Shown: positions 1 through 64,000 of the stretch, piece by piece
Numbering within the stretch: position 1 is the first letter of the stretch
How the letters are laid out: every line of letters begins with the position of its first letter
Assembly: GCA_009602725.1 (NCBI GenBank)
Contig: WELB01000191.1
Coordinates: 100,737-164,736, forward strand
Reading direction: 5' to 3'
Source of the DNA: Spirogloea muscicola
Lineage: Eukaryota; Streptophyta; Zygnematophyceae; Spirogloeales; Spirogloeaceae
Length of the DNA stretch: 64,000 bases
Made by a program: the position numbers and the translations under genes
Notes under the pieces: model-generated
Databases searched by the model: none
What the model was told of the DNA's origin: nothing
Seen by the model: only the letters and a program-made list of their open reading frames with translations

Positions 1-42
1 CGCCGCCGCCGCCGCCGCCGCCGTCGCCGCCGCCGCCGCTGG
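1..42. repeat. (GCC)n trinucleotide tract
   Basis: A near-perfect GCC run at the window edge, in frame as polyalanine with the TSR2 exon. A second (GCC)n run lies in the first TSR2 intron at about 204-228. Confidence 0.9.
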
Positions 43-197
43 CGCTACTGGCGCGTGCTGGCTGATCCCTTCGGCCCGGCTGCGCCACGGCTCCGCAGCG
101 GTGGACGCTGGCGAGCTGGAGGGCTTCTTGGACGAGGCCATGCTCGCCGCATTCAGCGCCGAGATCGACGACGGCAGCCTCGAGCAGGTCCCCGCCG

Positions 198-228
<31 letters not shown>

Positions 229-979
229 GGCCAGCCGACGAGAGCGCCGGAGCCCATCTGATGCCCACTGAGGGGCTGCTGCCGGTCTGCGGGCGTGTGC
301 TGCTGGGAGGGACTCAGGTGGCTGGCGAGGTGATGCAGCTGTATGCCGAGTGCGCCGACGGCGACTACGAGGGCGTGGCGCGCCTCCGGGCGGCTGCAGG
401 CACCACTGGCGGCAGCTCTGTGGCACTTGCATCCTGCCGACAGGTGCTGGACTTCTCACACCCACCCGAGTCCAGTCTGTGTTGACTGACCTTTCACAGC
501 CTTTGTCCACTCTTGGGAGAGCTTCTTCCCTACTCATACTTCCAAGTCTATGGAGATTGTCCTGCTGCTCTCGGCTGCTGCTGCCCCTTCACGCGAGGAT
601 TGAGGTGCTGTGGTGCTGGGAAAGACGTTGACATTGATGTTTTTGGGCACCGGAGTCAAATGTATGTGCCACTTGGGTTGTGCAGGCTGAAAAGACCGCA
701 AGTGAAGGCAGCAGTGATGACGACGACGACGGTGACGACCAGGATGACGAGAACAATGGTGATGCCAGCAATGGAAGCACTGACCGTCTCGAGAGGCCCA
801 TCATGGGTGCGCGCGATAGCATGGAGGTCGACAGTAGCAGCTACATTGCAGAACCCGTGCTGAGCTCGCCAGTGGTGGTGGCAGCACCGGAGGTGCCTGC
901 GCTTAGCATGCAGGATGTTGCTGATGGTTGGGAGATGGCGCCCTCCCGTGCGCGGCGACGAGGGCATGTTGGTTCCTGA
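1..979 (+). CDS. TSR2: TSR2 homologue, pre-rRNA processing / eS26 chaperone (5' end outside window)
   Basis: Three exons are visible: up to 187 (donor GTCCCC), 318-443, and 686-979 ending in TGA; phases are 0/0 and all junctions are AG/GT. Exon 1 ends in an acidic helical segment (ELEGFLDEAMLAAFSAEI, then DDGSLEQ), which joins VAGEVMQLYAECADGDYEG in exon 2. This is the TSR2 core pattern (EFD..V.DGS...V...L...). Exon 3 carries the family's acidic stretch (a run of Asp after ASEGSS) and the C-terminal DGWEMAPSRARR, like DGWTIVRR in the human protein. TSR2 is known to escort ribosomal protein eS26 to pre-40S particles in the nucleus. The N-terminal half lies upstream of the window. A (GCC)n run at 1-42 would encode polyalanine in the exon-1 frame, or it may be intron. 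The gene is convergent with the hydroxylase gene. Confidence 0.8.
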
Positions 980-1473
980 AGGGGCAGCTGATGGGCCAGT
1001 CCCTAATGTTGCCTCAAAATCAGCACTGGCCAGGTGAAACAAGCAGCCATTTTTCTCTGAGCATCTGTGAACTATGGAGAGTGCACCCTACTTCCGCAAT
1101 TGCTTGATATCGTGTGTAATGCCAATCGTGGCCAAATTAATCTTCAGCTTCAAGCCAGGACGGATGCCTCTTACATTGCGCTGTCTCACAGATAGTCTCA
1201 GCTTCCTACTAGCCTGATCAAATCTTACAGGCTGTCTATTGTACAGAATGTGCCGATTCTGCAGTCAAATTGCTGCTTAGAAGCTCAAAAGAATGTGACG
1301 AGGCTGCAAGAATGCCAAGGTCAAAGATGCTGTGTATCTGTGGCTAAAATCCGCATTTAGCGGCAACAAGTTGGGCAAGCGGCGCAAAATAGGGGCAGCA
1401 ATTGTGTGCTGTACAGTGTGGCAAGTCAGGAAGGTAGCGCGGCAGCCCGCCGGCGGCGTGTGCCATTACGCAG
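980..1473. other. Convergent intergenic spacer, no gene seen
   Basis: About 500 bases between the stops of TSR2 and the hydroxylase gene. It presumably holds both 3' UTRs. I see no open frame, repeat or RNA gene in it. Confidence 0.5.
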
Positions 1474-3107
1474 TCACTGCAAGTCAGCTGAGATGAGGTC
1501 TGGCATGGAGGCCGGGGGCTTGACGGGAGTGGCAGCAGCGTCAGGCGGCAGCCACGGGCCTTCATAGATGCGGTCATGGGAGCCACAGAATGTGCCCGCG
1601 GCTCGGTCCCACCAGGTGAAGTAGAGGGAGCGGTTGAAGCGGGGGTCCAGGTGGTGGATGAAGTGGTGCTTGGGCCGTTGAGCACCTGGGGTGAGCAGCA
1701 CGCCAATTGAACCTGGCACGTATACCCACGCTGGCAGCTGTGCACAGGCAACACTTCAAATCAGCTGGCTGCAGGGGCACTAGCAAGTAGTGGAGTGGTG
1801 TTTAGACGAGAAAAGAAAGGCAGATAGTGAGCAGCAAGTGGGGGCTGAGGTCAAGCCCGCATGCATGCAACTTATTGAGGTTGAGAGGAGGTTGAGAGGG
1901 GACGGGGAGGGGGGGTGGAGGAGGGGGCTTGCCTCGTAACCGCAGTGGCCCATCATGTTGACGCCGTTGAAGGCCCAGCCGAGGAACAGGAAGTGGACGG
2001 GGTTCCAGGACGGCTGGTTGTACATCCACGCCATGACAAGCCCGTAGAATGGCGGGAAGATGCACAGGATGTCCAGCCAGTCGCCATACGCAGTGCTGGC
2101 ACCACAGTGCGTGAAATTGCGGCTGGCTCAGCTGGCTGGCAGCCGCTGCAGGCTTCCGCATGTAGCCATCAACTCGCAGTCCTGAGCCATGCATCCTCCA
2201 GTGACAAGCTGCAGCCAGGCAAGAAGGCGAGCGAACGAGCGAGTGGAGATCATGCATCCTAGCGGGAGCTACGCAGGAGCTAGCGAGCAGACCCGAAGAC
2301 AGTGAGGTCGCCACGCGTGGTGTGGTGCCAGTGGTGGACGGTGCGGTACAGCGCCTTGAAGCGGTGCAGCGTCGTGTGCACAGCCCAGAACCACGTGTCG
2401 TGCAGCACCATGACCACCCACGTGAACACCCACGCCGCCATGGGGTCCAGCTCCGGCTTGGCGCGCGAGATCAGCCCGTGCCTGCTCTTTGCAGCCAGGA
2501 GGATCCAGCCGCCACAGCAGCCGCAGTGTGCAGCTGAGAAGGCGCCCACCAATGTGCTGGTCTAGCTGTGCAGCGAGCTGCGGAAGTGCGTGGCACGAGG
2601 TGGGCTGCGCTGCCCGCATGGAGGCCGGCGGCGCACCGGAAGGCGGCGAGGCCGGCCATGAGCGGGACGTGCGCGAGGCCGACGGCGAGGAAGGAGTCGC
2701 GCTGGTACGCGGTCATGGTGGCGGGGATGGAGGGCGCCAGGCGGCGCACCAGGCGCCGCGCCTCCAGGCCGCGCAGGACGTGGAACCACAGCTCCTCCAG
2801 CGCGCCGTGGCCGGCGGCCACGGCCAGGCCGCCCACCACGCCCAGCGCGGCGCACAGCCCGGCCTCCTGCACCGCCGCCGCGNGGGCTTGGGAAGCCGGG
2901 TGGCGACTCGCCTGGACCGCGGAGGAATCTGGAGCGGGGCCGGATTCTTCCACCGTGGAGTCGCGGGCCGCGGCGGCGCCATGCAGGCCGGCCACGTGGG
3001 ACTGGCGGCCGCCAAGTGTCGGCGCGAAGGGCCCCCTCAACCCCGTCGAGCCTTTCCAGGCCGTCTCCTGCCGTACCTGTCGTCGGCGGCCCCGCCCAGT
3101 CCGCCAT
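1474..3107 (-). CDS. Fatty acid hydroxylase / sterol desaturase superfamily protein
   Basis: This is a membrane di-iron oxygenase of the FA_hydroxylase superfamily. Read on the minus strand, exon 1 (from about 3107 to 2580) gives a segment with ALEELWFHVLRGLEARR and TAYQRDSFLAVGLAHVPL. The next exon (about 2510-2295) carries LHDTWFWAVHTTLHR and VHHWHHT. The third (about 2100-1933) has a hydrophobic stretch ending NGVNMMGHCGYE. The last (about 1704-1474) has KHHFIHHLDPRFNRS. The clustered H..HH boxes (VHHWHH and HHFIHH) plus the single H of GHCGYE are the iron ligands expected for the family. The third exon appears to end at a GC donor (GAG|GCAAGC). The start is uncertain because a single N at 2883 lies in exon 1 and the frame upstream of it cannot be trusted. 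The substrate (sterol, fatty acid or other) cannot be told from the sequence. Confidence 0.72.
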
Positions 3108-3119
3108 GGTCCTCCTTTC

Positions 3120-4860
3120 ACACCTCGTACGTGCCTTCGGGCTGGCCTCTCAAAGCCGATGCCTTGGGGACAAAGCTGTTTCTCGCTACCTCGGCTGGGC
3201 CACCATGGAGGAGGAGACTAGAGAGTGTACTGAGTGGTGGAGGGCCTGAGTGGCCAAGTACAATGGCAAGCACGTCGATGGAGGGCCTCCAGGCACCACG
3301 GAGGACGCCACTGGTGCGACGCTGCCATGCCCGCCGCGCAAGCGGGCTTCACAGCTGACATCCATGCAGGCCGCCACAGCCTCTTGACTCTTGACTCAGC
3401 AACTCCCGCCTCACGAACGTGCTTGCTGGCAGTCTTCGGATTTCCTGGGACCCAACGTCTAGGTAGAGCTCAGGTGCTTTCGGTGGAGTGGGCATCGCTA
3501 CATGCAATTTGCCTCGTCTGGGGCCTTGTTGGGCGCCTGCCGGAGCCGGATCCGTTGCACCTGCCTCCTCCTTTCCCTTCCCAGTCTCAATCAAGCCTGC
3601 AGCGCGATGCCACTCGTGCCACTTGTGTCTCTGCCGCACTTGGGCTGCGGGTCCCAGGAGTTCAGAGCCTCCATGCCTTGCGCTCACTCTCCGTGCCCCC
3701 TATGTTCAATTAACAACGCTCTAAGCGTCATCAGGGATTCTCAATGCACCTCATTACCCACTCTGCATGACCAAAAGCTCTGGAGTACTCCTTGGTAATG
3801 CCGAACAGGGGGGTGAATATGGGCATCCCCTGCACCTTTTTGCGCTGGCTTAGGCTTGTCAGCGACCACAGCAGTCTTGAAGGTGCTATGGATGGCCCAA
3901 AGTCTGACTTGCACCAACCAAACCCTTACCCCTTAAATCTACCTTGATGACCAGCTGGCGAGCAGCAAATGGCTGGACTCTGCGGCAGGCAGTCCAGCCC
4001 ACGTAATTGGTCCAGATAGTTGTGCTGTCTGTATCATTGTAGCTGCTGCAGCGCAGTGAGGATTTAGGTTACGCCAGGGTGTCTCTTTGAAGGTGCGATG
4101 GTAGCTGCCAAAGAGCGTTACCTGAATAGTATGTCATACCAGGAGCTCTTTTCCAATTGAGAAGACAGCTGTTGACGAGCGTCACTCAAGACCTCGGCAT
4201 TCACAAAGGCAGTAGTCATGCATATCATGATGCTTATAAGGCGACCTGTGTCCACGCCTGCACATGTGACACTCGTTTGTGGCACAAGGCGAGTACCACC
4301 TCCCGCCTGAGCAAGCCAGAGGTACAATAGCGAGGTGCATGCCAGGTGCTTGACTTCTGAGCGCGTCCCCTGATACGGTCAAGTCCTTGAGGTGCTCCCC
4401 TCACAAATGGCGTCCCCAACCTCAAAATTAAGTGTTGCCTGCCAGTTACCAGCCGCATGTTGGCCGGCCTTCAACCGCTGGCCATGGGGCCCTCCACCTC
4501 CGCTCTGTCCTACAACGACAAGTGTCCCGCTTGACTACGCCTCACTGTCTAACACCTACCTGTGAGTTCGGAAGTCCTTGCAATGAGATTGCATATAATT
4601 AGAGGACCCCTTTTGCCGACATGAAGGTGCAGGCAAGGTCTGGCACCCATCTCCTTGCACTGCAACAGCACCGCCAGTCGTGCAACATGCACAATACTCG
4701 CTAGACAACTCTGCCAAGGTAGCCTTCCGGTGGCCGCGCGCAGCCTCTACTGTTTTGTGTCTCTTTCACGCTGAGCAGGCACGCGGTCAAGCCGATGTGA
4801 CTTGCCTCCCACTTTGCAATGGTGGGAAAGGTACGGAGCTAGTTCGATAGGAAAGCTTGG
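3120..4860. other. Intergenic stretch, no gene recognised
   Basis: Short overlapping open frames only, with no recognisable domain. Several loosely similar phrases around GAAGGTGC (3880, 4090, 4624) may be decayed repeats. Nothing firmer can be supported. Confidence 0.4.
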
Positions 4861-4865
4861 CAAGC

Positions 4866-5092
4866 CCTCGCTGCTGCCTCTGGCTCTGGCCAGGGGACCC
4901 GCTTCCAGGAACCCAGTCTCTCTGACCTGAGGCTGCCTGCAGGGGTTACTGAGTGCTTCGTAGCTGCTTCATTTCTTTTCTGTGCTTGTTGTTCTTCGTA
5001 CTTCCCCTGGCCCCTTCTCGTCCTTTGTTCATTCTTTTCTGGGCTGGCTTTTTCCAGCCCCTATCCTCAATGGGCGAGCCCTTCTCTCTTGG
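4866..5092 (+). mobile_element. LINE fragment, subfamily A: C-terminus plus 3' UTR
   Basis: A 5'-truncated non-LTR retrotransposon. The last codons (LAAASGSG, then TRFQEPSLSDLRL) and stop near 4950 match the intact C-terminus of the copy at 56800-57419. The shared 3' UTR follows, ending with the stem-loop GGGCTGGCTTTTTCCAGCCC and terminus CTCAATGGGCGAGCCCTT. Confidence 0.85.
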
Positions 5093-6690
5093 CAAGCGGG
5101 CCTGGCGCACCAGCCTATTGGAGCGGCTCATCCGTTCCTGCACCTCACCGTGCGCTGAGAGCAACAGCCTTGGGAACACCGCTGGCAGCGGAGCTCACAC
5201 GAGCAGGGCTGACGAGCGGTGTTGCATGCCAGATTTTGAAGAAGCGAAGGAATGTATCTTGCTTCAAGTCATGTGCCTGTGCTAAAGCTCTTGTTCAATA
5301 AAGAGCCTCTTCTTGTTGGCTGGCCAGCTCAGTCACCTCTTGCTTGCAGCATCGAAAGCCCCTGGCATGCTGGACGGCTTGCAGCTTCTGGGCCTGAGCT
5401 CATCTCTGCTGCCTTCCACTGTTGCTCTCAAATCAGCGGCCGCAGCTTGAGCATCCAAAAGCCTACCCTTGTCAGTCCTGCTAGGTGGCGGGTTAACATT
5501 GACTCAGAGATCCTCCAAGACGGTATACGCTCCTTGCCAGCAGTTGCCTCGCTATGATCCCTTGGCTGAAAGACGGACAACAGAGCACCAGAATCTGAAG
5601 TCCATGAGCAAGAGATGTGCATCTCCTCCGAGACAGAAGGCATGCTGCGGTGGGCTCTCAGGGATAACGACGCCGTTCACTATGCATTCACCCATGCCTT
5701 TGGGCTGGCCTTTCACAGCCATCCTGCCCTTTTGAAGAGCTTGTTCTCTTTTCTCACAGCCACCGTCATCGTTTTGCTTGGTGGCTGGACTTTCTGCACC
5801 AGCTAGCGCAACGAGCGGGGCCTGACAGCAGTAAGGGGAGCAGGCAAAATCCAATGCTGCCGGCTTTCTGGCCCTTGTGCACCTTATGCAACTCCCACTC
5901 CCGGCAGCAGTTTCTGGCTTATGCCTTGCACTCTGTGTGCTGGGCCGTGCACAGGCCGGCGCCTCAGGCTACTGAAGGCTGCTGCCTCAGGCTAGGCCGA
6001 GCAACGCCTCTCCTGCTGCTAATCTCACTGACTTGTGGCTGCTGCTTAGGGTTAACTGAGGAGCCATTCTCAGTGGTGTGTTGTTTGCATAAAATACTTT
6101 CTCAAAGTCCTTTGGACGCTGTGCTTTTCTAATGCGGGCTGGCTTTTTGTAACCACCCCCCCCTCTGGAAGAGCTTCTTATTTAGAGGAAACCACCTTTC
6201 TAGCCGAATTTGGAAGAGCTGCTTCCACTTTCTGAGTAGCATGCCGTTTCTGACGCCTTTATTTCCCTTCAGCCCCACCTTTTAGCTGAACATGTATTGC
6301 TTCAATCCTGGCCACCCTTATGTTTCACGCACGCCGCGCGCCTTCACAGCCACCGCTCCCTCTTGCAAGAGCTTCTTCTCAGAGGAACTTCTGTGCATTC
6401 CCAGTCTTGCTGTCGCCCTGATTCTTAGCCCTCTAGGCCCTCTTTAGGGGCAACAGATCGTGTAGCCCACAATATTGCACTCCTTTGCTCTTTGCATGAA
6501 CATGGGCTCGGCTTGGGCTTCCTTTCATCTATGCGCAATGCGCGCCATCACTGTTGGATCTTGTTCATTAGTCAGTGGGCTCGGCTTTTCACAAGCCTCG
6601 CCCACCGATTGGGACTACTTACTTGTGTTCTGTTCTGAGCTGCGGCCGCTCAACAGGGGATAGTGAGGCCAGTGGCCATTTGATGCACAC
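5093..6690. mobile_element. Decayed LINE 3'-end remnants, no gene
   Basis: Scattered degenerate 3'-end hairpins are visible, for example TTTGGGCTGGCCTTTCACAGCC near 5702, GGGCTGGCTTTTTGTAACC near 6137, and GGGCTCGGCTTTTCACAAGC near 6568. The rest shows no coding signal. I read this as old, diverged insertions related to the C and D subfamilies. Confidence 0.45.
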
Positions 6691-6698
6691 TGTGCCTT

Positions 6699-6925
6699 AG
6701 CGCTTCTCTGGCCCCTTCGAACTTTGTCCATTTCATATCTGGGCTGGTCAAGCACAGCCATCGCCTTCTACTCAGAGAAGAAAGACGCTGCCAGGAGAGG
6801 GCGGTAGCTGGAAGAGGCCAGCCCAAGAAAAAGTATGAACAAAGTTCGAAGGGGCCAGGGAAAGCGCTACTGCTAGCACACATAGAACCAAGCAGCTACG
6901 AAGAACTCAGTAACCCCTTCTAATG
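6699..6925. repeat. Tail-to-tail inverted pair of LINE 3' ends
   Basis: The left arm (plus) has TGGCCCCTTCGAACTTTGT at about 6709. The right arm (minus) has its exact complement ACAAAGTTCGAAGGGGCCA at about 6840. Each arm runs on to its own GGGCTGG... hairpin, and the minus arm continues back to the stop region of the ORF (AGTAACCCCT near 6910). The arms are diverged from each other. Confidence 0.75.
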
Positions 6926-7398
6926 CCGCTCGCAGCAGTGCGGCCAAACACGCTGACCACCCGGCTGAAGACGACTTCGTACCCCTGGCCGTGGATGTGC
7001 ACGGGGCTGTCGGGTCCCAGTGGCTCGACCTGCTAGCCAAGCTTGCGCGTCGCGCTGTGTCGCGCAGGCGAGGTGAGCAGGCTGACTTCAACGCCGCCGG
7101 CTCGTTGGCCCAAGTATTCCGCATGCGACTATCCGTATCCCTTCAGCGGTCCATGGCCCACGCTTTGCACCTACGTGCTGGCCGTGCTCTCGCTGCTGCC
7201 TCTGGCTTTCGTCAGGGGGATTGTTTTTCGCCAGCTAGTCTGTCCGATCTGAGGCTCCGCACTTATTGAGTGACTCATCCTACCCCAGTTCTCAGATAGG
7301 GCTTCTAGCCCTCGTAGTTTGGCCCCTTCGAACCTTGTCAATTCTTTCCCGGGCTGGCTTTTCACAGCCCTTGCCCCCATTGGAAGTGCCACTTCTCT
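6923..7398 (+). mobile_element. LINE fragment, subfamily C: endonuclease-like C-terminus plus 3' UTR
   Basis: The translation includes DDFVPLAVDVHGAVGSQWLD, then FRMRLSVSLQRSMAHALHLR, and ends at a stop near 7268. A 3' UTR follows with GGCCCCTTCGAACCTTGTCA, the hairpin GGGCTGGCTTTTCACAGCCC and terminus GTGCCACTTCTC near 7398. The homologous full domain is at 55944-56690. The next copy starts at the very next bases. Confidence 0.85.
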
Positions 7399-7836
7399 GT
7401 GGACGTGCACGGGGCTCTCGGGTCCCAGTGGCTCGACCTGCTGGCCAGGCTTGTGTGGCGCGCTGTGTCCCGCAGGCGCGGTGAGCCGGCTGACTTCAAC
7501 GCCGCTGGCCAGGTATACCGCATGCGATTGTCAGTCTCCCTTCAGCGGGCAATGGCCCACGCCTTGCATCTGTGTACTGGCCGTGCTCTCGCTGCGGCCT
7601 CACGCTTTCGGCAGGGGGACAATTTTCCGGCAGCTGCTTTGTCTGATTTGAGGCTCCTCACTCGTAAGTACTGAGTGGTCCATCCTCCCCCGTTCTGACA
7701 TAGCATCTTCAGGCCCCTTCGTAGCTGCTTAGCGCTTTTTAGGCCCCTCCGTCATTTGGCCCCTTCGAACCTTCGTCAATTCTTTTCGGGCTGGCTTTTC
7801 ACAGCCCTTGCCCCCTTTGGGAGTGCCACTTCTCTT
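7399..7836 (+). mobile_element. LINE fragment, subfamily C, second copy in tandem
   Basis: This begins inside the VDVHGALGSQWLDLLARL coding stretch directly after the terminus of the previous copy. It keeps YRMRLSVSLQRAMAHALHLC, a stop near 7672, and a 3' UTR with hairpin GGGCTGGCTTTTCACAGCCC and terminus GGGAGTGCCACTTCTC. It is about 80-90% like its neighbour by eye and lacks a short in-frame stretch (AAGQVYRM versus AAGSLAQVFRM). Confidence 0.85.
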
Positions 7837-8090
7837 TCCGGGCTGGCTACTCACAGCCCTTGTCCCCATTGGAAGAAGTGCTCGCCCTGAGAGAAGGGGG
7901 GCTAGCAAAGAAGAAAGAAGCAAAGCCAGCCCAACGAAGAATTTGAAGAGCCACTTCTCTTCTAAGCAGCCGCAGGTTGAAGAAACTGGTCTCCTGGTAG
8001 CTGGTACCCTGGTCTCTCTCTATGTTGTTGCTGAATGCAGGAGACTAGTTTCTCCGACCTGCGGCTGCTTAGTAGGGGTTACCGTGTTGG
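7837..8090. mobile_element. Chained LINE 3' ends and a short inverted C-terminal pair
   Basis: A third hairpin (GGGCTGGCTACTCACAGCCC, 7842) follows the previous terminus directly. An inverted B/A-type end (AGCAAAGCCAGCCC) comes next. Then two pieces of the same C-terminal coding end lie in opposite orientation (minus about 7964-8010, plus about 8036-8085, both containing the CTGCGGCTGCTTAG stretch). Confidence 0.6.
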
Positions 8091-8119
8091 GCAGCTACTT
8101 GCTTCCGTGTGTGCTTTGA

Positions 8120-8330
8120 CGCACCCCTTCCTGTCCATTCTTTTGGGCTGGCCTCTCCCAGCCACCAGTTAATCTGGCCGCGCTTGCTGAACTTTGGGCT
8201 GGCCTCTCCCAGCCACCAGTTAATCTGGCCGGCGCTTGCTTCCCTGGCCCCCTTCGGACTTTGTTGATTCTTTTCTGGGCTAGCCTCTCCCAGCCACCGC
8301 CCCCTCCTGGAAGCATCTTTCCTTCTGTTA
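8120..8330 (+). mobile_element. LINE 3' ends, subfamily D, 51-bp tandem duplication
   Basis: TTTGGGCTGGCCTCTCCCAG starts at 8142 and again at 8193, each followed by CCACCAGTTAATCTGGCCG. A third related end (GGGCTAGCCTCTCCCAGCC) lies near 8277. These lie 250-450 bp upstream of TAF1. Confidence 0.75.
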
Positions 8331-8385
8331 AAGGCCAGCTTACAAGGTACCCGGGGCATCGGGCTTGGCCGTAAGCGTCAGCAAA

Positions 8386-8411
8386 CGCAGCGTCAGCTGG
8401 CGCTGACGTGG
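8386..8411. promoter_or_regulatory. Dyad-symmetric site upstream of TAF1
   Basis: GCGTCAGC-TGGC-GCTGACG forms a near-perfect inverted repeat about 190 bp before the TAF1 start, with extra CGTCAGC and CGCAGCGTC half-sites just upstream. It could bind a dimeric (for example bZIP, TGACG-type) factor. The call rests on symmetry and position only. Confidence 0.3.
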
Positions 8412-8593
8412 AGCGAGTCTAGGGCGCGCCTAGGGCAATGCATGTGCTGTCTCCTCTCTCCCTACGGCGCACAATCCGGCACCCGCCGGCGGGACCTGCG
8501 CCGGGTCTCGCGTACGCGGCGCCATGGCGCCGGCGCGGCCGAGCTCTGCCCGGCCGAGGTGAGCCGGAGAAGGAGGCCGCGGCGGGCGCCGGC

Positions 8594-11500
8594 ATGGCGG
8601 GCGGCCGGGCGCCGTTCCGCGGCGCGGAGGAGGACGAGGCGGAGGGCGATGGCGGCGACGGCGGGGAGGATGAGGAGGAAGAGGAGGAGGAGGACGGCGG
8701 CGACGAGGAAGGCCGCGGCGGTCGCGGCGGCGGAGCGGCCGCCATGCTCGGCTTCATGTTCGGCAACGTTGACAGCGACGGCGGCCTCGACGCCGAGTAC
8801 CTTGACGAGGTGGGGCCTAGCCAGTCTCGCCTCATCGTGCCATATCTGAGCCTGCTCTACGGCGCTGCTTCTGAAAGGCGTGGCTGCTAGCCAACCGACG
8901 AGCCTCTGTCGTCAACGCTGCCGCCGCTCTTCTTCTCGCTCCAGGATGCAAGGGGGCAGCTGTCGGCGCTGGCGAGCCAGCTGGGGCCTTCCCTGGTGGA
9001 CATGGAGGTGAGTCTTGCCAGCTTAAGCCGCGCGGTCAGCCGCGCAGCGCGTGGACGCTCAGCTTCGCCCAACTGCAATTGAAAGAGTGCTTTTGCCAGG
9101 CTTGGCCAGATTTGTGGTGGCATAACAAGCACATGATGCTGCCACGCTGGCGCGCTAGCTTCATAATTCCGTTGAACAAATTGTACCGCTGCTTCTGGCC
9201 AGTCATTGTGGCAAGGCTGTCCGCCATCTATTCAGAGCGCACTGGTCCTTTCTGTGCATGGTCACATGCAGCTGACGTCCTCCAAGACGAAGTCCGCAGG
9301 TTCGGACAACGACGCCACAGGTAGAGCACGAATAGACCCAGGGTAGGATGACGTCACCACTATTTGAGTAGTTGGCAGAATGAGGAGCACCTCGCTCATG
9401 AGACATGGAAGAAGCAGTCAATATTGTCAGCAAGGCTGCTGAGGAGGCAGTCTTCCTTGTGCCGTCCTGCAGAGCTGGAGGACAAGATTGACAACGCCGA
9501 GGACTTTGCGGACATCAATGAAACAGCTGAGGATGACAGCACGTTCGATGCTGTGGCAGACGCTGGTCAGGCATCGTTGGCCCTTGCCCCCCTCCCAACG
9601 AGCCAGCTCGGCAGGGCCGACTCGGAGGACAAGGACGACTACGACGAGGACGACTATGACGCGGAGGACAGATATCCAGCAGCTGTGTCTGGGAAGGAGG
9701 TGAAGGCCTCAGATGGTGTTGCTGAGAGGCCACCAGTTGAGGTACTGGACGGCGATGACGAGCAGCGAGAGGCCACATACAACCTGCCCGTGGCCGAGAA
9801 GCACCGACAGTCGCCTGATGAGGTCGAGGCAGGCGCGGTGGCGGCTGGCTTAGAGCACCGGGATCTGGGGATTTATGGCCTACTTGCGAGGCTTGATGCT
9901 GATGTCAAGGAAGAGACTGGGACACCAGGCGAGCCAAATAATGCTCAGGCGGGTCCGGGAATGTTGCCCGAGGTAGTGATGCCATTGGAGCAGGAGAGCG
10001 AGGAGGGCGAGGAGGGTGAGGAGGCGGACGGGAAGGAGGCGCGGCAGGAGCGGCACTCCAAGCTGCCAGTTCTTTACCAGGAGGATGGCAAGGAGATAGT
10101 GCAATTCACAGAGCTGTTTGGCACGTCAGGTCCTTACTGGGCTGCCAGGAATCGGCGGCTGCGGCCTCGGAGGTACCGGCAGGCAGGTATTGCTTCCGCT
10201 GCTTGTTAGCATCCGCGTGTGCTCGCTGCTCTGATGTGGAGACTATTCTAGACAAGTCGACTTTCAGACATTTAGTTCACCGTTCCCTCTTGTCAGAGAG
10301 GAGCGGGGCTGACAGCCCTCACTATGAAGGAGATGACGACGAAGACATACTTCGGCGAGCAGCAGAGTCGTCACTACCACCAGCAGGGGATGCAGAGGAA
10401 GACAGTCAGGGGCCTTCGTCGCAGGTCTCGCTGACAGATGAAGGTGGTGATGAAGGGACCGAGGACGATGATGAGGAGGGCTCGCAGTTGCCTAAAAGGC
10501 ACACTGGCTTGATGAGAACAAGCTTACCTGATGATGCCCTCGATCCTAGCGTCATCAATAGTCGAGAACTTCATGTCCAGGAGGCAGGCGATCAAGCAAG
10601 CACCCGTGGATTTGTGGCAGTTGGCAGCGATAGTCCGGGACAATCAAAGCAGGAAGCAACAAGGAAGGGGTGGAGACACCGGGGCTACGGGCGAATTGCA
10701 GAAAGTTTGCCAGACAAGCCTCTGCTGGAGGAGCCTCATGCAGTGTCATTGTTGAGACTCGCAGACATCCCTTCCACACGCTATGACGCTGTCCAATTGG
10801 TAGGCACTGCACATGGTCTGGCTCTAGGTCTGGCATGCCAAGAGCTCCACAGGAGCACTACAGTCATCTATTTGCAATTACACTTGCGTGTATGACACAA
10901 CACCTGTTGTTTATCTGAAGTGATGTACTAAAGAATGTGACAACATGCAATTGGCCAGGAGGAGTGGGAAGCCCACATCGCTTGGGGCACGCCAGTGCGC
11001 GAGGTCGAAGGGCTTGCCCTAGATATTCGCAGAGAGCCTGCGGCAAGGCTTAAGGAGTATTCTTCATCAGACAGTGACTCGGAGGAAGGACACGGCCTCA
11101 CAGGTGCAGAGGACACGTCATGGCAGCAGAAGAAGGCTGGTGAGGAGTGGATGAAGCTGTCAACCAGCTCTGCGACTCCGGCAATGCAGATCCAGGGCGT
11201 CACACCTATTGCAGTGGAGAAATTTGAGAAGAGGCGAAGAGGCGTCAGAATCGACCCTGCCAACCTCTTCCGGCACCCCCAGATGCTCCGCTTGGAATCC
11301 ACACCAAGGAGCAGCAAGGATGAGGGGGATGACGCTGCAGGAGCAGGCGTTGGTCTCTTAAGCCCCAAAGTTCAGAAAATTTTACTGAATGACAAGCTTA
11401 AGAATTCAGACTTGGAGCGAGACAGGTGGTATGATGATATAATGTGGGAGGGCGAGGCCCCGGAGCCCCGCCAGCACTGCGTCGTCTTTAATTTCAACGA

Positions 11501-14500
11501 TCCTCACATGGTCTTTGAGGTGCCCGACAGCAAGGAGGGCCTGAGGCTCCGGGCGCACGCAGCAGCCATTCTGGTCGTGGGCCAGCAGGAGGTGGCAACT
11601 AAGCGGGATGCCATGGGCGAGGCCAAGGAGACCGGCGCTGGGAGCAGGTGGAACATATCCAATGACCGGCACTATGTGACCAAGAAGCTGCAGAAGTCGC
11701 ACGCCAAGAAGCGGACACTGCATGTCCTTCACTCGCTGCCAGCACTCAAGCTCCAAACGATGAAGCCTCGATTGACCATGTACATGATCTGAACCTTCAC
11801 CTGTGGTCTAACTTACATACTAGTAACTTTGAGAAAGATACACATGCAGTATGCACAGTGTGAGCTGACAGTGTGAGCTCCGTGGGGTAATGTGAAAGTC
11901 CTGACATACCATCGTGGCTTGACGTTGTTCCAGCAAGGACTTGGGGAACTTCCACAGGCCAAAGCTGCCGTGGTTTCCTCACCACAATGAGACTGCCGCA
12001 CGGCAGCAAGGCAAGCTGCAAAGTAAAGGCCGCATCACTGTTTTTGTGAAAACACTTGGGGGTTTGTCAGCAAAGGTCCATATGGATGCATCAGACTCTC
12101 TGGAGGTTCTCAAGACCCGCACCAGCAAAAAGATAAAAGGTAAAGTTAAAGTCAGCATCATTGTCCAAGACAATGTGGAGGTTTAGCTGGCTACTAAGGC
12201 CATCTGTTACTCCTGTGCCTCTTTCAGTCTTAAGTATGACAATATATTTTGCTCATTTGGTTCTTAGCCTTGTGCCATGCTTAAGAATGTCGTGGCTCTT
12301 GCAGACCTTACAATGTCAGAGCCTACAAAATTCCTACTATGCGGCAAGGAGCTTGAGGAGGGGAAACCCCTGGCTGAGCAGCAAGTCCGGCCAAATTCCC
12401 TGTTGCATATGGTACGGACCACCATCATGCCGTGGCCCTTCGCTTCAACGGTGCCTGATGAAAGCAAGCCCAGGAAGCCTCCCCGTGCTTTCCGGAAGAT
12501 CTCTGAGCTCTCGTTGAGGGATGGACATGCAGTCTTGATGGAGTGAGCACTTGACCACTGCTTCATACTTAGGCCTTTGACAAGTAGAGGAGCTCAGTGT
12601 AACACAGTATGGCCTTGTAGACATTTTTCTGTCATTGTAGAAATGCAGTACTTCCCAAGTCTGGAAGTGCTGCTGATACAGATATGTCAGTGCTTCCATC
12701 CTTGTAGGCTGTACAGAACGAGGTCACGAATGATGCTTCTCTCTGTATTGATTGTGTTCACGGTCAGAAGACAAGGACTTACCAGCTTTGACAGGAGGAT
12801 ACTTTTCTTGGTCCTTTGTGAATCCAGGTATTGTGAAGAAAGGCCATTGCTTCTAAGTAATGCAGGCATGGCAGCCAGGCTGGGCACCTATTACAGAAAG
12901 ATGACTGCCACCGACAACACTGCAGCTTCTCTCGCAAGCCAGAAGGATCAAAAGTGGATTGGTCTCCCTCTACCTTTAGAGCCTACAGAGGACTCCCCTT
13001 TTCTTGGCAATATTCGTCCTGGTGAAACTCAAAGCTCACTTGAGACGAACATGTTCAGAGCTCCAACCTTTCAGCACACAGTCCCTTCTACAGACTTTTT
13101 GCTGGTCAGATCGGCCGGGGGAAAGCTCTCCCTGCGAAGAATTGACTGCATCCACGTTGTTGGGCAGCAGGTGGGGAGGAAACTTGTACTTCTGTGGCTA
13201 TGCTTTTGCAGATGTGTCATAGCAACCTGCGTGGAGATTGCACCTCAAATTTAGCTGCGACTTAATTTTGTTGCTGTCTACTGACTTCAGACTGAGCTCT
13301 TAAGTGAGTCTTTGCTGACTTGCAGGAGCCCCACGTTGAAGTGCTGACACCAAACTCAAAGCCGGTTGACACCTACAACATCCATCGGCTCCTGGTATAT
13401 GTGTACAGAATATTCAGAAGCTTTGAAAGCAAGCCTGGTCAACAGCCAAAAGTAAGAGCAGATGAAGTTACCAAGTGCTTCCCACAGATTACAGAAGTGA
13501 TCATACGGAAACGTCTCAAACACTGTGCCGACTTGCAGGTACTGGTGTCAGAAGGGTCACCTTATTGTGCATCCAATTCGTCTGTGTCCTGTTTGAGATG
13601 GGTTTTGAGATGGATAGTCGTCCTGCTCTTCCCCACTTGCGTCCTCTACTTTAGATTGCCAAAAGGTACAGGCTCATTTTTGGGCCGTGAAAAGTTGCAG
13701 CGGCAAAAACAAGAATAACTTGCTTTTGCTTGATGTCCTATTATAAGCTGTCTTGGACCAACTTGCAGAAGGGGGCTCACAGTGAGATGTGGTGGGCGAT
13801 GAGGAAAGGGTTTCGCATACCAACAGAGGAGGAGCTTCGGCGCTTGGTCACTCCAGAGCAGGTTGACAAATCCTCGTTGCTCTTCATGTATCTGTATGCT
13901 TTCACCCACTTTTGCTATTGCCATCAAATCGCTAACTTCAGTATGTAGGCAAGTAAGCCTGACCTGTACCTACACCCATGATTGCATGACGCTGTGATCA
14001 GAAGTTCAAGGCAAAATTGCACACACCTAAGTCTGTGATTGCATCACGTTGAAGGCATGTAGCAGAATGACAGTAAGGTGTGAATTCAGATCAAGTCAAG
14101 CATAAGTCATAAGCTCTTGAGATGTACTGCAGGTGTGTGCAAATGAAGCTATGCTAGCAGGCTTGTTCCGCCTGCAGCAGATGGGGATTAGCCACCTTCT
14201 GCAGCCACAGCCGCTGGCTGCAGCCATGCATAGACTTCCAGACGATGCCCTTCAGTTGGCAGCCGCTTCGACTATTGAGCGGGAGTTGCAGCTCACTGCC
14301 TGGCAGCTCTCCTCCAACTTTGTAGCTGCAACCGTCCACGTAAGCATGCAGCTGTGGTCCACTTATATGAGCATATTTGACACATGAAGTAAACTGCACT
14401 TGACAATGTAAGATGCTTGACTAATCCTCCTGTCCTACACTTTTTCAGGGGCGTGGTAGCTTGGAGAGATTGGAGATTGCCGGGGCCGGCGATCCAACAG

Positions 14501-17500
14501 GCAGAGGGCTGGGGTTCAGCTTCCTAAGGGCCGCTCCGAAGCAGCCTGGTCCCGGAGTATTGCTGGAGAAGAAGGCTGCCGCTGCTCGGGGGGGCGGGTC
14601 TGTCACGGGGACTGATGCTGACTTGCGCCGGCTTTCCATGGAAGCTGCCAAAGAGGTAAGGCCCCAGAAGCATCAATTTCCTGTCCAGAAGACCCTACCA
14701 CAGATTTGAGCTCTGATGCTTTGAAGGCTCAGAATGCAGTTACCTGGCGACCTAAGAGCAAGCAGCTTCTGAAGAGACTGTGTCCTTGAAGAAGACGTGC
14801 ATTGGTCATCTTGAGTCTCCGAATATTGACTGAGTTTACAGGATGAAGTCACGCTCACCCTGTTGTGCTGGAAATTTGATGGTTAGTAAGCTATTTTCTG
14901 GTTGGCAGATCCTATTGCGGTATGGGGTTCCAGAGGAGGAGATCAGCAAGCTGACGAGATGGCACCGCATCGCTCTTGTGCGGAAGAAGTCATCGGAGCA
15001 AGTCGCAGCCGGTGGGGTTGCTATGGACAGCCGGTTTGCTAGGGGGCAACGAATGTCCATCATGCAGCTCCAGCAGCAGACGCGGGAAGCTTGCCAGGAG
15101 ATCTGGGACAAGCAGGTGGGAAGCCGCCCTCCAGAAGCACTTGCTTGATGTTTCCTTGAGGTTTGGTCCTCCTGTTCCTCCTCAACCAGCAGTGTGGCTA
15201 CATGCAGTAAACCTACACTGCGAACAGGTTGCTCAATGAGGGAGATCTCCATGTGTTGATGGAGCAACCTTAATCAGCTTTCAGAAGCCTTGGCTTCCAG
15301 CTCTCTGCTGTACAATGTAACTGCATCTTCCTATGGGTGAGACTGCGTCCTGCTGTGCATTCGCATGTGCCTTCATGGGGTCCAGGTCTCCTACCTTTGA
15401 TGTGATCAGGCAAGCAGCCTGGCGGGCGACGGGGATGGATACGCCAGCGATGCAGAAGGGGGAGACCTGGACTTATTTGCGGGCGATCTAGAAAACCTGC
15501 TGGAGGCTGAGGAAGGCGTCAGCGTGCCGAACGAGGAGAGGAACTCTAGAAGGGGGTTGAGGGGTTTGGGTGCCCGGCGTAGGGCCTGGGAGGCTGAGCG
15601 GCAGGAAGTGATGGAGGACGAGGAGGCCGAGGCTGCGGAGCTCCGCCGCATGCTCATGGAAGGTGTTGATACAAGACCCTTTGGCAACAGTATCCTCGGG
15701 ACCTACTGCGCCCATTCCATGATGACCACTTGACCAGTGCATTTGCTCACCAGCCCCGTCAGTTGCAGTCAACCTTTTGTCGAACTCTTGTGAATGACCG
15801 TGGACAGTTTGTAATGAGATTACGATGCAGATGAGGATGCGGACGAAGCAGACAACAAGATGGCCAGGGCCGTCAAAGGGAAAGCATTAAGCGGCACCCA
15901 AAATGTGGGCATCATTTTCTATAATCTCCCCTTGCTTTGTGCTGGAAATCGTCATAAGCATCAGAAATAATATTTAGAGTAGATGTTACATCACGTTGTG
16001 CAGTCTCCTCCTCGCACCTCTTAAGAGTAACAATCCTACCAGCTGAGGTTGCTAATGTGATATCGTCTGTACCCTGCAGCCTCCTCCATCGGTTGAAAAG
16101 GGCCAGCCGTTGGGCCCCTTCCGGAAGAAGGTGACGCGGCTTAAGCGCATCATTCGTACGAAGCGCGCCGACGGAACGATCACCGTCAAGGAGGTCCTCA
16201 TCACGGATCCAAAAGAGGTGCAAGAGCCTCACTGATGCCGTGTTTACTGATGGAGGCTATCTTAGAGAAGCCTGCATACTGATTGGCGCTCAAGCGGATG
16301 CACGGGAGCCTCCTTGCAGATCGAGAAGGTTCTGGCAAAGATGAAAGCAAAGAGCACGGAGGGAGGACAGCCGCAAGCGGCCAGCCCCAAGCTGCCTGTC
16401 AAGAGCAAGAAGCCACACAAGGTGGGGTTATCAAAGGGGCCTGCCATCAAAGGGGAATCCTCACTTAAGGCCAAGATTATGGTCAAGCATCCGATTGGCG
16501 CAGAGGGCGGCGCCAGTGGAGGCGGGGAGAAGCCACGGAAGCGGGATCGGGAGAAGGAGCGGATCCGCCGTCGAGAGAAAGCGCAGGCCCTGGCCATGGA
16601 GAAGGCCAAGGCGGCAGAGAAAGATGGTGAGGTGCAGCGCGGCGTTGTCCTGTGCGGCGCATGTGGCGAGGTGGGGCACATGCGCACGAACAAGATGTGC
16701 CGGCTGTACGAGGTAGACGAGGAGGGCAACCAGGTGCACCGCGATGGCGCACTGGCCGAGGGCCTGCTGGAGCGGCAGGGTATGAAGGTGACGCTCAAGA
16801 AGCGGATGATTGAGGAGCGATGCAATGCCGCCGCCGCCGTTCCGGAGCCACTGCTGCCGAAGCTGCGCCTCTTGGCGCCGACGCCGCAGGCCCTGGAACG
16901 CATCAACACGCCGCGCAGCAGTGCCGGCGACCTTGCACGCCTCCAGAGCATGCCGCCCCTCAAGATCCGGCTGTCCAAGCCCGCGACCGCGGCGGGCCCG
17001 GCGGGAGTTGTCAAGGACGAGGTGGGTGAGGGCGGCGCGGAGCCTGGTGAGGAGAGAGGAGAAGGCGCGAGCAAGCTGTTGAGGTCGAAGGTGGAGGAAG
17101 GGGAGCATGGTAGCGAGCCAAGGCCAAAGGAGGTGGAGACCACGAAGCAAGCAAGAAAAGGGGAGAAGGAGGAGAGGCGAAGGAAGAAGGACAAGAAGCG
17201 GAAGAGGAGGGATGGCCGGCATGAGGGCAGCGAGGAGAGGGAGAGGAGGAGGGGGCGTCGCCCAGCAAGCGCCTCGGACGCAGAGATGTCACCCGGCCTC
17301 AGCCGCTCGCTCACTGACCGCATGCCCTTGCCATCTACGTCTGTGCTTTCACGGCTGGACCGGCCCTCGAGGCCCTCAACAACATCGCCCGCTCCCAGGC
17401 GGACCCGCAAGAGTGGGCTGGTAAGCGAGCTCGAAAATGCGGACAATCAATGCTGGCAAGAGTCATTTAGCAAAGTCCCAAGATGCCAAGACAGGAAGCT

Positions 17501-18643
17501 GCTGCTTAGGTCCTGCCAGCATATGATTACATTCAACAATCTCACAAGTTGCAGAGTGCAGGTTCTGATGCAAGAAACTGCAATGCACCACATTGCAGGT
17601 GGAGCTTGCAAATGTGTTGGAGGAAGTAGTGGAGCTGCTCAAGGCGGAGACCCGAATCTCCTACCTCTTCCTGGCAGCCGTGCCAAAGCACGAAGCCCCA
17701 GATTACAACCAGATTGTCAAGCATCCCATTCACCTTGGCAACATCCAAGAGCAGGTAAGAGCAGGCCTCCAGCAATCTGCATGTGGTGCCACTTGTGGGC
17801 CTGTCATGACACAAGATAAGCCTGTTCAGAGACTTTCCTGGCCTCCTTGTGAAGATAGTCTCAATGGGGCAAGTTCACACAGTCGTCTCTGTTGTGTGTG
17901 CAGTCTGGTCTGCACAAGTGACACCACCCGTGAAAATTTTAGTGTGCTTTGTGCATTCAACACATTGACTGCAGGTTAGGAAGCTGGTCTATCTGGACCG
18001 CGAGCACTTTCGAGCTGATGTGAAGCGTATCGCCGAGAATGCTCACTTGTACAATGACCACAAGAATCCCTGGATTCCACCTATGGCAGACGAGCTACTG
18101 AGGCTTTGCGACAATGGTAAGCATACTGTGCACTCAGCTAAGACCTATGCATACTGCCTAAGCTTCAGTATTACCACTGTGTAGAGCCTCAACCTCTCAC
18201 AAATTGCCACATGAAGTTGCAACTAAGTTGTGGGACTCTCCACGGCCGGGCCGGCTCTCTGGCTGCACAACATGAAGTAGCATGAAGCCAGCATGTATCT
18301 TAGGTTTATCGATCGCGCATGGTGGTGCTTAGGCATGATCTGAGTTGCTCTCTGGCTTGCAGAGCTTGCCAACCGCGACATTGAGTTGGCAGAAGCTGAG
18401 GCCGATATTTCAGACCAAGTAGATGGTAGTCAGAAAGTGTCGCAGAAGGTGACTATAAAACGATCAATTCTTTGGTAGCTGGTAGCTGCTTGCATGAAGT
18501 AAGGTGCTCTTGACAAGGCTGTAGCTAGCATGAATCACGTTAGGTCAATCTAGCCATTCATTCTTTGCACCCATCTTTGGTGCCCATTGCAGGTAACTTC
18601 CGCAATTCTATTGTATTCGTGGCCCCATGTGGCTTTCGACTAG
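8594..18643 (+). CDS. TAF1: TAF1, TFIID largest subunit, plant type with ubiquitin-like insert and one bromodomain
   Basis: TAF1 is the scaffold subunit of TFIID in the nucleus. I can trace about 21 exons. Clear ones are 8594-8809, 8945-9007, 9475 to about 10186, 10959-11779, 11934-12139, 12305-12542, 12828-13170, 13326-13538, 13769-13861, 14133-14339, 14449-14655, 14909-15116, 16080-16217, up to 17420, 17599-17754, 17975-18116, 18363-18448 and 18593-18643. Order of domains: acidic start with GFMFGNVDSDGGLDAEYLDE; the NISNDRHYVTKKLQKSHAKK and LHSLPALKLQTMKPRLT block; a ubiquitin-like segment (RITVFVKTLGGLSAKVHMDA to RPNSLLHMVRTTI); the conserved core EYCEERPLLLSNAGM, SSLETNMFRAP, VPSTDFLLVRS; VPEEEISKLTRWHRIALVRK; zinc knuckle CGACGEVGHMRTNKMC; then a bromodomain with Tyr-Asn (LYNDHKNPW). 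Total is about 2,000 residues. The start at 8594 is chosen over 8438 because the family begins near the acidic tract. The exon near 10240-10860 and those at about 15410-15890 have uncertain edges. Confidence 0.92.
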
Positions 18644-19603
18644 ACCAATGGATACTTTCCCCTAGTGTTGGCGAATTTACATCAAGCTGTATTTCCAGCA
18701 CAGAAAGGGCAGAGATAATTAGCACCAGAGATTAGCACATTACAAATTTCAGTCATGTGAAATGTGTCATGATGAGCATTCATTTGAATTGACTTATAAG
18801 CACCATTTGTGATGTTGCCAACATGTGCTTCTTTGCGCCCCTACTATTTCCTCACAGCCACTACGACATGCACACTAGCAACCTTGTCTACTGCGTCAGC
18901 TACTTCTATCTCCATCCCTAGTCATGATACCCCCAAGTATCCTCACGAATGTCGGGCGAACTGTGGTCTGCTGTGAGATCAATTCAGCCCTGCTGGAGCA
19001 GATCTACTGCCCCAGCATACCAGCTTAAGAGCCCCACCATCCTCTTTCTTCAACATAAGGTAGTACAAATGGCCAGGCGCCACAGGCTCCAGATCCTGAG
19101 CTCAGCTTTGCGATGAGCAACTCAGAAGAGGAGCTCTGTAAACCGGAGAGTGGTGGCTAACTCGTCAGGAACTAGGCTGGCAAAATCAGCCGCAAAGGTC
19201 GTCAGGTGACCAGCGACCGGTCTTGCTCCGTAATAGAGGCTGCCTTCTGCGAGAGGGGCATGCATCGACGGTCCCAGGAGGCTGAGGTCCTCGATGTGGC
19301 GCAGTTTTTTGTCCCAGAATCCTGCAGACTAATCTCCAACTGCTCGTTTGTCTGCAGTGACAGCTGCACGGAATGCAACCATGTCAACAGTGCAAGTTAG
19401 TTGGCAGAAGGAGCCCAGATATGTACACTAGTAGTATGCATCTTTACTTCAAGTCTCATACAACTAGGCTGACCTGCCAGACGCATCTTCGGACTACATG
19501 CCAGAGCATTATTGAAGTCCTGGAATGAAGAACGGTGGATAATGTCTAAGTCGAGCCCCCCATTGAAGACAGGCATATCAGCTGCTCTCAGCTCAGACCT
19601 GCT
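18644..19603. other. Intergenic stretch, no gene recognised
   Basis: Lower GC than its flanks, with only short open frames (for example 19206-19400). No hairpin ends of the LINE type and no RNA gene were seen. Confidence 0.4.
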
Positions 19604-21982
19604 TCATCGAAAGAGCTGCAGCCACGAGGAGCTCTTGTAGCAACTCAGCTTCGTTGCCGACGCTCTGCATGATCGAGCTGAACAGCAAGGGCAAGGCAAG
19701 GAAGCAATAAGTGGCAACTTAGAGCTTATGCTGTCATACTGACGTACCACCTTTGTGTTCTTGCATGACAGGACGGCAGGGAGAGGCACAGCAACCATGC
19801 TCATCCAGTACCTGACAGCCGGAAAGGGCTGCTGCACTGACGGCCGGCGGAGGGGCACGCTCTGCATCAAAGACAACGGGCGAACAGTAGCAGTCAATAC
19901 CTTCTGAGGAGGCTGTTCAAGCATTGAACTGACAAACCTGGCACAGTGAGCATCCTGCACAGGCAACTCTGCACCGCAACACCATCATTGTGAGGTCGTG
20001 CACGATGGTGCTGACTAAGTGCACAAAGTCTGATCTGAGGGGGTTAGAGGTTTGAAAGTTTGCTGACCTGCGAACGGAAAAGGAGCGCCTTGGACTGTCC
20101 GTTCTTGACATGGGGAGCGCGTCTGAATGCAGCAGTGTCCTTCACCAGCAAGGGCCTCTTGTCGAGGCCAGCCGACCATCTTGGACTTCGAGCACTCTTG
20201 CTCACCCTCCTCAGCCTGGGAGAGCTCAGTGGGCTCCCAAGGCCTCCGTGCACCTGCTCTTGCTGGTCGCCGTCTAGAGACTCCACGTGCTCACTCTCTT
20301 CAGACGGGCAACTGGCTGCGTCGGCCATTTGCAAGTCCCTGAGACACTCTGAGACCCCCTCTGCACGACTGGCAGAGGCAGCGACGGGTACTGGGGGTGG
20401 AGTGTCTGGGTACCGGAGAATGGTTGTGCAACGGCCACTTTCGCTACCTTCGACATTCCCAGCCGGAAGCAGGGGCTGCAGCCTGTGGACATAGCGGTAG
20501 CCACGAGGCGAAAGGGCCGGAGGGTATGTTCCCAAGGACGGGGACAGAGGGATCATCTTGTACAAGTCTGCTGCCTTGGGTACACAGTCCGACAGGATGG
20601 TCACTGCGATTGCAGCGGCTGGCTCGCTGGCACTAGTCAAGCCAGTGAGGCCTTCAGGAATGGAGCTGGATTCCCGGATAAGCTCGCTGGTCCTCTGCTG
20701 CAGGGGGGGGCTGTCACTGTAGTCCCGTCCATTGTCTGGGCGCTTGACTTCTTTAAGAACAAGCCGCCCATTGTGCCTGTGAAAGTTGCATAAGCATGTC
20801 AATCAATGCTGACGTTCACTGCTGAGGAAGGAAGGCCCATCTATCGGCCCATGGCTGGTCAGAGCCTTGACCACTGTCTGCGATGCATGCCGCTGGCATG
20901 GATCAATTGGTCTTTCTTGCACAACATCTCTGCAAAGCAGTGCTGCATTGCATGCTTGTAGCAACTTGTCATTAGCCAAGTAAGTAATTGCACCTTATGG
21001 GGACAAGAGTTGTTGGCCTCACTGTCCTCATCTCCTGTAACAGGACTCGGCCTCCTCGGCGCACAGCCTGATGATGCAATGACCACTTCAGTGACATGCT
21101 TAAATATCACTCATCTTGTGGTTACCAGCTACACAAGTGAGCAGCGGCGCTGACTGATCCACCAGCGCTGATGCACAGTTGGCTCAGTCTTCTGTGTGAG
21201 ATGGCAACGACTGCAGTATACAGCAGCGGATGTACTATAGTGCATGTGACGTGCATGTACCAAAGGGTGGGTGACCGGCTTGCGAGCATCCAGAGAACTT
21301 GGGAGGTGCGGATTCAATGATATCACAGGCAGGACCTGATATGAGAAGCTCGGCCTGGGTCCGTGGTGGTGCTGGTAATGGCGGCTCTGGCTGTGCAGAT
21401 TCTCGGCGTGCCAGTACTGGCGCCTGTCGTCCTCGCCAGCGGACGGCCTCCAGAAGCCATCTCCTTGGCTGTGTGCCGGGAAGACGGGCTCCGGCAGCGG
21501 CTGTGGCAGCGACAGCGGCGGCGGCGGCGGCAGCGGCGGCGGCAGCGGCGGCGGCGGAGTTGCCGTCTCAGCGCCAAGCTCGCGTGNTCGCCGTCGCCGT
21601 CGCGCTCGCGGCTCCAGAGGTCCGCGTTCTCCAGCTGCCACGTGACGCCCGAGTCGTCGCCGCAGATGTCGCCCTCGCCGCGCGCCGACTCCAGCGAGGA
21701 GCTGCGCGTCGGGGCGGCGCCCGCGGCATCGCTGCGCCGCGCGCGCTCGCCGCAGAGCAGCGTGCCCTCGACCGCCGCCACCGCCGCCGCCGCCGCCGCG
21801 GCAGCCATGGCCGGCGTCGAGGTCGTTGCGACGGGAGGCGGGGAGGGTTCTGCTGTAGACAGCAACTTGCCACGCCCCTGCGGCACAGCACCTCCGCCAG
21901 ATCTGGAGGACCCGGGCGGGTCGCCAGATCTGGCAGCCCGGGCTGCCCACCCTAACCTCCGGGCTCTCCGGAGCTCTGACAA
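19604..21982 (-). CDS. Unrecognised low-complexity protein, multi-exon
   Basis: A minus-strand gene is likely but I cannot name it. The first exon (M at 21982 or 21808) has a polyalanine run, then GEGDICGDDSGVTWQLENAD, and after the N at 21587 a Pro-rich stretch and DGFWRPSAGEDDRRQYWHAE. A small exon near 21060-21000 gives GDEDSEANNSCPHK before a donor. A long exon (about 20780-20068) is Ser/Pro/Arg rich (RRVSKSARSPRWSAGLDK, HVKNGQSKALLFRSQ) and ends at a good donor. The next exon, about 20037-19937 (SDFVHLVSTIVHDLTMMVLR), has both splice sites. Another around 19915-19820 includes PPQKVLTATVRPLSLMQS. The composition suggests a disordered, perhaps regulatory protein. The 3' end is not certain. 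The single N breaks certainty of the frame in exon 1. Confidence 0.45.
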
Positions 21983-22335
21983 ATCCAGCGGCGCGCAGCA
22001 GCCCGGCCCCAGGGGCTGCCGACGGGGCCCCTCTGCGGGGGTAGGGCGCCCCCCGGCACGGAAGCGGGCGCGTGGGAGCCCTCAGCCGCGGAGGACCCGC
22101 AGAGGACCTGGGACGTCGGGTGGCGCAAAGTATCTGCCCGCTTGGGCGAGCAACCGGGCCCCGCCACATGGTGCCGCCGCGGGCCCCACCACTTGGAGAC
22201 GGCGCGCCTCTGTGACGGCGCTGCCGGCCCCGTCGCCAACGGCCTCGACACTGGCCACTGCTCCCCGCCCCGTCGCCATGCTGCCCAGACCTCTGCCGCC
22301 CGCCCAGCCCGCCCCCTCGACTTCTCCTCTGCTGC

Positions 22336-22560
22336 TTGGTTTCTTCACTGCTTGTTGTTCTTCGTACTTCCCCTGGCCCCTTCTCGTCCTTTTGCTCATT
22401 CTTTTCTGGGCTGGCTTTTTCGAGCCCCTATCCTCAATGGGCGAGCCCTTCCCTCTTCGCTTCTTTGTTCTTTCTTCTTAGGGCGACGTCTATCCGCCTG
22501 CTAGCTACTCTGGTTTGCCTCTACCGACTCGAGGTTACTGAGAGTCCCTTGCTGCCGTCT
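22336..22560 (+). mobile_element. LINE 3' UTR, subfamily A, followed by a C-terminal scrap of another copy
   Basis: CTTCGTACTTCCCCTGGCCC leads to the hairpin GGGCTGGCTTTTTCGAGCCC and terminus CTCAATGGGCGAGCCCTT near 22450. Soon after, a new copy starts with GDVYPPASYSGLPLPT and the RGY-stop ending near 22540. Confidence 0.75.
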
Positions 22561-23000
22561 TAGCACTTAGTACCTTGCTTTCTGCTCCATCCGGCTCCTT
22601 CAGACTTCGTCCATTCCTTTGGGCTGGCCTCTCACAGCCACCAGTCAATCTGGCCGCGCTCTCTTTGTGGGCTGGCTGGCTTCAGCCACAACCATCGCAA
22701 GAGACTTCTCACTGACCTGAGGCTGCTTAGCAGGGGTTACTGAGTGCTTCGTAGCTGCTTAGTGTTTCTTTTGTGCTTGCCTTTCGTAGTGCTTCCCCTG
22801 GCCCCTTCTCGTACCTTGTTCATTCTTTTTTGGGCTGGCTTTTTCCAGCCCCTATCCTCAATGGGCGAGCACTTTCCTCTATCCTCAATGGGCGAGCCCT
22901 TCTTCTCACAGCCATTGCCTTACTTTTCTGGCCCCTTCGAAGCTCGTTCATTCTTTTTCCTGGGCTGGCCTCCCACAGCCATCGCTTTACTTGAAAATAG
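22561..23000 (+). mobile_element. Chained LINE 3' ends, subfamilies D, A and A-like
   Basis: A D end at about 22600-22665 (TTGGGCTGGCCTCTCACAGC, then CCACCAGTCAATCTGGCCGC). A further hairpin follows, then an A C-terminal scrap with stop near 22741 and its full 3' UTR to 22905, with the terminal TCCTCAATGGGCGAGC motif duplicated (22855 and 22885). A last related end (GGGCTGGCCTCCCACAGCC) lies near 22964. Confidence 0.75.
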
Positions 23001-23099
23001 CTGTTTCTTTCTTTGCGTTGAGTCAGCTTGGCCTCCCACTTATGGTACACGCACCGTGCCACCTCCGCTCCAAGAACGGCCCAGCTCACGGCTCTAGCT

Positions 23100-23345
23100 T
23101 ATGCGCTGCCCGGACCCATGCCTGAGAAAGAAGTGCTCGCCCTTAGAGAGCCTGAAAAGCCAGGCCAGCATCACGCTTGGCGCACCCCCGGGGCTACCTG
23201 GTTGGTGATGAATTCGCGGCCCTGGCGATCGACGTACACGGTGCTTTCAGCAGCCGCTGGAGTGCCCGTCAGGCCATTGACCGGCGGCAGGGTCTGCCAG
23301 GGGCGTTGCCCGGCTTCAACGCCGCCGGTTCGTCTTCTCCTCGAC
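23100..23345 (+). mobile_element. LINE coding fragment, subfamily B
   Basis: Pieces of the endonuclease-like C-terminus are readable in more than one frame, including VGDEFAALAIDVHGAFSSRW and RQAIDRRQGLPGALPGFNAA. These match residues of the better copy at 55944-56690. It is broken off at 23345, where a fragment of a different subfamily begins. Confidence 0.75.
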
Positions 23346-23765
23346 GTCGGTCTCATCGACGCATTCCAACCAGGGGTACCAACACCGACTGTGCCAGGTT
23401 GGGCGACACATTCTGCGGAGAGGAAGGAGAGGCACTATGGTGACCCCCGAGGCGACCACTTCTTGCCATGCGCCATGGACATATACGGCGGCTACGGAAC
23501 AAAGTGGTCTTCCCTCCTCCATCGCCTGGCACTGCATGTCGATGCCCGCCGACGTAGTCGGACGGGTAGCTTAGGGCATTCTAGCGTCCCGCAAGCCATC
23601 GTTGCATGCTATAGAATGCGGCTATCATTGTGTCTACAGCGCTCCCAGGCACTCGCGATACACCAGCGTGCTGGTCGTTCATTAGCCCAGGCTAATGGCT
23701 TCTGTGGTGGTCAATTGGCGCCTTAGTATAGCTTGTCAGATATGCATGTGCTCACTCTGGGACAT
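23346..23765 (+). mobile_element. LINE coding fragment, subfamily E
   Basis: A distinct C-terminal domain: PTVPGWATHSAERKERHYGD, DHFLPCAMDIYGGYGTKWSS, YRMRLSLCLQRSQALAIHQR. It shares the basic Y/FRMRLxxxLQRS block with A-C but is otherwise diverged. The closest relative in the window is at 32205-32590. A GGACATTAG-type flank follows. Confidence 0.7.
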
Positions 23766-23819
23766 TAGTGACCCCCTTAGCCAGCTCATTACCCAGTTAA
23801 CAGGACATTTGTAAGGCCA

Positions 23820-24165
23820 GGAATGGCCTCCCGTTCAATATCAACGCACCGCGCGCCTTCTCTCTCGCCGGTTCGCTCGCCCTGGTAGTTCGCCTGGTGG
23901 TCTCGTTTCAACGCTCCCTAGCCCACGCCGCCGTCCACACGCGAGCAGGCCGTGCTATGGCTGCTGCCTCTGGGTCTCGGCGGAGTGCCTCTCTCCCTGC
24001 AGCGAGCTACTCTGACTTGATGTTGCTCACCCGCAGGTACTGAACTTCCATCTGCAAACGTCTCGGGTTCTGTAGTGTAGTCCTTTTCCGGCACCTCCTC
24101 TCTTTGGACATTGTCCATTCTTTTTGGGCTGGCTTTGCCAGCCCCTCTTCTCTATGGGCGTGCAC
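23820..24165 (+). mobile_element. LINE fragment, subfamily B: C-terminus and 3' UTR
   Basis: After a stretch shared with 32740 (GCCTCCCGTTCA...CACCGCGCGCC), the coding end TRAGRAMAAASGSRRSASLP and SYSDLMLLTRRY-stop (near 24042) leads into a 3' UTR with TAGTCCTTTTCCGGCACCTC, hairpin GGGCTGGCTTTGCCAGCCCC and terminus TATGGGCGTGCACTTT. Confidence 0.8.
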
Positions 24166-24445
24166 TTTCACGCAGTCCACCAGCGAGCAGGCCGCGCTAT
24201 GGTGCTGCATCTGGGTCTAGGCGGAGTGCCCCTTTTCTAAGGGCCCCTCTTCTCTGGAAAAGCTGGAAAAGAGAAGGGCGAGCCCTTCTCTTTTCCAGCT
24301 GCGAGTTCCTCGGACTTGCTGCTGCTCACTCGTGGGTACTAACTTGCATCTGCTTCATCTCGTGTCTAGCTGTGTAGTTTATTTTTGGCACCTTTTGGCT
24401 CTTTCAATCTTTTTGGGCAGGCCGTTCCCAGCCCCTCTTCTCTAT
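24166..24445 (+). mobile_element. Second B fragment in tandem, interrupted by a palindrome
   Basis: The B coding end restarts right after the preceding terminus (CACCAGCGAGCAGGCCGCGC). It is interrupted around 24240-24300 by an A-type inverted 3' end, then resumes as SDLLLLTRGY-stop (near 24340) with a 3' UTR to a degenerate hairpin (GGGCAGGCCGTTCCCAGCCC) and terminus TATGGGCGAGC. Confidence 0.7.
24261..24300. repeat. Perfect 19-bp palindrome with 2-nt centre
   Basis: The left arm AGCTGGAAAAGAGAAGGGC (24261-24279) is the exact complement of the right arm at 24282-24300, with GA between. The centre is the A-type terminus GGGCGAGCCCTTCTC, so it looks like two LINE 3' ends joined tail-to-tail. 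Confidence 0.9.
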
Positions 24446-25346
24446 GGGCGAGCGAGTTCTTTCTTCTCCTGGGCACACTCATAGGGAGTAGCTATTTCAA
24501 GCAGAAGGTTGTGGCTCCATAAACGCCAGTCCAGAAATGTTGCACGAGATTCAAAAGGGGAGCCCCCAAAGCCTAAACGCAACCCACTCGGGCAGAGTAC
24601 GTGGCTACTACGGAGGGCCACTTGGTATATCCTAGTCAACAGTCTCAATCCTGAATGCTCCCAGGCTCGCTTGGACAAGTCACCGCCTGATCGAGGAAAG
24701 TCGCTGTTCGCCTCTCTGTCTCTAACTCTCCTCGCCAAACTGTTTTGTGGACCCCACCAGAAGTGGTCGACTTAGCCCTGGTTGAGAGCACTGGATACAG
24801 GGCTTCCGTAAGCGAACAGCTGGTCCACTAGGCTGGGGCTTGCAAACCACCAGTTGGGACTGTAGGGTGATGCCCGCCCATCAAGGTCATGACGGCCTAG
24901 TGTACAGTGCTTCTGCCTAGCTGCATGCCAAGGACAAAGTAGCGTGGTACTACTCATAACAGTGTCCTGCCCGTTTTACCTATGACCGCATTTGTCAGCA
25001 ACCACCACTATTGCAACAAGGCATTGCTGTCCTGCCCATTGTTGGCGCACTCTCAGAGTATTATGCCTTCTGCACATACCTGATGAACCTCAAATACGCC
25101 ATGGTGGTTTTATACACGACTTGTAGACTGCCCTATTGATACCGGCTAAAGCTAAGTAATAGTGACTGCCTTGACCCGCGACCATGCAGTACTACTTCCG
25201 GGGCGACAAATTGCACACCAGCTTGAATATGGCGTGACTCTGCAAGGCATCACCGGCAACAAGCAGTGATGCTGTACTCTGAAGGAGGATGAGGCTCTTT
25301 GTCTCTACGTGACACCTAAACACACTCCCTATGGGAGAATTAAGAG
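24446..25346. other. Intergenic stretch, no gene recognised
   Basis: Only short open frames (minus 24442-24738, plus 24509-24775) without known motifs. No LINE 3' hairpin occurs in it. It ends at the DNAJC8 stop. Confidence 0.4.
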
Positions 25347-27917
25347 TTAAGCCCGTTTTACAGGTCGTTGGACATATGTCTTGTTAGGATCTTCTGTCTT
25401 CAGCTTGGGCGGCCTCAGCTCTCCTTTCTTGACCTGCAGGCCAGAGGGGGCCAGCAACATTAATTGCAACAGCACCATTGCTGTGGAATGAATGGCATGC
25501 CTCTGGCGTCAGTTCAATACTGACAATATTTCCATGCACTACTCATGTCTCAAACGCGAAAGCACGGCCAGATGTAAGAAGCGAGGCAATAATCTGGTGT
25601 ATGTGGAGACCTTCTTTCCGCCTTTTTGAAAGTCACGCCAACTACTGACCTGGAATGCAGTCAAAGACAACACACAAATCAGGGCCAAGAAACTGGAGGG
25701 CGAGTGGAACAACAGGCAGTGGCATGCTTAACGCAAAAGTACAACGTGGCAAAGACAAGGCAATCAAGAGGGTCAAGATGCCCGAACAGTGGCGCAGATC
25801 CTGACCCTGTTTTCCCTGGTCTCCTCCCACTTCTCTGCATGCTCCCTCTTCTTCTTGTACATCTCTCGCGTCTCTTCTTCATCTGTCTTTAAGCGGCCCT
25901 CCTCTTCTGAGATCTGCAATTTGACGACAAGGAGTCAAATGATAGTGGTGACCACAACACAAGAGAGTGGCAAGTGAAGCACCACAACCTGCTCACCTCA
26001 AGCATGTGTCTGAGCTTTAATGCTTACATCGAAGCATCCACAAATAGCACCAACTCACAATAGCTCTATCAGGAAATCGCCCCATGACGTACTCTGCACA
26101 AGCATTGAAACGATAGCTAACTGCTATAAAAAATGAGCATCAGAAAGACCAACTCAATCTCAGCTTCTGAAGACTACTTTACCCTCATTGCCATCTTTCT
26201 TCGCCGCCACTCTTGCTCCGTCAGGATCTCTCGAACGCGCACCTTCCATTTCTCCCTGAAGTCTGCCGATTTCTCATACTCATGGCCAGGTTGATTCTGC
26301 ACCACAGAACACGGCACCGCAGCGGCCACTTAAGAAGAAAGTTGATCTATTGTGCGGAGTAAAATTAGCTCCATCTTCACAAACAACCTCAGCAATTCTA
26401 TGAACCTCCAGAAGAAGCCAACTGCATGCGGTCTGCCTCAGCTGAGTCAGCTGATCAGCCACCTCACCGAGGTAACAAAACCCAGGTTTCAGGAGGCATG
26501 GTCGGCCTTGAACAACGGATTGCTCAGGCCTGGCAAGGAAATGCCACTGACCTGCTCAAGATTGGATCGTATCTTGGCAGCATGGTCCTTCTTCAAGGCT
26601 TTTTTCCTCTCCTTGAGAATCTCCTCTGCAAGTCGCCAAATATGCTTAGCAGCAGCAAGAGCAAATCACACACTGACCCCAGAAAGAGGGAATGTCAAAT
26701 AATACGTAAAAGAAGCTGCTTGCTTGGCAGTAATACAGACGTTACAGTTTCAAACCCAGTCAATACCTAACATGTCACTCCGAACAATGTATTCTAAAGC
26801 CAACCTCCAGCACAGACCTGACCCTCGCAAACTCCTATATACATGAACTGCAACTAAGCCGATCTTGCAAGCAGGTCAGTCACGGCACCTTTCGCATTGT
26901 TGCACTGAGAGACAATGTAGTCCCTCTCACTTGGGTCGAGCAAGAGCTGCTGCGCTTTGGCCAGCACTGAGTCGTCACACAAGTAGAGCTCATCAGCTCA
27001 AAGTCTGTCAAGTGCTAAGACGTACGACGTTTTGCATCATACGCTTCTGCTACGTGCTAGACGCTCTCTGCTCATTGAGGTGGAGTTGAGCAAGGGCTGC
27101 TACAACGCTCCTAGAAGAGCCAAGCTGACCTGCCTGTGCGTCCTGCATACACGACTTTCTGCAGTCCCTTATGCAAGAATGTGATGACTACAACAACAGG
27201 AGATAATCAACAAAAATGCCATGCGTAAGTTGAACTTGGCACCTGGGTGGCAACCTAGGTGGACGTGCTGTGCGAACTTGACATGTGGGGAGTATGTACC
27301 TGCAAACGCCTCCTTGGCTTGGGGGTGGTGGCACTTGTCCGGGTGCACCAGCAAGGACATCTGCCGGAGCACCAAGTGAGCAGCGCATGCAGTGCGGATT
27401 AGCTGGGGGCCAATGGCTGCCGCCACTTAACTTATGAGACCGCCGAGAGCAGTTGGGTGCATCGAGCGTGTCGAGTGGGAGGCAGGCCTCGTGGCTGGCT
27501 GCTATTGATTGAGGTTCTGTCATCGTTTGGCCAACTGGCAGGGCTGCCTGAGGAGTCCCAGGCTGCGGGTGCAGCGGCGGCGGTCCGGACCTTGCGGTAC
27601 TGACGCTTGACGTCCTCAAGCTCCGACTCGAAGGGCAGGTTGAGGTGCTCGAATGGGTTGAGCTTGAAGCACGACAGGATCCTGGACGCAGCTGTGCCGG
27701 TGGGCGGTCAGGCGCGTAGCGACAGGCGCGGCAGCAGGTGCGTCACGGCGGCCCAAGTCGTGCGGCGCTCACCGCACGACCTCGCCGTCGCGCTCCACCT
27801 CGCTGACCTCGGAGAAAAACTCGCGCAGCAGCGCGTCGTCGGCCGCCGCAGTGGCCGCCGCAGTCGCCGCAGTCGCCGCCGCCGCCGCCGCCGNGCCGCC
27901 GCAACCGCGTCGCCCAT
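25347..27917 (-). CDS. DNAJC8: DNAJC8 / SPF31 homologue, spliceosome-associated J-protein
   Basis: Nine exons on the minus strand: 27917-27773, 27681-27591, 27360-27300, 26966 to about 26893, 26625-26552, about 26264-26183, 25913-25806, about 25645-25610, 25433-25347. Exon 1 starts MGDAVAA, runs through polyalanine and ends in LLREFFSEVSEVERDGEVV. Exons 2-4 give the J-domain (LNPFEHLNLPFESELEDV, QYRK joined to MSLLVHPDK with the HPD loop, then LAKAQQLLLDPSERDYI). The charged helix follows (REILTEQEWRRRKMAMR, ISEEEGRLK, KKKREHAEKWEETRENR), then SWRDFQKGGKK and VKKGELRPPKLKTEDPNKTY before the stop. This order is that of plant DNAJC8 proteins, nuclear partners of SR-protein kinase and spliceosome. 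A single N at 27894 leaves exon 1 one base out of frame between the ATG and the conserved part, so it is likely a mis-sized repeat rather than a real break. Confidence 0.9.
27840..27902. repeat. GCC-rich polyalanine tract with an ambiguous base
   Basis: Interrupted (GCC)n with N at 27894, in exon 1 of DNAJC8. The flanking frames disagree by one base, which suggests the tract length is wrong in the assembly. Confidence 0.8.
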
Positions 27918-28653
27918 GGCGGCGGCAGCGCCGCCGCCGCCTTCTGGCTGCCGCAGCACGGGGCTCCCTTGACGCCCGGGGGGCCCAGCCCCTTGCTCCT
28001 GGCCCCGCGACGCCGCAGCTGGCGCTGCCCACCGCAACCGCAGATTCCGCGAGTTCCAGATCTGTCTTCCTGGCCGCCGCCGCCGCCGCCGCCGCTGCAG
28101 GCTGGCGCTCGGAGGTGAGGCGGGGGTGTGGGGTCCTGAGCGGGTAGCAGCTGCTGGAAGACAAGGGGTGCTGTGACCCTTGTGGTGCATATCCTTACGG
28201 TGCAAACGCCCTTCCTTTGTTCATCCTTTTGTGGGCTGGCTTTTCCAGCCCCTATCCTCAAGCGGCTTCGGCTCCCCGGTAACATGTTCGTCCACCGTCT
28301 CGAAGACGGCGAGACTACGTCCGGAAAAGGAAAGGGCTCGCCCGTTGAGGGTAGGGGCTGGAAAAGCCAGCCCAAACAAGGGTGAACCAAGTACGAGAAG
28401 GGGGGCCAGGGGAAGCGCTGAGAAGCGCTAGGAAAAAGGCCCGCGCCACCATCAGGAGCCCCTCGCCGCCACCGCCGCCGTCGCTGCCATCGCCGCCGCC
28501 GCCGCCGTCGCCGCCAACTCCGCCGCGGCGGGCTGCGCACTGCGTGGAGGACTCTACGTTCCGAAAGGAAAGCGGGCCGACGGGCGGAAGGTGGTTGGCT
28601 TTGACGGCGGCGGCGGCGGCGGCTGGGGGCGGCGCTGCTGGTTGCGACGCGCC
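27918..28653. promoter_or_regulatory. Shared divergent promoter region of DNAJC8 and UTP11
   Basis: About 735 bp separate the two start codons. The DNAJC8 side is GC-rich with short GCC runs. The middle holds an inverted pair of LINE ends (28206-28450). The UTP11 side again has CCGCC runs (28465-28530). No TATA-like box was seen. The promoter role follows from position only. Confidence 0.4.
28206..28450. repeat. Tail-to-tail pair of subfamily A LINE 3' ends
   Basis: The plus arm has TGTGGGCTGGCTTTTCCAGC, then CCCTATCCTCA; the minus arm has GGGCTCGCCCGTTGAGGG, then TAGGGGCTGGAAAAGCCAGC. The minus arm continues into AGAAGGGGGGCCAGGGGAAG, the complement of the A 3' UTR. About 65 bp of unrelated sequence lies between the termini. 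Confidence 0.8.
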
Positions 28654-30791
28654 ATGTCGTCGCTGCGCAATGCCGTGAAGCGGCGGGCACACAAGGAGCG
28701 CGCGCAGCCGTGAGTGGCTGTGGGCTCAGTCCCGCCTGAGCCCCGCGGCGGCTGGCTACTGGCGACTCCTGGAGCCGGGTTCTCCCGTCAGCTGCCGATT
28801 GACTGCCATGCTGAAGCAGTCTCCGCCCATTCAACGGCGAATACGTCGAGCGGCAGCGAGGCGGGCGTGACCTTTCCAGTGATGCTTGGTGTCCGTTACC
28901 TGCGTCGCAGTCCTTCGGCGGCTCTGAGGGCTTGTGTGGAGGCCCCCGCAGGTCCGAGCGCAAGCGCTATGGCCTGCTCGAGAAGCACAAGGACTACGTC
29001 CTCCGTGCGCGCGACTACCACCGGAAGGAGGACGCCATCCGGGTGTGCGACTTGATCTTTGCCCTTGCACGCTAACACGTCTGGAAAGTGGAAGGCGTCC
29101 AGGTTTCGAGGATCAGGGGGTTGGGGTTTTGGTTCCAGAAGCCAGGTGTTGGTGCTTTGGGAGATCAGGGCCGCTTCTCCAATACAGCTGAATGCGGCCC
29201 TGTAAAGGCCACACTTGACAGCTACAGGGTGCTCAAGTGCTGTTAGTTGAGCATCCGCGTGAGCTCTGCTGCTAGGAGAGCTTCGCTGTCACTCCCTCTG
29301 CTATTCAGGCTTCCCAGGTGATGACGCAGGGCGGTTGTGCCACTGCTGCAGGTGCTCAAGGAGAAGGCTGCGTTCCGCAACCCGGACGAGTTCTACTTCA
29401 AGATGCAGAGCACTCGAACGGAGGGGGGCATACACATGGCGCGGTGAGGCATGCCCCCGGTCTGCAACTCTGCAAGGAGCTGCTGAATCTGCGTCCATGC
29501 TGCCAGCTAAGACATCATAGTAAAGTCGGCCAGGTGGACATGGCTTTGAAGTTCTCTACTAGCAGAGGAGGTGCATGTAAGTTCTGCATACCTTGTCAGA
29601 TTTTTCTGTGCACATAGTGGCTGATACCTTGCGAGGGGCGGTGATCAATTGTGTTGATTGACCAACCCTACAGGCCGGACGAGTCAAACAAGTATTCCCC
29701 GGAGGAGCTTCGTCTCATGAAGACTCAAGATTATAAGTATGTACAAAACAAAGCTCAGTCTGAAGCAAAGGTGTGCCATGCCTTCTGTGCTTACCATGCC
29801 TTCTGCCAATGAACTCCTTTGCCAGAGGGTGCATGAATTTCAGACTGCTTCATCTATCATACGAACATATGCGCATTGAATCATGCACTCCAGGCAGACA
29901 TATGGCAAACTTGGCTTCCCCTGCAGAAGGTAGAAAAATTACAGGCTGCACTGCACTCCATTGGAGATGCCCACCAGAACAAGCACGTCCGATTTGCAAG
30001 TAACGGGTCGGGCTCTTATCTTGTACCTCTCCAATACCTCTCCATTGGAGCTTTCTGCAATGTATCCTATATGTCCTATGTGCACCAAGTCGATGCCCAG
30101 TAGCTAGGACTGAACATTTTCTATGCTGTTGTTTTATCTCAGAAATGATGCAGTGGAGTTGCTCTCCAAGCCCATTCAGGATTCAGAGGATAGAGTAGGA
30201 TGTACACTACCTTCTCGCTTGCAAAGGTCTGCTCTAGCCTAAGTTCCTCCGTTACCGCAGCCATGATGCTTGTTTTATTATTTTGACTTACATTGTTCGC
30301 AGGCTCTGAAGGTGGAAGTGGTCCAGAGATGAACACGCTTCATCTGGTATACTTGTAAGTTGGAAAGTGCCTGAATCTGCAACTCACAGAGCTTGGGACA
30401 TCATGCAGGAAGCGCGCAGCTGCGTACAGAGAGCTATCACAAAGACGTGAGAGGTCCAAGAAGATGACAGTCTTGGCACAAGCGATGGTCTTGCAGAAGG
30501 AACTCCTGGTGAGTACGCACATTGGTTTCTTTGCATATTTTCTCAGATGTTATGATCGCAGAAGGTGGGAGGACTGCAGCTAACAGAGAATTTTCATGTC
30601 TTATGCGATTTGGTGTAAAGATTGACATCACAGTCATAGAGAGAACCTTTCACTTGTAAGGATGCGAGGAAGATTTTGTTGTGCAGGGGAAGGGTAGGGT
30701 ACGGAAAGTAAGAAGCACAACGGGAATAGAAGAGGAAGGCAGTAGTCCTGCCAAAACTTCGTACAGGTGGAAGACGGAAAGGAAACGATGA
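28654..30791 (+). CDS. UTP11: UTP11 homologue, small-subunit processome protein
   Basis: UTP11 is a nucleolar SSU processome component needed for 18S rRNA maturation. Exons: 28654-28709 (MSSLRNAVKRRAHKERAQ), 28952-29042 (SERKRYGLLEKHKDYVLRAR), 29352-29443 (VLKEKAAFRNPDEFYFKMQS), 29674-29770 (YSPEELRLMKTQDYKYVQNK), 29937-29999 (KVEKLQAALHSI to NKHVRFA), a middle part around 30145-30230 in which NDAVELLSKPIQDSEDRVG is open, a short exon near 30302-30355, 30409-30509 (KRAAAYRELSQRRERSKKMT), and 30687-30791 ending YRWKTERKR-stop, the typical UTP11 end. The junction between the fifth and sixth exons does not keep frame with my sites, so one splice site there is misplaced. Length is about 240 residues, near the family's 250. 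The gene is divergent from DNAJC8. Confidence 0.88.
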
Positions 30792-31290
30792 TCTGAGCAC
30801 GTTACTGCTAGTGCAATAGAGTTCATAGGCTCTTGATTGTGGTTGGCTTTGAACCAAGACAAGCTTTTTGAGTTCAGCTGGCAGTCTCAGAGGGCCTCTC
30901 TCTGCTTGAGAGAGGAGGTAGCTGCCTGGACCAATAGCAGCCGCAGGGCTTCTGTAGTGAGTGCAATCACATCGTCGTTTGTGAGATACATGACTGGAAG
31001 TGGTGTCAGTAAAAGCACTTTGCCCACATCAGCAGATTATCTTGGCAAGTTGATGGCAGAAAAATTCGGAATTCCAATGTCAGCTTCTCAATGGAAGTGT
31101 TGTGAGTGGGCTTTGGTTTCCAGCAATTTAAAGTATTCCTGCACTTCTTTGGACAGACGCCCTTTATCCAATGTGTGTGTCCCCCTGTTGAATATAGTAA
31201 TGTAATGAATTATCGGGCCGGGTTGGTTGACCATCTAACCCGTCCTGTTGGGCCGTGAGAGCCTCCTTGGATAAGCACAAGAGGAACTAG
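30792..31290. other. UTP11 3' flank, no gene recognised
   Basis: One open frame (30837-31205, plus) has no recognisable motif and no good start context. Otherwise nothing is seen here. Confidence 0.4.
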
Positions 31291-31440
31291 GCAGCTACGA
31301 ACCACTCAGTAATCTGCTAAGCAGCCGCAGGTCAGAGCAACTGGGCTCCTGGTAGCGGGTCTCCTGGGAGAAGGGAGAAACAGCTCTTCCAAAATGGCAG
31401 CAGTGGCAGTGAGAGGCGCCAGCCCAAAAACTTCTTAGGA
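31291..31440 (-). mobile_element. LINE fragment, A-like, minus strand
   Basis: Read on the minus strand, the coding end (GGAGACCCGCTACCAGGAGC, then the CTGACCTGCGGCTGCTTAGC stretch) and the post-stop phrase GGTTCGTAGCTGCC match the A 3' region. The plus-side neighbour (31375-31430) has a further GGCGCCAGCCCA half-hairpin. Confidence 0.6.
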
Positions 31441-31524
31441 GGGAGGCCCCTGGACATCGGGCTGATTGCTGGGGCGATTGCGCGGCTCTGTGCGCCCTAG
31501 CAATGGCTGCCACCCACCAAGGGT

Positions 31525-31645
31525 GTGGCTCCGTGTGCGGCCAGGCGTAGCTGTGTTTTCGCCGGCTTTGTGTGCGGCCAGGCGGAGCTGTGTGCTCGTC
31601 GGCTCTGTGTGCGGCCAGGTGGAGCTGTGTGCTCACCGGTTGTGT
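31525..31645. repeat. 37-bp tandem repeat, about three units
   Basis: TGTGCGGCCAGG starts at 31534, 31571 and 31608, a fixed 37-bp step, with GAGCTGTGTGCTC-type interiors. A fourth partial unit follows (GAATAGGCGGAAC). It lies about 75 bp upstream of the open frame at 31717. Confidence 0.85.
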
Positions 31646-31716
31646 GAGAATAGGCGGAACTTTTTGCTACTCTGAATTTTTTTTTGATTTTTCCAGACTA
31701 AACCCTGTGTATTACA

Positions 31717-31959
31717 ATGAGCGGATCTGCGACTGTACCGCCGAGACGAGGGTGGTCTGCTGGTCCTCCGACTAAAGGCAAACGTGCAATGGAGGACTCT
31801 AAGGGGAGGAGACTAGAAGTGGTGACTGCTGAACGTGAACGACAGGAGCAACATCAGGAGCAACCAGAGCGAAACGTTTGCAGGGGCGGCCGGAAGGGGA
31901 GAGGAGGCGTGTACTGTGTGATGAAAGGCCGGAGCGGTCAAGTACAAAGGCAGGCTTAA
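31717..31959 (+). CDS. Short basic open frame, possibly the 5' end of a mobile element
   Basis: It starts MSGSATVPPRRGWSAGPPTK and continues with charged Glu/Gln/Arg-rich sequence (ERERQEQHQEQPERN). No domain is recognised. The tandem repeats and T-rich stretch (31676-31690) just upstream, and LINE debris on both sides, suggest it may be the start of a first ORF of a transposable element. It could equally be chance. Confidence 0.25.
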   Translation: MSGSATVPPRRGWSAGPPTKGKRAMEDSKGRRLEVVTAERERQEQHQEQPERNVCRGGRKGRGGVYCVMKGRSGQVQRQA

Positions 31960-32204
31960 GTACAGACATAAGCCGGCTCCTGCCATGCTGACCGGGAGGG
32001 GGTGGAAAGTGAGCGCCGGGCTGCTCGCTCTGTTGCCCTTGGCGGCAAGTCACAAGCAAGCCGCGCATAAGGTCCAAAGAGGACTTTGGAAAGATAGATA
32101 CCAGTAAGGAGTCAAATACAGACAGCAAGCACATCGCAACAGAGAGAAGCCACTTGATTTGACGGAGGCCGGGGGAAGCAGGAATGGAGTGCGTATTGAG
32201 TAGT

Positions 32205-32590
32205 GAGTGAGTATTGAGCCATGGGCACCCACGCCGACCGTGCCAGGTTGGGCGATGAAGTACGCGGATAAGAGGAAGGAGCGACATCATAAGGACCACC
32301 TCCTGGGCGACCACTTCGTCGCATGCGCCATGGAAATTTATGGCTGCCGAAGTGGCCGTCCCTCCTCCATCGCCTGGCACAGCTTGTCGATGCCCGCCGA
32401 TGTAGTCAGGCGGGTAGCTTAAGGGCACTGTGGCGTCCCGCAAGTAATAGTTGCTGGCTGTAGAATGCGGCTTTCATTGAGTCGGCAGCGTTCCCAGGCA
32501 CTCGCTTGTATACGAGCGTGCTGGGCACGCACCAGGTCAAGCTAATCGCTTGCGTGGTGGTGCTCTGGCTCCTCAGCTTAGCTTGTCAGA
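32205..32590 (+). mobile_element. LINE coding fragment, subfamily E
   Basis: PTVPGWAMKYADKRKERHHK and DHFVACAMEIYG are followed, with frame changes, by a stretch matching CRMRLSLSRQRSQALACIR. The same block occurs at 23346-23765. The long minus-strand frame over 31799-32443 is its shadow. Confidence 0.7.
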
Positions 32591-32860
32591 CATTGTCCAA
32601 TCTTTTCTCGGCTGGCTTTGCTAGCCCCTCTTCTCTCAGGGCGCGCCATTCTTTCGACAAGTATGTAGAAAATATTGTACTCACTCGCGGGTACTAGAGA
32701 CCCCCTTAGCCAGCGTATTGCCTCGTTACCAGGACTCTTGTAACGCTCGAATTTGCCTCCCGTTCATTTTCATGCGCACCGCGCGCCTTTCTCTTGTCCA
32801 TTCCGTTTGGCTGGCCTCTCACAGCCACCAGCCAATTAGGCCGCGCTTTCTACTTTCTCT
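32590..32860 (+). mobile_element. LINE 3' ends, subfamilies B and D
   Basis: A degenerate B end (GACATTGTCCAATCTTTTCT, CGGCTGGCTTTGCTAGCCCC) ends near 32645. A coding-end scrap (CTCGCGGGTACTAG, near 32685), the CACCGCGCGCC phrase and a D end (TTTGGCTGGCCTCTCACAGC, then CCACCAGCCAATTAGGCCGC, 32808-32850) follow. Confidence 0.65.
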
Positions 32861-32879
32861 GTGTTAAGCCGGGGTGGCA

Positions 32880-33185
32880 GCTGCCCGGGAGCTCGCGGCT
32901 CATCCCTTGCCCACGCCGTCCACACGCGAGCAGGCCGTGCTATGGCCGCCGCCTCTGGGTCTCGGCGGAGTGCCTCTTTCCCTGCAGCGAGCTACTCAGA
33001 CCTGATGTTGCTCACTCGTGGGGTACTGAGCTTCCCTCTGCATCGTCTCTGTGTTCTGCAGTGCTTTGTAGCGTAGTCCATTTTCCGGCTCCTCTTTCTT
33101 TGGCTTCGGACATTGTCCACCCTTTTTTGGGCTGGCTTTGCCAGCCCCTCTTCTCTACGGGCGAGCACTTTCTGCCCAGAGAGAA
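32880..33185 (+). mobile_element. LINE fragment, subfamily B, plus strand
   Basis: The coding end has HAVHTRAGRAMAAASGSRRS and SYSDLMLLTRG. The 3' UTR (CATTTTCCGGCTCCTCTTTC, GACATTGTCCACCC) carries hairpin GGGCTGGCTTTGCCAGCCCC and terminus TACGGGCGAGCACTTTCTG. Confidence 0.85.
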
Positions 33186-33189
33186 GTGC

Positions 33190-33425
33190 GCGCCTCTTGC
33201 GCCCATAGAGAAGAGGGGCTGGCAAAGCCAGCCCAAAATAGAATGGACAATGTCCGAAGCCAAAAGCAGAGGAGCCGGAAAAAGAAGAAGTGGCTCTCCC
33301 AACGGGGGCAAGGGCTGTGAGAAGCCAGCCCGAAAAGAATTGACAAGGTTCGAAGGAGCCAAACTACGAGCTACGAGCCGGAAAAAAGGACTACACTACA
33401 AAACACGGCAAAACACATAGACGAT
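33190..33425 (-). mobile_element. LINE 3' UTR, subfamily B, minus strand, tail-to-tail with the previous copy
   Basis: The terminus GCGCACTTCTCT complement starts at about 33180. The hairpin complement GGGGCTGGCAAAGCCAGCCC, GGACAATGTCCGAAGCC and GGAGCCGGAAAAA follow. It is interrupted at 33284 by a C copy and resumes at 33377 with CCGGAAAAAAGGACTACACT, matching the uninterrupted copy at 55880. Confidence 0.85.
33284..33376 (-). mobile_element. 93-bp subfamily C insertion with 10-bp target-site duplication
   Basis: GCCGGAAAAA occurs at 33274-33283 and 33377-33386. Between them lies a minus-strand C 3' end: terminus complement GAAGAAGTGGCTCTCCCAAC, hairpin, and TTCGAAGGAGCCAAACTACG. The empty site is seen in B copies near 55879, 24075 and 33080. 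This fixes the C terminus at GAGCCACTTCTTC. Confidence 0.92.
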
Positions 33426-33489
33426 GCAGAGGAAAGCTCAGTGCCCACGAGTACGGCCACTCACGGCCATCACCTTCTATTAGTAGGTT

Positions 33490-33832
33490 TTTATTCGTGC
33501 TCATGCAGCAGGGTCGCTCCCATGCAGCAGGGTCGCTAGCGCAGGTGTACCGCATGCGCTTGGCCGTCTCGCTGCAGAGGTCTATGGCCCGCGCGCTGCA
33601 CCTGCGTGCAGGCAGAGCCCTCGCTGCTGCCTCTGGCTCTGGCCAGGGGACCCGCTTCCAGGAACCCAGTCTCTCTGACCTGAGGCTGCGTAGCAGGGGT
33701 TACTGAGTGCTTCGTAGCTGCTTCGTTTCTTGTCTGTGCTTGTTGTTCTTCGTACTTCCCCTGGCCCCTTCTCGTCCTTTGTTCATTCTTTTCTGGGCTG
33801 GCTTTTTCCAGCCCCTATCCTCAATGGGCGAG
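33490..33832 (+). mobile_element. LINE fragment, subfamily A, running into an assembly gap
   Basis: HAAGSLAQVYRMRLAVSLQR, then RALHLRAGRALAAASGSGQG and LSDLRLRSRGY-stop (33705), followed by the A 3' UTR and hairpin GGGCTGGCTTTTTCCAGCCC. It is nearly identical to 57235-57540. It ends at N. Confidence 0.9.
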
Positions 33833-34270
33833 NNNNNNNNNNNNNNNNNNNNNNNNNNNNNNNNNNNNNNNNNNNNNNNNNNNNNNNNNNNNNNNNNNNN
33901 NNNNNNNNNNNNNNNNNNNNNNNNNNNNNNNNNNNNNNNNNNNNNNNNNNNNNNNNNNNNNNNNNNNNNNNNNNNNNNNNNNNNNNNNNNNNNNNNNNNN
34001 NNNNNNNNNNNNNNNNNNNNNNNNNNNNNNNNNNNNNNNNNNNNNNNNNNNNNNNNNNNNNNNNNNNNNNNNNNNNNNNNNNNNNNNNNNNNNNNNNNNN
34101 NNNNNNNNNNNNNNNNNNNNNNNNNNNNNNNNNNNNNNNNNNNNNNNNNNNNNNNNNNNNNNNNNNNNNNNNNNNNNNNNNNNNNNNNNNNNNNNNNNNN
34201 NNNNNNNNNNNNNNNNNNNNNNNNNNNNNNNNNNNNNNNNNNNNNNNNNNNNNNNNNNNNNNNNNNNNNN
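33833..34270. other. Assembly gap (438 N)
   Basis: A run of N. The sequence on both sides is LINE debris (A on the left, a D-like minus end on the right), so the gap is probably more of the same. Confidence 0.95.
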
Positions 34271-34400
34271 GAATGGACAAGGTCTGAAGGAGTCGGAGTG
34301 CTAAGGACTGAGACAGCAGTAAGCGAACTCTCAGTAACCTCTCGTCAGTAGATGCAAATCTGAGTAGCTAGCAGGCGTAAGATGTGCGTGCCTTCGTACT
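34271..34400 (-). mobile_element. LINE 3' UTR remnant, D-like, minus strand
   Basis: GAATGGACAAGGTCTGAAGG and AGTGCTAAGGACTGAGACAG, with TCAGTAACCTCT further on, are the complement of the stop-to-UTR region seen at 22535-22625. Confidence 0.55.
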
Positions 34401-34898
34401 TGGCCATTTAGCCTTCGTTTGTTTCAAATACACGAAATCTTCTTCTACCTCCCTCCAGGTGTGCGCAGGAGCGGCCGGGCTGGCCAGCCCTTGATGAAGA
34501 GCTCCTGCCGCAACCGCCCCTGCCCTTTTTCCCGCCTGCCCATCCTCTGGCCCTCTCCCCCCCCCGGCCTACGCGTCCCCCCACCCCAGCCCATCTCGCC
34601 AGAATGCAGGCCGTCGTGGGCGCACACTTGCCCCGCCTCACCCCCCACGCCCACCCGCCGCCACGCCGCCCCGCCCTCCACCCCTCCGCCGCGGCGCCGC
34701 TGCGCCCGCGGTGGCCGCCAGCCCACCGCCGCCCCGCCCTCACCTGCCGCTCGCTGCGCCCTGCCGAGGCCCCCAGCAGGCCCGCGGAGAGCCCCCCCTC
34801 AGCACGAGAACGGCAGCCCCTTTGGGCAGGAGCTCGACCTCTCTGCCGCTCCCGTTCGGCCCGAGCCGCGGCCCGCGGACTCAGGCGGGCCGCCCTCC

Positions 34899-36740
34899 AT
34901 GGAGCTCGTCCACATAGTTCTCAACGTCGTGGTGCCGGTGCTCGGAGGCATCGGCCTTGTCTCCGTGCTGCCGTTGGTGCTCTTCGTCCGGGCGATCAGC
35001 TGGGTGTACAACGCCCTCTTCCCCGACGACGTGGCGGGCAAGGTTGTGGTTGTCTGTGGCGCCTCGTCAGGCATCGGCAAGGTGCGTTTGTCACCACGCA
35101 GTGCCCAGTACACCGGCCTATGCGCCAAGCACAGACGACGACAGAGGCAAGAATGACCCGTGCTTCACTTGCTCAGTACTTTATCTGTGACTGCAAGCTC
35201 ATAGTGACCTCGTGACCTCTCGCCCGCAGGAGACGGCGCTGCTCTTTGCGGAGCGGGGCGCCAAGCTTGCACTGGCTGCGCGGCGCGAGGGCCAGCTGCG
35301 CGAGGTCGCTCACATGGCCAAGCTCCGGGGCAGCCAGGACGTGCTCGCTTTCAAAGCTGACCTCGGTGACGAAAAGGACGCCAAGAAGCTGATTGACAGC
35401 ACCCTTGAGCGCTTTGGCAAGAGTGAGCAGCAGCACACTTGCCATGCACGCTCTTTCTAAGCTGGTTTCTTTGCAGCTCTTGGCAAATCTCAGTGCTCGC
35501 TGAGCAAGATTCAAGCAGGCGGTCGCTGATGCATTGTGCTGGATGGTTTCTGATTTTTGGGCTTGCCTCTCAATCGTGCACACTCTCACCGCCACCATGC
35601 ATTCGTATGCTGCAGTTGACTATCTGATCGCTAATACTGGTGCGGCCAACAGCTTCCTCTTTGAGGAGGCCGAGAGCACTACCGGTATGCGTGAGGTCCT
35701 GGTGAGCTGAAGTTCAACTTAAGCTTTTGTGAGTTGTATTGTCACGTGTTGTATGAGAAAGCGTCATATGTTGTATGAGAAGTCAACCACTGATGCGATG
35801 CTGTGTAGGCAGGCAAGTGCACTGCAAGGCGATCTGATCTCTTTGACGGCTTACGCAGGACTCAACATTCTGGAGCAATGTGTACACGACCTTCTATGCG
35901 CTGCCGCACCTTAAGGCCAGCCGCGGCACAATTGTAGTGACTGCCTCTGTTGCGTCATACTTGCCTTTCCCGCGCATGTCGGTTTACAATGCTGCCAAGG
36001 GTGCCGAGCTCAATTTCTTTGAGACGCTGCGAGCAGAGGTTGGGAACGAAGTCAATATGACAATTGTCTTCCCTGGCTGGACCGAGAGCGACATGTCAGC
36101 TGGCAAGTTTGTGAAGGACGAGGGTGGCCTGCAGGTCAATAAGGAGCAGCGTAATGTAAGTGCTGGACAATCATGTACCATTGCGTCAAGCACTGAGCTT
36201 CTTGTTGCATGATTTACATTCGAGTCCTTGGTGCCAGGTCACGTACCTAAATGTCAAACAGACTGGCTGCTTGATGGCTTCCCCAAGCAAGCTGCTCTCC
36301 CTGCCGTTTGAAATTGCCTACATCCCCGGGCCTGTTGCAGATGCATATAGGGCCAACTCCAGCAGAAGACGCCGTTACAGTGGCAAGGGCGATTGTGAGT
36401 GGCGCCACGCGGAAGCTGCGCTATGTTCGCATCCCCGAGTGGTACACCACTTTCTTCTTTTACCGCCTTCTTGCGCCGGAGTTGGTGGAGGCAGCCTTCC
36501 GCCTGGTTTACCTTGCACCGCCGGGCAAGGTACATGTGTGCTACACCTGCTACTTAATCTGGTGGACAACATGCCTTGCTTAAGCAGAAGCGTGCCAGTG
36601 GCTGTCTTCATCTTATCGAACTTCTATGGGGACCTGGGTGGCTGCAGAAACCCCTGAGCAAGGCGTTGCTGGAGCACGGTGGAGAGCAGGTCGTCTTTCA
36701 GGAGAGCATCCAGTCTGGCCATGATGGAAAGGCAGATTGA
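34899..36740 (+). CDS. Steroleosin-like short-chain dehydrogenase/reductase, copy 1
   Basis: Exons 34899-35081, 35230-35422, 35616-35701, 35859-36155, 36341-36529, 36648-36740. The N-terminus (MELVHIVLNVVVPVLGGIGL, then VSVLPLVLFVRAISW) is a Pro-bearing hydrophobic anchor like that of plant HSD/steroleosins, which sit on lipid droplets or ER. Next come the cofactor loop GASSGIGK, the IANTGAAN stretch (NNAG equivalent), the segment WSNVYTTFYALPHLKASRG, and the active site VTASVAS with YNAAK. The full Ser/Tyr/Lys set is present. PGWTESDMSAGKF follows. The last exons give PAEDAVTVARAIVSGATRK, WYTTFFFYRLLAPELVEAAF and a short charged tail. A 11-beta-HSD-like NAD(P)-dependent oxidoreductase acting on a sterol or other lipid is inferred; the substrate is unknown. 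A paralogue lies 1.2 kb downstream. Confidence 0.87.
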
Positions 36741-36940
36741 GCGATTGTGCACACGGGCAGGCTGGCAGTGAGCTAGTAGATAGGCAGTGAAGATGCTTGC
36801 ATGGATGAATTTGGGTGAAGCGATGGGTACTTATGAGATCTGTGCTGGTCTGTCCATCAAGTCCTACTAAATATTGACACACAAGTAGAACATCGGTCGT
36901 ACTTGAGTCTAGGTACCAGGCTGTCACCACTATTTTTACT

Positions 36941-37232
36941 CCCTTTGGGCTGGCCTTCCGTAGCCATCGTCTGAATTTGGTGGAGCTGTTTCCACTTTGT
37001 TGACAAGCTTGAAACCTGCACTTTCATTCTGGCCTTTTAGAGAGATTGGCATGAATAGGTCGTAATGTGCTTGCTATCGATGTAGGAGATCCCACCGAGC
37101 CATCGTCTGAATTTGGTGGAGCTGTTTCCACTTTGTTGACAAGCTTGAACCCTGCACTTTCATTCTGGCCTTCTAGAGAGATTGGCATGAAAAGGTCGTA
37201 ATGTGCTTGCTATCGATGTAGGAGATCCCACC
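36941..37232. repeat. 136-bp-period tandem duplication after a LINE-like end
   Basis: A unit starting AGCCATCGTCTGAATTTGG at 36962 is repeated at 37098 with few differences, each ending GAGATCCCACC. The first is preceded by CTTTGGGCTGGCCTTCCGTA, a degenerate 3' hairpin of the D type. Confidence 0.9.
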
Positions 37233-37976
37233 AGCGCAACAAGATGAGCAGTCACTACCGATTAGTAGTACTGCCACCATGTGATATAAAGAAGGAGAAA
37301 TTGTTGCACAACAAGGCAGTGAGCGAAAGTTAGATGGGCATTCCTTGCTATGGAAGCTATTGCTGCTGCAATCAGCCTTGAATTAACTGGGCTGGGCTAG
37401 TGCCAAAGCCAAATCTGGTACAGTGGGATGTTTAGGTGTTAATGATCAGTTTGTCTCATTGACGTCTGACCGTGGACGAAATGCATGGCCCGTCGGTTTC
37501 GCAGTATGCCTTGTGTTCGACCAGTCACGGGCGAGGTAGCCATGCAGCGGCGCTGGAACGAACCCCAGGCCGTCTGCATGGCGGCCCCCCTCGCCGCAGT
37601 CCCCTCGTAGCCCGGGTTCAGCGACCCCGCGAGGCAACCTCCAAACCATCATTCCCGCCCATTCGCCAGAGTGCAGCTTGCCGTTACTGCCTGCGTACGC
37701 TCAGCCGCGGCATCGGCGCCTGCAGTGGCGGCAGCAATGGCAGGCTTTGGTGGCGTAAGCTAGCATAGCCTGGTGGCGACGCCGCCGCCGGAAACGAACG
37801 CGGCATGCGCACTGCTGGCGCTGCCGCAGCACTCGCCGGCGTCGAGTGACCGTCGAGAACACAGCCGCGCTCGAGGCCCGCTGCTCCTGTCTCGCTTGGC
37901 GCAGCTCTGCCACGTCGACGAGCACACCATCATCTGCATAACCTGGCTCATCTAGCTCGCGGCACCGGCGGCGGAC
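37233..37976. other. Intergenic region between the SDR paralogues
   Basis: No gene is recognised. The last 500 bp are GC-rich with short frames on both strands and probably hold the promoter and 5' UTR of the second SDR gene. Confidence 0.4.
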
Positions 37977-39605
37977 ATGGAGATCGTCCACGTCCTACTT
38001 GATCTCGTCGTGCCGGTTGTCGGCGTTTTCAACCTGGCACTGGCCGTCCCATTCGTCTGGGCCCTGCGCCTTGCTCGCCTGCTGTACTACAGCGCCTTCC
38101 CTGACAACGTCCGCGACAAGGTGGTGCTCATCACGGGCGCGTCCTCCAGCTTGGGCCTGGTCTGTCTCCTTACGACTCCTGCACTCGTGATCGAGCTTCA
38201 GTCCGTTAGCATCGCCGCCTGCATGTTTGATTGACATTCATTGATCAAGGACGTGGAGGTAGTAGTGGTCGTGTGTAACAAGTCACGCAAGTGTACTCGA
38301 GGTGACCGGCAAAGGCTACTTCGGTGGCTCAGGAGCTGGCCTATGAGTATGCAAGCAGGGGAGCGAGGCTGGTGCTGGCTGCCAAAGATGTCAAGGGCCT
38401 TGACCAGGTCGCCACCATCCTCCGGAGGAAAGGCTCCCCGACTGTGGCGGTTGTGCACTGTGATCCCACGGTTGCACAAGATGCAAAGACATTGGTGGAG
38501 ACTACCATTGGAGTCTTTGGACGTTGTAAGGAACTATGCGTCTGAAATTTGACCAGTTTACTATTCTGGGCTTTCTGCTAGTCTACAATCTGTTGATAGT
38601 GTGCCTCAGCAAACATGTATTCGGCTGTTTGTATTGACTCTTACATTGACATGATTGAGGAACCGACACGCCACTTCGCTTGTTGCATGCAAGCGCAGTG
38701 GATCACTTGGTCTTGAACCCGGGAACAGCGCACAAGTCGCTCATGCAAGACTTGGTCTTGCCGTACCGAATGCGGGAGATATTTGTATGGGTTTTGTTCT
38801 CAACTCAAGTTTTCTATTTATTACATTGTACAGTCAACATGCAATTGTTGCAACTACCTCGGACTCACCACTACCTACCTAGCGCGCTATTATTATCTAA
38901 CATGCTATTTTAACAAACTTATGGACAAGATATATAGGCCCTGTAGCCCATCATACAAATTTTGGATTAAGTACTGCACTTTGCACTGCTTTCCTGACCA
39001 GGATACAACATTCTGGGGTGACATCTACACAACCTTCTATGCTTTGCCTCACCTGAAGGCATCTAAGGGAGTGATGGCCGTTACTGCTAGTGTTGCAGCT
39101 TATGTACCAATTTCACAGCAAGCTATCTACAATGCAGCGAATGCATCGCTTGTTGAATTTTATGACACCTTGCGGGTGGAGATTGGCAATGACTTGGACA
39201 TAACCGTGGTTGCACCAGGGATGGACAGCGAGGCACGTGGATATCTATCCCTTTAACTTTTCTGCAACATCTACAGACCGCATAGTTGGTTTGAAGATCG
39301 TGCCTTGCTTTCTCTGATCTGCATATGCATTGATGTTCATTGTAGCTGCAGGACCCCCATTACAAGGACACAAGTGCTTTTTACAAAGCACAAAGCACTG
39401 ATCACAGTTTACAAGGCTTTTGGCAACAGGCAAGGCTTGGAACAGCAAGCATTGAGAAATCTAGGGAGATTGCCAAGGCTTACGTACGCGCAGTTGTGAG
39501 AAGGCGGCGAATGCTTGTTTTGCCAGGCTGGTGTACTGCACTTTTGATCTATCGCCTTGTGGCACCCAACTTCTTGGAGGCGTTCTTCCGGGTCTTTCAC
39601 ATAAG
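37977..39605 (+). CDS. Steroleosin-like SDR, copy 2, catalytic residues replaced (likely pseudoenzyme)
   Basis: Exons 37977-38159, 38333-38525 and 38699-38784 have exactly the same lengths (183, 193 and 86 nt) and phases as those of copy 1, so the pair arose by tandem duplication. Exon 4 starts at 39002, and a later exon near 39430-39602 gives SREIAKAYVRAVVRRRRMLV and YRLVAPNFLEAFFRVFHI. The N-terminal anchor MEIVHVLLDLVVPVVGVFNL is kept. The cofactor loop is GASSSLGL instead of GxxxGIG, NNAG is LNPG, and the active site reads YNAAN, so the catalytic Lys is Asn. The Ser/Tyr region (VTASVAAYVP) is otherwise open. The frame is intact through the core, which argues against a dead gene. It may bind lipid or regulate copy 1. 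The exon at about 39350-39430 and the final stop are uncertain. Confidence 0.8.
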
Positions 39606-40284
39606 TAATTCAAGCTTTTCATGTAAGAGATCAACTTTTCTGTGGCAAGACTTTCGAAGGAAATATACGTGCTCGCCTTTCCTTGCACAGTAGGCAAGGC
39701 AGCATCCTTGTTGCCCATACTTTTATAAGGCACAGTACTCACATTAAAGATTCTCCTGCAGGACCACAAGCTATGAGGTATTAGCGAAGGCGAAGGGACA
39801 GCCGTAAGCCGCGCAGGTGTGAGGAGGGCTGTTGCCACGGCAAGAACGTTGTGCATCTTCCTGAATGCTGCAGAGATTGCACAATTAGATTCCTGCTCTA
39901 AGACACAGACAGCAGTGTTTGGTATATACACTATTTTCATGTCAGGATGACATTGAGCATGGACAACCATTGCCATTGCTATCACAAACAAGTTATGATT
40001 CAGCCTCCAGTTGCCACATGATTGATGGGAGGGAAAGAGAATCTGCACAAGTACTGCAGTAATTTGCACCTCATGTAAGGGGAATCACGTGCTCATTTCA
40101 TCGACTCTTATGCAGAGCCAGTCACATCTAGACACTAAAAGAAGAAAGAGATTCTACAGAGAAAGACTGCACATGCTCCTTGGTAGTGTGCTCAGCTTCA
40201 CTACATCTTGCAAGAACTGCGCAGAAGAATTGTTATTGAGCTTCTCGTGGGCTTCATTCCTCATGCTGCTGGCTGTGGGAAAGA
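39606..40284. other. Intergenic, no gene recognised
   Basis: The region between the convergent SDR copy 2 and acidic-protein genes. Open frames over 39461-40069 (minus) lack any motif. It presumably contains 3' UTRs. Confidence 0.4.
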
Positions 40285-43200
40285 TCAGCGGAGTGACATT
40301 TCCATCTGCGGCACTGGCAGCCAGCTCCTGCCTGCTCGTCGAGATGCTGACAAGTAGTGCCGCCGTTGCACGACGAGCGCCACCGATGTGACCGACACAA
40401 CGAGCGCCACGGTGGCAGTCCACCAGTACCACACTAGATTCACGTGCTGCGGGTCCTCCTGCACAATCTGCACCGATGAGAGGGCCCTGTCCTCTGACAC
40501 TGCAAGAGCCACGCATAGCCCATCGTTATTCAGTGGAGTGGACGTTCTCACTTGGTGAAAGTAGATTGCAAGTCCTTCTATTAGGCAGACCAAGTTCTCA
40601 AGCATTCTAATTCACCTGCATCTTGCACACAACAGCTTACTAGTACCACAATCTGGAAGACATCCACGTGGCACAAGGCACATTTCAAGGTTCAGCTGTG
40701 TGGGTGCTTACAGAAAGTCTGCGTACGGTGCCGGTGAGACTCCTCTTTGTCCGACTCAGTTGACACTCCACCACCACTCCCGCTGGTAATGTGTCCCTCC
40801 TGGAAGACCGTCCCGTCTCGGCCCACGTGCTCTGTGGCCCCGCCGCGCTCGTCAGAGACCTCGCTGGCCATTTCGCTCCCTTGGCTGGGGAGCAAGCTGG
40901 ACCTCTCCTGCCTCTGATTCTCGGATTGCTCATCATCATTCTTGAGTGAGACTCCAGCAGGCTCGCCGCCTGCGTCCTTGCTGCTGCTCCCGTCCTCACC
41001 TTCGCCGTCCTCCCTGTCAACCTCCTTCTCTTCTTCACCATTGCTGTCATTGCTCTTTGCCTCCTTCTCTTCGTCCGATGCTTGTGTCCCATCGCCGGCC
41101 TTGTCAACGACGTCGTCATTATCTTCCTGTTCGTCATGCCTCTCCTGCTTCTCACTGCTGTTGTCGTCATCATCATTGTCGCTGCCTTCGCTGTCCTTGT
41201 CAGAAGTGTCTACACCTTGTGCCGCAGCCTGCTCCACATTCTCGTTAAGCTCCCCGTGACCATCCTTCTCCTGGCTCAGCTTTACCTCTCCAGACTCTTG
41301 CCCAAGCTCCTGGCTGCTCTTGCCCTCGCCATCCTTGCCCTCATCATTGTCGCCATCAGACTCTCCGTCCTCTACCTCATCCGCAGCCTTGAAGCCCTTC
41401 TCGCCATCGCCCCTTGCTTCCTGCGACTGCTCCTTGTCCTGGCCATCGCCCTTGCCCACACCATCCTCGCCATCCTTGCCCTCATTGCTGGCTGTTTCAG
41501 ACTCCTCATCTGCTGTCTTCTCCACGGTATCAGGGGATCCTGTCTCTTGGCCATCACTTTCATCACTCCCACCACCCTCTACCTCTTTTTCCCCCGTCGC
41601 CTGGCCACCATCACCAGACTTGCCGCCCTCGCCATCCTTGCCCTCATTGCTGGCGGTTTCAGGCTCCTCACCTGCTGTCTTCTCCACAGGATCAGGGGAG
41701 TCTGTCTCTTGGCCATCACTTCCATCACTCCCACCACCCTCTACCTCTTCCTCCCCCGTCCCCTGGCCAACATCACCAGACTTGTCACTCTCATCAGTGC
41801 CATCGCTCTCCTTAGTGCCACCAACTGCGTCGGCACTGTCGGCCGCCTGATCACGGTCGCCATGCTGGCTGCCATTTTCCTGCTCGTTGTCTGCATCAGT
41901 GCTCCCCCGGTCTCCAGTCGTGGCAGTCTCCCCCGAGCTCTGGCGCTCCTCGACATCGCCGCCAGCATCGGCCTCTGCCTGGTCAGTCTGCTGCTCGCTA
42001 ACCTCAGAAACTTGTTCCTGGCCGCTCTCGCCCACCGTGACAGGTTTGTCTGAGCTGGCCGCTGCCTCCCCGCTGTCGCCTTGCACGCTTTCCACACCCA
42101 CACCCTCGCCAGCGATGCTCGGTTGGTTGGCCCTCTGAGCTGGCGTGCCGTCAGCAACCTCGCCGTCCTTGTTGTTGCCCTCAGACGCTGCCGGGCTGTC
42201 GATGCCAGCAGCATCATCGCCCGTTGCTTGGGCCGCGATCGTCCCTTCCTGATCACCGGGCTCGCCGCGCTCCTCTGCAGCTGGTGGTAGCTCGCGGCCG
42301 TCCTCGCCGTTAGAAGCACCACTCTCGTGGTCATCCTGAGACCCAGCCTCGGCAGCACCATCCCCAGCCCCGGTCGTGCCTGTCCTGCCGCCACTGCTGT
42401 CCTGCTGCTCGCTGCTGTCTTCCTTCTCTTCACTGCTGCTCTCGCCTGCCACCCCCTCCGCTGCCTCACCTTGATCAGTGGCGGCCTCCTCCCTACGGCC
42501 ACCCTGGCCCTCCTCAGCGACCTTCTCATCTGTGTTGCCCTCTGCTGTAGTGCTTCCTCCACCCTCCTCAGCAGATGGTGTTGCGGCGTCTCCGTTATCC
42601 TGCTCCTTTGACTCCACATCTGCTTCACCATTGGTAGGTTCACCAGCACTGCCTCCTTCACTCTCACTACCCTCCGCGGGTGCCGGGTCCATGGCGGCGC
42701 CGTCAGTGGCAGCAGCCTGTTCCTGGTCAGCAGGTATGCCAGCGTCTGCTGCAGGCTCAGTGTCACTCTCTCTGCTGGAGGAGGACGACTCATCATCTTC
42801 CTTGTCAGCAGCCGGCACAGTGCCAGCAGCGTCCGGCTGCTCCACAACCTCTGCCCGCTGGCCATCTGCGGCTGCTCTGCTCGCCTCCTCCGCGAACTTC
42901 TCAATGGCGTCTCCACCCTCGCCAGCAGCACCTTCACCCTCAGCACTTGGCGCCTCGTCTCCGGCTGCTGGGGACGCATCCTCGCTCGCATCCCCTGCAT
43001 CACTGGGCTGGCTCTCCCTGACATGCTCCTCTCCAGCACCTGGCTGGTCAGCCTCAGCGCCGGGGTTCTTGTCATTCGAGTGGCCCTCCTGTGGCTGCGA
43101 CGCATCAACCTGCAGCTCGCCCGTGCTACTGGGCACCTCGCCGGCGTTCGGTGCAGCATCGCTAGCACCATCAGCAGCATTTACAGCTGTCGTCTCTTCC

Positions 43201-44554
43201 TTGCTGTCCTCCTCCTTCACGCCGCCAGCCTCTGGCTCCAAAATTGCAGCATCGCCACTGCTGCTGCCACTGTCGCTGCTGCTGCCGCCTTCGCTGCCGC
43301 TGCCACCGCCAGGGGCCTCGCCTGCAGCTACCGCCGCTGCAGCTCCCTGGTCGCTCACCCCGCCCTCCGCAGCACCAGCGCCAGCATCTCCGCTGTCGGA
43401 CGCGACGCCTTGCTGCTCTTGAGCGTCCTCGCCGTCTGTCGAGGCAACATCGCCAGTACCCTTGCTTGCTGGCGCTGGAGCATCGCTCTCGGCCCTTTTG
43501 CTACCCTGGTCATCTGCAGCTTCGTCGCCTGCAGCTGGGCTGCCGTCAGAGGGCGCAGCCTCGCCTGAGGCGCCTTCCTCAATCGGCTCGATTGCCGCCA
43601 GCTCCTCGCCACTCTGCGCCGCTTCCTTGCTGCTCCCACCCTCCGGATCTGGCTGGCCTTCCTGTCCATCGCCCTCTGCTGGTACCAGTGCATCTATGGC
43701 CTGCGCTGCCGCACTGGGCTCATCCTGATGTGGCGAGTTCTCAGTCACCCCATCACCGGAGACTGGAGTCGCCCCTCCCTCGTCGACGTCGCCAGATTGC
43801 TCCGGTGCAGGGACAGCCTCCGCAGTTCCTGGAAATTGCTCGCTGGCCGTCTCCTCGGCGCTGCTATCGCGTCCTGTGACGCCGTCGCCATCGGCAATCT
43901 CCAGGGTTTGGCCGGGCTCCTCAGCTGCTTGTTCTGCCGGGGAGCCGGTATCTGCAGTGCCGCCGTCCTCCTGAGCTGCGTGCTCCTCCTGGGCACTGGC
44001 AGGCGCCTGATCACCGCCGGGCGCATCGACGAGAGGCGCCGTGAAGCTGCCGCCGCCGCCGTCCACCTGCTCCTCGGCAAAGTCATGGCCGCCCGGAGCG
44101 GCGTCACCGGTGCCGCCTGAGTCCCCGTCTGCTTGCAGCAGGCTGCGGCGGTGCTGGCCCAGGAGGCCGCGCGGCAGCCGCGCGTCTGGCCGCGCCCGAC
44201 GGGACGGCACGCCGCAAGATGCACAAGCACGCGAGAGTGTGCCGGTCAGAGCCCGACGGCGGCCATGCATCTGCCGCCGTGCAGAGACGACGCCAAAGTG
44301 GCGGTTCCGAGATTGGCGCCGCAAGCGGCTTCAGGCCCCGGGCATCGAGCGCGCGTCTGACGGAGATACACTCGCGCCCTCAGGGAGATCGCGAGCGCCG
44401 CCTGCAGCGGAGCAGCTGCAGCGCGCTGCGCCGGCAGGGCCAGCCAGGGCGGATATCCGCATCGCCGGGGTGCGGCGGCGGTACCTGCGAGGGGGCTGGC
44501 CAGGAGGAGCGCGGCGAGCGCGAGCGCCAGCGGGATCGCGCGCCAGGGCTGCNT
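40285..44554 (-). CDS. Large acidic Ser/Gly/Glu/Asp-rich type I membrane protein
   Basis: Not a family I recognise. Exon 1 (44554-44485) encodes a clear signal peptide, (M)QPWRAIPLALALAALLLASP, where the first codon is written ANG because of the N at 44553; T there would give ATG. It joins, in frame, a single exon of about 3.4 kb (from about 44130) beginning DGDSGGTGDAAPGGHDF. That exon encodes about 1,130 residues of low-complexity, strongly acidic sequence (many EEG, GSDGSDGQETDS-type runs) almost without hydrophobic residues. After an intron near 40733, a last exon (or two) gives a transmembrane helix WYWWTATVALVVSVTSVALV, a short basic tail QRRHYLSASRRAGRSW, and the stop at 40285-40287. 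So it is an extracellular or lumenal polyanionic stalk anchored at its C-terminus. It might be a cell-wall or Ca-binding protein; that is a guess. A 54-residue unit is tandemly duplicated inside. Confidence 0.7.
41469..41792 (-). repeat. 162-bp (54-codon) tandem duplication in the acidic protein
   Basis: GCCATCCTTGCCCTCATTGC starts at 41469 and again at 41631. Both units encode GxGQxTGExEVEGGGSD, GQETxSPDxVEKTAxEE and ETASNEGKDGE. A few substitutions separate them, so the duplication is not brand new. Confidence 0.9.
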
Positions 44555-44789
44555 TTGCTGTGAGCTCCTGGCGCCGCCTTCCCAGGGGGCTCTCCGCATC
44601 CGGTGGCGGCGGCGGCGCCCGCGCGTGTCGTGCCTGCCACGTGGAGGCGCACGGCGGGGGGCCCCGGGGCAGGGCTCCCGGTCGGCCGCGCCTGCCGGGC
44701 CGCCCTGCTCCGTGGGCCGGCCCGGCGCGGCCGCCCGGGTCCTCGTTGCCGTCCATGGCGCCGGGCCGGCGATCATTCTTCTCAGGGAA

Positions 44790-44880
44790 AGCGCGGCCGA
44801 ATTGACTGGTGGCTGTGAGAGGTCCAGCCCAAAAGGGATGGACAAGGCCTGAAGGAGCCGGATGCCGGCCGGTGGTCACT
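44790..44880 (-). mobile_element. LINE 3' end, subfamily D, minus strand
   Basis: GCGCGGCCGAATTGACTGGT, GGCTGTGAGAGGTCCAGCCC and ATGGACAAGGCCTGAAGGAG are the complement of the D end. It lies about 240 bp upstream of the acidic-protein start, in its promoter. Confidence 0.8.
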
Positions 44881-44979
44881 GTCAGTCTTGTAGATACGAG
44901 CGAGATCATTCCTCACTACAACAGGCCCGCACTTGAGCAATCCGCAGCCGCTTCTACCTTCAACAAACATTATATCAAC

Positions 44980-46990
44980 ATGTCACAAGGCGACAGGCCT
45001 CGCTATCAAGGTATGCACCTGGCGGGGCATCCCTGGCTGAGGTCACGGAGCATTATGATGCACAGTCTGTTCAGTTGAAAATCCAGGGCGGCACTATCAG
45101 TCGGAAAGATCCATGACTTTGTCTAGTCCTTACATGGCTGTGCAAGCGGGTGATGTGTTTAGAAGACTGAAAGAGTCAGTTTTAGCAATGACTAAACCTA
45201 ATCCTGGCGACGCAACCCCTGCGGAGATAGCTCTGGGTCCACAGTTGACCGGAAATCCGGTGGGTGAGATGTGTAGGCGTCTTGCTGAACACTTTCCAGT
45301 CAATGCCCTGGTTCACAAATAGGAGTTAATGAAGTTCTGTCGCAAGCCTGGTGAATCGGTCACAATATGTTATTACCGTTCCATGAAGGTCATTGAGCAG
45401 TCAGAGACCTCGATCAGTAAGAAGGATCTAGCTGTGCAGTTCTTGACAGTCATGGCAGGAAAGTCCCTCGACCAGCTCCAGACTCTGCTTCTGACGAGGA
45501 AACATCAGTTACACGAAGAAGATTATGATCTAGCGGATGTTTGCCAGATTTTGCTAGGAAAAGAGAATGATCACAACACATTACAATGTGTAGTCATCGT
45601 TTTGCTGACACTGCAGGTCACCAAGGATCGAAGCAGAATATCAAAGACGACAACCAAACAGCAGGTAGGAAGACGGCTAATGCTGCTTTGCCTTCTATTG
45701 TTCAGTATGTTGAGAGATCTTAGCCATTCTCGCCAAGTCCCAGACTGTCATGGGTGTGGAAAGGCAGGTCATCTCAAAAGGGATTGCTTGTCTTGCATCA
45801 AACAGCTGGTGCAACTTGCACTTATTGCTCCAGGTTTGGCCATCTGGCAGTGCCATGTTGGCAGAAGCATCCCGACAAGATGCATAGCGCTCTAAGGGGA
45901 AATTCTGCTAGAGGGAAACACAATTTGCTTCTCCTGCTGATACTCATGATGCCAAGCTTGATGCATTGGCGCAGCAGATTTCAGAACTGATCAAACAACT
46001 TGCCATTGTTCAGAAGCAGCAAGAAATCAAGATAGCTTCGTCTGTGTTTCCTGATGCTAAAATGCAGGAGGATGAAGACTATTATCCCGGCAGGCATCAA
46101 GCCGACGAGCCGGAGGAGTATGAAGCTGATTTTGTTTCTGTTGTTGCGGCTTCGCCAATAGCTATGACCGAGCTAAGCAAGCAACTGACTTCTCTGGCTA
46201 TGGTTGACAATGCCAGTGGCGTCGTTCAGGTGACAACAGGTTCAGTCACAGCGAAGCTGACACTTGTGGTCATGGATACAGGTGCTCAACCTACACTAAT
46301 AGGTCGTCGATTTGCTAAGTCTTTGAATCTTGAGAAGGAAGTTATTCTTCGCGCCAATTTGAAGATCAAGACTGCAACGGGTGGCACCGACACCGTTATC
46401 GTCACCATCACCATCACCATCACCAAGAAGCCTTTGCAAATCCTTCTGCATAGGGAGAGTTCTATATTAACAAGCACAATCTCCGCCTTTTGCATGCTTA
46501 CCAAAGCTGATGATTATGTTATGATATGTTGTTGGGTACTGACTTTCTAGTCCCGATAGGCTTTGGTATAGATTATTATGCAAGCTTGGTATAGGCCTCC
46601 CAGGTGCAAAGTTTAGAGTTCCGTTGCCGGTATTCCAAGGGCAGCAGTCTGCTGACATACCAGCATATAGTGCAATTGTCACAGGTGTTTCTCCATTACC
46701 ACGCAAACCACGCAAGGCTCATACTCCTTTGAATCTAACTCCTGAGACAGGTCAACGCATGATGCGCTCTGACAAACCTCTGTTACAGCAGCCTGCAGTG
46801 GTGCAACTTTGTGTGCAGATTGCTGTCAGCCGGATCTGGGTTCCAGCGCTGCCGCATTATCGACAGGCGTCGTTTGCTCCTGCATCTGATCAAGAAGGTG
46901 TCATTGCACAGCCCAGCAGTAGACCAAAGAGCAAGCCTAATCCAAGAACTCTTGATGCGAGACACAAGGACCAGGTTTTCCTTGGGTAAT
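44980..46990 (+). mobile_element. Fossil LTR retroelement, gag-protease part (Ty3/Gypsy-like)
   Basis: An old LTR-retroelement remnant. Parts seen in order are a gag-like region (about 45110-45650), two CCHC zinc knuckles (about 45740-45880) and an aspartic protease with the DTGA motif (about 46230-46400). Reverse transcriptase, RNase H and integrase were not seen, and no matching terminal repeats were found by eye. It is clearly broken, with several breaks. The loss of most of pol suggests considerable age. The family call rests on the gag/knuckle/protease layout. Confidence 0.7.
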
Positions 46991-47930
46991 GTCACACACC
47001 GATTGTGACCGGTAAGCGACATAATTATAATCTTGTGTTCACACTTGCATACAGCATCACCTGCTTACTTGTGCGGTGTATACTTATGCGACTCTTGTTG
47101 TGAGACTACATGTACTGCATCGTGAGATTGCACCTTTTGCATCTTGCCACTGTTGCCACGTTCCATGGGAGTTTGTCCTTCGGACATTTCCTGGCCCGGA
47201 TCTGTTACCTGGGTTAGTGCCCTTGAACTTGTTCGCTGTTACTACAAACGATCCGTGATACTGTCACTATTGTCGATCCGTGATACTGTTTCTCGTGAAA
47301 CCTTCTCTGAGGGTACTTCCTTGGTTACTGTTTCCTTAGCAAAACCCTCATTGAGGGTACTTTTGGGCTTGTTTGGATATCTTGTTCGTATAAAGTGCGT
47401 GTAATTTGCTGCCGGAACATATTTCTGCTCGATTGCTATGCAACTTGTTCGTGATGTTTTTAGTTTTGATGATGTTTGACTACATTTTCTCCTATGATGA
47501 GCATCCATAAATAGCTGTGTGACATTTGCTGTCAAAGATATCATGCTGCATCTATGCTATTGTGTTCTGTCTGTACTAGAGGGTGGCCTATCCATTACTT
47601 AACACCACCGCTCACCAGCAGGCCTACAGATGACTGGGTTTGCAGAACCTGTCTGGATTCAGACCCAACTCCTTTGCCTATGCCAGGACTCGCAGTTGGG
47701 GGGGGGGGATGAAGAGATCCATCCATCCCAAGTTCTGAATTGCTAATCACGCCAATCTGTTGGTTACTCCTGTTCTGTAATTTTCATTTCTGTTGTTTTC
47801 ATCCAATTTGAGTGTAGTATTCCATTCCTCGCAAGCTTACTTCCACCTCATTTCCTGAGTGCCCACCACGTAGAGGCTGCTTTGTTGCCTACTTCCGTAC
47901 TGATCTAACTTATCAACGTTATCTGGCAGT
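46991..47930. other. Non-coding stretch after the retroelement remnant
   Basis: No gene is seen. It holds short direct repeats (GATCCGTGATACTGT at about 47249 and 47276; CTNTGAGGGTACTT at about 47306 and 47350) and a run of 11 G at about 47699. It could be more of the retroelement, but no terminal repeat could be matched. Confidence 0.4.
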
Positions 47931-47934
47931 CGAC

Positions 47935-48325
47935 GCCCTGTGGCACGACATAGGCTCTTGTAAAGGGCGCGAAGGCTTTGAAAGCCAGCCCATAAAATCT
48001 GGATAATGGACAAGGAGTCACCCCGGCAAGAGCTGGAGACGGCAGCCAGGGCACGCCCAGCACGGAAATGCAAGGCATGCCCAGGGAGCGCTGCAAGGAA
48101 GTGCAAAGTCACATGCGATACACTAGGGCCTGAGAGCCCGCGTTGAGAGCTGCCTGCTCCCCTTCGTGACGGCGGGACAGAGCGCGTCTGGCCAGCCGGT
48201 GCAAGGCACAGGAGTCCATCGCCGTGGCATCCTGCAAGCCGTGCCGGCCACGCTGCACACGGCGATGACGTCTGCAAAGCACATTGCTCGCCCACAGAGG
48301 GTAGTGCGGCGGTAACATCACTTAG
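47935..48325 (-). mobile_element. LINE fragment, minus strand
   Basis: On the minus strand, YRM..ALHFLAALPGHALHFRAG, RALAAVSSSCRGDS recalls the shared C-terminal block. The UTR side (47965-48030) has GAAAGCCAGCCCATAAAATC and GGACAAGGAGTCA. It is strongly diverged. Confidence 0.6.
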
Positions 48326-48804
48326 CGGCATTAGTTAGCCTGATAGGCTGACAATGATACTAGTAGTATAGACAAAGCATCAGCGTGCACAACGGTTGGG
48401 TGACATATTGAGTGCCACGTAGTACAGGTCTAGAAGCCGCGTGGCGACATGTCATGAGCCACGTGGCAACACGTCATGAGCTACGTGTCAGATATCGGAC
48501 ACGTGACCTGGCAGGTGGCACTGGCAAGACTAGCTGGCTGCATAGCTGTAGGACATCTGCCGGCAGGGCGCCATATAGAGGGCTCTATTCTTGTATCAGA
48601 CAGCACATGGAAGACGCCCAATCCAATCTACTGCTGCATTAGCGTTGCCTTTGCTCCGGCTGCTTAACCCGTAGCCGTTAGATCCATGCCCGTTTCAGCA
48701 GGCAATGGCGGGGGCCCTCGCCGGCAGCGCCCAGCGCCCACGGCTGCGTGGAAGCGCGAGCCCAGGGCAGGCCCCGCTAGGTCCCACGGAGCGGACCGGC
48801 CTCG
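48326..48804. other. Intergenic, no gene recognised
   Basis: The only feature is a short repeated phrase, CCACGTGGCAACACGTCATG/CCGCGTGGCGACATGTCATG (about 48440-48480). No LINE hairpin and no coding motif. Confidence 0.4.
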
Positions 48805-49190
48805 TTGTGGCCCTTTCGAACCTTTGTCGAGTCTTTTTCGGGCTGGCTTTTCACAGCCCTGTCCCCAATGGGAGTGCCACTTCTTCTTGTTGTGGGCCCC
48901 GCCATTTCCCTTCGTGATGTACATTTGTCAGAGTTGCTTGCCGTACTGTACTTGGCCACACTCAGGCCCTCCATCACTCGATACACACTCCATTTCCCCG
49001 CCTTTCCTCCTGCCCGCCAGGCCAGCATCCGCCGGCACCCCTCACGCCCTGCACCTGCCGCTCCTCGCTATACCTTCGTACCTCCGTGTATCGTAGCCTT
49101 GTTTATTTTGCACTAAATTCTGCCTGATCAATGTATTGGCTTGAATTGGCCTCCCTTTCATGTCATGCGCTCCTTGCGCCGTCTGTCTGG
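48805..49190 (+). mobile_element. LINE 3' end, subfamily C, plus flanking repeat
   Basis: CCTTTCGAACCTTTGTCGAG, hairpin GGGCTGGCTTTTCACAGCCC and terminus GGGAGTGCCACTTCTTC (near 48886). Further on, GTAGCCTTGTTTATTTTGCA and CCTGATCAATGTATTGG (49090-49150) recur at 52806-52900, marking another shared repeat unit. Confidence 0.75.
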
Positions 49191-49194
49191 GCTC

Positions 49195-49425
49195 TCACAC
49201 CGAGTCAGTCATCCAAATGGGGTCAGGGATCTGAAAAGCCAGCCCGAAAAGACAAGGTCCAAAGGGGCCGAAAATTGCTGAAATATACAACCAAGCAAGT
49301 ACCAAGAAGAATGGCCACTTTAATAACGTCTTGTTGGCAGCCCAATTTCCCAGTGTCCAAGCTTTTCCGGGCTGGCATTCACAGCCCCCGCCCCAGTAGG
49401 ATGCGCTTACTCTTCCGGTGCCTGC
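49195..49425. repeat. Inverted LINE 3' ends
   Basis: The minus copy (CTGAAAAGCCAGCCCGAAAA, GACAAGGTCCAAAGGGGCC, 49228-49272) faces a plus copy (CTTTTCCGGGCTGGCATTCA, CAGCCCCCGCCCCAGTAGG, 49363-49405), separated by about 90 bp. Confidence 0.65.
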
Positions 49426-49429
49426 AGCT

Positions 49430-50760
49430 GCCCAATCACAGAGTAAGAAGTAAGCTGCAGAGCAGCGGTGCCCCTGTAAGCTACTCGCTCCCACCACCAG
49501 CTAGATCGGAGGCTCTTGCATGCCCTTATTACAGGGCTCACCTGTGGGGGGGGAGGTCACCGGGGAGGTCACAACGGGTGACATCCATCTTGACGAGGCT
49601 GACGGTTGTCCACAGCAGCGCTTGCTTTGCCCGCTCCTTCCTGGGCTGCCTCGAGCTCACAATCGGATGAAGATTGATCAGCGAGTGTTTTGCTCAGGAG
49701 ATTGCAGCAACCGTATTTATCGTACTCGATTGAGCTTCTTTACCTCAGGGGAAGCATCAACTTCGGGGGTTAGTGATACCGTCACGAGAGGTTAAAGCCG
49801 AGGTTCTTGACATTTGGCGAAATGCGAGCATGGCTAGTGTACTGATTGATGGACTGCATTGTAATATCCTCCATGTTTTCAATAGGCGAGACGGGTCATG
49901 CAAAAGCATGGGCGGTTGGCTTGATTGGCCAACAGGCGCGCTGTTGACACTCTAATCAGCTGACCGAGGATTGTAGTGACACGGGTCGACAACCTCTATG
50001 CTCCCCGCTCAGTGTTCCACCCAAAGTCCCTGGCAACCTGACTGTAGGCAACGTGCCTACAGTAGTATTCAAGCTTGGCAGATCATACATCTAGCTCGTC
50101 AATTGCAAAGCCCGACAATGCATCTGCAATCAGCCACGTCCACCTTGCATGCGACCAATTTTGCTGAGACTAGCCAGTTTGATGGATCTGGCAAAAATCA
50201 CAGCCGCAGTCTCAGCATGAGGAAGCTTCAAAGTGATGTCTGACAATCTTTGTGCTGAAAATTCTTCAAACCAGCGAGTGTTATGCGCTCAATTGATGGA
50301 TCGGTAGTGAAAGGCAACCGAAGATAGAGTGCCAGCTCGATCTGGATGGTTTCAGGAAGTCAACAGGCAGTGTCAAGCAAAAGAGATTCAGTGTGCACTC
50401 ATCAAGCTCAGTAGTCAATCATCAAGCTTTGATCAGTAACTGATGAGCAGTTTGTCCATTTTGCAAACCAACTCGTCAATACGTGTGCAAGCAATTCTGA
50501 ATCGTGCTGGCTTGCCCACCTGATGGTGTCCAGACCCCACAAAGAGACCTCTTAAACAATTGAGGAGGCTAAGCTGATGACCAGCTCAGCTCAAGCGGTA
50601 GCGTCAAGTCACCCGGCACGGGTTTGCATGCCTTATTCAGCACTAAGGCAGTCTGAGCACGGCCACCTCACTTCACATGCTACCTCATACTCCTTGTGTA
50701 CAGTGCCTCAATGCTAGATTCTTATGGACCGGCCGTCTTGATACTATAGCAGATCGCACC
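49430..50760. other. Long stretch without recognisable gene
   Basis: Lower GC, short frames only (49520-49795, 49773-49955, 49998-50243). No domain, LINE hairpin or RNA gene was seen. It may be old repeat sequence. Confidence 0.35.
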
Positions 50761-50897
50761 GCTACTAGCCTACGCTGCAGGCTGGCAAAAGAGGAGGCCG
50801 TGCTAGGTCTGAGCTAGCGTGGAGCTCCTGAATCATTTGCCGCTCCTGCTTCTCTCTGTTGAGGCAGCATACGCAAGATGCCAGGTTCGCAAACAGT

Positions 50898-51890
50898 TCA
50901 TTCTCCCATGGGCCACCTCTTTGCTTGTCTTGCCTGTTCAAAGCCATAGCTTTGGTCGGGCTCGAACAGGCCCACCACGGTAGCTGCTTGTGAGCTGGCG
51001 GACTTGTAGCAGTCAGCTGCAAGCTTCGGATCAGTCTGATATTGGTGGCAGCACGTAGTACAGGTCACTTTGGTGTTGCTGGGACTCTTTGGAAATGGAC
51101 ATGTGCCACCACAGTGATTGGTCCTGTAGCACCGCCCATTGCAGGCAGGAACACAACTGCCACTTGTAGACTTGCTTGCACTCTTCTTCTGCTTCCCAGC
51201 AGTTGCTTTGGAGGAGCCTTCTTGGGAGGTCCTGTGAAGGCGAACACACAGGATGTGGAGGACATACATTCAGGCCCACATATGCTGGGCCTGAGTGCTT
51301 GGAGATGCCAAAGTGACACCTTGTAGAGGCGACAGAAGCAGCTCAGCTGAAAAGGGATCATCTCTGAGCTCGGGTCTACATGCTTGGGTAGAGAAAGTCA
51401 GCTTACCTGTACTCTTGCTTTTGCCCTTGGGAACGACGAGGATGGCGCCCGTCATCCTCAGCAGTGCATGCAGCAATCATAGGGGTAGAAAGCTGGGTTC
51501 AGGAACGTGTAGGTGTATGTAACGCCTAGACCAGAAAGTCCGTCCGACCCGAAGCCAGTCACGTTGTGGCTGTAAGGCTCCTTCCCAGCTGGTGCGTTGA
51601 ATCCTGTGCATAGGAGAGGACCAGCCAAGGAGCTCAGGAAATGCAAATCGAGGTTGGCCAGGAGGAGGTCCTTAATGTCATCTTGACCTTGCCATTGCTG
51701 CCCTTGAGCGTGACGGCTGACTGCCAGACCCTTTGCGACGCCACTCTGACGCAGAGGATGCGAACCAATATATCAATGCTCAGCAGGCTGGAAGCAGTGA
51801 GTCATACTATCCACGCGGTGCTATTTAGCGTCCGTCCAGTGCCACGTGCACGTCGTGCCTGCCTTTATTGTCGTGACGCCGTTTGAGGTA
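50898..51890 (-). CDS. Cysteine-rich protein fragment, unrecognised
   Basis: Minus-strand coding signal in at least two exons. One (about 51710-51420) gives a frame with LDLHFLSSLAGPLLCTGFNA, APAGKEPYSHNVTGFGSDGL and TYTFLNPAFYPYDCCMHC; it overlaps an alternative frame ending in VVPKGKSKST at a good donor (51407). The next (about 51228-50900) opens TSQEGSSKATAGKQKKSASK and has GSCVPACNGRCYRTNHCGGT, CPFPKSPSNTKVTCTTCCHQ, with ten closely spaced Cys that suggest a disulphide-rich secreted module. It lies directly downstream of the DOMON gene on the same strand and could be its 3' part or a separate gene. No function is proposed. Confidence 0.4.
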
Positions 51891-51917
51891 GGGAGCCCCC
51901 AGGGCAGGGTGCACTGG

Positions 51918-52595
51918 TCACAACTTTGCCTGGCTGTATCCTTTGAACTTGTTCAGCAGGACCGCGGGCGCCTTCTGGGCGCCTGCAGAAGCTCCAGGCG
52001 GCGGACGGACGATGCCCGACGAAAAGTCGATCACGCTGGCGTAGCTGTTGCCGACGGCGTGGTGGGAGAGTACGTAGGGCGGGTAGGCGTCGGCGTAGGG
52101 GCCCTTGTCCCAGATGTGGTAGTGCTGGCTGACGTTGTCTGGGAGGGCGAGCGTGAAGAGCAGCGAGATGAGCACGGTGCCGGCGGCGTTGGTGGTGATC
52201 TCCACGGCGGAGCGGGTGACGTTGAGCCCGGTGCCCAGCTTGGGCGTGCTGTACGCCGGCAGCGGGCTGTACTGCTTGATGATGGGGGGGCCGCCGGAGT
52301 TGTTGGGGAAGGCGGCGATTACGTAGGACTTGGGCATCCTGCCGTCGGGCGAGAGTCCTCAGGCGATCCACCCCATGGGCTCCTGCGGTATCTGGCGGTA
52401 CAGGATCTCCACCCTCCCCAGCCTCTCGTCGAGCGTCCACGCCAGCGAGCCGGTATCGCCGTCCAGCGACGAGCACGCCGCGAACGACCGCGCCGAGTTG
52501 GCGAAGGTCGCGGACTTGGAGAAAATGGCGGCGGCCAGCGCGTCCGCCGCCGCCGCGGCCAGCAGCACCAGCCGCAGCGGCGCGGCGCCCGCCAT
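51918..52595 (-). CDS. DOMON-domain protein, AIR12-like, with an in-frame TGA at a conserved Trp
   Basis: It starts MAGAAPLRLVLLAAAAADAL (signal peptide, start at 52595), followed by a DOMON domain: IFSKSATFANSARSF, LDGDTGSLAWTLDERLGRVE, MGWIA, then GLSPDGRMPKSYVIAAF, and later SAVEITTNAAGTVLISLLFT, LPDNVSQHYHIWDKGPYADA and SSGIVRPPPG. DOMON proteins of this kind bind haem b at the outer face of the plasma membrane. Between MGWIA and GLSPDGR there is a TGA (52361-52359) in the same frame. DOMON proteins usually have Trp here (WIAWGL), so TGG has become TGA. The frame is open on both sides, with no room for an intron, so the change is recent, an error, or read through. About 225 codons in all. 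No cytochrome b561 part was found downstream. Confidence 0.78.
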
Positions 52596-52699
52596 GGCGG
52601 CAACGGCGGAGGCCGCTGGCGGCGTCGGCGGCGTCGGCGGCGGGGAGCGGGGAAGATTGCGGCTACCGACAATGATAAGGAACTGCTTCTTCCCAGTAC

Positions 52700-53045
52700 T
52701 TATCCTACAGGGCAAGCTTTGGGAAAGCGCTTTTTGGCCCCTTCTTCCCCGTCGTCCCTGTCACCCTGTTACTTTACGGCACGTTGGTTTTGGACTCCGT
52801 TTTATGTAGCCTTGTTTATCCTGCACTAGACCCTGCCTGAACAATGTATTGTATTGGCCTCCCTTGCATTTCATGCGCTGCGAGCGCCTTCGCTCTCTTC
52901 GGACCTTGTAGGACGCTTGCCTTTCTTCCCCTACATTGTCCATTCCATTTTTGGGCTGGCTTTGCCAGCCCCTCTTCTCTATGGGCGAGCACTTTCTTTC
53001 TTCCCCTACTCCCTGCCTCTCCCTTCTCTTCGGACCTTGCCAAAA
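52700..53045 (+). mobile_element. LINE 3' end, subfamily B, with flanking repeat
   Basis: The GTAGCCTTGTTTATCCTGCA, CCTGAACAATGTATTG unit (52806) is shared with 49090. CATTGTCCATTCCATTTTTG, hairpin GGGCTGGCTTTGCCAGCCCC and terminus TATGGGCGAGCACTTTC lie at 52935-52997. Confidence 0.75.
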
Positions 53046-53310
53046 TCTTGCTAGCCGTCTCCCTTCAGCGGTCCATGGCCCACGCCTTGCACCTGCGTGC
53101 TGGCCGTGCTCTCGCTGCGGCCTCCGGCTTTCGTCAGGGGGATAGTTTCCCGGCAGCTAGTCTGTCGGATTTGAGGCTCCTCACTCGTACAGCTGAGTGG
53201 TCCATCCTCCCCCGTTCTGCCATAGCCTCTTCAGGCCCCTTCGAACCTTGTCAAGTCTTTTCGGGCTGGCTTCTCACAGCCCTTGCCCCCATTGGGAGAG
53301 CCACTTCTTC
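53046..53310 (+). mobile_element. LINE fragment, subfamily C, C-terminus and 3' UTR
   Basis: LAVSLQRSMAHALHLRAGRA, ASGFRQGDSFPAASLSDLRL, then a 3' UTR with CCTTCGAACCTTGTCAAGTC, hairpin GGGCTGGCTTCTCACAGCCC and terminus ending at 53310 (CCACTTCTTC). It begins 45 bp after the preceding B terminus. Confidence 0.85.
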
Positions 53311-53545
53311 TCACAGCCCTTGCCCCATTTGGGAGAGCCACTTCTTCAGGCCCCGTCATTGCTGCTTAGCTCGTATTTTGGCCCCTTCGAACCTTGTCAA
53401 TTCTTTTCGGGCTCGCTTCTCACAGCCCTTACCCCCATTGGGAGAGCCACTTCTTCAGGCCCCGAAGTCGCTGCTTTGCCCCTTGTCAATTCTTTTCGGG
53501 CTGGCATGTCACAGCCCTTGCCCCCATTGGGAGAGCCACTTCTTC
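53311..53545 (+). repeat. Chain of three further C 3' ends
   Basis: Termini GGGAGAGCCACTTCTTC end at 53347, 53456 and 53545. Each unit starts at the base after the previous terminus: the first in its hairpin (TCACAGCCCTTGCCCC), the next two with AGGCCCCG(T/A)... in the 3' UTR. Unit lengths are 37, 109 and 89 bp. Confidence 0.9.
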
Positions 53546-54070
53546 TTGCTAGCCAGGCTTGCGGGGTTGCCGGGAAGCAACCACCACGGCGAAAAAAGGA
53601 GGAAGGGCCCCCGCCGCCGACCGGCCAGTGCCGGCCCGCGCCGGCCGCTGACCGGCGGGCCGGCCGGCTGCCCGTAAGGCTGGCCGACCTGGATCCCAGG
53701 TTTCTGGCTATGCATCGGACCACTTCGGAACTGCTTCTCAGAAATTATCCCACAGGGCAAGATGACTCGGACTCTGCAGGTCACTCGTGGGTACTGAAGC
53801 TTCCTTCTGCGGTCCTTTCGAATCTAGCTGTGTGCTTTTTCTTTTCGGCACCTTGTGGCGCTATGGACCTTGCCCATTCCTTTTGGGCTGGCCGTTCCCA
53901 GCCCCTCGGTGGGCGAGCAATATATTCTTATCAAAGCTTGGGTAGGATGAATCACATAGAAACCACGAGTCAGATGCCGCAGTTCAGCAGCCTCGGTTTC
54001 CGTCAGGGCGACGTCTATCCGCCTGCAAATGACTATGACTTGCACTTACTAACTCGCGGTTACTTAGAGC
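53546..54070 (+). mobile_element. Mixed LINE scraps
   Basis: A GC-rich unknown piece (53560-53700), then B-like coding and UTR scraps (CACTCGTGGGTACTGAAGC near 53780; TTTTGGGCTGGCCGTTCCCA near 53881), and a coding end matching FRQGDVYPPAND..DLHLLTRGY-stop (53998-54066), the same type as at 22486. Confidence 0.6.
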
Positions 54071-54420
54071 CCCCTTGCAGCGGGCCCCCTTACTAAGCGG
54101 TCCATCCTCCCCCGTTCTGCCATAGCCTCTTCAGGCCCCGCAGTCGCTGCTTAGCTCGTAGTTTGGCCCCTTCGAACCTTGTCAATTCTTTTCGGGCTGG
54201 CTTCTCACAGCCCTTGCCCCCACTGGGAGAGCCACTTCTTCTTGCAGCCGGAGAGCGGTCCCCCTGACGTAAGCCAGAGGCTGCAGCTACATCTGTTCAC
54301 AGCCCTCGCCCCCTTTCTTTAAGAATTGCTCGCCCATAGACAATAAGGGCTAAAGAAGAAAGGCCAGCCCAGAAAGAGGACAAGATCCAAGAGCCACTTG
54401 GGATCACCACTTGCTTTCCT
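54071..54420 (+). mobile_element. LINE 3' UTR, subfamily C, then inverted degenerate ends
   Basis: CCATCCTCCCCCGTTCTGCC to hairpin GGGCTGGCTTCTCACAGCCC and terminus ACTGGGAGAGCCACTTCTTC (54244). Next comes a degenerate plus end (TCACAGCCCTCGCCCCC, 54298) facing a minus end (TTGCTCGCCCATAGACAATA, GGCCAGCCCAGAAAGAGGAC). Confidence 0.75.
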
Positions 54421-54479
54421 TTGGAAATCGTCAACTGGTAGAGCTTGTTCTTATCGGAAGCAGCCATCCCTTGGAGGGG

Positions 54480-54650
54480 CAAACATGATAAATAAGCGCA
54501 AGGCCCGCGGCGGCCCACCGTTCCAGACCTTGTGCATTCTTTTGAGACCTTCCGGACCTTGTCAATTTCTTTACGGCTGGCACGTTCATAGCCAGCGCCC
54601 TCTTCACATTCTGAAAGAAGGTCCGTACCTTCCCAGACCTCGTTTCAGGT
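54480..54650 (+). mobile_element. Degenerate LINE 3' end
   Basis: GACCTTGTCAATTTCTTTAC is followed by ACGGCTGGCACGTTCATAGC and CAGCGCCCTCTTCAC, a decayed hairpin and tail. Confidence 0.45.
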
Positions 54651-54693
54651 TCATCCCTCCCCCGGCTTGCCCCTCCACCGCTTGCCGCCTGCC

Positions 54694-55428
54694 ATGGCCG
54701 CCGCCGCCCCTCGGCCGCTGCTGCTGCTCCTCCTGGCCGTCCCGGCTGCGCTCCGCGGCGTCTTCAATGGTGAGCTCCAATGCCTTTCCCAGCCCCTATC
54801 CTCCATGGGCGAGCACTTCTTCTGAATGCTCAGTGGCGTGGCCATCGACTCAACGGGCGCAGCGGCTACGCAGCTGCCTGTCGAATCATTCTGGTCGCTT
54901 ATGAATCTGTCCGGCCTTGTACGTTCCCGAGTCCACCGGGCTTCGTCCTTTCGAGCTCCATGCGGCAAAGAGACTGGCGCCGCTTCTGCGATCATGCCGA
55001 GATTTCTCTTCATTATCTTTGTCTAGCACCAAAGTTGGTCTGCACTATGCTCGTAGCTCCCGTATCCACCTCCGGGTGTCAGTACACTCCAACCTCTGCC
55101 ATTAGAAAAGCGCCTGTGTGCAGCTGATATTCTGGTTGCAGCAAGCAGTCCTTCCGGCCAGGTCTACGAGGTGAGGGGTGTGAAATCCCGTTGCCTTCCT
55201 TCTGCGGCGCTTAGTAGCCAATATGCACGAAGTAGAACAACGATCGGTGGCGTCAGTGCAGTGCTGCTCTGTCGAGCACAACCTTTGGACTCTCCAGAGC
55301 CACTGACAGGCCGAGGTGATTGGTACTTGATGCTTCTTTGGACTAAGCTTCAAAATCTGGAGATCTGCATTGTCAGGAGGGACTTCAAGGTGGCCAAAGA
55401 GGACTCCTTCAAGCGAGCACAGTCCTGA
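54694..55428 (+). CDS. Possible short secreted protein gene (signal-peptide exon)
   Basis: Exon 54694-54770 encodes MAAAAPRPLLLLLLAVPAAL, then RGVFN before a good donor (GTGAGC). An exon near 55141-55169 (acceptor TTGCAG) continues in frame as ASSPSGQVYE before another donor. A final open piece near 55330-55428 contains LQNLEICIVRRDFKVAKEDS and a stop. No family is recognised. The first intron contains an A-type LINE terminus. The signal peptide is convincing; the rest of the model is not. Confidence 0.35.
54780..54830 (+). mobile_element. LINE terminus, subfamily A, inside an intron
   Basis: TTTCCCAGCCCCTATCCTCC and ATGGGCGAGCACTTCTTC directly after the donor of the putative secreted-protein gene. 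This is only the last 40-50 bp of an A/B-type end. Confidence 0.65.
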
Positions 55429-55439
55429 GTGTATGATGC

Positions 55440-55727
55440 ACTAGACTCTTGGGCCATCGCGTCACATCCGCATGTGCATAGGGCGTGACAAACACTATGA
55501 AATTTTTAAAAGCTGACTTGAAGAGCACACCCGTGTGGACCATTCGCTCATTGTTGGTCTGCTGCACCTGTACTCGAGACTTCGGTGGCCAGCAAGGCAG
55601 CACTAGCAGATTAACTATCCAGATTTTCCAACTTTGGCTCGGCAACAATGGTGAATTTAGGGCCAGCCAAATGTATGTAGACGGTGGTTCCTGAGGATAA
55701 GTAGCAAGGAGGGAGGGTCGGGGAAGT
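55440..55727. other. No gene recognised
   Basis: Unassigned sequence between the putative secreted gene and the LINE block. Confidence 0.4.
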
Positions 55728-56735
55728 GCTCGCCCACAGAGAAGAAGGGCTGGCAAAGCCAGCCCAAAAAAGAATGGACAATGTCCAAAGCCAAAGAAAG
55801 AGAAGTGCGCGCCCATAGAGAAGAGGGGCTGGCAAAGCCAGCCCAAAAAAGAATGGACAATGTGCAAAGCCAAAGAAAGAGGAGCCGGAGAAAGGACTAC
55901 ACTACAAAACACTGCAGAACACAGAAACGATGCAGAGGGAAGCTCAGTACCCACGAGTGAGCAATATCAGGTCTGAGTAGCTCGCTGCAGGGAAAGAGGC
56001 ACTCCGCCGAGACCCAGAGGCGGCGGCCATAGCACGGCCTGCGCGCGTGTGGACTGCGTGGGCAAGGGAGCGTTGAAGCGATACGGCCAGGCGCATGCGG
56101 AAGACTTGTGCGGGCGAACCGGCGGCGTTGAAGCCGGGCATCGCCCCTGGCAGTCCCGGCCGCCGGTCAATGGCCTGGCGGGCAAGCCGCTGAATGAGAT
56201 CCAGCCAGCGGCTGCCGAAAGCCCCGTGTACATCCATCGTCAGGGCCGCGAATTCATCCGCCACCGGGTGATCAGCATATTTTCGCTCCTTGCCCCGGGC
56301 CGCCTGGCCGACCGCGTGCCCTGCAAACGACGCCGATCTGGTGGGATTGGCGGAGTCGATGCAGTCAGTTGTCACCACATCAGCGATGATGCGGGGACCG
56401 CCGCCGGGCGGGATGGCGACCAGGTCGGCGCGTCGCGTATGGGGCTGGCCGTCCGCGCCCAGCTGGATGGGCATGATGGAGGAGTTCTCCACCGCGACCT
56501 TGAAGCCCGCCTCCGAAAACACCCCCTGCATACCATCGCGCGGGAGGTCGTGGGAAGCGGTCCGCTCGCCTCCGTGTGCGCAACGGAGCATGTGGGCGGC
56601 CAGCTCCGCAGGATCAACGTGACGGTCACCGCACTCGCATTGAGTGACGCCCACGAGGCAGGGACGGGAGGAGGCCCAAGAGCCGGCCGCGGGGCGGGTG
56701 CGGTAGCGCCCGGGCGCCCGCGAAGCAAGCGCGGC
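55728..56735 (-). mobile_element. LINE, subfamily B: best-preserved endonuclease-like C-terminus, minus strand
   Basis: From about 56690 down to the stop at 55944, one open frame encodes a zinc motif (CECGDRH...AAHMLRC, from about 56639), GGERTASHDLPRD, then RRADLVAIPPGGGPRIIADV, VTTD, KERKYADHPVADEFAALTMD, VHGAFGSRWLDLIQRLARQA and FRMRLAVSLQRSLAHAVHTR, ending SYSDLILLTRGY. The R.DL...DV...K..KY pattern after a CxC..HxxxC motif is that of restriction-like endonuclease domains of site-specific LINE clades. The 3' UTR (55943-55800) has the B hairpin, and its terminus (GCGCGCACTT) is followed at once by a second truncated B 3' end to 55728. The reverse transcriptase part is missing. Confidence 0.85.
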
Positions 56736-56795
56736 TAGATTAACTGGTGGCTGGGAGAGGCCAGCCCAAAGGAATGGACAACGCGAAGAAGGCAG
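56736..56795 (-). mobile_element. LINE 3' end, subfamily D, minus strand
   Basis: GATTAACTGGTGGCTGGGAG, AGGCCAGCCCAAAGGAATGG and ACAACG are the complement of the D end. It sits between the divergent B and A copies. Confidence 0.8.
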
Positions 56796-57552
56796 CCGCG
56801 GCGGCGAGGTGGTCTTTTCCACGACCATCTCCGGGATGCGATGCATGGCATCCTTGTGGAGGCTGGCTTCTCGGTGGCAGCCGAGAACTCTGCCGTCATG
56901 CCGCTCCAGCAACGGGCCGACGGTCTCCACGCTCGTCGCGTGGACCTTGTGGCCACCCCACCAGCAGGCGGGCCACGTCTTCTCCTGGACGTGGTGACCA
57001 CTGACTCCTACGACCGCTCACATCCAACCCAGTGTGCCACCAAGGCTGGGTATGCGGTAGCCTGCGCCGCTCGGGCCAAGGAGCTAAAATACGCAGATCA
57101 CCCGCGGGAAGACGAGTTCTTCCCGCTCGCCATCGATACGCACGGGGCGCTGGGCGCTCGGTGGCTCGAGCTGCTCAATCAGCTCTCACGTCACGCCATT
57201 GTCCGCCGCTTCCATGGGGAGCCGGTGGACTCCCATGCAGCAGGGTCGCTAGCGCAGGTTTACCGCATGCGCTTGGCCGTCTCGCTGCAGAGGTCTATGG
57301 CCCGCGCGCTGCACCTGCGTGCAGGCAGAGCCCTCGCTGCTGCCTCTGGCTCTGGCCAGGAGACCCGCTTCCAGGAACCCAGTCTCTCTGACCTGAGGCT
57401 GCTTAGCAGGGGTTACTGAGTGCTTCGTAGCTGCTTCGTTTCTTTTTTGTGCTTGTTGTTCTTCGTACTTCCCCTGGCCCCTTCTCGTCCTTTGTTCATT
57501 CTTTTCTGGGCTGGCTTTTTCCAGCCCCTATCCTCAATGGGCGAGCCCTTCT
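56796..57552 (+). mobile_element. LINE, subfamily A: long endonuclease-like C-terminus plus 3' UTR
   Basis: An open frame to the stop at 57417-57419 includes GILVEAGFSVAAENSAVMPL, ARRVDLVATPPAGGPRLLLD, VVTTD, KELKYADHPREDEFFPLAID, THGALGARWLELLNQLSRHA and YRMRLAVSLQRSMARALHLR, ending LRLLSRGY. The 3' UTR has hairpin GGGCTGGCTTTTTCCAGCCC and terminus CTCAATGGGCGAGCCCTTCTC. This is the reference copy for the A fragments at 4866, 22700 and 33490. It is 5'-truncated before the zinc motif. Confidence 0.88.
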
Positions 57553-57569
57553 CTCTCTCTTTTCCCCCG

Positions 57570-57790
57570 CCCGGCCCCCTTCGCACCTTCGCACCTTGTT
57601 CGCACCTTGTCGACTCTTATAGGGCTGGCTTACCCCAACCCTTGCCCCCTTTTGCCAGCCCCTTTTTAGGCCCCTCCATCCTTTGGCCCCTTCGAACCTT
57701 TGTCAATTCTTTTTCGGGCTGGCTTTTTACAGCACTTTGCCCCCATTGGGAGTGCCACTTCTCTTTTGCCAGCCCCTCTTCTCATTTCTT
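57570..57790 (+). mobile_element. Two chained LINE 3' ends, subfamily C
   Basis: The first is a degenerate end (CACCTTGTCGACTCTTATAG, GGCTGGCTTACCCCAACCC). The second has TTTGGCCCCTTCGAACCTTT, hairpin GGGCTGGCTTTTTACAGCAC and terminus GGGAGTGCCACTTCTC near 57763. Confidence 0.7.
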
Positions 57791-57959
57791 TTGGGAGAGA
57801 AGTTCGTGTATTTGAATGAATGAAGGCCAAATGGCCAAGTACAAACGCAAGCACATCTGAAGACCTACATAACCTACAGCAGATTGACCCGCTCAGTAAC
57901 CACGGGTCAAAACAAAAAGGTCGCTAATCGATGCCTGAATACTTGGGAGAGCCACTTTC

Positions 57960-58262
57960 CTTTCACATCTATCGCATGCGACTAGCCGTATCCCTTCATG
58001 GGGTCCATGGCTCACGCTTTGCACCTGCGTGCTGGCCGTGCTCTCGCTGCTGCCTCTGGCTTCCGTCAGGGGGATTGTTTTCCGCCAGCTAGTTTGTCGG
58101 ATTTGAGGGTCCTCACTCATTGTTATTGAGTGATTCATCCTTCCCTAGTTTGGAGTTAGCGCGCCTTTGGCCTTCCTTCGTAGTTTGGCCCTTTCGAACC
58201 TTGTCAATTCTTTGTGAGCTGGCTTCTCACAGCCCTTGCCCCCATTGGGAGACCCACTTCTT
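57960..58262 (+). mobile_element. LINE fragment, subfamily C: C-terminus and 3' UTR
   Basis: From CTATCGCATGCGACTAGCCG (58000 region, YRMRLAVSL) to the coding end LSDLRVLTHCY-stop (58127), then a UTR with TTCGAACCTTGTCAATTC, hairpin GAGCTGGCTTCTCACAGCCC and terminus GGGAGACCCACTTCTTC at about 58262. Two frames are needed to read the coding part. Confidence 0.8.
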
Positions 58263-59190
58263 CTTTCACAGCCCCTGCCCCCTCCGGAAGAGCTCACTTC
58301 CTTCCGGCGGCAACTCTTCGGGAAAGCCACTTTCTTTCACAGCCCCCGCCCCTTCGGAAGAGCTCACTTCATTCTGGCAGCAACTCTTTCTGACTTGCGA
58401 TTACTACCTAGGGTTTCTAAGTAGTCATGCTACATGATCCTTGCTTAGGCTATGTATAAGAGCGCAATTCGGCCCCTACGAACCCTGTCAAGTCTTTTCG
58501 GGCTGGCTTTCAACAGCCCTCGCCCCCTTCAGATGAGCTTACTTTCTTCCACTACGTTCTTCCACCTTGCACCTTCCGACCTGCTTGGACACTCTATACA
58601 TTCCTTTTGCTTTGGCTGCTACTTCTGGGTTTCGTCCGAGAGACTCTTCTCTAGCTGCAAGTTACTCCGACCTGCGGCTGCTGACTTGGGGTTACTTAGC
58701 TCCCATTCCCTTGTCATTCTTTTCGGGCTGGCTGTCCACAGCCCTTGCCCCCTTTGGGAGAGCCCCTTTCCCATCCGCTGTAGTCCTCTGCATAGCATGT
58801 GTGCTTTTAGCGCCTTTCGGCCCTGTGGACCTTGTCCCGTTTTCTGGGCTGGCTTTTCACAGCCCCCGCCCTCGTTTACGCCCACTTTCACTTTCTTTTT
58901 GTCCCAGGCACAGCAGTGCACTTGCAGGCAGGCGGCGCTTTGGCAGCTGCTACTTCTGGATGTTGTCGGTATGACCTGTTTTCCAGCTGCATGTTACGTC
59001 GACTTGCGGCTGCTGACTTGGGTTACTAGGCTCCCAGTTGCCGTAGTCACTTGTATAGCTAAAATAATTTTAACAACTTTTGGCCATTTGGACCTTGTCC
59101 AATCTTCTGTGGGCTGAAACCTCACAGCCATTGCCATACATAGCAAGAGCTGTTTCTCACTTCTTAGGCTTTGTTCATTCCTTCGCAAAG
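58263..59190 (+). mobile_element. Series of degenerate LINE 3' ends, C-like
   Basis: Directly after the previous terminus come TTTCACAGCCCCTGCCCCCT, then TTTCACAGCCCCCGCCCCTT (58335), GGGCTGGCTTTCAACAGCCC (58500), GGGCTGGCTGTCCACAGCCC (58725), GGGCTGGCTTTTCACAGCCC (58848), and GGGCTGAAACCTCACAGCC (59110). Short coding ends ('SYSDLRLLTWGY' near 58690, 'LRLLTWVT' near 59020) separate some of them. Confidence 0.75.
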
Positions 59191-59600
59191 AAGGAATGAT
59201 CAAGAGCAAAGAATGCTGTCTCACCCCTACAGGGGCGAGATAAGTTGGTAGGTGTAGCTTCCACGGGCGAAGCATGCCTCCTACATTTGGACGTCATCAG
59301 ACACCTGGGGCTGATGGATTATTGAGCCATGCCACTGCCTGTCAAGTAGCCACCAGTTTGTATGACTAGATCCTTCTATAGAGCTCTAAGAGCTCTGAAA
59401 GGTGGCAGCAATGGTCCTACCTGCAATCTAGGGTATCGCATCGAGCTACACGCTGTTGACCTACACTAGCTATACAAGCGCAGCTGCCCGCAAGGCATGT
59501 CCAGAGAATCTGTACTCTTACAGCCCAATATCTGGGTGTCTCGCACTCTGAGCTAAGAGCTATGGGTTCCTATCTAACACTCTGCAGCAGACAACCCTCG
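59191..59600. other. Intergenic, no gene recognised
   Basis: The region downstream of the O-fucosyltransferase gene. No LINE hairpin and no coding motif. Confidence 0.4.
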
Positions 59601-62600
59601 TCATTGGTTACTTCCTGGTGTCAGGGATTCGAGTGCCTCCTTACCTGACACCTCCAAGGGAGTAAGAGCCTGTTCTCTTACATGGCCCTTCCTTCTCTCA
59701 TATGATTCTGCTGGTGCTCTTCGTCCTACTTCTGTATTACTGTCAGACAGGGAGCTTCTTCCCATCTTCTCGCCTACAGCGAGCTTTCGGTGATCAGCAG
59801 TCTTGACCGGAGTCCGAGTTGACGGCATGTGAGCACCAGGTCGAGTATGTTCTCTGATGGAATGAGCCTTGGAGTGGTAGTCTTTCATCAGCTCCTTGTC
59901 GACCTTGGAGCACAGGCAGAAGTGCTGCGGATGATCGTACACCGTGGCACTTGAGGAAACAACTTTCCGTAAGACTCGCTTATTGTGCAGGTGTATCTCC
60001 CGAATCAGGGATGCGGCTTGCTCCGGAGCTATCTCACTTTCATTGAACAGGGACATGGACGCAGGCTGCAGTGTCTTCTGCAATCAATCAAGTAGCAAGA
60101 GATCTCGGGTAAGCCAGCTGCAGCAAAGCAATGGATGCGAGGAGGGATAGTCCATCTTCTTAGCATAAATGGTATTCAAAGTGGACTGTAGAGGAGTGAC
60201 ACAGCAGAAGCTGAGCAAAGAGCTGGGTGCAGGATACCTTGGAACCATGGAACATCCTTTGTCCGACTACAACGTCGCGGAAAAGACCAGGAGTGGCAGG
60301 TATGAAGATGTCGCTTGACAAGCTGACAAGGAAGTCCAAGGCCATGTCTGTGACGCTTTGCTCGCGCAGAAGCTGCCCTTCTTCATTTACCGGCACGGTG
60401 TACTCCTGCAACAGGAAGTGGCAACAAAGCTATAGTAGTGAGACATGGGAATCAACAGCAGAATGTAGAGCGATTGTCTCTCTGGCTAGACTCTCCCCTA
60501 GAGCCAACTTGAACATGGCGAATTTTGCTTTGCCCTCTCATGTGGCTGTATGCATGGTACCTTGGTGAGGCAGTTGGGATACGCGTGGCGGAGGACGTCG
60601 AGCGATGGGTGCCACCTCGGGACGGTGAGGTAGATTGCCGTCTCTGGCGGATAACCCAGAGCGCGGAGGAACTTGGTCAGGTCGGCAGGCAATATGGGGC
60701 AATCACGATCGTGCCGCCGCTGCAGCCGGATCCGCGCCTGCATGCGCTCCTCCTGGATGTCAAAGTTGGGCTGAGCATTCGCCATCTCGCAGCCTGGCAG
60801 CTGAGGCGGGGGGGTCCGCAGGTCCACTGCCAGGAAGCGCCCGCCGCCCTCTGCGGCCGCTTCTCGCATTCGCTCCACCATGCGCTCGGCAATCTTCTCC
60901 ACTGATGCTGAGAATCTGAGCGCCTCATAGTGGATGAGGCATCGGACAGCCTGGAGCTCATCGCCAGCGCTCAGGCTGTGCGTACTGCTCAGCCTGAAGG
61001 CCTCAAGGTGCAGTATGCGGCTCTGCTCAAACACCGGACGGATCTTGCTATCAACATACTCGGCAGGCGTGTTTCTTGGCACCGTGAGCAGAGCCGGCTT
61101 CAATCCCCTCGCATGAGCCGGTAGACGACCGACCACACGGAGGATGCCCTCCAAGCTGTCAATGAAGTGCCGGGCATCATAAATTTCTGCAAAGTGCCTG
61201 CAGCCAAGCCTGCTTCACAAGGTCAATCTCAAGGCAAAGAGCCTCAGGGCAGCGGCCCAATACAGAAGCGAGGGCAACTTACCTGGAAGCTGCTGATGAA
61301 AGTAAGTAACCTTACCAGCTAATTTTCTACGAGAATAACAGCCAGCAGCAACAAGGCAGCGAGCACTCCTGGAGTTGCTGGACAATGCTGAAGCTGCAGG
61401 CAGCTTGAGCAGCAGTCTTAAGCACAAAGTTCCGTGGACCTGTGTAGTGGACCTTCTGGCTCCTTAACCGTTGGCATAACGAGCGTGGCCTTCAAGCGGT
61501 AGGCAATGGCAGCTGCATCTGCAATCTGCGCACAATTGCCATTGGGATCATGATATCATTCTGACAGCATGCAAAGAAGGAACCTGGGGGTGGTCACGTC
61601 AACTCTATGAGGCTGGTGACCAAGACGGTCTCTCACATGCCAACAACGGTTGCTAGCTCCATGGAATGAAAATAAAGCATGCTGGTGCCCATACTTATTT
61701 ACAGCTGAGTGTGCTCCACAGTACTGATGATCAGCTCAACCACACTTCGACTCTAGTAGCAGGAACAGCACAAGGCCCAGCTAAGGACATTACCTGCACT
61801 CGATGCTCATCAACACCACCTTCAAGGGTCAGCGTGACATAGCCCCAGGATCTTGACGCCTTTGCTGTGGTGAGCAGGATAAGGTGCAGTTAGCCAGGCA
61901 GAAAAGGGCAGTCTTTGGACGTATCGACGGCATTGATGAGTGCAGCGTTTGGTTGCCCATGTGCTGCAGGCTGCCAAGCATTGTCAACAGACTGACGTAG
62001 TCTGAGCGACAGGGCTAAAATCAGCCACTTGGGCAAGCCTGCCGGGAGATGGACAGTGACATACGTCTCAGGTGCCGGTTCCAGCAGGGGTCCAGGCGCG
62101 CGGTTGGCAATGCCGAGGCGCCGTCGGCCCAGAGCTGGCTGCCAAGCACCAGCGCAGCCGGCATCACCTCAACGACACGTGCCGCGGCCTCGTCCCTCAG
62201 CGACAGGCTGCCATTCAGCTCAATGGAGCTGCCGTCCTCGTCCGCGCCGTCACGGTCCTGCGCGATGGCCGCCCCGAATGTCTCAAGCAGGCCCTGCAGC
62301 TTGTCCGTGCGCTGCAAACCACCAGGCAAGGGCCATGCTTGTCGGTCAGCTCCGCACTCAGCGCTTCGGGGTGCGGGCAAGAGCCAAGCCAGCGCCTTGC
62401 TGCGCTGATGATCAGAGTGGTCGACGCCAGCCCCGGCTTCCAGGCGCCTGCTGCCCTTTGGGCTCTTGCAACATGGCCATCCGGTGCAGTGGCAAAGACA
62501 GCACAAAGAGGCATGGTGAGAAGGGGCAGGTGGCCGACCTCGGCGAAGCCCGGGGTGACGGTGGCGAGGCTGTACCCCGTGGCCAGCAGCGCGCAGGTGA

Positions 62601-63404
62601 GGGCCACGGCGACGGCCACGCCCGCGCGCAGAGGCAGGCCGCAAGCGAGTGCCGCACATCGGCCGGGCGGTGGCCGTCGGCTGGATTGCCGCTGGGATGC
62701 AGCGCCAGGCATCGCCGGGGGCGACGGAGTTCCGCAGGCTCGAGCGGGCTGGCCCGCCGCCGTCGCTCCCGGGGCCCGCAGCAGCGGGCGGGAGCGGCAG
62801 CAGAGGCAGTCCGCAGGGGCAGTGTCGCCCGCCGCGCTCACTGGAAGCGCGCGGTGGCAGGCCCGCGAGGAGCCGCCTCCGCNNNNNNNNNNNNNNNNNN
62901 NNNNNNNNNNNNNNNNNNNNNNNNNNNNNNNNNNNNNNNNNNNNNNNNNNNNNNNNNNNNNNNNNNNNNNNNNNNNNNNNNNNNNNNNNNNNNNNNNNNN
63001 NNNNNNNNNNNNNNNNNNNNNNNNNNNNNNNNNNNNNNNNNNNNNNNNNNNNNNNNNNNNNNNNNNNNNNNNNNNNNNNNNNNNNNNNNNNNNNNNNNNN
63101 NNNNNNNNNNNNNNNNNNNNNNNNNNNNNNNNNNNNNNNNNNNNNNNNNNNNNNNNNNNNNNNNNNNNNNNNNNNNNNNNNNNNNNNNNNNNNNNNNNNN
63201 NNNNNNNNNNNNNNNNNNNNNNNNNNNNNNNNNNNNNNNNNNNNNNNNNNNNNNNNNNNNNNNNNNNNNNNNNNNNNNNNNNNNNNNNNNNNNNNNNNNN
63301 NNNNNNNNNNNNNNNNNNNNNNNNNNNNNNNNNNNNNNNNNNNNNNNNNNNGGCGCGCGGCCGTGCGCCCAGCAGCGCCTCGAGGTCCTTGTAGAACGGG
63401 AACT

Positions 63405-63443
<39 letters not shown>

Positions 63444-63663
63444 GGCCGAAGAGGGCTTCCAGCCTCCCACCTGGGTAGCCCGCGGCGGGCTTTCTAGCTG
63501 CGAGCCTCCCGCCTGCGTCGGCGCGACGGGCCACCACGGCCCTGCGTGGCTGGCCGCATGCACGCAAGCGGAGCTGGAGCGGGCGAGCAAGCGCGCGGAG
63601 CCGCGGCAGAGGCTCGGCAGCTCCTACTCTTGCGGAAGCTAGTGCCGTGGCGCAGCGCGTCAT
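59601..63663 (-). CDS. O-fucosyltransferase family protein (plant-type GT106-like), Golgi type II membrane protein
   Basis: Minus-strand exons recognised: the N-terminal part above the N gap (start M at 63663, basic, Ala-rich); about 62680-62420 with a hydrophobic anchor AGVAVAVALTCALLATGYSL; about 62330-62040 (FGAAIAQDRDGADEDGSSIE, GSQLWADGASALPTARLDPC); about 61860-61793 (SWGYVTLTLEGGVDEHRVQ); about 61545-61440 (IADAAAIAYRLKATLVMPTV); 61210-60560 (FAEIYDARHFIDSLEGILRV, VVGRLP, CLIHYEALRFSASVEKIAER, LGYPPETAIYLTV); 60410-60190 (ALDFLVSLSSDIFIPATPGL); and 60080 to the stop at 59601 (VVSSSATVYDHPQHFCLCSK). The order matches plant O-fucosyltransferase family proteins, which transfer sugar from GDP-fucose or related donors in the Golgi. 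The usual HLRFE..MLAFSGC motif reads VDLRTPPPQLPGCE here, so Arg and Cys are kept but the His is Asp. A 469-base gap interrupts the 5' part. Confidence 0.82.
62883..63351. other. Assembly gap (469 N)
   Basis: A run of N within the 5' part of the O-fucosyltransferase gene. The flanks are very GC-rich. Confidence 0.95.
63408..63444. repeat. (GCC)n tract
   Basis: A near-perfect trinucleotide run. On the minus strand in the O-fucosyltransferase frame it encodes polyglycine before AKFPFYKDLEALLG (reading toward the gap). Confidence 0.85.
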
Positions 63664-63911
63664 CCCGGTACGCGAGCTGCAGAGCTAAGAGCCGGGACAG
63701 CAGGCGAGCAGCTGCCGACCACGCCGGCCGAGCAAATGGGCGATGGCCCCCATGGCCTCGGCAAGCATGCATAAGCCCCCCAGGGAGGTGCCTATGCTCG
63801 AGGAGGGCTTCCGGATTGGACATAGCGAATCTCTGCACCCCGTCCTACGCTCGAGGTGGTAGATACTGCAGCCTGCAATGTGTAGGCCGCACACGCGATC
63901 CTGCTGACTTG

Positions 63912-64000
63912 ATGTCGACTGTGCTGCACGACGACAGCCTGACCCTGGAAGTGGCTTCCCGGCGCGTCTTCGGCGAGAATTTGCAAGACCGCATCCGCGG
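63912..64000 (+). CDS. Possible start of a plus-strand gene, cut by the window edge
   Basis: An open frame from ATG 63912: MSTVLHDDSLTLEVASRRVF, GENLQDRI, still open at 64000. It has good coding feel but no recognised domain in 29 codons. It would be divergent from the O-fucosyltransferase gene, with about 250 bp between the starts. Confidence 0.35.
   Translation, partial: MSTVLHDDSLTLEVASRRVFGENLQDRIR

Follow-up and report, generated by a model that had tools for sequence, protein, structure and literature searches.

The window, that is, the whole stretch of DNA analysed (64 kb of contig C191), carries a chain of four LINE 3' ends together with further copies of the same and of related families; genome-wide counts refer to 153 Mb in 471 contigs. 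Its features are given here, with older and inner copies named as we read them.

6991–7398 and 7399–7836, plus strand: two head-to-tail units of a related subfamily, in coding register
33284–33300, minus strand: terminus of a solo copy with a 12-bp duplication, TTTTTCCGGCTC
53048–53056, plus strand: outer target-site duplication, left copy, TTGCTAGCC
53057–53239, plus strand: 5' part of an older, 5'-truncated LINE copy, ending ..CCATAGCCTC^TTCAGGCCCC, the same form as in other chains
53230–53239, plus strand: inner duplicated target of the window chain
53240–53310, plus strand: inner, strongly truncated copy, starting TTCGAACC and ending in the first terminus
53311–53347, plus strand: 37-bp unit, starting TCACAGCCC at the 3' arm of a hairpin and ending in the second terminus
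53348–53456, plus strand: unit with an AGGCCCC start, read as the 3' remainder of an older copy, with the third terminus
53457–53545, plus strand: second unit with an AGGCCCC start, with an internal loss and the fourth terminus
53546–53554, plus strand: right copy of the outer duplication, TTGCTAGCC
54225–54241, plus strand: terminus of a neighbouring solo copy whose target duplication is TTGCAGC, or 10 bp if one mismatch is allowed
55947–57017, minus strand: open frame of a related LINE family
57961–58270, plus strand: copy ending at 58263, bounded by TTTCACA (57961–57967 and 58264–58270)

The 17-base terminus GGGAGAGCCACTTCTTC has exact matches that end at 53310, 53347, 53456 and 53545, with the spacings of 37, 109 and 89 that the sequence-only reading had reported; at up to two mismatches, the window holds eight matches to it compared with a mean of 0.03 in shuffles. 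That reading also had the next unit abutting every terminus and starting each time at a different point of the element. LINE sequence does begin at the very next base after the first three termini, whereas directly 3' of the fourth comes TTGCTAGCC, which also occurs at 53048–53056, so that a 9-bp direct repeat bounds the entire chain (53048–53554). Nor do all the starts differ: the start of unit 2 lies at the 3' arm of the hairpin, and this unit repeats the last 37 bases of unit 1 with two differences, and units 3 and 4 share the start AGGCCCCG (AGGCCCC), a point that comes after CCTCTTC within intact copies; unit 4 is shorter than unit 3 because of its internal loss. Upstream of the first terminus the sequence runs CCATAGCCTCTTCAGGCCCC and then TTCGAACC, so that this stretch lacks about 30 bases found in the normal element; we infer the exact boundary at 53239/53240, GGCCCC being common to the junction and the element.

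Abutting units had also been described elsewhere in the window. The start at 7399 is coding sequence in register with the unit from 6991, the three main aligned pieces being 79–91% alike, and on the minus strand at 55700–55950 (about 55800) a second unit of another family follows a terminus and begins TTTCTTTGG, where the first unit has CCTCTTTCTTTGG, perhaps through the same kind of nesting as is proposed here for the four-unit chain. After 58263 the target duplication TTTCACA comes next, and its presence on both sides places this copy as an insertion in the hairpin region of another repeat.

Across the genome the terminus has 1,662 exact matches (853 + 809), compared with none for the backward control. 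The 3' end CACTTCTTC is constant across copies and 5' truncation occurs at varied points; a script found target-site duplications of 6–12 bp in 16 of 69 copies tested and none of at least 6 bp in the other 53, the nick being C^T in 9 of the 16. There is no single fixed target, as copies are dispersed and their flanks varied. RVT_1 matches are plentiful when all elements are taken irrespective of terminus family; six with an equal best score (on C33, C170, C235 at two places, C267 and C412), in open frames of 1172–1237 aa, perhaps represent a recently active retroelement, again irrespective of terminus family. The C-terminal peptide of the terminus family gave no significant Pfam match and one weak, unrelated match, family-library classification gave no useful match, and a PDB sequence search gave no match to R2. 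A low-confidence model (pLDDT 50) of the C-terminal 258 residues of the related family in the window (frame 55947–57017) was compared with the PDB using Foldseek, and the top three matches were R2 (E = 0.0075, 0.034 and 0.048; prob 0.98, 0.80 and 0.72). Because the first three fold matches are R2 retrotransposon proteins, an R2-type endonuclease is a likely candidate, the model being that of the related window family and not of the terminus family itself.

Start points were then counted genome-wide by exact patterns, so the counts are approximate. AGGCCCC follows the terminus within 6 bases in 81 places, which corresponds to a single internal base of the element, (T)TC|AGGCCCC, and CACAGCCCTTGCCCC follows within 14 bases in 44 places, where the start is the 3' hairpin arm CACAGCCC. 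The intact AGGCC site GCCTCTTCAGGCCCCGCAG has 639 exact copies, at which chance would give about 0.003 insertions (0.05 when C^T positions alone are counted) compared with the 81 seen. A very strong junction hot spot lies in the family's own 3' region at CCTC^TTCAGGCC, and others of equal kind lie at hairpin 3' arms belonging to the family itself or to a sister family (TTC^TCACAGCC and CTC^TCCCAGCC). The 81 AGGCC junctions occur on many different contigs, some of which carry several at widely separated positions. Three such junctions at exact 112-bp spacing occur at each of C245:138914–139160 and C382:13985–14231, which are therefore four-unit arrays; these are possible seeds of a satellite and may well have grown by crossing-over. 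Own-family pairs in the same orientation with gaps of 0–92 number 101, of which 52 fall on 3 of the 93 gap values (33, 13 and 6 pairs at gaps 64, 61 and 67, values that fit starts at the AGGCC site with three, two and four TTC units), the other 49 being scattered.

These distributions bear on the mechanism put forward in the sequence-only reading, in which the RNA tail anneals to CTTCTTC at old termini and each copy is 5'-truncated independently. Exact abutment of units at termini favours that mechanism, as do the 49 pairs with scattered gaps and a locus (L047, 3300–4500) at which a second family copy lies just after the first with only TATCAT between them; TTATCA precedes the pair and TTATCAT follows it, which suggests a single target used twice. 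(This pair also adjoins a third copy, nested in the hairpin of another family.) Annealing does not, however, account for the concentration of 52 of the 101 pairs on three gap values, nor for the commonest junction, in which the full terminus and one complete TTC are retained with no overlap (48/81). In the remainder there is no extra TTC (18/81, still compatible with overlap), TTCTTC (6/81) or other letters (9/81), and TTC comes next at only 9 of 56 other termini compared with 54 of the 81 AGGCC junctions (P = 3 × 10−9). Most sampled termini moreover continue into something else. For the AGGCC and hairpin classes the distribution of start points contradicts the mechanism, and we regard tail annealing as highly improbable.

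Flanking sequence was sampled by taking exact termini in contig order until 58 had been collected (C1 to C5:408127), a set that is not random over contigs; two with runs of N were dropped from the repeat test, leaving 56, and random control 60-mers were drawn from the window and 20 ten-kb loci. High-copy flanks, with at least 10 occurrences in the window and loci sample, follow 24 of the 56 termini compared with 82 of 600 random sequences (P = 5 × 10−7), and CAGCC begins within the first 9 flank bases in 10 of 58 compared with 1.5 expected, two of these (L005 and L035) not being hairpin arms by eye. The check proposed in the sequence-only reading, applied to this sample, goes against it: among the 56 sampled termini (C1–C5) the next sequence is mostly not an own-family start, an own-family unit in the same orientation coming next, as judged by reading the flanks, in three (two at TTCAGGCC and one after TATCAT) and a relative's terminal unit, after 6 bases, in one more. 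Existing elements are favoured, as had been suggested, but the idea of new copies at old termini is not supported, since the starts, where own-family sequence follows, are concentrated at internal hot spots; together with the repeat-rich flanks they argue that insertion favours internal sites of LINE 3' regions, not their ends.

Junctions with other families were also found. The terminus is joined to another family's hairpin arm, CAGCCACCAGTTAATC, in 19 places, in 11 of them with equal spacing; in the two that were read (L047, and L049 on the minus strand) the cut is GGCCTC^TCCCAGCC and TCCCAGCC stands on both sides. Variant arms carry the duplications CCGGCCA (7 bp, L049 plus strand) and CCAGC or CCCAGC (5–6 bp, L033), and there is an 8-base duplication with one mismatch at L030 and one of about 5 at L021. 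These cross-family hairpin junctions, with duplications of 5–8 bp, have the same geometry as the own-family ones. Several of 17 repeat-flanked termini had no clear duplication, for example L002, L014, L022, L023 and L044, with L014 and L023 partly masked. At L011 (1500–1660) and L026 (1500–1560) what comes after the terminus is the family's own 3' end in reverse complement (CCARTGGGGGCAAGG..), and these are nested insertions in opposite orientation. Hairpins of the form GGGCTGG(3–8)CAGCC are common to the 3' ends of several LINE families, with 167 in the 264 kb of the window and 20 ten-kb loci. The three hot spots sit in small inverted repeats; general targeting of hairpin loops was considered and rejected, because 16 other reconstructed sites gave a mean stem score of 5.9 against a background of 6.7 (P = 0.78), and without a hairpin excess at these ordinary targets hairpin recognition cannot be the general rule.

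Of the 81 AGGCC places, 18 were read as chains together with the two that lie in L019 and L033, which makes 20. In eight (L051, L053, L058, L060, L062, L063, L067 and L019) the 5' half of an old copy runs up to TCTTCAG.., after which come a 3' fragment of 13–76 nt that ends in the terminus and then (TTC)AGGCCCC. The nick mark, TCTTCAG or TCTTCAGGC(CCC), lies 16–81 bases before the first terminus in these chains, L062 having only TCTT. Judged from sequence, this form is what would be expected if a truncated copy had entered at CCTC^TTCAGGCC and duplicated a short piece of target, which in L062 amounts to only a few bases; L053 contains filler, and in L058 only TCTTCA of the old half is present upstream, the sequence before it not being clearly the family. 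The inserted fragments of L051 and L058, about 21 and 13 nt including the terminus, are very short for recognisable LINE insertions. The shortest truncated form has three genome matches, two of them joined to AGGCCCC, compared with 81 junctions per 1,662 termini overall, the two patterns differing by 4 bases. A further eight chains (L033, L052, L054, L055, L056, L057, L059 and L061) are tandem in form with the mark at 112–114; unit 2 is broken in L056 and comes from another subfamily in L054. The mark lies at 109 in L065, and no nick mark was found in L064 (which contains Ns), L066 or L068. L053, L062, L066 and L068 are irregular.

The extent of the inner pieces appears to be limited. By reading, none of the 17 chains with a nick mark has a piece that starts at a second homologous half and exceeds 114 nt, and among the chains read no inner piece with a homologous upstream half appears clearly longer than 112 nt, the distance to the nick; of 69 extents measured for comparison, a set that includes some chain units, 49 were above 114 nt. 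In L054, where there is no homologous half upstream of the new copy, the new piece exceeds 112 bases by eye. We read the additional marks at 298 (L067), 247 (L019) and 283 (window) as a separate copy or weak matches, and the window mark at 119 includes the 37-bp unit. Divergence of units 1 and 2 over a 49-base core revealed no clear age difference: the unit with more changes is unit 2 at L055, at L061 and in the window, and unit 1 at L059, L062, L063 and L066, and L019, L033, L052, L057, L064 and L065 are tied, the remaining chains having been left out because unit 1 was truncated or unit 2 was broken or from another subfamily.

Taken together, the chained ends look mostly like scars of short new copies in a few preferred spots of older LINEs, and target-primed reverse transcription into older LINE copies is the probable origin of the chains, which would then be nested insertions. 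A new RNA would be copied at a nick within the older copy, with predicted sites at CCTC^TTCAGGCC and in the GGGCTGGC..CAGCCC hairpin, and the old 3' remainder would then adjoin the new terminus and mimic the start of a fresh copy. What comes after such a terminus would in most cases be the older copy's tail instead of a newly started copy, and the sequence-only reading probably has the time order reversed. A cDNA that extends beyond the nick, which lies 112 nt from the end of the RNA, would be homologous to the upstream half of the target, with which it may pair and be resolved, a predicted step that would yield a perfect 109/112-bp tandem; shorter cDNAs would leave truncated first units. The 112-nt ceiling and the perfect tandems would both arise because the cDNA gains homology exactly on passing the nick. 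Longer chains such as that in the window would reflect either repetition of the process at one locus or later copying of a tandem.

Several observations weigh against nesting: the perfect-tandem forms (8 of 20 chains and L065) fit DNA duplication equally well; unit 2 is predicted to be the older, yet the unit ages did not separate; four of the chains are irregular; and the script found a duplication of at least 6 bp in only 16 of the 69 copies, several repeat-flanked termini likewise showing no clear one. The first two are accommodated by tandem duplication of DNA, in which the terminal CTTCTTC and the internal CTCTTC are brought together by slippage or end-joining and the last 109/112 bases are copied, with internal deletions following later, and the 112-bp periods, including those of the C245 and C382 arrays with three AGGCC junctions each, are of the kind it produces. 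Duplication within the family cannot, however, make the cross-family junctions with duplicated targets, and it leaves unexplained the truncated first units that start beside TTCAG and the extra complete TTC at 54 of the 81 junctions compared with 9 of 56 termini elsewhere; we therefore hold it to be unlikely. Equal unit starts and lengths are found in the 112-bp arrays of C245 and C382, and not in the truncated units or the cross-family junctions. The argument of the sequence-only reading that simple unequal crossing-over is not the main source of the chains is supported.

A chain might also arise in one event if the reverse transcriptase stopped in a small CUUC hairpin loop and moved to the CUUCUUC end of another or the same RNA, producing a single insertion. 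The single outer duplication bounding the window chain and the L019 chain is consistent with such template switching, both own-family hot spots have CTTC in a small inverted repeat, and LINE enzymes are able to jump between template ends (PMC6895275). A 5' half with a duplicate TTCAGGCC before a truncated unit would nevertheless require a second switch to the same place, in the cross-family cases read it is the 5' half of the other family that stands upstream, and L054 joins a new copy to the remainder of another subfamily. These points make template switching decidedly unlikely as the source of the chains. Returning to nested insertion, the fuller proposal, that an R2-type LINE strongly targets its own 3' region and sister hairpins and is finished by pairing of the cDNA with the upstream half, is advanced tentatively.

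Several known systems resemble this one in part. The likeness to R2 consists of target-primed copies and 5' truncation, with the low-confidence model of the related family matching R2 folds first. R2 targets a specific site in 28S rRNA genes (PMC4640811), whereas the insertions here are dispersed, with a loose C^T preference and self-like hot spots; repeats are a frequent target of elements with a restriction-like endonuclease, and the targets listed for non-LTR elements include transposons (PMC4640811). In the four-way-junction model of R2 (PMC6895275) the cDNA is joined to upstream target DNA, in a strand-invasion-like manner where the two are homologous, and such pairing of the cDNA with the upstream target would explain the 112-nt limit found here. 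Tandem R1 arrays in Drosophila rDNA arise head to tail through repeated insertion beside an existing copy (PMC2718515), to which the L047 pair is comparable; R1 reuses the 28S duplication on its 5' side, whereas the sites used by the main class here are fixed points inside the family's own 3' region. Plant LTR retrotransposons undergo autoinsertion into 3' untranslated regions with a weak palindrome preference (PMC6911290), but they are another element class with other integration chemistry, and the hot spots here are single bases. The text searched of a paper on the R2 endonuclease (PMC3636483) contains no mention of hairpins or palindromes. Our literature searches found no report of such LINE self-targeting.

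The copies here end in CTTCTTC, unlike Zepp of Coccomyxa, which ends in poly(A). Zepp forms nested LINE clusters, as here, although reportedly strictly one per chromosome (PMC3446292), whereas the AGGCC nests are found over many contigs. Three points set the present case apart: hot spots of a single base within the 3' region of the family itself, a hairpin target shared with a sister family, and the length ceiling.

Completion of the second strand of LINEs is poorly understood. A family that inserts repeatedly into its own copies is a natural experiment: cDNA and upstream target share homology, so that genome sequence can show where resolution took place. For annotation, a LINE end followed by a LINE start calls for a check of duplicated targets before end-to-end insertion is inferred. 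If the proposal is true, the ceiling at 112 nt and the excess of perfect tandems would be the trace that the four-way-junction model leaves in vivo, and nesting would offer a path by which LINE tails become new satellite arrays.
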